A stretch of DNA of 36,191 nt from Methanomassiliicoccales archaeon. GTDB lineage: Archaea; Thermoplasmatota; Thermoplasmata; Methanomassiliicoccales; JAAEEP01. The notes below the pieces were generated by a model that was not told the origin of the DNA, searched no databases, and worked only from the letters and a program-made list of their open reading frames with translations. Where the stretch lies: positions 1 to 36,191 of the forward strand of contig JAAEEP010000020.1 in the NCBI GenBank assembly GCA_013415695.1, in the 5' to 3' direction. Numbering within the stretch: position 1 is the stretch's first letter; every line of letters begins with the position of its first letter. Shown here in pieces: positions 1 through 36,191 of this stretch. Both the position numbers and the translations under genes were made by a program.

Positions 1-878
1 ATGCACTGGCGCACAATCCAGTCTCTTCCACCTGAAAGCGAAGACCCCGTGGAGCTTTACTGCAGCCTGTCGTTGTGATATGATTTTGATTGTGTAGGGT
101 AGGCGGGAGACGTCGAAGCTCGGGCGCTAGCTCGAGTGGAGTTGCCGATGAAACACCGCCCTTTCGGGATTGTACCACTAACTTCCAAGGAAGGACCTCG
201 ATAGGTGGGCAGTTTGGGTGGGGCGCCACGCCCTCAAAAAGATAACAAGGGCGCCCAATGGTCAGCTCAGGTAGTTCAGAAATCTACCGTCGAGTGCAAG
301 GGCAAAAGCTGGCTTGACGTGGATTAGCCCAACAACAATCCACGATGCGAAAGCAGGGCCTAGCGAACCAATGAGCCTTATTTGTAGGGGCCATTGATAA
401 CAGAAAAGTTACCCCGGGGATAACTGAGTTGTCTCCAGCAAGAGTTCATATCGACCTGGAGGCTTGCTACTTCGATGTCGTCTCTTCCTATCCTGGCAGT
501 GCAGCAGCTGCCAAGGGTGGGGTTGTTCGCCCATTAAAAGGGATCGTGAGATGGGTTTAGACCGTCGTGAGACAGGTTTGTTGCTTTTCGATGGAAGTGT
601 GTTGGTGCCTGACGAGAAGAGTCCTTTAGTACGAGAGGAACAGGGACTCGTGGCCTCTAGTTGATCAGTTGTCTGGCAAGGCATTGCTGAGCAGCCACGC
701 CATCGCGGATAAGAGCTGAAAGCATCTAAGCTCGAAGTCGTCTCGAAAAAGAGGCACCTTACAGCACCCGTAAATGACGGGTTTGATAGGACCGGGATGT
801 ACGCACCGAGGTTCGCCGAGGTGTTCAGTCCGCGGTTACTAACGCTGCTGGCCGCGCTATATGTTCGGCTTAACCGTT
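1..878 (+). rRNA. 23S ribosomal RNA, 3' portion (partial)
   Basis: This is the 3' third of an archaeal 23S rRNA; the 5' part lies outside the window. The sarcin-ricin loop AGTACGAGAGGAAC is at 628-641. The peptidyl-transferase-centre segment around GGGGATAACTGAG is at about 416-428, with AAGAGTTCATATCGACC following at about 440-456. The 3' end is placed at about 878, after GGCTTAACC, by comparison with the usual GGCTTAACC end of domain VI; it could be off by ten bases or so. A T-rich tract follows. No 5S rRNA or tRNA is seen downstream, and the next gene converges from the other strand. All small reading frames inside this stretch are artefacts of the rRNA. Confidence 0.97.
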
Positions 879-900
879 AGGCAGGTTGCGTATGATAGCC

Positions 901-926
901 TTCCAAAATTTTTCTTATTTTAATTT
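901..926 (+). terminator. T-rich terminator after 23S rRNA
   Basis: Just after the mature 23S end there is a run of T-rich sequence, TTTTTCTTATTTTAATTT, at about 909-926. Archaeal RNA polymerase terminates at such T tracts without needing a strong hairpin. The tract also lies downstream of the convergent DUF763 gene, so it could help separate the two transcripts. Confidence 0.55.
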
Positions 927-1000
927 GATAGCGTGCACGCTGAACCGAGATCGGTTCAGTGCCAAGACGTATCAGGTGGGATAGCCATTGGAGTAGTGAT

Positions 1001-2104
1001 CTACCCCATTTCAATATCGGGAGGAACGAACTCTCTCAGCCTCTTGATGGCCATGATCCTATCCTTCGAACCAATCTTGGCCGATTCTATTCCTTCTCTC
1101 AGTATTTCAGTGGATTGATCCATTGATTCTCGATCCACGGGAAACGGAACGCCGTCCTTTCCTCCAACCGCGAAGGAGTACTTCACTGGATCCTTCCATG
1201 ATGGTTCCTTTCCGTACACGAGCTCTCCGATGAGCGCGAGCGCTCGAACTGTGGAAGGACCGACCCCCGGAATCTCCAACATCTCCTCGTAATTCGTTGG
1301 AGAGAACTCGTATGCCTTCCTCATCGCATTCCAGTTGATGCCCCTGGGCATGTTAAGCCTGATCTCCTTTTGACCGCTCCACTGATACAGCGTGGTCTGC
1401 CCTTTTTCGATTGAGACCACGTCGTGCTTCAAATGCTCTGGACCGTCGTTGATCAGGTCAACGGATATCTTTCTCGAATCCCGGCTGATTCTCGAGGTCA
1501 TGTCCAGGACATCCTCCTCTCTCGAGCCGAGTATTGCGGAATGAGGCTCTTCCACGAACTCCTTCAGATCGCCGGAGAACCAGTGATATCTTCGTGCGAA
1601 TCCGGTAAGATCGGACATTCCCTGCTGGATGGTCGCCCAGTTACCTTTCTCGTCGAAAAGGAAGCTATGGTGATAGAGATGATGACCATCCTGCACGGCG
1701 GCGTTGTCAACCTTTGCGCTCATTCTCGATGATCGGACCATCCTTTTCTCGATGTCCACGGAGATTCCCTTGGAATCGGACCAGTCCTCGATGCCCTGGA
1801 TGGCGGTCTTAGAGGCTTTTCCCTTACCCCCGACGATCGCGATATTCTCGCTTCCCTTGAGGGCCTCTTTAAGCGCGCCGCAGGTGACAGTGGTGGTACC
1901 GGATGAGTGCCAATCGAACCCGAGCACGCAGGAAAAGCCCTGGAACCAGAAGGGATCCGAAAGGCGACGCAGGTACTCCCTGGTACCGTACTCCAGGATC
2001 ATCACCTCAGATATGGCGGATGCTAGATCAACCATCCTCGTGAACAGCCATCTTGGCGCGTTCCCGCCGTGAAGGGGAAGGTCGGCAGCACCAACCCTGG
2101 GCAT
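1001..2104 (-). CDS. DUF763 family protein
   Basis: 367 residues. The N-terminus has the DUF763 hallmark of a proline/glycine-rich stretch (ADLPLHGGNAPRWLF) followed by a GFDWHSSGTTTVTCGALKEAL segment. In the C-terminal third, near residue 280, is a helix-hairpin-helix-like element, IPGVGPSTVRALALI, of the type that contacts DNA backbone. The family is widespread in archaea and thermophilic bacteria and its biochemical role is unknown; the hairpin suggests nucleic-acid binding, which is inference. It lies 56 bp downstream of the UPF0216 gene on the same strand and may share its transcript. It converges on the 23S gene. Length is normal for the family, and the ATG start precedes the conserved N-terminus directly. 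Confidence 0.88.
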   Translation of the reverse strand: MPRVGAADLPLHGGNAPRWLFTRMVDLASAISEVMILEYGTREYLRRLSDPFWFQGFSCVLGFDWHSSGTTTVTCGALKEALKGSENIAIVGGKGKASKTAIQGIEDWSDSKGISVDIEKRMVRSSRMSAKVDNAAVQDGHHLYHHSFLFDEKGNWATIQQGMSDLTGFARRYHWFSGDLKEFVEEPHSAILGSREEDVLDMTSRISRDSRKISVDLINDGPEHLKHDVVSIEKGQTTLYQWSGQKEIRLNMPRGINWNAMRKAYEFSPTNYEEMLEIPGVGPSTVRALALIGELVYGKEPSWKDPVKYSFAVGGKDGVPFPVDRESMDQSTEILREGIESAKIGSKDRIMAIKRLREFVPPDIEMG

Positions 2105-2160
2105 ATGACTATCTAGCTAAACGACAGAATAAGCCTTTGCGGTGGGTGGCTCGAAACTGC

Positions 2161-2559
2161 CTATGGCATGTACAGCACGGTGGTCGCGGTCGGAAGGATC
2201 TTCCTCAGGTCGCTGACATGAGGGAAAAACAAGCGCATCTCATCGTCATTCTCGGGCTCCCTCTTGATGAGGTTGGAAACCACCTTAACCTCTATCCTGC
2301 CCCGGATCTTCCATGCACCTCCAGGGTATGCGGTGTCAGTTGATATGTAGATAGGAAGCTTGAGCTTGCGCCTCTCCCTCTCTTCAAGCAGAGATGCGAT
2401 CTTATCGAGCTCTTCTTTTTTCAAGCTGTACTCGGTGCCATCCTTTCCACTATAAGTGGGCTCCTCCTGTTCCAGTAGCTGCTCAAGCGATGATCTCTTT
2501 GCGGGAACGTGCCTGTTCATAGACTGGATGAGCTTCTCGATGGACAGCTGGTCGACCAT
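2161..2559 (-). CDS. UPF0216 (DUF61) family protein
   Basis: 132 residues from the chosen ATG. The open frame continues upstream to 2862, but that extension is Cys/His-rich junk antisense to the next gene. At 2559 a GAGGTG ribosome binding site sits about 8 bases before the ATG, and the family-like sequence begins there (MVDQLSIEKLIQ). Family features are the SLEQLLEQEEPTYSGKDG region, the LKLPIYIS segment, GGAWKIRGRIEVKVV, and a C-terminal KILPTATTVLYMP resembling the 'LP-T-T' ending of archaeal UPF0216 proteins. Function is unknown; it is an archaea-restricted small protein. It is probably the promoter-proximal gene of a UPF0216-DUF763 unit. Confidence 0.82.
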   Translation of the reverse strand: MVDQLSIEKLIQSMNRHVPAKRSSLEQLLEQEEPTYSGKDGTEYSLKKEELDKIASLLEERERRKLKLPIYISTDTAYPGGAWKIRGRIEVKVVSNLIKREPENDDEMRLFFPHVSDLRKILPTATTVLYMP

Positions 2560-2580
2560 CTTATGTGCACCTCGATGTAT

Positions 2581-2612
2581 GGTATATTCTACTTCCATCT
2601 TCGGATATAAGT
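2581..2612 (-). promoter_or_regulatory. Promoter region of UPF0216 gene
   Basis: Read on the minus strand there are two TATA-like elements, CTTATATCC at 2604-2612 and AATATACC at 2581-2588. Either would place transcription start just upstream of the GAGGTG ribosome binding site of the ATG at 2559. Their position argues against the longer reading frame that starts at 2862. Confidence 0.45.
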
Positions 2613-2651
2613 TTTGGTCAGAATTGTTGCTATCTCGGTCAACATTCTCCG

Positions 2652-2679
2652 CCATATTATATAGCGCCGAAACGAGGTG
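2652..2679 (+). promoter_or_regulatory. TATA box and RBS of the lipoprotein gene
   Basis: ATATTATATAG at about 2653-2663 is a good archaeal TATA box, and GAGGTG at 2674-2679 is a ribosome binding site 6 bases before the ATG at 2686. The element is back to back with the UPF0216 promoter, making this a divergent promoter region. Confidence 0.5.
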
Positions 2680-2685
2680 TGAAGC

Positions 2686-3264
2686 ATGAAGGCAAGAGCC
2701 ATTATGGCACTCGTTCTCGCAACCACACTCATGGCCATTACTTTCGTGGGTTGCGTTTCCAGCCCGGAGATCATCCTGCAGGACGGCTTCGAACAGGGAA
2801 TGGGCGATTGGGCAGTGGGTATGGACCTGCCCATCGATCCAGAGACCGATATTCCCGTGCAAGCGAGCGTAGCGATTTCCAGCGAGCGTGCCAGGAGCGG
2901 TGAGGCCTCGATCAACATCACCATCGATGGAAGGCAGGATGATGGAATCGTCTGGGTAATGAGATCGATCACGGTTCCGTCAGATGGTGCGATCGATTTG
3001 AAGATAAGTTTCTTCGTGTACAGCGAGTCGGAATCATTCAACACTATTGCACATGTCGTCGCATACATCGGAGATGATCAGCCGGTGAACGAGAATTCAT
3101 TTGAAAAGCTGGGTCCAGCGAACCCGGCTGAAGGATGGAATGAATTCCATCTCGAGAACAAGTTGGATTCCGACGGCGAGATATGGATCGCGGTGGGCAT
3201 ATCCGTTGCCTGGGAGACCTGGATGACATACTTCATCGATGACATCAGTGTCGCTTCGAAATGA
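2686..3264 (+). CDS. Secreted predicted lipoprotein with jelly-roll-like domain
   Basis: 192 residues. The N-terminus is a typical signal sequence: Lys2, Arg4, then a hydrophobic stretch to about residue 22. It ends in a lipobox-like TFVGC, so Cys23 may be lipidated and the protein held on the outer face of the membrane. The mature part begins with ILQDGFEQGMGDW and ends with WMTYFIDDISVASK. This pattern is common in beta-sandwich (galactose-binding/carbohydrate-binding-like) domains, where 'D-G-F-E-x-G-x-x-x-W' opens and 'I-D-D-I-S-V' closes the fold. I do not recognise a specific family or ligand. It is a single-gene unit with its own promoter. Sugar or polymer binding at the cell surface is a guess from fold resemblance only. 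Confidence 0.72.
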   Translation: MKARAIMALVLATTLMAITFVGCVSSPEIILQDGFEQGMGDWAVGMDLPIDPETDIPVQASVAISSERARSGEASINITIDGRQDDGIVWVMRSITVPSDGAIDLKISFFVYSESESFNTIAHVVAYIGDDQPVNENSFEKLGPANPAEGWNEFHLENKLDSDGEIWIAVGISVAWETWMTYFIDDISVASK

Positions 3265-3370
3265 AAGATTGTCCCGGTTGAGAGAAACCAAAATTTAAGT
3301 GGATACCCTTCAATAACCATTCGCCCCCATAACTGGGAAATCTTATCTTAACGATCAACGAGGAAGGGCG

Positions 3371-4648
3371 ATGAGTGCCGAAGCGAAAACGGATCTCAAG
3401 GACAAGATTGAGACGCATCCATGCTATTGCGAGGATGCTCACAAGAAGTTCGCCAGAATGCACATTCCTATCGCCCCAAGATGCAACATCCAGTGCAACT
3501 ACTGCGATCGAAAGTATGATTGCATGAACGAGTCGAGACCGGGGGTCACAAGCGAGGTTCTCACCCCTGAGGAAGCGGTCGCCAAGATAAGGAATGTGAA
3601 GGAGAAGATTCCCAACCTGAGCGTCATTGGAATAGCGGGTCCAGGTGATCCGCTGGCCAACGACGAGACCTTCAAGGCGCTGGAAATGGTCCACGATGAG
3701 TTTCCCGACCTCACTCTTTGCCTGAGCACCAACGGGCTGAACCTTCCAAAGTACGTGGACAGATTGTGGGAACTAAACGTTCAATTCCTGACCGTGACCA
3801 TGAACGCCGTCGATCCTGAGATCGGGAAGGAAATCTACGACTTCGTGATCTGGGAAGGTGAGACCCTGAGAGGGAGGGAGGCGGCCGAGCGCCTTATCAA
3901 GAATCAACTTGAGGGCATCGAGAGGGCGGTGGATCTTGGCATGTGCGTCAAGGTGAACACGGTATTCATCCCCGAGATCAACGGGAAGCACATCCCAGAG
4001 CTGGCGAAGAAGGTCAAGGAGCTGGGAGCGTACATATCCAACATCATTCCTCTGATCCCAGTCCCGGGTACCAGGTTCGAGAACATGAGGCCTCCAACGC
4101 CCAAAGAGCGAAGGGAGCTCCAGGCACTCTGCGAGGTGGACATCAGGCAGATGAGGCACTGCAAGATGTGCCGCTCCGATGCGATAGGTCTCCTTGGCAG
4201 AGACAGATCAAAGGAATTCGCAGTCATTCCCTGCGGGCAGTGCGAACCCGAACCCGCCACGGAAATGCGCAAAATTGAGAAGAAGGAGTCCTACAAGGTA
4301 GCAGTTGCCTCCTCCGAAGGAGAGAATGTCGACATGCACTTCGGCCACGCGAGGACATTCTACACCTTCGATGTGGAGAGCGGAGCCATTCTGCCCAGGG
4401 GCACGATAAACGTGGAGACCTACGATGAGATCCCAATGTTCGGCGAGGCCCATGCCACCAAGCTGGAAAAGGCCGCTGACGCCCTTACCGTGTTCGATAT
4501 AGTCATCGCTGTCAAGATCGGTCCCCGAGCTGTGGAAGAGCTTAGGAAACATGGAATTCTAGCCTACGCCACCAAGGGGAACATCAACGAGGCGGTGAAG
4601 AAGGCGACAGACCTTTTACATGAGGGAAAGATAGAAGAGTTCGAGTGA
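3371..4648 (+). CDS. nifB: Nitrogenase cofactor biosynthesis protein NifB (radical SAM + NifX-like domain)
   Basis: 425 residues. NifB fuses two [4Fe-4S] clusters and inserts carbide to make NifB-co, the precursor of FeMo-co and related cofactors. The radical-SAM motif CNIQCNYC (Cys38, Cys42, Cys45) is preceded by HPCYCEDAH (Cys18) and followed by RKYDCMNESRPGVTS, the NifB-specific signature. The later CKMCRSDAIGLLGRD carries the second set of cluster ligands, so all known ligand regions are present. From about residue 310 to the end there is a NifX/NafY-like domain (VAVASSEGENVDMHFGHA), a fusion also seen in many bacterial NifBs. An RBS, GAGGAAGG, lies at about 3360-3367. The stop overlaps the possible GTG start of the next gene. 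No nifH, D, K, E or N is in the window, so a role in nitrogen fixation depends on genes elsewhere. Confidence 0.93.
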   Translation: MSAEAKTDLKDKIETHPCYCEDAHKKFARMHIPIAPRCNIQCNYCDRKYDCMNESRPGVTSEVLTPEEAVAKIRNVKEKIPNLSVIGIAGPGDPLANDETFKALEMVHDEFPDLTLCLSTNGLNLPKYVDRLWELNVQFLTVTMNAVDPEIGKEIYDFVIWEGETLRGREAAERLIKNQLEGIERAVDLGMCVKVNTVFIPEINGKHIPELAKKVKELGAYISNIIPLIPVPGTRFENMRPPTPKERRELQALCEVDIRQMRHCKMCRSDAIGLLGRDRSKEFAVIPCGQCEPEPATEMRKIEKKESYKVAVASSEGENVDMHFGHARTFYTFDVESGAILPRGTINVETYDEIPMFGEAHATKLEKAADALTVFDIVIAVKIGPRAVEELRKHGILAYATKGNINEAVKKATDLLHEGKIEEFE

Positions 4649-4653
4649 TTGGC

Positions 4654-6252
4654 ATGAGGGGCGCAGATCTAGTGGTGAGATGCTTGGAAGCCGAAGGCGT
4701 TGATCGCATATTCGGCATACCTGGAGAGGAGAATCTTGATCTTGTGGATGCCCTCATAGACTCCGATATCGAGTTCATCGTCACCAAGCACGAGGAAGGG
4801 GCCTCCCTGATGGCTGAAATCTCGGGAAGGCTTACCCATAGACCAGGAGTCTGCCTTTCCACTCTGGGACCGGGAGCGACAAACCTGGTCACGGGGGTGG
4901 CGGACGCATATCTCTCCCATATCCCAATGATCGCCCTCACGGGACAATTGAGAAGGGAGAGATGCATACCTCCCCAGAAGCAGTACCTTGATCTGGTGAA
5001 ACTTTTCGAACCGGTGAGCAAACAGAGCATTAGCCTAAGGGATCCGGTCAGAATCACGGAAGAGATGAGGAGAGCCTTCGACATCGCCGTCTCGGAAAAA
5101 CCTGGTCCAGTCCACATCGAGCTACCAGAGGATGTGATGAAAGAGGAGATTGAGGGAGAGCCAGTTCCATCTTTCAAAAAGATGAGCGTGTCTGCGGACG
5201 GGGCGGAGCTCGATGCTCTCTGCGATCTCATCATGAACTGCAAGCAGCCTCTGATCATGGCCGGGTATGGCGTGGTGCGTCAGAAAGCGGAAAGGGAGCT
5301 AAGGATGTTCGCGGAGGAGTGGAATATCCCGGTGGCCATGACCTGGATGGGGACGGGCGCGATCCCTTTTGATAATCCACTTTCGCTTCACACGGTAGGT
5401 TTGAGGACGCATGACTTCATGAGAAGGGCGTTCCAGCACGCTGACCTAGTCATTCTGATAGGATACGACATGCTCGAGTTCCAACCTGTTTTCTGGAATA
5501 TCGGGACGGAGAAAAGGACAGCCCACGTGGGACCCCTGCCCGTTGAACCAGCTCAGGGATTCTACCCGGACCTTCAGGTTGTAGGAGACCTCAAGCTAAC
5601 TCTTTCCTCGCTATCTAGCCATGCGACCAGACGAAAGAACTGGACCATTGATCTGCGAAAGGAACTGCACTCCAGAATGGACGAACTGCCCCCGGACGAG
5701 GGTCTCGTCAAACCGCAGCTAGCCGTTCGCAAGATAAGGGACTCTCTAGACAGAGAGGATATCGCCATCTGTGATGTTGGGGCACATCTGCTCTGGATGA
5801 TGAAGCTCTATCCCGTATACAAGGAGAACACCCTGATAGTCTCAAATGGCCTGATACCCATGGGACTGGCAGTGCCCGGGGCAATAGCAGCAAAGCTGGT
5901 TCATCCCGAGAGAAAGGTTGTGGCGGTCTGCGGTGACGGCGGGTTCATGATGACCTCCTGCGAACTGGAGACCGCGGTGAGGCAGGACACTCCCTTTGTC
6001 GCGGTCGTTTTCAACGACTCTGGATATGGTCTCATAGCCACCAGGCAGAGGAATACCTATGGCAGGGAGTATGGGGTAAGGTTCGGCAATCCAGACCTGG
6101 TGAAGTACGCGGAATCATTCGGTGCCATCGGATGCAGGGCCTCATCGGCCCAGGACCTAGGGGAGCTTCTGAACATCTGTCTGGATGAGGCCGTTCCGTG
6201 CGTGATCGATGTACCTGTGGACTATTCTGAGAACGCCAAGCTCACCAAATGA
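4654..6252 (+). CDS. Acetolactate synthase-like TPP-dependent enzyme (large subunit)
   Basis: About 532 residues. It belongs to the thiamine-diphosphate enzyme family of acetolactate synthase, which condenses two pyruvates to acetolactate and CO2. The N-terminal pyrimidine-binding domain starts GADLVVRCLEAEGVDRIFGI and has the cofactor-activating Glu in KHEEGASLMAE. It also has TLGPGATNLVTGVADAY, the standard ALS signature. The C-terminal domain has the TPP/Mg motif GDGGFMMT...FNDSGYG. The 'GIPGEENLDL' variety groups with stand-alone ALS-type proteins; no regulatory small subunit (ilvN) is adjacent. It could be a relative acting on another 2-oxo acid. I use ATG 4654; an in-frame GTG at 4645 overlaps the nifB stop. 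Either way it is translationally close-coupled to nifB. Confidence 0.83.
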   Translation: MRGADLVVRCLEAEGVDRIFGIPGEENLDLVDALIDSDIEFIVTKHEEGASLMAEISGRLTHRPGVCLSTLGPGATNLVTGVADAYLSHIPMIALTGQLRRERCIPPQKQYLDLVKLFEPVSKQSISLRDPVRITEEMRRAFDIAVSEKPGPVHIELPEDVMKEEIEGEPVPSFKKMSVSADGAELDALCDLIMNCKQPLIMAGYGVVRQKAERELRMFAEEWNIPVAMTWMGTGAIPFDNPLSLHTVGLRTHDFMRRAFQHADLVILIGYDMLEFQPVFWNIGTEKRTAHVGPLPVEPAQGFYPDLQVVGDLKLTLSSLSSHATRRKNWTIDLRKELHSRMDELPPDEGLVKPQLAVRKIRDSLDREDIAICDVGAHLLWMMKLYPVYKENTLIVSNGLIPMGLAVPGAIAAKLVHPERKVVAVCGDGGFMMTSCELETAVRQDTPFVAVVFNDSGYGLIATRQRNTYGREYGVRFGNPDLVKYAESFGAIGCRASSAQDLGELLNICLDEAVPCVIDVPVDYSENAKLTK

Positions 6253-6293
6253 ACGGGGTGGCGTTTCAAGGGAACCAGCCAGACTGAAAAGAT

Positions 6294-6303
6294 TGATATA
6301 ATA
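6294..6303 (+). promoter_or_regulatory. TATA box of alaS
   Basis: TGATATAATA lies with its centre 21-24 bases before the ATGATG at 6320/6323. That spacing puts the transcription start at or next to the initiation codon, so the alaS mRNA is probably leaderless. No ribosome binding site is visible. Confidence 0.55.
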
Positions 6304-6319
6304 ACCCCCTAATACTGCG

Positions 6320-8998
6320 ATGATGAACCCATCCGAGTTCGACCTCACCTTCTTCAAGGACGGAAGCTTCATCAGAAGGCAGTGTCCCAAGTGCGGCAGG
6401 TTCTTCTGGACTTTGGGAGATTGGGAGACCTGTGGGGAGCCGCCCTGCGAGGAATACACCTTCATCGGTAACTCTCCCATGCGCAAGAGCCTTGACCTCC
6501 ACCAGACCAGAGAGACTTTCCTGAGCTTCTTCGAGGAGCACGGTCACGGAAGGGTGGCGAGGTACCCCATTGTGGCTCGATGGAGAGACGATGTCTTCTT
6601 CACTCAGGCCTCGATATACGACTTTCAGCCATGGGTCATCAACGGTGTGGTCGATCCACCGGCGAATCCGCTTGTCATATCCCAGACCTGCGTGAGGTTC
6701 AATGACATAGACAACGTGGGAAAGACGGGCAGGCACTTGACATTCTTCGAGATGCTGGCTCACCACGCGTTCAACAAGGAAGGGCATGAGGTGTACTTCA
6801 AGGACCGCACGGTCGAGCTGTGTCACGAGCTCTTCACCGATAGGATGGGCGCGGACCCAAAAAGGATGCGCTACATCGAGGCCTGGTGGGAAGGTGGGGG
6901 CAACTCCGGTCCGTGCTTGGAGGTCATACTGGACGGCGTCGAGCTCGCAACCCTCGTTTTCATGCAGTACAGGGACACCCCGGAAGGAAGGGTCCCGTTG
7001 AGCATGAAGGTGGTTGACACTGGCTACGGTCTTGAACGCATCTCGTGGGTATCACAGGGTTCCTCCTCCGCGTACGAGGCGGTCTTCGGAGAGGTGCTCG
7101 ACTTCCTGAAGGGACAGGTGGATGTCGATCAGGACGAGAGGGTCCTGGTGGAGTACAGCAAGGTCGCGGGAATGACGAACGCTAAGACCGCGTCCGACGT
7201 GAGGATGATAAGGGAGGAGACGGCCAAGCGCATGAGCATCTCGTATGATGACCTCATGACCATCGTCCGGCCCCTGGAGGAGATGTATGTGATATGCGAT
7301 CACACCAGGGCATTGGCGTTCCTCCTGAACGATGGTGTGGTACCTTCCAACGTGCGGGAGGGGTACTTCGCCCGGTTGCTTGTGCGCAGGGCTCTGAGGT
7401 CGATGCGTACCCTGGACTTGGATAGACAGCTCTCTGAGATAGTAGGCAGGCAGGTGGACTTCTTCGTCGAACACTTTCCAGAACTGGACGAGAATCGTGA
7501 GGATATCCTCAAATTGGTGGACGTGGAGGAGGACCGCTACCGGGAGACCCTCTCTCGCGGGAAGCAACTGGTCTCAAAGATCACCAGAGGAATGAAGAAA
7601 GGCGAGAAGATCAGGGGAGAGAAGCTGATCGAGCTCTATGACTCTCATGGCCTGAACCCAGAGATCGTGCAGGAATTCACCTCGGTCGAGGTGGAGGTTC
7701 CCGATGACTTCTACATCCAGGTAGCGGAAAGACATGAGGCTCCGGAGGAGCAGGTCAACGGGTCGATGAAGATGTTTGCCGACTTGCCCGATACTGAGCA
7801 GATATACTATTCCGACCCGACCCTTCACGAGTTCGAGGCTGAGGTGATCTTCATCACCGACGGAGGCGTGATCCTGGACCGGACGGCCTTCTACCCAGAA
7901 GGCGGTGGACAGGAGTGGGATCTCGGCACCCTGGCAGGAAGGAGGGTCACCAAGGTGATCAAGGTCGGCAACTCCATACTGCACTATCTCGATGGCGATC
8001 TGCCTCAAATTGGCGATAGAGTGCTGGGAATCATCGATGTGGAGAGGAGAAGACAGCTGATGAGGCACCACACCGCTGCCCATATAATCAACGGTGTGGC
8101 TAGGAGAATGCTTGGTAACCATGTCTGGCAGGCTGGCGCCCACAAGTCAGTCGAGGAGGCAAGGCTAGACATAACCCACTACGAGAACCTGGACAATGAG
8201 CAGAGGGAAGCCATGGAAATGGAGGCCAACCGAATCGTGCTGGATGATCATCCAATCATGGTTGAGTTCATGCCCCGCGATGCTGCCGAACGCAGGTACG
8301 GGCACAGATTGTACCAGGGGGGAGCCGTTCCAGGGAAGGTCATAAGGGTGGTTGATATCCCCGGGATAGACGCTGAGGCATGCGGAGGCATCCACTGCAA
8401 GCGCACAAGCCTAGTAGGCCCGATCAGGATCAAGAGGACCAGACGCATCCAGGACGGGGTCGTCAGGATCGAGTACTCAGCAGGCTACGCAGCCATCGAT
8501 GAAATGAGAATGGACAGGAATGTAGTGGAGGACATCTCAGATCTGATGAACTTCCCTCGAGAGAAGCTCGTTAAGGGTGCCAAAACCCTATTGGGAGATA
8601 ATAAGAATCTGAGAAAGACCGTGGAGAAGATGCTCTCCGAGAGGACTGAAATCATTGCGGAAATGCTTCTTGAGAGATCGGCGCCCATCGGAGAAGTAAG
8701 GCTAGTGACCTATCTCGACGAGGAGGGGGCGGACATCGCCGCCATCTCCAAGAAGTTGTCCTCGGAGAAAGGACTGATCGTGGTGGCCATGCAGATGGGC
8801 ACGGGCAAGGTGCTGGTATCAAGAAGTCTAGACCTTGACTTGGATTCCAGACTGGTACTCCGGGAGATCAACAAGCTTGTCGGCGGGGGAGGCGGCGGCA
8901 AGCCAGACTTCGCCCAGGGAGGCGGTGCGGATCCGGGGAGTATGCAAGAGGCGATGGCAAAGATAGAGGAGATCATCAGGGACATGATGAAGAGCTAG
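6320..8998 (+). CDS. alaS: Alanyl-tRNA synthetase (archaeal type)
   Basis: 892 residues, the usual size for archaeal AlaRS. It charges tRNA-Ala in the cytoplasm and edits Ser/Gly mischarging. The N-terminal extension with CPKCGRFFW...CGEPPCEEY is the archaeal-specific zinc-like module. The class II aminoacylation core follows (FFTQASIYDFQPW, QTCVRFNDIDNVGKTGRH). The editing domain at about residues 580-700 has both metal-binding motifs, HHTAAHIIN and the CxxxH of ACGGIHCKRT. A C-Ala domain ends with a glycine stretch and GGGADPG. Everything needed for charging and editing appears intact. It has its own leaderless promoter and is followed by the ribosomal protein operon after 119 bp. Confidence 0.96.
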   Translation: MMNPSEFDLTFFKDGSFIRRQCPKCGRFFWTLGDWETCGEPPCEEYTFIGNSPMRKSLDLHQTRETFLSFFEEHGHGRVARYPIVARWRDDVFFTQASIYDFQPWVINGVVDPPANPLVISQTCVRFNDIDNVGKTGRHLTFFEMLAHHAFNKEGHEVYFKDRTVELCHELFTDRMGADPKRMRYIEAWWEGGGNSGPCLEVILDGVELATLVFMQYRDTPEGRVPLSMKVVDTGYGLERISWVSQGSSSAYEAVFGEVLDFLKGQVDVDQDERVLVEYSKVAGMTNAKTASDVRMIREETAKRMSISYDDLMTIVRPLEEMYVICDHTRALAFLLNDGVVPSNVREGYFARLLVRRALRSMRTLDLDRQLSEIVGRQVDFFVEHFPELDENREDILKLVDVEEDRYRETLSRGKQLVSKITRGMKKGEKIRGEKLIELYDSHGLNPEIVQEFTSVEVEVPDDFYIQVAERHEAPEEQVNGSMKMFADLPDTEQIYYSDPTLHEFEAEVIFITDGGVILDRTAFYPEGGGQEWDLGTLAGRRVTKVIKVGNSILHYLDGDLPQIGDRVLGIIDVERRRQLMRHHTAAHIINGVARRMLGNHVWQAGAHKSVEEARLDITHYENLDNEQREAMEMEANRIVLDDHPIMVEFMPRDAAERRYGHRLYQGGAVPGKVIRVVDIPGIDAEACGGIHCKRTSLVGPIRIKRTRRIQDGVVRIEYSAGYAAIDEMRMDRNVVEDISDLMNFPREKLVKGAKTLLGDNKNLRKTVEKMLSERTEIIAEMLLERSAPIGEVRLVTYLDEEGADIAAISKKLSSEKGLIVVAMQMGTGKVLVSRSLDLDLDSRLVLREINKLVGGGGGGKPDFAQGGGADPGSMQEAMAKIEEIIRDMMKS

Positions 8999-9028
8999 CC
9001 TGGCAAGTATCTCTGGGTCACAGAAACC

Positions 9029-9038
9029 CTTATATATA
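9029..9038 (+). promoter_or_regulatory. TATA box of the rps13 operon
   Basis: CTTATATATA at 9029-9038 is a near-consensus archaeal TATA box. Transcription would start near 9058-9062, leaving a leader of about 58 bases before the rps13 start. The leader is longer than for most genes here and begins with a hairpin. Confidence 0.65.
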
Positions 9039-9057
9039 CTTTTGAATGTAGGGGTCG

Positions 9058-9075
9058 ATGCTCCAAGGGGAGCAT
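9058..9075 (+). promoter_or_regulatory. Hairpin in the leader of the rps13-rps4-rps11-rpoD operon
   Basis: ATGCTCC and GGAGCAT form a perfect 7-bp stem closed by the 4-base loop AAGG. It sits close to the predicted 5' end of the mRNA, about 30 bases upstream of the RBS. It could be a target for feedback control by a ribosomal protein such as S4, or simply protect the 5' end; both are inference. Confidence 0.4.
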
Positions 9076-9117
9076 GACATTTGATATTCATCTTATCTGA
9101 TCATCGGAGGTAGACGG

Positions 9118-9585
9118 TTGACTGATGATAATGGAACCGAAACGGAAGACTTCAAGTACATAGTCCGTCTGGCGAACACAGACATCGATGGTGAGAAGGG
9201 CATAGAGATCGCCCTCCAGGGCGTCAAGGGAGTAGGGAAGAGGGTAGCCGAGATCATTGTCAAGAAGGCCGGCGTACCCAGACTGAAGAAGATCGGTACC
9301 CTAGACGATTCTGTCATTGATAGTCTGGAACAGCTCATCCTGAACTACGGGGAGATCGCTCCCATATGGGCTCTCAACCGCCAACACGACTACGAGACTG
9401 GAGACGACATGCACATTATTGGTATTGATCTCGATATGATCCTAAAGGATGATGTCAACAGACTCAAGATGATCAGGAGCTATCGTGGAATCAGACACGA
9501 GGCCGGCCATAAGGTTCGCGGACAGCGCACCAGGTCCAACGGCAGGACTGGACTCACGCTTGGCGTGAGCAGGAGAAGGCGTTAG
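9118..9585 (+). CDS. rps13: 30S ribosomal protein uS13
   Basis: 155 residues. It sits in the head of the 30S subunit, contacting 16S rRNA, the 50S subunit and P-site tRNA. The sequence has the uS13 helix-two-turn-helix pattern (GVKGVGKRVAEIIVKKAG) and the archaeal/eukaryotic C-terminus SYRGIRHEAGHKVRGQRTRSNGRTG. The start is TTG at 9118, chosen because GGAGGT at 9106-9111 is spaced 6 bases from it and the family N-terminus is covered. It is the first gene of the operon. Confidence 0.96.
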   Translation: MTDDNGTETEDFKYIVRLANTDIDGEKGIEIALQGVKGVGKRVAEIIVKKAGVPRLKKIGTLDDSVIDSLEQLILNYGEIAPIWALNRQHDYETGDDMHIIGIDLDMILKDDVNRLKMIRSYRGIRHEAGHKVRGQRTRSNGRTGLTLGVSRRRR

Positions 9586-9596
9586 GCGGTGTGAAA

Positions 9597-10268
9597 ATGG
9601 GAGATCCAAAATTTCCTCGAAGAACCTACGATACCCCTTCCCACCCTTGGGAAGGCGAGCGTATCAAGGAGGAACAGGAACTCGTCCGCAAGTATGGCCT
9701 TAAGAACAAGAGGGAACTGTGGAAAGCCCAGTCCATTCTGAGGAACTTCCGAAGGCAGTCCCGTGAACTTCAGGCACGCCTCAGGTATGGAGAGACTCAG
9801 GCCGAAATAGAGAAGGAAAAGCTGCTCAAGCGTTGCGGCAGCATGGGCATCCTTCCCATGGAAGGTATCAACCTCGACGATGTGCTCGTGCTTAATCCCG
9901 AGGCCATCCTCAACAGGAGGCTCCAGACCCTGGTTTGCAGCAAAGGCCTTGCCAGTACCAACAGCCAGGCCAGACAGCTCATCGTTCATGGTCATATCAA
10001 TGTCGATGATAGGAGAGTGACCATCCCGGGCTACTTGGTCAAGAGAGGTGAGGAGGCCAAGATAGAGTACAGTGCCCGATCACCATACGCCGATGACCTT
10101 CACCCTATCAGAGTCCAACAGGCTGAGGCAGACTCCCGACGTGTAGCTCCCAGTGAAGAGTCCGAGGAAGGGGCCAGAAAGAGAGGTCCCAGGGACAAAG
10201 ACAGTAGAGGTGGGGGCAGGGGAAAAGGAGCCCCCAGACCCAGAACCCAGAGGGGGAGTAGGCAATGA
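9597..10268 (+). CDS. rps4: 30S ribosomal protein uS4
   Basis: 223 residues from ATG 9597, which matches the usual archaeal N-terminus [18 protein letters not shown]; an in-frame GTG lies 6 bases upstream. uS4 is a primary 16S rRNA-binding protein of the 30S body and helps decoding accuracy. The S4 RNA-binding domain is recognisable ([30 protein letters not shown]). The last 30 or so residues form a Gly/Arg/Lys-rich tail ([19 protein letters not shown]), longer than in typical archaeal uS4 of about 180 residues. The tail is probably disordered and RNA-binding. The stop overlaps the rps11 start in ATGA, implying coupled translation. Confidence 0.96.
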
Positions 10269-10648
10269 CTAAGTGGGGAATCGCACACTTGTACGCGAGC
10301 TACAATAATATCATCATAACGCTTACAGACATCACCGGGGCCGAGACAATAACCAAGTGCTCTGGTGGAATGGTGGTCAAGGCAGCCAAGGATGAATCTT
10401 CACCCTATGCTGCTATGAGAGCGGCAGAGAGAGTGGCCGATATCGCCAAGGAGAAAGGCATTAATAGCATCCATGTCAAGGTACGTGCTCCCGGTGGCAA
10501 CAAGTCTTCTTCCCCTGGCCCAGGAGCTCAGGCAGCGATCCGCGCCCTGGCCCGTGCTGGCCTCAGGATCGGCAGGATCGAGGATGTCACACCCATACCA
10601 CATGATGGAACCAAGAAGAAAGGCGGTCGAAGGGGAAGGAGAGTATAG
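10265..10648 (+). CDS. rps11: 30S ribosomal protein uS11
   Basis: 127 residues, normal length. uS11 lies in the 30S platform near the mRNA exit channel. Family features are [21 protein letters not shown] at the start, the central [14 protein letters not shown], and the conserved C-terminal [21 protein letters not shown]. It overlaps rps4 by 4 bases (ATGA) and is followed by rpoD after 12 bp, so the four genes are one translationally linked unit. Confidence 0.97.
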
Positions 10649-10660
10649 AGGTTCCTGCAC

Positions 10661-11491
10661 ATGGACATCAAGGTTCTTGAACTCATGGAGAACAGGATCA
10701 AGTTCCTGCTCTCAGACGCTACGGCCGACACCGCGAATGCTCTGAGGCGAACCCTCATTTCCGACGTTCCCAAGATGGCAATCGAGACTGTAGAGTTCCA
10801 CTTGGGCCCTATTAGCGACGATGAAGGCTACGAATACGAGAGCGTGACTCCTTTGTTCGACGAGATGATCGCTCACCGCCTGGGTCTCATTCCGATACCC
10901 ACCGATCTGAGCCTTTACACCTTCAAGGATGAGTGTGTTTGTGGAGGAGAGGGTTGCCCCAACTGCTCCATTATGTACTCCTTGAACAAGAAGGGACCTT
11001 GCGATGTATTCTCTGGAGACCTGGAGCCGCTGGGAAACAAGGAGTTGAGGGTGAAGGATGAACTCATCCCCATCGTGAAGCTTGGCGAGGGTCAGGCGAT
11101 CCTGATATACGCATCAACTGAGCTTGGCACCGCCAATAAACATGCCAAGTGGCAGGTGACCAGCGGTGTCGGTTACAAGTACTACCCAACGGTGATCATC
11201 GACGAGAAAAAGTGTGATCAGGGAGGCTCCTGCGTACGGGCTTGCCCCCACAATGTCTTTGAGAAGGCAGAAGATAGGGTCGTGGTCATGGACCCCGAGG
11301 CATGCGATCTTTGCAAAGCATGCATCGAGGTGTGCGAGAGCTCAGCCGTTTCCGTTTCTTGGGACGACACCCGATTCATCTTCGAGTTCGAGACTGACTC
11401 TTCCTTAAACGCCGCTGACGTGCTTGAAAAAGCTCTTGAGATACTCGAGTCGAGCTACGAGTCCTTCAGGGAAAAGGTTTCTGATCTTTAG
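10661..11491 (+). CDS. rpo3: DNA-directed RNA polymerase subunit D (Rpo3) with ferredoxin-like domain
   Basis: 276 residues. Subunit D is the alpha/Rpb3 homologue that dimerises with subunit L to start RNA polymerase assembly. N-terminal motifs LLSDATADTANALRRTLISDVP and FDEMIAHRLGLIPIPTDL are typical. A zinc-type cluster CVCGGEGCPNC follows near residue 92. The inserted ferredoxin-like domain at about residues 180-230 has CDQGGSCVRACP then CDLCKACIEVC. The second motif has all four cysteines. In the first, the position that would be the second Cys is Gly, so one site probably holds [3Fe-4S] and the other [4Fe-4S]. An RBS, GAGGTT, lies 8 bases before the ATG. Its stop is only 6 bp from the stop of the convergent polymerase gene. 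Older symbol: rpoD. Confidence 0.95.
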   Translation: MDIKVLELMENRIKFLLSDATADTANALRRTLISDVPKMAIETVEFHLGPISDDEGYEYESVTPLFDEMIAHRLGLIPIPTDLSLYTFKDECVCGGEGCPNCSIMYSLNKKGPCDVFSGDLEPLGNKELRVKDELIPIVKLGEGQAILIYASTELGTANKHAKWQVTSGVGYKYYPTVIIDEKKCDQGGSCVRACPHNVFEKAEDRVVVMDPEACDLCKACIEVCESSAVSVSWDDTRFIFEFETDSSLNAADVLEKALEILESSYESFREKVSDL

Positions 11492-11497
11492 GATCGA

Positions 11498-14400
11498 TCA
11501 CATAAAATCGGTCAACCGGCACTTTTTCACTTTATCATTCTCAAAGAGAGAGTTGATACTCTCCTCCACGAGCGCGATTCTCTGCTGGGTGTACGCCGGA
11601 ATACCGAATTTCTCCCCGATCTCCTTGGTTATCTCCAAGTACTTCTTCACGCTCTTCTCGTGAACGGTCAGTGTCAGATTGTTGCCGCAGTAACACCTCC
11701 CCTTGAGAGGTATGCGCCTATACTTGGCGTTGCACTTGGTGCATCTCAGCTTCTGTCCTGAAAAGCTCTTTAAATTGCCGATCATATCGGGTAGGAAGTG
11801 CCTTGTGATAACACGATGCACGACATCAGCTTCATCCACAGCCCTGATCTTCCTCGCCAACTCGAGCTGAGCGTTCATCTTGTCCATCATGGTCTCCAGG
11901 GTCTTGTAGGCGGAATTCTTAGGACCCTCGGCTATGTCCATGGTGTCATGGGTGAAACCGAACTGCTCGTACTGAAGCATGGAACCTATCCTTCCTCCCA
12001 CGAGATCCATGACGCCTTCCAGCTCCTTGGGGTGCCTGTACTCTGTGCAGGCTTCAAAGAACTCTATGGGGTAATGATCACTTACGTCCAGATTGTGAGC
12101 CTCCTTGTCGATCTCGTTGGGATCGAGCCTCGTGGTTAGCACTAGCGGTGCATCCATAAGCCCGCCCCTTCTGTCCGGAAGGTACGCTCTGGAGAAATTG
12201 ATCAGCGCATCAAGAAGGAGCAGGCAACTGTCCTCGTCACCGTCGGCGTTCCTCCTTTTGGCCGCATGAAAGAAAGGATGCCCATAGCCCACATTTGCTC
12301 CCGAGAAACCGATGAACCTGCAGAGAACCCCTCCAGAGGTGTGGGGCGCCAAACCTACTCCCATATGGCCGATCACATCCTCTCTCGTTTTAATGTTGTA
12401 GAACGGTTCCAGACCGTACTGCTTGACTAGTAGCTCATCGATGAACTTCGCCACCTTGACCATGTAGTCACCGCATGACCGCGAGGAAATGAAATCCTGC
12501 ACCCTCAGCTCGCAAAGCTGATATTCATCTGTCAATTCATTCCCGTTCATGTCGGTCAGGTATCCAAGCTCTCTTGCCCTCTCCACCGTTAGACCGATCT
12601 CAGCTGGTCGGAAGTGGGTCAGAGGTAGGTCAGTCATGTCGTACCTGATCGTTCCATCCTTGAAGACATAGACGCCGTTCTTGGCTCTCAGGATCCCTTT
12701 CTCCATGGGCTCAGGAGTCTTGTTCTTGGAGATCATGCCTTGGACGCCCTTGATGTCTGGAGTTATGGATTCCTCCAGTCTACTCATGGCATTCTTGAGG
12801 ACCTCATCCATCGGTACGGTCTGCGCGGAGGGAAGATCGGCGGGAATGGTGTGGGACCCGCACTCGCAACTCACGGTGAAGGTATTCTTGCCGCAGACCG
12901 GACACCTCCTGACACCAACTTCCACTTCGATCCTCCCCTTTTGCGCCGCCTCCTTCACTAGGCGCTGGGCTCCTCCATTGATGCCAAGCGGGAACAGCAC
13001 ATGCGGAGGTGGCTTCATCTTCCTCTCCTTGGCCTTCTCCGGCCTTGCCATCCTGGTGCCGATGCGGGTGACCGCCCTTGGCATGACCCTGATGCCCATG
13101 ACGTTCGAGACCGCTTCCAAGGAGTCCTTCCCGGTGAATGGTAGGATCTCCACTATCCTGCCTTCTTCGGCCGAAAGCCCCAAAGCGTTCAGGATGGGGA
13201 GTGCATAGAAGTCGATGATTATCATGTCATCCTGCACCTTGTGGAGGGCTCCCAGGTCCTCCAGGATGCGCTTCACATCCCCCGCTACAAATCTGAGTTC
13301 ATTCCCTTCATATCTGGCGTTGGAAAGGAGATGGTTCCTGAGCTCCTCCAGTTTCTCGAGCGGGAGGTCTGACCAGAAGAGGTTGTATCTTGGATGTAGC
13401 GCCACCCCAAAGTCCCTGGCAAGCCGAAGGGCCTCATCATAACCAGGGTTCCTCCAGTTTTCGGGAAGAGATCCAACTCTCTGCATCAGATCTGCCCGAT
13501 ACCATTCCAGGGTGTAGCCGCTAGGTACCAATAGATGGTTGTTCTCGACGAACTCCCCAAAGGGTATGAGCACCTCACCCAGGTCGATTATCTCGGTGAC
13601 ACGGTGCCTGATGGGGTTGAGTTCCTCAACGGTATCGGTCTGGACCAGATCTCCATTTTCCAGCAGCAGGATCGGGCCTTCGATCTCGTCACAGGGCGTG
13701 ACCGCTCCTGCCTTGCCAGGCCTCTCTATCTTTATCTGGGTACCTATGGCAATGAAGTCATCGAGGGCATGCATCGAGGCGGGGTTGATCGCGATGGCCG
13801 CCAATCCCGTGGTCCTACCCCTCCCGTAGCGAAGCCGAAACCCTCCTGGCCTCGAGGGATGGGAAAGAACCGGCCTTCCTGCCACGATGTCCTTGAGGTA
13901 CTTGTACTCGGGCACCACCTTGGGTCCACCTTCGTCCTTACCCTCAGATTTCTTGGAATTGATGTACTCCGAGATGAAGTCCCATCCATCTATTCCCAGC
14001 TTCTTCACGTGCTTCTGTATCTTTGGAGCTTTCTGGCAAAGGCCCTCCGCAATGACAAGGCAGGCCCCACCTCGAACCCTATTCGTCTCTATCCGGGGGA
14101 GGTCCCTGTATCCAGATATCTCCATCTCCTCCGTACCCTCGCCCTCCACGCATACCGGGCAGTTCTTCACAATGAGCTCTATCTCTCGGTTGGTGGGAGT
14201 GTACTGGAGATGCTGGCACTGTTTGTACAGTGGGATCTCCTCCTTGAACCTCTGCACCTCACCGTGAGTCGGTCTGTAATTACCGATGCCGTGCTCTCTC
14301 CGAACCACGTCCGCGATGAGAACGCTCATCGCCTGTCCCGTCCCGCCGGCTGATCTGATGGGCCCTGCGAAGTAGATAGCTAGATACTCGCTACCGTCCG

Positions 14401-14842
14401 AGTTGCGGCCAATCTTGGCACCGGCAATTCCCTCGAGGGGTGCCACAAGAATTCCTTCGGTGAGCACCGCCAGGCCTACCCTGACCGCACGGTCGATCGC
14501 CTGCTCCCGGGTGGCAGCGGGCATTTTGGCCACCTCCTTGGCCAGCAGGAGGGAGACCTCCTCCCGGTTGTAATCCTCACTGAGCTCCCTAATCCGCTCG
14601 GCCACACCCTCGACCTTCCAGTCAGATAGTATCTTCTCTACCCTGGAAGCAAGGTCTTCGGCCTTGGGAATCTCCACATAGGTCTCGGGGTCGAGCCCTC
14701 TAGATCTTGCCCTTCTGGCAACAGAGTAGCAGCGCTCGGTCTCCTCCATCAGTGATTTAAAGTAGAGTTCCATAGATTCGCTGCAAGCAAGCTGGTGCAT
14801 CCTCTCTCCCCTCGGGAAGACCCATGAGATAATGGGCTTCAT
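11498..14842 (-). CDS. polC: DNA polymerase II (D-family) large subunit DP2
   Basis: 1114 residues, the usual DP2 length, with no intein. DP2 is the catalytic subunit of the archaeal replicative polymerase D and partners with the nuclease subunit DP1, which is not in the window. The catalytic aspartate motif NADGDEDSCLLLLDALINF is intact. Zinc-binding motifs are CPVCGKNTFTVSCECG in the middle and CTKCNAKYRRIPLKGRCYCG near the C-terminus. The N-terminal region MELYFKSLMEETERCYSVA begins the known family alignment. ATG 14842 gives the longest form; ATG 14800, with purine-rich GAGGGGAGAGAGG directly before it, is an equally good start. It lies 9 bp downstream of the NOG1-like gene and is probably cotranscribed with it. 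Confidence 0.96.
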   Translation of the reverse strand: MKPIISWVFPRGERMHQLACSESMELYFKSLMEETERCYSVARRARSRGLDPETYVEIPKAEDLASRVEKILSDWKVEGVAERIRELSEDYNREEVSLLLAKEVAKMPAATREQAIDRAVRVGLAVLTEGILVAPLEGIAGAKIGRNSDGSEYLAIYFAGPIRSAGGTGQAMSVLIADVVRREHGIGNYRPTHGEVQRFKEEIPLYKQCQHLQYTPTNREIELIVKNCPVCVEGEGTEEMEISGYRDLPRIETNRVRGGACLVIAEGLCQKAPKIQKHVKKLGIDGWDFISEYINSKKSEGKDEGGPKVVPEYKYLKDIVAGRPVLSHPSRPGGFRLRYGRGRTTGLAAIAINPASMHALDDFIAIGTQIKIERPGKAGAVTPCDEIEGPILLLENGDLVQTDTVEELNPIRHRVTEIIDLGEVLIPFGEFVENNHLLVPSGYTLEWYRADLMQRVGSLPENWRNPGYDEALRLARDFGVALHPRYNLFWSDLPLEKLEELRNHLLSNARYEGNELRFVAGDVKRILEDLGALHKVQDDMIIIDFYALPILNALGLSAEEGRIVEILPFTGKDSLEAVSNVMGIRVMPRAVTRIGTRMARPEKAKERKMKPPPHVLFPLGINGGAQRLVKEAAQKGRIEVEVGVRRCPVCGKNTFTVSCECGSHTIPADLPSAQTVPMDEVLKNAMSRLEESITPDIKGVQGMISKNKTPEPMEKGILRAKNGVYVFKDGTIRYDMTDLPLTHFRPAEIGLTVERARELGYLTDMNGNELTDEYQLCELRVQDFISSRSCGDYMVKVAKFIDELLVKQYGLEPFYNIKTREDVIGHMGVGLAPHTSGGVLCRFIGFSGANVGYGHPFFHAAKRRNADGDEDSCLLLLDALINFSRAYLPDRRGGLMDAPLVLTTRLDPNEIDKEAHNLDVSDHYPIEFFEACTEYRHPKELEGVMDLVGGRIGSMLQYEQFGFTHDTMDIAEGPKNSAYKTLETMMDKMNAQLELARKIRAVDEADVVHRVITRHFLPDMIGNLKSFSGQKLRCTKCNAKYRRIPLKGRCYCGNNLTLTVHEKSVKKYLEITKEIGEKFGIPAYTQQRIALVEESINSLFENDKVKKCRLTDFM

Positions 14843-14851
14843 GATAGATAA

Positions 14852-15838
14852 TCATACCTCGGATGAGAGCTTGGGACTCGCTGCCAGCACCTCCATGATG
14901 GCCACCCTCAGCTCCTCCACACCCTCACCGTCAAGGGCAGATATCTTGATCCTGTCCGAAGTGGACCGCCCAAGATCGACCTTGTTCTCAACCTCTATGA
15001 TCGGTACTTCTGGCATCCACTCCTTCAGGGACCCCAAGAGATGGAGCTGAATATCGATGCTGTATCCAGAGGTCTCGGTCGGGTCTATCATGAACACGAT
15101 CAGATCTGCCAGGTATTTGATCGCGAGAACCGCCTGCCTCTCTATGGCGTTCCTCTCCTCCAATGGCCGATCCAGGAGACCCGGGGTGTCCACTAGCTGG
15201 AAGGTCTGCCATCGATTCGTGAAGTGACCCACTCCCACCCCCTTGGTAGTGAATGGGTAGACGGCTATCGCAGGTCTCGCATTCGAAAGCTTCTCAATAA
15301 GCTGGCTCTTACCTACATTCGGGAAACCGGCTATGACAGCTGTGGGAATACCTGTATCGATGTTGGGGAGTTTCCTGAGTTTATTCCTGGATTCGCCAAG
15401 GAACTCCAGATCTTTGGATATCTGACTCACAACTGAAGAGATCCTGCCGTAGTACTCTATCCTCAGGTGATCGACTACGGTGACATCCTTTGACCATCTG
15501 ATCCTCCTGAGGTATTCGCGTTGAAGGCCTGAGCATTTCTTGGCGCACCAGCTGACCGCCCCTAACGACTTCTTAAGAGGGTCCACTCCAACCAGTACGT
15601 CCACCAGTTCTGAGTAGAATTCCTCCTTTCTGTCGAGATTGGGGAAGGCCTTCACATACTTCATGAGGGTCGAATTCAGCACATCTCCCGAGGCTGAGAT
15701 CTTTGCGAGCGAAGTCTTCTTGGCGGTATCCAACCTGGTATTGCCCCTGAGAGTGATCTTGGACGCTTTGTGAAAGGCTTTGTCAAGAAGCTCTTTGGAT
15801 GTGAGTATGGTGGGAATTTTCCTTCCCCAGTCGATCAT
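14852..15838 (-). CDS. NOG1-family GTP-binding protein
   Basis: 328 residues. The family includes the Nog1/Obg-related GTPases, which act in assembly of the large ribosomal subunit. An N-terminal helical domain of about 160 residues is followed by the G domain. G1 is GFPNVGKS (residues 171-178), G3 is DTPGLL, and G4 is NKVD. A switch region YPFTTKGVGVGHF is typical of this group. The archaeal version is short compared with eukaryotic Nog1. It heads a two-gene unit with DNA polymerase DP2. A TATA-like element about 25 bases upstream of the ATG suggests a leaderless transcript. Confidence 0.92.
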   Translation of the reverse strand: MIDWGRKIPTILTSKELLDKAFHKASKITLRGNTRLDTAKKTSLAKISASGDVLNSTLMKYVKAFPNLDRKEEFYSELVDVLVGVDPLKKSLGAVSWCAKKCSGLQREYLRRIRWSKDVTVVDHLRIEYYGRISSVVSQISKDLEFLGESRNKLRKLPNIDTGIPTAVIAGFPNVGKSQLIEKLSNARPAIAVYPFTTKGVGVGHFTNRWQTFQLVDTPGLLDRPLEERNAIERQAVLAIKYLADLIVFMIDPTETSGYSIDIQLHLLGSLKEWMPEVPIIEVENKVDLGRSTSDRIKISALDGEGVEELRVAIMEVLAASPKLSSEV

Positions 15839-15857
15839 GACTCTGATAAACGTATAG

Positions 15858-15870
15858 GAAACATTTAACC
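15858..15870. promoter_or_regulatory. Possible shared TATA element between NOG1 and ModE-NUDIX genes
   Basis: In the 65-bp divergent gap there is one good A/T element, AAACATTTAACCC. Read on the plus strand it would start transcription near 15892, just before the RBS of the ModE-NUDIX gene. Read on the minus strand (GGGTTAAATGTTT) it would start near 15840, next to the NOG1 ATG. It may therefore serve both directions. Confidence 0.4.
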
Positions 15871-15903
15871 CCTACTACGGGGTTGTGTGAACTAGGTGTC
15901 CCT

Positions 15904-16623
15904 ATGGCCTACGATTTGGAGTACAGGGTATGGCTCAAGCGTAACGGCCGATTCCTCATCAGCAACGGAAGGTCAAGACTTCTGAGGTCCATTGAGGAGA
16001 AAGGATCGATATCCAAGGCGGCGGAGGAGATGGGGATGTCCTACCGCCACGCATGGGGGGCGATCAAGAAGATAGAAGAGGCGCTTGGTACCAAGGTCAT
16101 CACCTCTGAAAGGGGCGGTCAAGAGGGGGGTGCGTCCCAACTCACCGAGGCGGGAAAGGAAGTTCTTCTCGCTTATGAAAACCAGGTCATGATGATCGAT
16201 GACCTTATCAAGAATCGTTACCAGAAGCCCACCCTGGCTGCGGATGGTATCGTGATTATTGACGACCAGGTGGTCTTGATCCGCCGAGGGAGGGAGCCTT
16301 ACAAGGGTTGCTTCGCCCTACCTGGGGGAATTGTCGAGTATGGAGAGAACGTTGAAAGCTGCATTGTCCGGGAACTCGAGGAGGAGACAGGACTGCGCAC
16401 CGAGATACTCGACATGGTGGGCGTCTATTCCGAACCGGGAAGGGATCCCCGCGGACATTTCGTTTCAGTGGTGTTCCACCTGGCGAAGATCGGGGGTAAC
16501 ATGGAATCCGGTGACGATGCGGCGGAGGTGAAGCTCTTTCCCCTGGACCAGCTGCCGGAGATGGCCTTTGACCATTCCCAGATACTGAGGGATTTCATCG
16601 AGATGAGGAGCGAGATGCTCTGA
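15904..16623 (+). CDS. ModE-type winged-helix / NUDIX fusion regulator
   Basis: 239 residues from ATG 15904, which has AGGTG 6 bases upstream; an in-frame TTG at 15883 is less likely. Residues 1-90 are a ModE N-terminal-type winged helix (SISKAAEEMGMSYRHAWGAI, then GGQEGGASQLTEAG), without the C-terminal molybdate-binding domains of ModE. Residues 112-235 are a NUDIX domain. Its box at 142-164 is complete, with Gly142, Glu148, REL (156-158), EE (160-161) and Gly163, so it may hydrolyse a nucleoside-diphosphate derivative. Bacterial NrtR regulators use a NUDIX domain to sense ADP-ribose-type ligands but have the order NUDIX-HTH; here it is reversed. The likely role is a transcription factor that senses or destroys a nucleotide metabolite. 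Target genes are unknown; the divergent NOG1-polC pair and the following Lrp gene are candidates. Confidence 0.85.
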   Translation: MAYDLEYRVWLKRNGRFLISNGRSRLLRSIEEKGSISKAAEEMGMSYRHAWGAIKKIEEALGTKVITSERGGQEGGASQLTEAGKEVLLAYENQVMMIDDLIKNRYQKPTLAADGIVIIDDQVVLIRRGREPYKGCFALPGGIVEYGENVESCIVRELEEETGLRTEILDMVGVYSEPGRDPRGHFVSVVFHLAKIGGNMESGDDAAEVKLFPLDQLPEMAFDHSQILRDFIEMRSEML

Positions 16624-16626
16624 TCG

Positions 16627-16644
16627 CAGAGCCTGACGGCTCTG
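16627..16644 (+). terminator. Perfect hairpin between the NUDIX and Lrp genes
   Basis: CAGAGCC and GGCTCTG form a 7-bp perfect stem around the loop TGAC, starting 3 bases after the NUDIX gene stop. The following TATTTCTATTGTTAAG is moderately T-rich. It could be a terminator. Being an inverted repeat about 27 bp upstream of an Lrp-family gene, it could also be that regulator's operator. Confidence 0.4.
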
Positions 16645-16670
16645 TAAGCTATTTCTATTGTTAAGACGTT

Positions 16671-17123
16671 ATGTCGATTGTAATGATCGATAATAAGCTC
16701 GACCGGGAGATACTCCAACTTCTGCAGAAGAACGGAAAGCTCACCTACGAGGAGATCTCGAAAAAGGTCGGAAGCCCACCCTCCACGATCAGGGATCGCA
16801 TCAAGCGCATGGAGGAGAATCGTCTTATCCTTGGATATTCCACCATTATAGATGAGGAACGTGTGGGCATGGCGGCGGACGCGTACATCGCGGCCGACGT
16901 CCCTCCTGAACGGATCTCAGAGGCATTCGCCGCCCTTTTCTCCATGGAAAGGGTCTCTGAGATTCTGAAGATAACTGGGCAACGAAGGATCATGTTCAGG
17001 ATTAAAGCGGTGAACAACGAGGAACTTATGTCCATCATCGACAGGGATATTCGTCCTCTTGGCTTCGATAACATTGAGATAAAGGTGGTGCTTGACCACC
17101 TCATACGCTACCCTGGACTTTGA
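16671..17123 (+). CDS. Lrp/AsnC family transcriptional regulator
   Basis: 150 residues, the typical single-module Lrp size. The N-terminal helix-turn-helix is clear: LDREILQLLQKNGKLTYEEI, then SPPSTIRDRIKRMEENRLI. The C-terminal RAM/ligand domain follows from about residue 70 (MAADAYIAADVPPERISEAF to the end). Family members form octamers on DNA and respond to amino acids; the effector here cannot be read from sequence. The start may be ATG 16671 or ATG 16683, which opens MIDNKLDREIL and fits the family better. The gene ends 2 bp from the end of the convergent MEDS gene. Confidence 0.93.
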   Translation: MSIVMIDNKLDREILQLLQKNGKLTYEEISKKVGSPPSTIRDRIKRMEENRLILGYSTIIDEERVGMAADAYIAADVPPERISEAFAALFSMERVSEILKITGQRRIMFRIKAVNNEELMSIIDRDIRPLGFDNIEIKVVLDHLIRYPGL

Positions 17124-17125
17124 AC

Positions 17126-17707
17126 TCAGTAATATCTCTTAGAGACGAGCCAGAAGTTTCTTTGAAGGTTGCCCTCCTTGAGTTGCAGCTCGTGAACGGA
17201 TTCGATGTAGTCGATTTCCTTCTGGCTGAAAAGTCTGGAATCGTACTGACATACGGCGGTGAAGCCTTTTGGCAGCCCAGCAATTGACAATGCCGCTTCA
17301 TACCTAAGAACTTCTGAGAATAGCCCAGGATTATTGGCGGACCAGGACAGATCCCCTACGACCACTAGGCCCTTGTAGCCTTCGTCTTGAATTTCATTGA
17401 GAATATTTTTCCATTCAGCTATCCTCACTTCCAAATTGAAAGCGCCATTCTCAAGATAGAAGGGAGTCGCACTCATAAGTCTTAATCTTCCCTGTGCGAT
17501 CCCTTCCTTTATTCTCCTAACGATTGATGAATCACCGTGGTTCAGGAAGTCCAGCCCAAGATCATCGACGATATAGATCAATATCTCATCCCTATCGATC
17601 CATTCAAGAATATCGCAGACCGTCCTCAACCGTTCCTTGTCGCAGGAATAAACTTGAATCGCGTGGTCCCCTCTCCTGTAAGCTTCAGTCCAAATCCCAT
17701 CGTTCAA
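17126..17707 (-). CDS. MEDS-domain (DcmR-like) sensory protein
   Basis: 193 residues from a TTG start. The protein resembles the MEDS domain (methanogen/methylotroph, DcmR sensory). It opens with GDHAIQVYSCDKERLRTVCD, has ILIYIVDDLG after the first strand, then YLENGAFNLEVRIAEW, the core GYKGLVVVGDLSWSANN, and a final TAVCQYDSRLFS with the conserved 'C-x-Y-D-x-x-x-F' pattern. These domains are thought to bind small hydrocarbon-related ligands and feed histidine kinases or regulators. Here no output domain is fused, so it may be a stand-alone sensor or partner protein. A TATA-like CTTTATACT lies at about 17770-17779 on the minus strand. Confidence 0.78.
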   Translation of the reverse strand: MNDGIWTEAYRRGDHAIQVYSCDKERLRTVCDILEWIDRDEILIYIVDDLGLDFLNHGDSSIVRRIKEGIAQGRLRLMSATPFYLENGAFNLEVRIAEWKNILNEIQDEGYKGLVVVGDLSWSANNPGLFSEVLRYEAALSIAGLPKGFTAVCQYDSRLFSQKEIDYIESVHELQLKEGNLQRNFWLVSKRYY

Positions 17708-17763
17708 GCTACCACTTGTTCCCTTGCGTTTGACCTTCTAAGATTTCTCAATTCGATTACATA

Positions 17764-18046
17764 GCTGATTAGTATAAAGCTTTGCCACGATTTATCGGAC
17801 ATTGTGTAACTCTCACGGACTCCAGAAGGAAGTGGATTATTGGACGAACGTCCAAGAGTCATCGGAATTCGAGGGTCCGAATTGGATGTTTCATCAATGA
17901 TTGTGATATGTAAGCCCTTTCATACGAAATATGAAGGCAAATAAGATACATTCATTAAGGAACAGGAATTTCGACCGATGCGGTATTGTATCTGACGATA
18001 CCCTGCTTGTAAGGTTTGAGGCTCATCGCGAAATGAGGTGCATCAC
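17764..18046. other. Intergenic region between MEDS and exonuclease III genes
   Basis: About 280 bp without a gene. It holds the minus-strand TATA-like element of the MEDS gene (about 17770-17779) and a short perfect inverted repeat, TTCATA-CGAAA-TATGAA, at 17919-17935, which could be an operator. It also holds the leader of the exonuclease gene. I see no tRNA or other structured RNA here. Confidence 0.35.
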
Positions 18047-18808
18047 TTGCGTTTTGTATCTTGGAATGTGAACGGTATCAGGGCAATTCAGAAAAAAGGA
18101 TTCTCGGAATGGATGGTGGAGAATGATTCTGAAGTGATCTGCATACAGGAGACAAAGGCCCACAAGGAACAGTTGAAGGATGATCTCCTCAGAATTGGTG
18201 GTTACCACTCTTATTTCTCCACTCCAGAAAGGAAAGGATACAGCGGGGTGGCCATATACACTAAGGAGGAGCCCCTTTCAGTCGAAGAGGGTAGCGGCTC
18301 AGTAAGTTTCGACATCGAGGGAAGAGTACTGATAGCTGAATACCCAGAGTTCTTCCTGATGAACGTCTACTTCCCCAATGGTAAGGCTTCAAAGGAGAGG
18401 CTCAGATACAAGATGGATTTCTATGAGCATTTCCTGAGGTTTGTCAATGAAAAAAGAAAGGAGAAGGGCGTAATCGTTTGCGGGGATGTCAACACCGCCC
18501 ACAAGGAGATCGATATCGCAAGACCAAAGGAGAACTCCAAGGTATCTGGTTTTCTTCCTGAGGAACGAGAGTGGATCGACAGGTTTTTAGCCACTGGCTT
18601 CTTGGATACCTTCCGGGAATTTGACAAGTCTCCGAATCGCTATTCATGGTGGGATCTCAAGACCAGGGCCAGGGAGAGGAACGTAGGATGGAGGATAGAT
18701 TACTTCTTCATCAGCGAAGAGTTGAGACCCAATCTTAAGGGGGCTGCCATCCACGAAGAGATCCAGGGATCGGATCACTGCCCTATCTCACTCGAAATGG
18801 ACTTTTAA
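18047..18808 (+). CDS. xth: Exonuclease III family AP endonuclease
   Basis: 253 residues. It cuts DNA at abasic sites and removes 3' blocking groups in base excision repair. Family motifs are all present: FVSWNVNGIRA at the N-terminus, the metal-binding Glu in CIQETK, YSGVAIYT, NVYFPNG, GDVNTAHKEIDIA, NVGWRIDYFF, and the catalytic GSDHCPI. The start is TTG 18047. The GAGGTG at 18035-18040 is placed 6 bases before it, whereas the GTG at 18038 overlaps that RBS and cannot use it. It is a single-gene unit; the downstream neighbour converges. Confidence 0.95.
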   Translation: MRFVSWNVNGIRAIQKKGFSEWMVENDSEVICIQETKAHKEQLKDDLLRIGGYHSYFSTPERKGYSGVAIYTKEEPLSVEEGSGSVSFDIEGRVLIAEYPEFFLMNVYFPNGKASKERLRYKMDFYEHFLRFVNEKRKEKGVIVCGDVNTAHKEIDIARPKENSKVSGFLPEEREWIDRFLATGFLDTFREFDKSPNRYSWWDLKTRARERNVGWRIDYFFISEELRPNLKGAAIHEEIQGSDHCPISLEMDF

Positions 18809-18859
18809 GAAAAAAGGAAAGAAGGTCGTTTGATTCCCTCTGGAAAATCAGTATTTGGG

Positions 18860-19447
18860 TCAGATACTGGCTGCTGACTTCCTCTGTTGGAGACCCAACA
18901 TGATGTTGATTACTCCAAGGATAATGGCATATGTGGCGATTATCCACAGGATGGCCAGCACTCCAGCGCCCGGAAATAATATGATCAGTATTCCAAAAAT
19001 CAGGGAAAGAAGCCCCGAAGCTGCTAGAAGACCCTTGCTCATATTATTGAAGACTCCGATGGCCTCTTGGGGTGTCCATACGGCGGCAATTATCTCGAAC
19101 ATCCCGAAGATCATCGCCCAAGCACCAACTAGGTATGCCATTGCCAAGAGGGTAATGTCCGGCCATGCAAGCGCGATGATGCCTATGATTATTCCAAGGA
19201 TGCCTTGAGCTACAAAAAGCCAACGAGCCTGTTTCATGTCTTTTCCAATAATGCCACTGAATAGTGAGAAGAACCCCAGAAGCAATGCGAAAGAACCGAA
19301 AAGTATGGTAACGGTGAGCAGCGTGATCCCGGGTAGCACAAAGGCCAATATCCCGAAGATGAGGGCGACGAGTCCGACAGCGACCTTCTCCCACCACTTC
19401 CGTTTCTTCCACTGTTCTTCGATCTGTTTCATGTCCGTTTCGTCCAT
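18860..19447 (-). CDS. DUF308/HdeD-like membrane protein (copy 1)
   Basis: 195 residues from ATG 19447; AAGGTG precedes it by 6 bases, and the alternative GTG at 19456 overlaps that RBS. After a charged N-terminus (EEQWKKRKWWEKV) come six hydrophobic segments in three pairs (VALIFGILAFVLPGITLLTV, FVAQGILGIIIGIIALAWPD, SLIFGILIILFPGAGVLAIL). The internal repetition of 'G-I-x-x-x-x-x-P-x' is typical of HdeD/DUF308. HdeD in E. coli is linked to acid resistance; the function in archaea is unknown. A close paralogue with the same WNKRKWWEKV start lies at 24895-25476. Confidence 0.85.
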   Translation of the reverse strand: MDETDMKQIEEQWKKRKWWEKVAVGLVALIFGILAFVLPGITLLTVTILFGSFALLLGFFSLFSGIIGKDMKQARWLFVAQGILGIIIGIIALAWPDITLLAMAYLVGAWAMIFGMFEIIAAVWTPQEAIGVFNNMSKGLLAASGLLSLIFGILIILFPGAGVLAILWIIATYAIILGVINIMLGLQQRKSAASI

Positions 19448-19701
19448 AGGTTGCACCTTTGGATCTGTTGTATGGTCTCACTCGAAATCAAACTAATGTT
19501 CAACGAGTGCACAGTTGCTTTTTTCAACGGAATCATAAGGATATGAACATATGAACATTTCTATTGCATCACTTCTATCAAAATCGAGAATTTAGAAAAC
19601 AAATTTTACTGAAACCCGATAGAAAGGAAGTTTTTCTGATTATCACACTTTGTTAATAATGAGAAAAGGTAGAAGAATGAATTTAACCAAATTCTAATCA
19701 T
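19448..19701. other. A/T-rich divergent intergenic region
   Basis: About 250 bp without a gene, strongly A/T-rich compared with the flanks. GAATTTAACC at about 19678-19687 is a TATA-like element about 20 bases before the ATG at 19702, pointing to a leaderless transcript. The minus-strand promoter of the DUF308 gene must also lie here, but several A/T-rich stretches compete and I cannot choose one. Confidence 0.3.
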
Positions 19702-20409
19702 ATGGAGTTAATCGAGCTCCTCGACCGCTGTCTATATGAGGACGAGCTTAGGGAGATACTGGTGACCATTGGTGAAACGCCAGATGGGATGAAAACCGAT
19801 CTCCTGAATAAGCTGACACACTCAGATTATGATACGGCCGAGGTACTGAGACTCATCGATGAGGATATGTTGACAATCGTCTGCCTGGAGTCGGGCGTAC
19901 CGACTGTCCCCAGCAAGGATGAGATGGTGGAGCTCATCTTGGAAGATATCCTCGGGGAGAAGCACGATTACTTCGAGATCTCAACCAAGAATATGGAGGC
20001 TGGCCTGCAACCCAACGCTACGGACTCTTTTGATGAAGAACTCCCTGACATAGACTTCGATGATGTCGTCAACAAGATCGGAGGATGGATTCCAGTCAAC
20101 ACCTACCTTCCCAAAGCTGTTATCACGAACGACCTTGGTGATTTTCTGAGGCGTGAGGGGTTCGAAGTTCGAGTCAAAACGGAATTCGATATTCGCTTGG
20201 GAGGGAATGTGGCGGTTGAGATGTCAAGAGGGAGGAACTCGAAGGACATAGATGAACTCCTTGAAAGGATTATACAGGATCTCGAACGTGTCGAATCGGT
20301 GGTCGGGGTCATGTATGGGGTCGAGAGCGAGGAAATCGTCGATCAGATGGAGGAAGCCCTAGAAGGAGCCTTCGAAGATCCTGATAGAGTGGCGATAGTC
20401 CTCATCTGA
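19702..20409 (+). CDS. Acidic protein of unknown function with possible SAP-like and nuclease-fold regions
   Basis: 235 residues, rich in Asp and Glu; not recognised as a named family. The first 40 residues (LLDRCLYEDELREILVTIG, followed by MKTDLLNKL) resemble a SAP/HeH-type helical DNA-binding motif. Residues from about 145 read VITNDLGDFLRREGFEVRVK, FDIRLGGNVAVEM, then a long helix KDIDELLERIIQDLERV. The strand-D-strand-E arrangement (D in FDIRLGG, E in VAVEM) is reminiscent of the PD-(D/E)xK nuclease fold or its inactive relatives. Both resemblances are weak and are inference. The gene stands alone, with a leaderless-type promoter, and converges on msrB. Confidence 0.7.
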   Translation: MELIELLDRCLYEDELREILVTIGETPDGMKTDLLNKLTHSDYDTAEVLRLIDEDMLTIVCLESGVPTVPSKDEMVELILEDILGEKHDYFEISTKNMEAGLQPNATDSFDEELPDIDFDDVVNKIGGWIPVNTYLPKAVITNDLGDFLRREGFEVRVKTEFDIRLGGNVAVEMSRGRNSKDIDELLERIIQDLERVESVVGVMYGVESEEIVDQMEEALEGAFEDPDRVAIVLI

Positions 20410-20449
20410 TCCTTCAATAGAGTCGTATTCTCATTATTCAGTGCCAGCG

Positions 20450-20848
20450 TTATTTATCCTCTTCGAATTTCAACGATGTTGAATTCATGCAGAACCTTCT
20501 TCCTGTAGGTTTTGGCCCATCGTCGAATACGTGACCGAGATGGCCACCGCACCGCGAGCAGTGTACCTCTGTTCTCTCCATTCCCAGAGCGATATCGGTC
20601 TCGTATTCCACTTTTTCCTCCGAGACCGGCTTGGAGAAGCTGGGCCAACCTGTTCCCGAGTCGTACTTGTCCTCCGAAGAGAATAAGAGATTTCCGCAGC
20701 CCGCGCACTGGTACTTTCCCTTTTTCTTGTTGTTCCAATACTCATTAGCGAACGCGAATTCGGTTCCCTTCTCCCTGAGGACATGGTATTGCTTCCTCGT
20801 TAGTATCTTCCGCCACTCCTCCTCCGTCTTCTCTACCTCGTGGATCAT
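20450..20848 (-). CDS. msrB: Peptide-methionine (R)-S-oxide reductase MsrB
   Basis: 132 residues. It reduces methionine-R-sulfoxide in oxidised proteins using thioredoxin-type reductants. The structural zinc site is CAGCG and CSRCG, the substrate loop is YDSGTGWPSF, and the active-site Cys is in RRFCMNSTSL near the C-terminus. Also present are the typical HLGHVFDDGPKPTG and the N-terminal TRKQYHVLREKGTE. It lacks an obvious resolving Cys pair beyond the zinc ligands. It is divergent from the CutA gene across an 88-bp gap, pointing to oxidative or metal-stress context. Confidence 0.95.
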   Translation of the reverse strand: MIHEVEKTEEEWRKILTRKQYHVLREKGTEFAFANEYWNNKKKGKYQCAGCGNLLFSSEDKYDSGTGWPSFSKPVSEEKVEYETDIALGMERTEVHCSRCGGHLGHVFDDGPKPTGRRFCMNSTSLKFEEDK

Positions 20849-20887
20849 GATAACGCCTCACTCAGGTCTAGAGAACTCCAACCACAT

Positions 20888-20899
20888 GCCTATTAAACC
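20888..20899. promoter_or_regulatory. Possible shared TATA element between msrB and cutA
   Basis: In the 88-bp divergent gap the only strong A/T element is CTATTAAACC. On the plus strand it would place the cutA start near 20920, ahead of the RBS GAGG. On the minus strand (GGTTTAATAG) it would place the msrB start near 20870, ahead of the GTGAGGCG RBS. One element may serve both genes. Confidence 0.4.
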
Positions 20900-20936
20900 T
20901 CCGAGGCACCACCGTAAGGTTGTCAAAGAGGCCGGC

Positions 20937-21284
20937 ATGGAATTCTTAGCGGTGGAGAGCCTATATGAGGGCATGTACTCGACCGTTCTGGTGACGGCTC
21001 CAGATCTTGACGCTTCCAGAAAGATCTCGAGACGGGTCATTGAGGAAAGGCTAGCGGCGTGCGCCAATATATTCCCCATCCACTCGATATACAGATGGAA
21101 GGGCGAAGCCGTGGAGGAGGAAGAGCACGCCATACTGCTGAAGATCAGGTCGGAGGACTTCGAGGCTCTGAGAAACGCTGTCCTCGAGATCCACCCCTAC
21201 GAGGTTCCCTGCGTGGTGAGGTACGAGATATCGGAAGGGCACCAGCCGTACCTGGACTGGATAGGGGAATCGACCCAAAGATGA
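20937..21284 (+). CDS. cutA: CutA1 family divalent-cation tolerance protein
   Basis: 115 residues from ATG 20937, with GAGG 5 bases upstream. ATG 20973 (MYSTVLVTAPDLDASRKI) gives the classical 103-residue CutA length and is a real alternative. The open frame extends upstream to 20631 but that part is antisense to msrB. Signature features are VTAPDLDASRKISRRVIEERLAACANI, YRWKGEAVEEEEHAILLKI and HPYEVPCVV. CutA forms very stable trimers; the proposed role in metal tolerance is old and its molecular function remains unsettled. It is followed by the AbrB-like gene after 21 bp. Confidence 0.9.
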   Translation: MEFLAVESLYEGMYSTVLVTAPDLDASRKISRRVIEERLAACANIFPIHSIYRWKGEAVEEEEHAILLKIRSEDFEALRNAVLEIHPYEVPCVVRYEISEGHQPYLDWIGESTQR

Positions 21285-21305
21285 TCCTTCAGGGGGTTTG
21301 ATCGG

Positions 21306-21773
21306 ATGACCAGGATCGCCAGGGGTGGAAAGCACATTTTCGGTTGGTCCAGAGTGCGAGAGGACGGGACGTTCGCCGTGCCTCAAGAGGCGATCGAGGA
21401 GTATGGGCTCTCTCCTAGAGAAAGGCTGATCGTGGTAGGGGGGAGCAGGTCATCCGGAGGATTCTCGATCATCGGCTCGGATCGCTTGGAGAGGTCCCCT
21501 CTGCGAGAAGGCTTGGAGAAGATCCATGGGATCCTGAGTGGATCGATTGATGAGGGGAGTGCGGTGGCAGAGGGAGACCGATGCTACAGCAGGACCTCAT
21601 TGCGAGAAAACGGGACTGCGTTCCTGCGAATCGAGACCCTTCTGAGCTTCGATATACACCCTGGTGACCTGTTGCTGGTGATCAGAGGAAGCGGCCTTGG
21701 TCCGAGCTTCGCGTGCAGGGGACCGATCGTGGAATCGGCAAGAGGGCATCCGGAAATAAGGATATTCGGGTAG
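21306..21773 (+). CDS. Conserved hypothetical protein, possible double AbrB-like barrel
   Basis: 155 residues; no named family recognised. The first half, FGWSRVREDGTFAVPQEAIEEYGL, then SPRERLIVVGGSRSSGGF, has the pattern of a SpoVT/AbrB swapped-hairpin strand set ('V-x-x-D-G-x-x-x-V-P-x-x-A-x-x-x-x-G-L-x-x-G/R-D/E'). The second half repeats it more loosely (SRTSLRENGTAFLRIETLLS, then HPGDLLLVIRGSGLG). It may bind DNA or a small ligand as an intramolecular dimer; this is inference. GGGGG lies about 8 bases before the ATG. It sits directly behind cutA and 43 bp before the iron-sulfur flavoprotein gene. Confidence 0.72.
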   Translation: MTRIARGGKHIFGWSRVREDGTFAVPQEAIEEYGLSPRERLIVVGGSRSSGGFSIIGSDRLERSPLREGLEKIHGILSGSIDEGSAVAEGDRCYSRTSLRENGTAFLRIETLLSFDIHPGDLLLVIRGSGLGPSFACRGPIVESARGHPEIRIFG

Positions 21774-21816
21774 AGATTTATCATTCCGGAATACCATCAT
21801 CGAGCGAGGTGGCTCT

Positions 21817-22383
21817 TTGAAGGTGCTTGGGATATTGGGCAGCCCGAGAACATCCGGGAACACGCATGCGCTCATGACGAGCGTGATGAAGGGCTGTGAT
21901 TCGCTGGGGGCAGAGACCGAGATCGTCGAGCTGGGGGACCTGGAGATCAAGGAATGCGATGGATGCCATGCCTGTTGGAAGGGGCGCGAATGCCCGAAGG
22001 GCGACGACATGCTGGACCTCTACGAGACGATGAAGAAGAGCGACGCCTTCGTCTTCGGAACTCCGGTCTATTGGTACGCACCCTCGGGACTGATGAAGAT
22101 GCTGATCGACAGGATGGTCTACTTCAACTGCCCAGAGAATCGGATCAGCATTCGAGGAAAGGTTGCCACGTATGTCATTCCATTCGAGGAGCTCGATCCT
22201 GCCACGGCTGAGCCTGTGGAGGATTTCTTCAGACGATGCTTCCAATATCTAGAGCTCCGCTTGATAGAGGGCGTGGTCGTCCCGGGTGTCAACGCCAAGG
22301 GGGAGGTGTCCAGAAAGAGCGATGCCATGGAATCGGCGTACCAACTTGGGAGGAGTATCACCTCTTGCGGCCTTAGAGAATGA
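21817..22383 (+). CDS. Iron-sulfur flavoprotein / NAD(P)H-dependent FMN reductase family
   Basis: 188 residues, TTG start supported by GAGGTGG at 21805-21811. The flavodoxin-like fold begins MKVLGILGSPRTSGNTHAL, with the FMN phosphate loop SPRTSGNT. The compact cysteine motif CDGCHACWKGREC (C-x2-C-x2-C-x5-C) is the [4Fe-4S] site of archaeal iron-sulfur flavoproteins. FGTPVYWYAPSGLMKMLIDR is the second flavin-contact region. Such proteins pass electrons from ferredoxin or reduce O2/H2O2 in anaerobes. Neighbouring msrB and cutA fit a redox/metal stress theme. Confidence 0.88.
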   Translation: MKVLGILGSPRTSGNTHALMTSVMKGCDSLGAETEIVELGDLEIKECDGCHACWKGRECPKGDDMLDLYETMKKSDAFVFGTPVYWYAPSGLMKMLIDRMVYFNCPENRISIRGKVATYVIPFEELDPATAEPVEDFFRRCFQYLELRLIEGVVVPGVNAKGEVSRKSDAMESAYQLGRSITSCGLRE

Positions 22384-22415
22384 GGGCTCGCTCAAGATTC
22401 TTGCTCTCGGCATGA

Positions 22416-22745
22416 TTAATCCGGAAGATCACCAAGGAACTCGCCCATCCTCCTACGGTACTCCATAAAAGCATGACGTCCCTCATTGGTGAGGCGGAGC
22501 ATGGTGTGGGGTTTTCTCCCTACGAACTCCTTCACGACCTCGATGTACCCCGCATCCTCGAGCTTCTTCATGTGCGACGATAGGTTGCCGAAAGTGAGCC
22601 CCATCCTATTCATGAGGAATAGGAAATCGGCGCTCTCGAGGACGAAGAGGTTGGCCATGATCATGAGGCGAACGGGCTCGTGTATGGTCTTGTCGATATC
22701 CGTGACGCCAACCCTTACATCGATCGGCTCTGTCTCACCAGGCAT
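22416..22745 (-). CDS. Winged-helix transcriptional regulator (HTH_34/ArsR-like)
   Basis: 109 residues from ATG 22745; an ATG at 22754 is possible, but the GGAG in the upstream gene is better spaced for 22745. It is a compact one-domain winged helix: IHEPVRLMIMANLFVLESAD, then MGLTFGNLSSHMKKLEDAGY, VEFVGRKPHTMLRLTNEG-like wing, and a C-terminal helix. It matches the pattern of small archaeal/bacterial regulators paired with membrane proteins. It overlaps the end of the upstream membrane protein gene by about 11 bases, so the two are translationally coupled. It probably controls this two-gene operon. Confidence 0.88.
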   Translation of the reverse strand: MPGETEPIDVRVGVTDIDKTIHEPVRLMIMANLFVLESADFLFLMNRMGLTFGNLSSHMKKLEDAGYIEVVKEFVGRKPHTMLRLTNEGRHAFMEYRRRMGEFLGDLPD

Positions 22746-23331
22746 CGCCAGCATTCTCCTTGCTCGATGGATATCTTCTGATGAAGAACACGACCAGCAT
22801 TACCACTCCAACGATCAGGATGATTGCCCCGGACGCTATGGACAGGATCGAAGCCAACTCGTCCTCGATCGTCCCCGTCAGGTAGATTATGGATGCAATG
22901 ACAAGACCGTAGAAGAAGATCCTTGTCGTTCCCATGTAGTAGGCGATCATTCCGAAGATCAACGCCACGATGATGGAGAATCCAATGTCCACTATGTTCG
23001 TCGACGGCAGAAGGTCCATGGCATATAGTATCCAGAGAGCGACTGTGGACAGTACCGCAGCAAGGACCATCACCAAGAGTGAAAGGTGTCTCCTCTGGCG
23101 CTTTGCTCCAAAGCGGGCCATTCCCAGGCGGGGGATTGTCACGTACCTGCGCCCGACGATGAGAATCCCGACGCCTACGAAGATGAGGACGGTGAACAGC
23201 ACATTGTCCGTGTATATCCTAAGACCGAAACCCAGGAGCAGGAATCCTATGAAGATGTCCCAGAACCCGTCCTGCATGTAGGAGCTGAAGGCCTTCCTTT
23301 CGATCCTCTCTAGATCGAGGTTCTCATTCAT
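22735..23331 (-). CDS. Multi-pass membrane protein, partner of the winged-helix regulator
   Basis: 198 residues. A 20-residue charged N-terminus (LDLERIERKAFSSYMQDGF) is followed by about six hydrophobic segments in three pairs. Between the first and second pair there is a basic loop (RRYVTIPRLGMARFGAKRQRR). No named family recognised, but the pairing of a similar membrane protein with a small HTH regulator is common. The RBS GGAGGT lies about 8 bases before the ATG, and a TATA-like TAATAAATATC sits upstream on the minus strand. It might sense membrane state and signal through the regulator, or the regulator may simply set its level. Confidence 0.8.
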   Translation of the reverse strand: MNENLDLERIERKAFSSYMQDGFWDIFIGFLLLGFGLRIYTDNVLFTVLIFVGVGILIVGRRYVTIPRLGMARFGAKRQRRHLSLLVMVLAAVLSTVALWILYAMDLLPSTNIVDIGFSIIVALIFGMIAYYMGTTRIFFYGLVIASIIYLTGTIEDELASILSIASGAIILIVGVVMLVVFFIRRYPSSKENAGDAW

Positions 23332-23362
23332 CTTTCTACCTCCAGTCTATAATCAACTCTGT

Positions 23363-23389
23363 GATATTTATTACTTTGCAATACAAAGT
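23363..23389 (-). promoter_or_regulatory. Promoter with inverted repeat upstream of the membrane protein/HTH operon
   Basis: On the minus strand TAATAAATATC (about 23363-23373) is a TATA box. Immediately upstream is ACTTTG-TATTG-CAAAGT, a perfect 6-bp inverted repeat with a 5-base spacer at 23373-23389. It covers the BRE position, so a dimeric regulator bound there would block TFB. The obvious candidate is the winged-helix protein encoded in the same operon. Confidence 0.5.
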
Positions 23390-23538
23390 TCTTCACACAT
23401 TCAATGTCGCTTGAAGGAAACGAATTGCCCCCGCTTCCTCATTGAGTATCACTTCCAGAGGATTTGACAGACATGAATTTCCAGAGCTGAGAGGAACGAA
23501 GATGGCAAATGATCCCTGGTCAGGAGTAGGTTTTAATC

Positions 23539-24702
23539 TCATAGATCTCGCAGATACTCCTTGGTCACTTGGGCGAGTCGGTTGAGACCTTCCTCAATCC
23601 TTTCCAGACTGGACGTCGAGAAGTTGAGCCTCGCGCCCTGATCGTTTCCACCAGCGATGTAGAACGGCGACCCAGGCATGATGGCCACATTGTTCTTCAG
23701 TGCCTTTTGGAACAGCTCCATCGTGGAGCCCTCAGGAAGAGTCATCCACACGAACAACCCTCCCGATGGATGTGTGTGACTCACACCCTCAGGCATCAGC
23801 TCGTCTAAAAGGCGGACCATGAGATCCCTCTTGGCCTTGTAGTTCCTGTTGATCATCTCGATGTGGGCGTCAAGATCGTTATCCTGCAGCCACTGGAAGA
23901 TTATCCTCTGAGACAGGAAATTCGAGTGAAGGTCCGTGGCCTCCTTGGCGATCGTGACCTTCTCCATTACCTCGGGAGGACCGACCATCCAACCGCAGCG
24001 CATCCCCGGTGAGAATATCTTGCTGAAGGAACCTGTTAGGACGACCTGCTCCGGCAATAATGAAGCAAGAGGGGGCAATGGATCAGAGTCGAAACACAGC
24101 TCACCATAGGCGTCGTCCTCGAGGACCAGTGTGCTTCCGCCCCCGATAATATCGACAACGGCCTTCCTGCCCTCCAAGGAGTATGTAGAGCCCATGGGAT
24201 TCTGTGAGTTGGGTACGGAGTAGAAAAGTCTTGGTTTGTGTTCCCTTATAATCCGTTCCAGCATCTCCGGGTTGGGACCGTCTTCCTTCAGGTCTACCGG
24301 TCGGAAGCTGGGTTCGAAGACCGAGAAGCTCTGGACCGCGCCGAGATATCCTGGCTGTTCGATGGCCATCGACGATCCAGGGTCCAGCATGACCTTCCCA
24401 ACCAGGTCGAAGCACTGCTGGGATCCGTTCACAATGATCATCTTCTCGGGGTCGACATCGAGTCCGTGCTTCCTGCGATACCTATCGGCTATGAATTCTC
24501 GTAGTGGAGGGTAGCCCTCAGTGATGCTGTACTGCAGGGAAGACCTGCCCTCCTCGGTGGAGAGGAGATCCTGAGCCGCTGCGGCCACGCTCTCCATTGG
24601 AAGGAGCGCGTTGTCGGGAAGGCCGGATGCGAAGGAGATTATCTCCGGGTCCTGGCAGATGCTGATCAGCTCCATGATGTATGACTTGGGCGTCACGGAC
24701 AT
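23539..24702 (-). CDS. PLP-dependent aminotransferase, class I/II (MocR/2-aminoadipate-like)
   Basis: 387 residues from ATG 24702. Fold-type I aminotransferase of the multi-substrate aromatic/2-aminoadipate group, lacking an HTH. Landmarks are ISFASGLPDNALLP, LQYSITEGYPPLREFIADRY, SVPNSQNPMGSTYS, LEDDAYGEL, and the PLP lysine in LTGSFSKIFSPGMRCGW. The ending GARLNFSTSSLERIEEGLNRL carries the carboxylate-binding Arg. The family normally has an N-terminal 'F-x-F-(S/A)-x-R' before this point. The same frame encodes FEFARR directly upstream of the ATG but has no standard start before an in-frame TGA at 24736-24738. An ACG codon at 24724-24726, with GAGGGG 5 bases upstream, could be the real start. 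Substrate unknown. Confidence 0.88.
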   Translation of the reverse strand: MSVTPKSYIMELISICQDPEIISFASGLPDNALLPMESVAAAAQDLLSTEEGRSSLQYSITEGYPPLREFIADRYRRKHGLDVDPEKMIIVNGSQQCFDLVGKVMLDPGSSMAIEQPGYLGAVQSFSVFEPSFRPVDLKEDGPNPEMLERIIREHKPRLFYSVPNSQNPMGSTYSLEGRKAVVDIIGGGSTLVLEDDAYGELCFDSDPLPPLASLLPEQVVLTGSFSKIFSPGMRCGWMVGPPEVMEKVTIAKEATDLHSNFLSQRIIFQWLQDNDLDAHIEMINRNYKAKRDLMVRLLDELMPEGVSHTHPSGGLFVWMTLPEGSTMELFQKALKNNVAIMPGSPFYIAGGNDQGARLNFSTSSLERIEEGLNRLAQVTKEYLRDL

Positions 24703-24894
24703 GCGTCGGGCGAATTCGAAGGTCGTGGGATCCCCTCAGAAAGGGGGGATGGAGCTGGTGCTATATACAGGATTCTCACCGAAGGGCGAAAGAGACCTGC
24801 CAAAGACGTATGGGATCCACAAGTAATGAGAGTAGATGATGATCAGTGAAAGAATGGAGATGTAAAGGGTTTCAGAAGGGAATAAACATCATTG

Positions 24895-25476
24895 CTATGC
24901 GGCCTTTGGCGACTTCCTATCTTGGAATCCGATTACAACATTGACTATTCCGAGAATAATAGCGAAGGCCGCAATAATCCAAAGGATCGCAAGAACGCCT
25001 TCCCCCGGGAAGAGGACGATGATGAAACCGAATATTAGAGAGATTATTCCAGATAAGGCAAGGATTCCTTTGCTCATCCCCGATGGGATGGCGTCAGGAG
25101 GTGCCGCTGCCGCGGCAACGATCTCGAATACACCATACATTATCGCCCAAAAACCGATAAGGTATGCAACGAACAATAGTGAGAGCCCAGGCCAGGTCAT
25201 GACTATCAGACCGATTATGATTCCAAGTATTCCCTGGATGATGAATATGGTCCTTGCATTACCCAGATCCTTCCCTGCTATACCAGAAACTATTGCGAAT
25301 ATTCCAATCACCAGCGCAAAAGCACCGAACAACATGGTGATCGTATAGAGTGTCATGTCAGGCCAGGCGAAAGCCACTATCCCGAAGATTATGGCGACCA
25401 CTCCAATGACCACCTTTTCCCACCACTTGCGCTTGTTCCATTCCGCTTGAATTTGCTTGACATCCATCTGTTCCAT
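24895..25476 (-). CDS. DUF308/HdeD-like membrane protein (copy 2)
   Basis: 193 residues from ATG 25476, preceded by GAGGTAAG; the frame opens further upstream without an RBS. It is a paralogue of the protein at 18860-19447, sharing the N-terminal WNKRKWWEKV and alternating hydrophobic pairs. Segments include IFGIVAFAWPDMTLYTITML, IQGILGIIIGLIVMTWPGLS and IFGFIIVLFPGEGVLAILWI. Six membrane segments are predicted by eye. The middle loop APPDAIPSGMSKG corresponds to TPQEAIGVFNNMSKG in copy 1. HdeD family; role in this organism unknown. Confidence 0.86.
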   Translation of the reverse strand: MEQMDVKQIQAEWNKRKWWEKVVIGVVAIIFGIVAFAWPDMTLYTITMLFGAFALVIGIFAIVSGIAGKDLGNARTIFIIQGILGIIIGLIVMTWPGLSLLFVAYLIGFWAIMYGVFEIVAAAAAPPDAIPSGMSKGILALSGIISLIFGFIIVLFPGEGVLAILWIIAAFAIILGIVNVVIGFQDRKSPKAA

Positions 25477-25651
25477 GAATCTTACCTCAGAGTCGATTCC
25501 ATTGCAGCCAGTCAATCATAGACTTGATCGCTTCTAATGGAAGGTTAAGATTCTTTATTCGCACTTAAAGAATATGAATTTTTTCACTAATTGAATTGAA
25601 CAATGCCACTAATCGTTGAAAGTCCTCGAGGCGTTTTCTGTAAATCCTAAA

Positions 25652-25690
25652 TTTATATATAATACGGGGTAGAAATTTGATTAAGGGGGG
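25652..25690 (+). promoter_or_regulatory. Strong TATA box and RBS of the DUF4332 gene
   Basis: TTTATATATAA at 25652-25662 is close to the archaeal consensus, with AAATCC in the BRE position just before. A very purine-rich RBS, AAGGGGGG (25683-25690), follows about 6 bases before the ATG. The transcript leader would be only about a dozen bases. The combination suggests high expression. Confidence 0.6.
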
Positions 25691-25696
25691 TATCAA

Positions 25697-26098
25697 ATGA
25701 AATTATCCGATATTGAGGGAATAGGCCCCGCATTCGAAAAGAAATTGACAGACGCTGGAATCACGAGCATCGAGATGCTGCTTGATAAAGGGGCAGCGGC
25801 CAAGGGAAGGAAGGAGATCGCCGAGAAGTCGGGTATCGATGCACCCATGATACTGGAGTGGGTCAACCGAGCAGATCTCTACAGGATCAAGGGGGTAGGT
25901 TCCGAATACTCGGACCTCCTGGAAGCAGCCGGTGTCGACACCGTACCCGAATTGGCCACTCGCAACCCGGAGAATTTGACCAAGAAACTTGAGGAGATAA
26001 ACGCTGAGAAGAACATCGTTCGCCGCACTCCTTCCCTTTCAATGGTCGAGGATTGGGTGGCTCAGGCGAAGAAGTTACCTAAAGTTGTCACACATTGA
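25697..26098 (+). CDS. DUF4332 helix-hairpin-helix protein
   Basis: 133 residues. Two helix-hairpin-helix units can be read: LSDIEGIGPAFEKKLTDAGI at the start, and LYRIKGVGSEYSDLLEAAGV in the middle. This arrangement is that of DUF4332 proteins. 'G-I-G-x-x' and 'G-V-G-x-x' hairpins usually contact DNA or RNA backbone. Unlike nucleases it has no catalytic motif. The strong promoter and RBS suggest an abundant protein. A direct role is not known; nucleic-acid binding is inferred. Confidence 0.88.
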   Translation: MKLSDIEGIGPAFEKKLTDAGITSIEMLLDKGAAAKGRKEIAEKSGIDAPMILEWVNRADLYRIKGVGSEYSDLLEAAGVDTVPELATRNPENLTKKLEEINAEKNIVRRTPSLSMVEDWVAQAKKLPKVVTH

Positions 26099-26200
26099 TT
26101 CAAGGATCTCAAATCAATCCTTCTATTCAAACCCCTTTCTTACTTTTTCTTGCGACATTGACCTGATTTAAGCCATTCTATGAATGGGATTACCAAAGCT
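26099..26200. terminator. Convergent gap with T-rich tract
   Basis: Between the convergent DUF4332 and tautomerase genes the plus strand reads CCCCTTTCTTACTTTTTCTT (about 26132-26151), a likely archaeal T-tract terminator for the DUF4332 transcript. Nothing else is seen in this 100-bp gap. Confidence 0.4.
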
Positions 26201-26410
26201 TCAACTCAGATTGGAGGGGCCGGTATCCTTGTGTATGATGGAGTGCTGTTGTCCTCCTGTTCCCCAGTTCTCCTTCGGCGTCTCGTGAATCACGATGGTC
26301 ACGGCGTCAGCCGGGATGTCTAACTGGGTGAAGGCTGCGGTGATCCTCTCCATCAAATCGGCTTTCCATCTGTCGGGTATGGGCCACATCTCGATCGTTA
26401 CGATAGGCAT
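26201..26410 (-). CDS. 4-oxalocrotonate tautomerase family protein
   Basis: 69 residues, the classic small tautomerase size. After removal of Met1, Pro2 (MPIVTIEMWPIPDRWKADL) is the catalytic N-terminal base of the superfamily. The motif ITAAFTQLDIPADAVTIVIHETPKENWG is typical, with the 'V-x-I-x-E-x-P-x-x-N-W' signature. It catalyses keto-enol tautomerisation of 2-oxo acids or related compounds; the natural substrate is unknown. It is a single-gene unit. Confidence 0.93.
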   Translation of the reverse strand: MPIVTIEMWPIPDRWKADLMERITAAFTQLDIPADAVTIVIHETPKENWGTGGQQHSIIHKDTGPSNLS

Positions 26411-26605
26411 CGACTCACCGATGATAGATACGATTTCCAGGGTAATAAACAGCCGGTTTCAGAGTTGAGAATCTCATGATATAGAATTTATTGAATCGTA
26501 GAATGTCAATTAATTTTATTATTGATCATATAATCCAGAGCGCGAATCGCATTCTTTCACAGTGCGTGGTTCAATCGATCAACGCTACCAATTTGACTCA
26601 ACATA

Positions 26606-26644
26606 AATCTTAATATTAACAACCGTCATTGACAGAAGGTGGTG
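26606..26644 (+). promoter_or_regulatory. TATA box and RBS of flavodoxin gene 1
   Basis: AATCTTAATATT (26606-26617) is a TATA-like element. AAGGTGGTG (about 26637-26645) is the RBS placed a few bases before ATG 26648. The GTG at 26639 lies inside this RBS, so it is unlikely to be the start. Confidence 0.5.
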
Positions 26645-26647
26645 ACC

Positions 26648-27136
26648 ATGAAAGTCGAGTTGTATCATTCCTCAAAATATGGCAACGGCGCCATGGTGGC
26701 AGAGGAGTTCAGGGAGATGATGGGTACGAAGGGACATCAGGTCGGCATCCATCACATAAATGAGGTGAAACCCCAAGGGCTTGCTCAAGCAGACCTTTAT
26801 GTCTTCATATCCCCCACCCGCCTGGGAAAACCGATCGGGGGGATGCGTCGCTTCCTGAAGAAGGTGGCCCTCCCTGCGGGCACCAAGTACGCGCTGATCG
26901 CAACGCACGGTGCCCCGGAACCGAACAAGAAGACCGGAAAGATGCCCACCCCAGAAGAGGTGGAGAAATATCAGAGAACCATACCGCTTATGGACGATGT
27001 TCTAAAACCAAAGGGGATGGTCAAGGTGGCGGATGTGAAGATCTACGTCACTGGTTTGAAGGGACCTCTCGAAGAGGGGTGGAGAGAGGATTTGGAAGCA
27101 TTCATGGACAGGATCATCCATACTTCTGGTCATTGA
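26648..27136 (+). CDS. Flavodoxin-like protein (copy 1)
   Basis: 162 residues. The FMN phosphate-binding loop is SSKYGNGAMVAEEF, followed by ADLYVFISPTRLGKPIGGMR, the second flavin loop, and KYALIATHGAPEPNK, the third. It is longer at the C-terminus than classic flavodoxins, with a TPEEVEKYQRTIPLMDDVL helix and VADVKIYVTGLKGPLEEGW. A closely related protein lies on the opposite strand at 31404-31892. It probably carries electrons or acts as an FMN-dependent quinone/thiol reductase; the partner is unknown. Confidence 0.87.
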   Translation: MKVELYHSSKYGNGAMVAEEFREMMGTKGHQVGIHHINEVKPQGLAQADLYVFISPTRLGKPIGGMRRFLKKVALPAGTKYALIATHGAPEPNKKTGKMPTPEEVEKYQRTIPLMDDVLKPKGMVKVADVKIYVTGLKGPLEEGWREDLEAFMDRIIHTSGH

Positions 27137-27499
27137 AGTGCAGGAGATATCAATTTTCATCCGCTTGATGCGTTTGTCATTTCAGTGCAATTTGTCTTGA
27201 TGTCCTATGTTCAAGGTAATTAAATCCATACTCAATCATCTGGGTCAAGCTGAGGAACCCCATTTTCTAAGCGAAGTACAGACAGAAAGATTTATTGCTC
27301 TGAATATATCATTTTGAGATTGCCAAATGGAGGGCCCACGGGGAGCGTGCTTCAAGGACGATGTCAATGCCTCTGCTGAGCACACTAGGCGATGTTCCCT
27401 TTGGGCTCCATTTAATAATGCACTTAATGTAGGCGACAATATCGCAATATTGATAGGAAAATACACTCAAACTCTCCATGTGGCGGGGCAGGGAGAGAG
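27137..27499. other. Intergenic region upstream of the propeller protein gene
   Basis: 363 bp without a convincing gene. The sequence is A/T-rich with TATA-like stretches GATTTATTG (about 27290) and AATATATCA (about 27303), and another A/T run near 27440. Any of these could drive the propeller gene with a leader of 50-170 bases. A reading frame beginning at 27327 overlaps the next gene and lacks family features or good codon pattern; I do not accept it. Confidence 0.3.
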
Positions 27500-30304
27500 A
27501 TGTCACCAAGCGTCAGGGTTTCTCCACCAAACAGGGGGAGTGCTGACCCCACTAAGATATTATGCCGTAGATGGATGAGCGGGACCTCGATATCGATAGT
27601 CGCCATTCTTCTGATAACTGCCTTCGTGGTCGTTCCTTCAAATGCTGAGGGTGCCGGTGTTCTTGATGATTGGTGCATCACAATGCTGGATACAGTTGAT
27701 CAAACTGGCAGTTACACTTCTATCGCAATCGACTCGAATGACAGAAGTCATATCAGCTACTATGATGAGACGAATAGAGACCTGAAGTACGCCACCAATT
27801 CTGGCGGGAGTTGGAGTTATCAGACCATCGATGGTGCGGACAACGTCGGACTCCACACCTCGATAGCGCTTGACTCTAGTGACTGGGTTCACATCAGCTA
27901 CTATGATATCACTAACAACGATCTGAAGTATGCAACCAACGCCGGAGGAGGTTGGAGCTATCAGACCCTGGACAGCAGTGGCAATGTTGGATGGGAAACC
28001 TCCATTGCCACCGACTCTAACGACAGGGTTCACATCAGCTACCGTGATGTTACGAACCAGGATCTGAAGTACGCCACCAACGCTGGAGGAGGTTGGAGCT
28101 ATCAGACCCTGGACAATGCCGGAGATGTTGGTAAATTCTCATCGATCGCAATCGACTCGAACGATATTGCCTACATCAGCTATTGTGATATAACCAATTA
28201 CGACCTCAAGTACGCCACCAACGCAGGCGGTGATTGGAGCTATCAGACCGTTGACGGCCAAGGTGAAATTGGATGGTACACCTCCATCGCTATCAACTCG
28301 AATGACAGAATCCACATCAGCTACTATGATTTGGCCAACAAGGATCTGAAATACGCCAACAACGCTGGAGGAGATTGGAGCAACCAGACCATTGACAGCA
28401 GTGGCAATGTTGGATTGTACACTTCCATTGCTATAGACTCGACCGACAGGGTTCACATCAGCTACTATGATACGACAAACGATGATCTGAAGTACGCTAC
28501 CAACGCCGGAGGAGGTTGGAGCCTTCGGACCATTGATAGCTCTGGCGATATTGGATACCACACCTCCATAGCCATCGACTCTAACGACAGGGTTCACATT
28601 AGCTATTATGCCTTTACAAATTATGACCTCAAGTACGTCACGAACTCGGGTGGAGATTGGAGCAATCGCATCATTGATGGTCCCGACGATGTCGGATACT
28701 ATACCTCGATAGCCATCGATTCGAATGACAGAGTCCACATTAGCTATTATGATCAGACGAACAGGGACCTCAAATATGCTACCGACGCAAGCGGGGACTG
28801 GAACTACCAGACCATTGACAGTTCGGGTGAAGTCGGATTAGAGTCTTCCATCGCTATCGACTCAAACAACAAGATCCACATCGCCTACTTCGATACGACA
28901 AACGATGATCTGAAGTACGCTACCAACGCCGGAGGAGGTTGGAGCCATCAGACCCTGGACAGTTCCGACCGGACTGGTTATGACCCCTCCATTGCCGTCG
29001 ACTCGAATGATAAGGTCCACATCAGCTACTTCTATTGGTTGACTCAAGATCTGAAGTACGCTACCAACGCAGGTGGAGACTGGAGCTACCAGATCTTAGA
29101 CAGTTCTTCTCTGAATGGCTGGCACTCGTCCATTGCCGTCGACTCGAACGATAAGATCCACATCAGCTACTTTGATGAAACGAATAGGGATCTGAAGTAC
29201 GCTACCAATTCTGGCGGAAGTTGGAGCTATCACACAATCGACAGTGCGGATGACATCGGACTCTACACATCGATAGCGCTTGACTCGAACGACAGGGTTC
29301 ATATTAGCTACTATGATTTGGCCAACAAGGATCTGAAGTACGCCACCAACTCTAGTGGAAACTGGAGCTGTCAGACCCTGGATAACGCCGGTGATGTTGG
29401 AAAACGCACATCTATCGCCATTGGCTCGAACGACAGGGTTCATATCAGCTACTATGATTTTACGAACCAGGATCTGAAGTACACCACAAACGCATTTGGA
29501 GGTTGGAGCTATCAGACCCTTGACGGTTCTGGAATGGTGGGCGAATTTAGCTCATTGGCCATCGATTCGAAGGAGAGGGTTCATATCAGCTACCTCGATG
29601 GAACCAATCTCGACCTCAAGTATGCATTTCTGTTCCTTTCGGTTCCTTCCGGCCCAGGCAACTTCCATGTCGAAGCCGGAGATTCATTGGTGAACCTGGA
29701 CTGGTCCGCCCCGTACGATGGCGGATCCTCGATCACCGGTTACAACATATACAGGAGCACAACGCCCGGCTCAGAGATACTTCTTGCGACAATAGGCAAC
29801 GTCCTCCTATACACGGACAACGACCTGACCAACGGTGTTACCTACTACTACCGGGTGAGCGCGGTGAATCCCATTGGAGAGAGTGGGCTGTCAAGCGAGA
29901 TCTCCGCCATCCCAGCAACGATTCCGACCGCCCCTCAGAACCTGCAGGTCACGACAGGGGACGGATACATCAACCTCACCTGGGGAGCTCCAGCGGACGA
30001 TGGGGGAGATCCTATCACCAACTACAAGATCTATAGGGGTACCTCCTCTGGAGGAGAGATGTATCTTGGTACGGTAGGCAACCAGCTGTACTTCAACGAC
30101 ACCGAAGTCACAAAGGATGTCAACTATTTCTACGAGTTGTGCGCCGTGAACGGTATCGGGGATGGCCCATTTTCCATCGAGGTCAACGCAACCATTGGCG
30201 TCAGCGGAAATGGTGGTCTGGACATCGTACTAATAGCGGTGGTCATAGCTACGGTCGCGGTGATAGGTGTCGCCGTGGTCCTGGTCATGAGATCCAGGAA
30301 ATAG
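27500..30304 (+). CDS. Membrane-anchored surface protein: 14 propeller-type repeats + two FN3 domains
   Basis: 934 residues. A signal sequence (hydrophobic core ISIVAILLITAFVVVPSNA at about residues 30-49) targets it for export. Residues 54-709 hold 14 repeats of 47 residues with the consensus SYQTIDSSGDVG, x2, TSIAIDSNDRVHISYYD, xTNxDLKYATNAGGxW. Repeats of 40-50 residues with an aromatic/Asp pattern are typical of beta-propeller blades, so two seven-bladed propellers are likely. Two fibronectin type III domains follow (about 714-802 and 803-893; each has 'Y-x-I-Y-R' and 'Y-x-Y-x-V-x-A-V-N' patterns). A transmembrane helix (IVLIAVVIATVAVIGVAVVLV, written here as its core) and a basic RSRK end anchor it. 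ATG 27500 has GGGAGAG before it; ATG 27575 is an alternative that still keeps the signal peptide. Adhesion or ligand binding outside the cell is inferred. Confidence 0.88.
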   Translation: MSPSVRVSPPNRGSADPTKILCRRWMSGTSISIVAILLITAFVVVPSNAEGAGVLDDWCITMLDTVDQTGSYTSIAIDSNDRSHISYYDETNRDLKYATNSGGSWSYQTIDGADNVGLHTSIALDSSDWVHISYYDITNNDLKYATNAGGGWSYQTLDSSGNVGWETSIATDSNDRVHISYRDVTNQDLKYATNAGGGWSYQTLDNAGDVGKFSSIAIDSNDIAYISYCDITNYDLKYATNAGGDWSYQTVDGQGEIGWYTSIAINSNDRIHISYYDLANKDLKYANNAGGDWSNQTIDSSGNVGLYTSIAIDSTDRVHISYYDTTNDDLKYATNAGGGWSLRTIDSSGDIGYHTSIAIDSNDRVHISYYAFTNYDLKYVTNSGGDWSNRIIDGPDDVGYYTSIAIDSNDRVHISYYDQTNRDLKYATDASGDWNYQTIDSSGEVGLESSIAIDSNNKIHIAYFDTTNDDLKYATNAGGGWSHQTLDSSDRTGYDPSIAVDSNDKVHISYFYWLTQDLKYATNAGGDWSYQILDSSSLNGWHSSIAVDSNDKIHISYFDETNRDLKYATNSGGSWSYHTIDSADDIGLYTSIALDSNDRVHISYYDLANKDLKYATNSSGNWSCQTLDNAGDVGKRTSIAIGSNDRVHISYYDFTNQDLKYTTNAFGGWSYQTLDGSGMVGEFSSLAIDSKERVHISYLDGTNLDLKYAFLFLSVPSGPGNFHVEAGDSLVNLDWSAPYDGGSSITGYNIYRSTTPGSEILLATIGNVLLYTDNDLTNGVTYYYRVSAVNPIGESGLSSEISAIPATIPTAPQNLQVTTGDGYINLTWGAPADDGGDPITNYKIYRGTSSGGEMYLGTVGNQLYFNDTEVTKDVNYFYELCAVNGIGDGPFSIEVNATIGVSGNGGLDIVLIAVVIATVAVIGVAVVLVMRSRK
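27659..29626 (+). repeat. Fourteen tandem 141-bp coding repeats
   Basis: The region encodes 14 consecutive copies of a 47-residue unit (the first slightly longer, the last running into the linker). At the DNA level neighbouring copies share long stretches such as GATCTGAAGTACGCCACCAA and CACATCAGCTACTATGAT. Copies differ mainly at the loop between 'DLKYATN' and 'TSIA'. The unit is exactly in frame throughout, so copy number can change by recombination without frameshift. Confidence 0.93.
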
Positions 30305-30423
30305 ACGAATTTCCGATGTGAAATCGTTTGAATCTCTATCGTTCGCCCTCGGATCAGTCATCACTGGCCATAGTACCGGTATTTCGGTAGGGGGAAACGC
30401 TAATTATCAATGTGCCCGATTGA

Positions 30424-30753
30424 ATGAAACCATTGGCAGTTGAAGATCATAAGCAAGATTCTTCGAATGGGATCCATGACTGCAGGTATCTGAGAGGGGA
30501 TGAGTGCTACATCACTGGGTGGAAATGCAAACGCGAACCTTCATGGTGTTCCCTATCCCGCGAGGATTACATGATCCTCGACGAGAGGGAGGAGGAATGC
30601 ATGGAGCGTCCCGACAGATATGTCTGTCGTGGATGCAAGGAGGTCTTCCCAGGTAGGATGGTCGAACTCCACATAACCTACACGGAGGAGCGGAACCGGA
30701 TCGGATATTTCTACTGCGCCTCCTGCCTTGCACTGCTTCTAGGATACAGATGA
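30424..30753 (+). CDS. Cys-rich small protein, probable zinc binding
   Basis: 109 residues; no family recognised. Cysteines come in two groups. The first is spread out (HDCRYLRGDECYITGWKCKREPSWCSL). The second looks like a zinc ribbon: YVCRGC near residue 70 and YFYCASCLALL near residue 100 (two CxxC pairs about 30 residues apart). It could be a metal-binding adaptor or nucleic-acid-binding protein. Coding nature is supported by Cys patterning and an isolated position with no competing frame, but there is no clear RBS. Confidence 0.6.
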   Translation: MKPLAVEDHKQDSSNGIHDCRYLRGDECYITGWKCKREPSWCSLSREDYMILDEREEECMERPDRYVCRGCKEVFPGRMVELHITYTEERNRIGYFYCASCLALLLGYR

Positions 30754-30841
30754 TTAGCAACACAACAATTCAACTTGTATCCAGATTCATCTATCGAGGC
30801 AACTAAAAAATTCTATCTATTGCCAATCAGGTATATCCCTG

Positions 30842-31237
30842 ATGAATGCCACAGAGGAGTTCTTTTCAAGAGATTCCTTCGCTAAAGAGTCCGGCGTAGT
30901 CCTCCTAGAAGCCTCACCGGGTAGGGCCAGGGTGAAGATGGAGGTCGCTGAAAAGCATCTGAACAGCCATGGTACGGTTCATGGAGGCGCCATATTCACA
31001 CTTGCCGATACCGCCTTCGCCGTTGCGTCCAACTCTCACGGCGTACCTGCCGCGTCAATAAATGCTCACATTTCATACATGAAATCCGTTACTTCTGGTG
31101 CCCTGTACGCCGTGGCTGAGGAGATCTCGCTGAACCCCAAGATCGCGACATACTTGGTGAGTGTCACGGACGATTCTGATGAGAGGATCGCCACGTTCCA
31201 CGGCATGGTCTATCGAAAGACGCCGAAGAGGGAATGA
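30842..31237 (+). CDS. PaaI-family hotdog-fold thioesterase
   Basis: 131 residues, normal for PaaI/YigI-type acyl-CoA thioesterases. The signature is HLNSHGTVHGGAIFTLADTA, with the 'N-x-x-G-x-x-H-G-G-x-x-x-x-L-x-D' pattern. The catalytic Asn/His-Gly and Asp positions are intact. Later strands INAHISYMKSV and HGMVYRKTPKRE are typical. It hydrolyses aryl- or acyl-CoA esters; the substrate is unknown. A TATA-like ACTAAAAAATTC lies about 40 bases before the start; no RBS is evident. Confidence 0.93.
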   Translation: MNATEEFFSRDSFAKESGVVLLEASPGRARVKMEVAEKHLNSHGTVHGGAIFTLADTAFAVASNSHGVPAASINAHISYMKSVTSGALYAVAEEISLNPKIATYLVSVTDDSDERIATFHGMVYRKTPKRE

Positions 31238-31403
31238 GCGAACTTTGATGAGGATGAATAATCGAGAGGCCGTCGACCTTGGAACGAGACTGACTGAATC
31301 CATCTCAGATTAGAGCATTTCATTAGGACTCTGAGATTATTGATCCTGAATACGGGTTTGAAAGAATGCTGCTCAGAAGTCTGACGAAATCTGACGATAG
31401 AAA

Positions 31404-31892
31404 CTAGGATGGTTCTAGAATCTGGGCCACGAACTTCTCAACTATTTCCTGCCAGCCATCCTCCAAGGGACCTTTCATATTCTCAGGTTGAACGAAGACC
31501 TTCATCTCCGCCACCTTCCTCAGACCCTTGGCCTTGAGCTGTTCGTCGATCATTGGTATGGTGTGTCGCTCCTTCTCCAATTCCTCTTCCGATGGAATAA
31601 TACCGGTCTTCTTGTTAGGTCTGGCCGCACTAAAGGTGCCGAAAACCGCATACTTCGTCCCTGATGGCAACGACAGTTTCTTCAGGAAGCGGATCATCCC
31701 ACCGACAGCCTTCCCGAAATGCGTCGGTGAGCCAAAGACATAGAGGTCGGCAGATGGAAGATCCTTGGGGCTCACTTCCTTGATGTGATGAATGTTGACC
31801 TCATTGCCCTTGGCCATCATGAGCCTCTTGAACTCCTCTGCCACCTTCGCTCCATTCCCATATTTCGAGGCGTGGTAAAGCTCGACCCTCAT
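31404..31892 (-). CDS. Flavodoxin-like protein (copy 2)
   Basis: 162 residues from ATG 31892, where the sequence (MRVELYHASKYGNGAKVAEEF) lines up with copy 1 at 26648. An upstream ATG at 31916 adds MDIGIGVG; it has AGGAGG only two bases before it, so the start is not settled. FMN-binding loops are ASKYGNGAKVAEEF, GSPTHFGKAVGGMIRF and VFGTFSAARPNKK. The C-terminal half (IPSEEELEKERHTIPMIDEQL and MKGPLEDGWQEIVEKF) matches copy 1 closely. This is a duplicated flavodoxin-like family in the genome; electron-transfer or FMN-dependent oxidoreductase role inferred. Confidence 0.86.
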   Translation of the reverse strand: MRVELYHASKYGNGAKVAEEFKRLMMAKGNEVNIHHIKEVSPKDLPSADLYVFGSPTHFGKAVGGMIRFLKKLSLPSGTKYAVFGTFSAARPNKKTGIIPSEEELEKERHTIPMIDEQLKAKGLRKVAEMKVFVQPENMKGPLEDGWQEIVEKFVAQILEPS

Positions 31893-32079
31893 TCCAACAC
31901 CGATCCCGATATCCATTTCCTCCTAATTATTCTTAGCGTGGACATCAGATGGTCAAGGAAGTCCGGGAGGATCACCCGGTCAAGATCCATTGGTCCTTCC
32001 GTCTATGAAAGATCGACCAAGATCTCGCCTTTCGAAGGTAATTGTTGAGGATGCTATGGGCTCCTGTGAAATCAGAATG

Positions 32080-32484
32080 TCACCACAGAGGGGCCCCGCA
32101 GGACTCGCACTTGCTGCTTCCTGGGAGGTTGACCCTTCCGCAGTACTGACATTTTCCAGTTGCTTTGATATCCTGGATCCTCTTCTCCCAGGAGGCGGCT
32201 TCCTTCTTGTTGAGAACGAAGGCCAAGGAGAAGAGGACGATGGCCACGATGAAGAGGCCTATGGCCAATGGCCAGAATCCAGATGAGGCAGCTGCCGCTA
32301 CTATCGAGAAGGCGAAACCGAAGAACGCCAGCAAACCGCCGATTCCCGCCATCACCAGAACCAATACCGAGGTCTCGAACTGAGGTCCCGGCCTGTCCTG
32401 AGCTTTCTTCAATGGATCGTTGGAGCCATGCAATGATCGCTCGACGGGAGGAATAGTATCGCTAATCGCAGCCATGGTCATCAT
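32080..32484 (-). CDS. Two-helix membrane protein with C-terminal zinc ribbon
   Basis: 134 residues. A 38-residue polar N-terminus is followed by two hydrophobic helices (SVLVLVMAGIGGLLAFFGFA and WPLAIGLFIVAIVLFSLAFV) and a short charged segment. A zinc ribbon then closes the protein: CQYCGRVNLPGSSKCESCG. It is the last gene of a three-gene minus-strand operon, 9 bp after the SPFH gene. The zinc ribbon matches those of the SPFH protein, suggesting that they interact or share a partner at the membrane. Confidence 0.8.
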   Translation of the reverse strand: MMTMAAISDTIPPVERSLHGSNDPLKKAQDRPGPQFETSVLVLVMAGIGGLLAFFGFAFSIVAAAASSGFWPLAIGLFIVAIVLFSLAFVLNKKEAASWEKRIQDIKATGKCQYCGRVNLPGSSKCESCGAPLW

Positions 32485-32493
32485 TCCAATCGT

Positions 32494-33648
32494 TCAAGAG
32501 GTGAACCTGTTCCCGCATTCCGAGCAGTAATTGACCTTGCCCCTGACCTCATTCCCGCATTCTGGACACTTCTCGACGAGCTTGCTCCCGCACTCCGGGC
32601 AGAACTTCGACGAAGAGGGTATTCTCTCCTTGCACTCAGGGCACTCCATCATTCCGTCCATACGTATCTTATTGCCGCATTCGAGGCAGAACCTGGAGTT
32701 GGATGGTATCTCCGCGCCGCATTTCTCGCATCTGATCGCCCCCTGCACGACCGACGATGATTGATTGGATTGGGACATCCCGCCACTCATGGCCCTTCCC
32801 ATCTCCAGTCCAGCACCGGCCCCGGCGCCAAGTCCTGCGAAGAGCCCTGCCGCCGATCCGTCTCCCTTGGCAGCGCCCTCGCCCACGCCCTCTATGGCCT
32901 TTCCGGTCTGGTACTGCATGTAGTTGACCTCCAGGGCACCCATGGCACCCCTGCGATCGATCGCGGCCTGCACCTCGTCGGGTAGGTTGATGTTGAGCCC
33001 CGCGATATTCATGATCCGGAGCCCGTAGGCTTCCACCTCGGCGGAGATCTTGCTGAGGGCCATATGCTCGATCTCGTTTAGATAGGCGGGTATATCCAGA
33101 ACAGATATCCCCTTGTCCCGGTTCAGCTCACCCAAGACATCGTTCAGGGTCTGGACCAGCTCGAACCTCAGCCATTCTACGATCCTCTCACTCTCGGTGA
33201 TCCCCTCGCTCCCGACGAACTGTGTTATGAAGAGGGTGGGGTCCACCACCCGGTACGAGAACTTGCCGAAGGCACGTATGCGGACGATGCCGAAGTCCTT
33301 GTCCCTGAACGCCAAGGGCTCGGTCGTGCCGTACTTCCCCCTCATCTCCCTTCTTTGAATGTAAAATATCTCGCCCAGCTGCTTGATGCCCAGGCTCTTG
33401 GCCACCAGCTCCCCCAGGACCGGGACATTCAGGGTGGTGACCGCATACCTTCCAGGGCGGTCGAAGACATGCAGGGCCTTTCCGTCCCTGAAGAAGACGG
33501 CGAACTCGTCCTCCCTCACGATGACGTTATCGTTCCATCTGACATTCCTGGGATAGCGGTACATGACCCTCTCGCCCTTCTGCGCATCCGCCCAGGCATA
33601 TGTATTACGGGCAATGTTACCGGGTTCTCCCTTTCCACCGTTGAACAT
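32494..33648 (-). CDS. SPFH-domain protein with three zinc ribbons (YdjI-like)
   Basis: 384 residues. The N-terminal two-thirds is an SPFH/Band-7 type domain of the 'virion core protein'/YdjI group. It includes NVRWNDNVIVREDEFAVFFR, FDRPGRYAVTTLNVPVLGEL, and a helical region AYGLRIMNIAGLNINLPDEV. A Gly/Ala-rich linker follows (GDGSAAGLFAGLGAGAGAGL). Three zinc ribbons end the protein: CEKCGAEIPSNSRFCLECG, CPECKERIPSSSKFCPECG and CPECGNEVRGKVNYCSECG. In Bacillus, YdjI works with PspA-like and TPM proteins against envelope stress; this is a family comparison only. The ATG overlaps the stop of the upstream coiled-coil gene (TGATG), so translation is coupled. Confidence 0.88.
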   Translation of the reverse strand: MFNGGKGEPGNIARNTYAWADAQKGERVMYRYPRNVRWNDNVIVREDEFAVFFRDGKALHVFDRPGRYAVTTLNVPVLGELVAKSLGIKQLGEIFYIQRREMRGKYGTTEPLAFRDKDFGIVRIRAFGKFSYRVVDPTLFITQFVGSEGITESERIVEWLRFELVQTLNDVLGELNRDKGISVLDIPAYLNEIEHMALSKISAEVEAYGLRIMNIAGLNINLPDEVQAAIDRRGAMGALEVNYMQYQTGKAIEGVGEGAAKGDGSAAGLFAGLGAGAGAGLEMGRAMSGGMSQSNQSSSVVQGAIRCEKCGAEIPSNSRFCLECGNKIRMDGMMECPECKERIPSSSKFCPECGSKLVEKCPECGNEVRGKVNYCSECGNRFTS

Positions 33649-34181
33649 CAGAATGCCTCCAGACCGGCGATCATGACCCGCCTTCTCTCGAAGAGCTCAT
33701 CGAAGTCATCAAGGCCCTTGGACACTGCCTTCACTCCGCGGTGGACGGCCTTCGAATCGCCGCTGTCGAGGGATGTCTTAAGATTGGCAACGGTGTCGCG
33801 CATCCAACTCACCCCCTTTAAAAGGCTGAGATCCCACTCGTAGAGCTGGTTCAGTTCCACCTGCTCAATCCTGAAGTCGGCTGAAATACCAGTATAGCCC
33901 TGCTCCGCATGCCTGATCCTCTCCTCGATGGCAGAGCACCTCCTAACGAGGATCCCGGTCTCCTCGATCAGATCAAGCTCTTTCTTCCTGACCACGATTT
34001 CTCTGCACCGTTCCAGCCCTTTTCGAATGCTTCCAAGACTGCTAGCCAACTGCTCTCGCAGCAGCGAGTCCGCGACCCTGAGGTCCTCCCTCTCCCTGTA
34101 GCCGTGGAACCCCGGGATGAGGAGTTCGATCTCCTTGATCAATCCCCTGTCCTCGACCACCCTTCTCCTCAAATCAGACAT
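33648..34181 (-). CDS. Predicted helical/coiled-coil protein, first gene of the SPFH operon
   Basis: 177 residues from ATG 34181, with GAGGGTC before it; the frame opens further upstream to 34235 but without an RBS. The sequence is almost entirely helical: RRRVVEDRGLIKEIELLIPG, REDLRVADSLLREQLASSLG, then VRRCSAIEERIRHAEQGYTG. The 'GYTGISADFRIEQVELNQLYEWD' region is characteristic of helical proteins found beside YdjI-type SPFH genes. No enzymatic motif is visible. It probably is a scaffolding partner of the SPFH protein. A TATA-like TTTAAAAAGG lies at about 34240-34249 on the minus strand. Confidence 0.78.
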   Translation of the reverse strand: MSDLRRRVVEDRGLIKEIELLIPGFHGYREREDLRVADSLLREQLASSLGSIRKGLERCREIVVRKKELDLIEETGILVRRCSAIEERIRHAEQGYTGISADFRIEQVELNQLYEWDLSLLKGVSWMRDTVANLKTSLDSGDSKAVHRGVKAVSKGLDDFDELFERRRVMIAGLEAF

Positions 34182-34235
34182 GATTGACCCTCTGGCAAAG
34201 GTAAGATTATCATTATCGGAACAGGTATGATTCAA

Positions 34236-34610
34236 TCAAACCTTTTTAAAGAATTGATTTAAATTTCATCGATTGAGATTATCACGTTGAGTTTCCGCTC
34301 ACAACGAGTATGAAATGGTTGAAACGTGTTTTCGCCTCGATTCCAGATATTTCAAGTCTGGCCCTATCTGAGTCTAATCTTATGAATGGGTGAATGGTTT
34401 CGCGGAGATTGATGATGAGATAATAATTATCCATTATCGACTGCAGTAAACACTGTTAACAATAATTTTATCGTCTTAGAGAACTATAATTTCCACATCC
34501 TGGGGCAGGAGGAGGTGAATTAAATCGATTCCATTACAGGCTATTAGCAAATTTAAAAATCTTAGTACCTTTATATTAAATAATATTTAATAAACATGAA
34601 GGCGAGATGA
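34236..34610. other. Divergent intergenic region between the SPFH operon and the IdeS-like gene
   Basis: 375 bp without a gene, the most A/T-rich stretch of the window. On the minus strand TTTAAAAAGG (about 34240-34249) is the likely TATA box of the SPFH operon. On the plus strand TTTATATTAAATAATATTTAA (given here as its core, about 34570-34589) precedes the IdeS-like gene and gives a leader of only 10-15 bases. In between I see no RNA gene, repeat or further promoter. Confidence 0.4.
34569..34580 (+). promoter_or_regulatory. TATA box of the IdeS-like protease gene
   Basis: CTTTATATTAAA is a good TATA box about 37 bases before ATG 34611. The only purine-rich element between it and the start is GGCGAG (34601-34606), a weak RBS. 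Confidence 0.5.
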
Positions 34611-36191
34611 ATGAAGATAAAGAGAATTCTATTGTTTGCCGCCTTGGCCCTATCCATGGTTCTGGTGGCATTCATGGGATTAATTAGTGCCTACACATTA
34701 GATATCGACGATGATTTCATCCCATTGATCAATGGAGATCAAGAGAATCTAGGTGCGGATGAACCTCTAACCGGATGGGTGGTGTCGTATCAAGACAAAC
34801 CCGAAGGTAAAAGACTATTACTATGGGAGGAACATGGCGGGTGGTGGGCAGATGCCGAGAAAAGGCCCCCATTCGACGGGCCTGGTAATCCTCCTCCGAA
34901 CAACCCTGGAGATGAAGATGACCTGCTCTGCTGGGCGGCCACCGCCTCGAACATGCTGGAATGGACTGGCTGGGGATTCGTTGACGGAATGGACGGTACC
35001 GATGACTTTTTCCAATACTACCAGGATCATGTCACCGATAACGGTAGCAACACCAAATATGGGTTGGAATGGTGGTTCAACGGGAACCTGAACACCCCTG
35101 GAGTCAATTGGTCGGAGGAGGACGTCGATGTGGACGGTTTCTGGGCTCCCACCTACGACTGGTCCACATATGTCGATGAAACGGGGCTTAACTTCAGCGT
35201 ATTGCCCGACATAAAACACTTCCTGACGCTAGGAAATGCAGTTGGCCTGAGCATCTGTCCAGTCTCTGGAGGAGGCGGGCATGCCATTACATGCTGGGGA
35301 GTGAACTACGATCCCTTTCCAGACCCTATGGACCCGAACGGATGGTATCTCGGAATATGGGTGACCGATTCTGACAACAATAAAAGCACATTGAATCCTG
35401 ACGACTGGCTGAGGTACTATGAGGTCGAGTACGACTTCGATAAAGGATGGTGGTACATGCCTAACTATGGAAGCGGTTATCAGATAAGATATGCGTATGC
35501 ACTGATGCCATTCCCGGGGGAGTCCCGTCCTGTAGCTGATCTTGGCGGACCATACGTAGTGAATGAAGGCGATATCGTATTATTCAATGCCGCTGGTAGT
35601 ACGGATGATGACCCCCTCCAGTACCGATTTGATTTCGATGCTGATGGAGAGTGGGATAGATCCTGGTCGTCGTTCGGTAATGCCAAGAATAGATGGTACG
35701 ATGACTATGTAGGGGACGTATATCTGGAGGTGTCCGACGGAAGGTTGAGAGATATGGACATAACTACAGTCACCGTCAACAATGTTGCCCCCACCATTGC
35801 AGTAACCGGAGGAACCTGGAGCCATCAGACAATTGACAGAGGTGCCAATGTTCAATCACACACGTCCTCAGCCGTCGACTCCAACAATAAGGTGCACATC
35901 ACCTATGTGGATAGTGACAATGGCAATCTAATGTACGCCACCAACGCTGGAGGAACCTGGGTCCATCAGATCATTGGACATCATGCATGGTTGCCCTCAA
36001 TCGCCATCGACTCTAACGACAAGGTGCACATCAGCTATTGTGATTACACGAATAATGACCTGAAGTACGCCACCAACGCCGGGGGAAGCTGGGACATACA
36101 GACCATTGAAGCGTCTGGTGTGTATTCTTCTTCGTCCATCGCCCTCGACTCCAACGACAAGGTGCACATCAGCTATACCGGTAGTGGATGG
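34611..36191 (+). CDS. Secreted IdeS/Mac-like cysteine protease with PKD-like domain and propeller repeats (partial, runs off window)
   Basis: 527 codons are open from ATG 34611 to the window end; the 3' part is missing. Residues 1-27 are a signal peptide (KIKRILLFAALALSMVLVAF). Residues about 60-300 form a papain-like domain of the IdeS/Mac (peptidase C66) type. DDLLCWAATASNMLEW carries the nucleophile Cys107, GGGGHAITCWGVNYD carries His224, and WVTDSDNNKS carries Asp253 and Asp255. In Streptococcus IdeS the same three motifs read DDLLCGAATAGNML, NHVINLWG and VTDSDSN. Residues about 305-398 look like a PKD domain (ADLGGPYVVNEGDIVLFNAA, VTVNNVAPTI). From about residue 400 begin 47-residue propeller-type repeats almost identical in pattern to those at 27659-29626. 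Target protein unknown; IdeS itself cleaves IgG, which is not expected here. Confidence 0.88.
   Translation, partial: MKIKRILLFAALALSMVLVAFMGLISAYTLDIDDDFIPLINGDQENLGADEPLTGWVVSYQDKPEGKRLLLWEEHGGWWADAEKRPPFDGPGNPPPNNPGDEDDLLCWAATASNMLEWTGWGFVDGMDGTDDFFQYYQDHVTDNGSNTKYGLEWWFNGNLNTPGVNWSEEDVDVDGFWAPTYDWSTYVDETGLNFSVLPDIKHFLTLGNAVGLSICPVSGGGGHAITCWGVNYDPFPDPMDPNGWYLGIWVTDSDNNKSTLNPDDWLRYYEVEYDFDKGWWYMPNYGSGYQIRYAYALMPFPGESRPVADLGGPYVVNEGDIVLFNAAGSTDDDPLQYRFDFDADGEWDRSWSSFGNAKNRWYDDYVGDVYLEVSDGRLRDMDITTVTVNNVAPTIAVTGGTWSHQTIDRGANVQSHTSSAVDSNNKVHITYVDSDNGNLMYATNAGGTWVHQIIGHHAWLPSIAIDSNDKVHISYCDYTNNDLKYATNAGGSWDIQTIEASGVYSSSSIALDSNDKVHISYTGSGW
35812..36191 (+). repeat. Propeller-type 141-bp repeats, at least 2.7 copies (continues beyond window)
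   Basis: The repeats follow the PKD-like domain. Three units are visible (GGTWSHQTIDRGANVQ..., GGTWVHQIIGHHAW..., GGSWDIQTIEASG...). They share the TSIAIDSNDKVHISY, DLKYATNAGG core of the 14-repeat protein upstream. The middle unit is slightly shorter. The array must extend past the window end. Confidence 0.9.

Follow-up and report, generated by a model that had tools for sequence, protein, structure and literature searches.

The closest described system is that of Methanococcus maripaludis, whose methyl-coenzyme M reductase (MCR) activation complex was solved by cryo-EM in 2025: its published composition is McrC, Mmp7, Mmp17, Mmp3 and A2, and [8Fe-9S-C]-type clusters are held by McrC and Mmp7 (PMC12176620). 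The authors of the structure proposed NifB as the source of these clusters, and work cited in their paper, as represented there, found NifB to be essential in methanogens without nitrogenase (PMC12176620). A possible second function of nifB in Methanocaldococcus had been noted in an earlier genetic study (PMC8809328). For the proteins MtNifB and MthNifB, the ligands of the radical-SAM, K1 and K2 clusters have been described (PMC9692996), and for MaKGD, a cyanobacterial 2-oxoglutarate decarboxylase that becomes relevant below, a docked model places the substrate in a salt bridge with K471 (PMC10418658).

The locus considered here lies on contig JAAEEP010000020.1 (C20) of assembly GCA_013415695.1, in a stretch of 36,191 nucleotides (the window), to which all coordinates refer unless another contig is named. 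The assembly comprises 1.99 Mb in 41 contigs and is 99.6% complete; the source organism is a methanogen of the order Methanomassiliicoccales, within which it forms a separate family among the 61 genomes compared. Across the order, almost every genome has nifB (57 of 61, with mcrA in 54), and full NifH-type genes are confined to some of the genomes.

A Complete NifB without Detectable Nitrogenase

The nifB gene (3371..4648, plus strand) encodes a protein of 425 aa that passes the curated NCBIfam NifB equivalog model TIGR01290 with 457 bits against a cut-off of 344, and whose closest named relatives, at 50–62% identity, belong to Methanomassiliicoccales, Methanomassiliicoccaceae or Methanomethylophilaceae. 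Residues 32–214 (3464..4012, plus strand) form a radical-SAM domain scoring above the Pfam cut-off for PF04055, and residues 317–412 (4319..4606, plus strand) a NifX-like domain (Nitro_FeMo-Co, PF02579, 50.8 bits against a cut-off of 26.3). Compared with the published ligand assignments (PMC9692996), the set is full: C38, C42 and C45 (CX3CX2C) together with C51 for the radical-SAM cluster, C18, H31, E54 and C117 for K1, and C264 and C267 (CX2C) for K2, each at least 95% conserved in an alignment of 44 NifB sequences. The initial annotation, which had read this gene as a NifB complete in all cluster-ligand regions and fused to a NifX-like domain, is thus borne out, and the best explanation of these features is an intact NifB, predicted to be functional and to make NifB-co.

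It had also been remarked that no nitrogenase structural or assembly gene lies nearby, an absence that proves to extend to the whole assembly. Across it, PF00148 (the NifD/K/E/N family) and PF00142 (the NifH family) gave only sub-threshold partial matches, none above cut-off. The sequences behind some of these weak matches read as a glutamate-dehydrogenase-like protein and a glycosyltransferase, and others as CooC-like, Mrp-like, ArsA-like and ferredoxin-MinD proteins, not as nitrogenase. No NifDKEN, NifH or alternative nitrogenase was detected in this 99.6% complete genome, and the combination of nifH, nifD and nifK with nifE (and nifN) that defines a nitrogenase system does not occur in it. 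The suggestion that nif genes lie elsewhere therefore falls away, no complete nif operon having been found. It is extremely improbable that the organism fixes nitrogen and that its nif genes are simply missing: the assembly is divided among many contigs and NifH/D-type genes do exist in some relatives, but such completeness without any fragment of NifH, D, K, E or N argues to the contrary, as do several near-complete nifB-bearing relatives that likewise lack NifH- and NifD-family genes.

In many relatives (for example G009:C5:8615 and G044:C27:13705) there are frames of ~700–830 aa in which a full NifH domain is followed by a weak NifD-family match; these apparently represent the NifH/NifE-type fusion that Borrel et al. 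pointed out.

The nitrogenase-like enzymes of F430 synthesis, CfbC and CfbD, are also undetectable in this mcr-bearing genome. The same is true of nine further genomes, all with mcrA and 91–99% complete (G002, G007, G011, G023, G027, G030, G039, G045 and G054), making ten near-complete mcr-bearing genomes of the order, the source included, without CfbC and CfbD; G048, at 89% completeness, also lacks both and keeps CfbE. CfbE is likewise kept in G054 and in the source genome, where it lies inside a 96-kb contig (C9; locus L184, 3814–5106), adjoining hemA and hemB. Loss of CfbD at a contig end was thereby ruled out, the CfbE gene being interior to its contig with neither cfbD nor cfbC beside it. 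Either CfbC and CfbD have repeatedly been lost from assemblies, or F430 is obtained another way, and the absence raises the question of how these methanogens get F430. We found no literature on CfbD in Methanomassiliicoccales or on the absence of CfbD in methanogens.

MCR Activation as a Probable Destination for NifB-co

The source genome carries mcrA, and within 20 kb of contig C13 lie the genes for the McrA-thioamidation YcaO protein, McrB, D, G and A, component A2, McrC, and Mmp3, 6, 5, 15, 17 and 7. All published members of the activation complex (McrC, Mmp7, Mmp17, Mmp3 and A2) are thus encoded together with mcrBGA, the match for Mmp7 being full length and just below its cut-off (344.5 against 349). 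With no nitrogenase family detected and a complete MCR activation set present, cluster supply for MCR activation best explains the orphan NifB, and since CfbC and CfbD are missing as well, MCR activation is the only known destination for NifB-co in the genome. In such a scheme, NifB would build the [8Fe-9S-C] cluster (NifB-co, or L-cluster) for a use other than nitrogenase; the clusters would go to McrC and Mmp7, where they would act as the electron-transfer clusters of an ATP-driven complex, and this complex would reduce the F430 of MCR from Ni(II) to the active Ni(I) state. We regard it as likely that the orphan NifB is a cluster supplier for MCR activation and not for nitrogenase, the step by which it would feed McrC and Mmp7 being argued by analogy with M. 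maripaludis. The initial annotation had allowed that NifB-co might be used for something else, and both the gene set and the clusters seen in the published complex (PMC12176620) favor this option.

The wider distribution bears on this reading in both directions. All ten genomes without CfbC and CfbD retain nifB. One genome of the order (G017; 98% complete, mcrA present) has no match to nifB and also lacks the gene that follows nifB elsewhere, which counts against supply of MCR clusters as the explanation, although its nifB locus is possibly missing from the assembly. Outside the order, ten Thermoplasmata genomes (L187–L193 and G146, G168 and G173) carry a NifB without the NifX domain, and in the seven contexts read, no nif genes were seen among the predicted proteins near it; other clients of NifB may therefore exist. 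The presence of NifB beyond the order, together with the loss of CfbC and CfbD from genomes that keep mcr and CfbE, could be taken to mean that NifB-co has a further client in the source organism, such as a CfbCD-independent F430 reductase. This appears very unlikely, since the MCR activation complex, a client demonstrated by structure, is enough by itself, and nifB is just as present in genomes that have CfbCD.

That NifB supplies the clusters of MCR activation is an idea already published, for which this genome is an unusually clean case. A lineage that has kept NifB but has no detectable member of the nitrogenase protein family amounts to a clean natural test, and it supports the idea that serving methane formation is the older or main job of NifB in methanogens.

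The nifB Neighborhood and Its Conservation

Immediately downstream of nifB lies a gene for a thiamine pyrophosphate (TPP)-dependent enzyme (4654..6252, plus strand; PF02776, PF00205 and PF02775), annotated as the large subunit of acetolactate synthase (ALS) of the PRK08322 type. As noted initially, the two genes are either separated by 5 bp or overlapping: ATG 4654 lies 5 bp past the nifB stop, and the alternative start GTG 4645 would give a 4-nt overlap with it. The ATG is the likelier start because homologue alignments begin at about that point (~residue 4), and the gene is probably co-transcribed with nifB. Next comes archaeal alaS (6320..8998, plus strand; TIGR03683, 1100 bits), an ordinary neighbor that may share a transcript with the genes upstream, and then S13, S4, S11 and rpoD. 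In RNA polymerase subunit D (10661–11491, plus strand) a ferredoxin-like 2x[4Fe-4S] domain is inserted, as is known from some archaea.

On the other side, nifB has a divergent neighbor encoding a DUF61 protein (2161..2862, minus strand; PF01886), kept in most relatives; homology begins at residue 98–108, so the first ~100 codons of this frame are probably untranslated. Just upstream of nifB, at 2686–3264 on the plus strand, is a lipoprotein-like frame (signal peptide plus Cys), 45–48% conserved in relatives of family f5 and matching no known family.

An orthologue of the TPP enzyme was found in 37 of the 61 order genomes, and in every genome where its position could be judged (36 of 36) nifB is the gene immediately before it, mostly at a distance of 4–42 bp; in the 37th, the gene starts right at the edge of a contig. 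Further ALS-like genes in the order (~30–36% identical) are located away from nifB. In family f2 (presumably Methanomethylophilaceae), nifB is retained but nearly every genome lacks the TPP gene, the exception being a divergent copy (37%) at the same place in G044. In the Methanomethylophilaceae-like loci that lack it (L004–L011), a divergent AlaRS-like gene (25–29% identical to alaS) is found downstream of nifB, directly in most.

Conservation of this pair in relatives, which had been proposed as a check, is therefore established. The accompanying suggestion of a link between cofactor supply and carbon metabolism is half sustained: the pair is real and conserved, but a functional link is not thereby shown. 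Adjacency by itself proves no shared function, and since DUF61, too, holds its place upstream of nifB in different families, part of the conservation is general synteny. We met no description of the pairing in the open literature, which was not searched for the pair by name.

The Pocket of the TPP Enzyme

By model score the enzyme passes as an acetolactate synthase (NF006187, PRK08322; 629 bits against a cut-off of 509), with TPP motifs, and its best PDB matches are the catabolic acetolactate synthases of Bacillus subtilis (AlsS, 4RJJ) and Klebsiella (1OZF). The pocket residues, however, are not of the AlsS type, so that the label "acetolactate-synthase-like" stands at the level of the family model while the pocket argues against a plain acetolactate synthase. 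The enzyme (numbered from ATG 4654) has Arg251 (codon 5404..5406), Leu379 (5788..5790), Leu460 and Arg464 (6043..6045), all on the plus strand. Arg251 is invariant in the nifB-linked clade (30 of 30 sequences), and each of the 29 clade sequences with a residue at position 464 carries Arg or Lys there; the corresponding residues of B. subtilis AlsS are Phe and Gln, and AlsS has Met in place of Leu460.

MaKGD was compared through its reported contact residues (PMC10418658), mapped at constant offsets and not by full sequence, and on this basis 9 of its 13 reported cofactor or substrate contacts are identical in the TPP enzyme (E50, V382, A384, H385, M410, D435, D462, Y465 and L467), Y465 and L467 being variable among the enzyme's relatives. 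A basic residue is kept at the position of K471, the salt-bridge residue aligned with Arg464, whereas Gln254 is replaced by Arg (Arg251), Lys386 by Leu (Leu379) and Ala408 by Ile. The Lys386 position is Leu, Phe or Met in the nifB-linked clade, and Lys in the homologues from Leisingera and Haloarcula. These last two, among the closest plasmid-borne homologues, adjoin genes for aldehyde or succinate-semialdehyde dehydrogenase, an arrangement that fits an aldehyde-releasing decarboxylase.

With its invariant Arg and a second, conserved basic residue, the pocket is nearer to that of the cyanobacterial 2-oxoglutarate decarboxylase, which makes an anionic 2-oxo acid the likely substrate, one that may differ from 2-oxoglutarate. 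Whether the enzyme would be a non-oxidative decarboxylase or carboligase acting on such an acid, and not one converting pyruvate to acetolactate, we put at about even. A genuine acetolactate synthase, serving branched-chain amino acids or acetoin and placed by nifB through inherited gene order, is a rather unlikely alternative. The model score, the PDB matches and the general stability of a locus in which DUF61 is also kept all speak for it; against it stand a further two ALS genes of biosynthetic type in this genome, the basic residues that replace the Phe and Gln of AlsS, and the pairing of homologues with aldehyde dehydrogenases. The conserved partner of nifB is an enzyme with a pocket unlike that of acetolactate synthase, probably mis-annotated across the order.

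By analogy, the enzyme could possibly be the sulfopyruvate decarboxylase of coenzyme M synthesis, in which case the operon would join activator clusters and coenzyme M for MCR. A basic pocket would suit this anionic 2-oxo acid, no ComE-sized gene occurs among the genome's PF02775 matches (leaving out a 1201-aa frame on contig C7), and most genomes of f2, to which coenzyme M auxotrophs such as ISO4-H5 presumably belong (PMC5011839), lack the enzyme. We nevertheless consider this assignment unlikely, given a published report of ComDE in other members of the order (PMC4153887) and given that the matches listed for the enzyme include no ComD or ComE family, the best 25 NCBIfam matches all being acetolactate synthases and related TPP enzymes. 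A candidate for a fused ComDE on contig C10 proved to be pyruvate dehydrogenase E1-alpha; that region (locus L197, 3304–8192) encodes lipoyl synthase and pyruvate dehydrogenase E1 alpha, E1 beta and E2, in a methanogen genome. Extending the idea, the nifB–TPP operon might be an MCR cofactor module that provides activator clusters and an MCR-coenzyme precursor (e.g., sulfoacetaldehyde for coenzyme M) in lineages without any nitrogenase-family protein, CfbCD included, which would then make or acquire F430 by an undescribed route; this we hold to be speculative and a little more doubtful still.

Comparison with Known Systems

The TPP enzyme shares with the acetolactate synthases 4RJJ and 1OZF a three-domain architecture alignable over the full length, the catalytic Glu and the GDG motif. 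NifB itself has the same radical-SAM core, NifX fusion and ligands as the NifB of diazotrophs (e.g., the Rivularia and Acetobacterium loci), but resides in a genome without nitrogenase structural or assembly genes. With the Methanococcus maripaludis system (PMC12176620) it shares the company of McrC, Mmp7, Mmp17, Mmp3 and A2 in a methanogen, and a need for NifB apart from nitrogenase. The two systems differ in that nifB here lies apart from the mmp genes and adjoins a TPP-enzyme gene instead, that its product bears a NifX domain, and that the genome is also without CfbC and CfbD.
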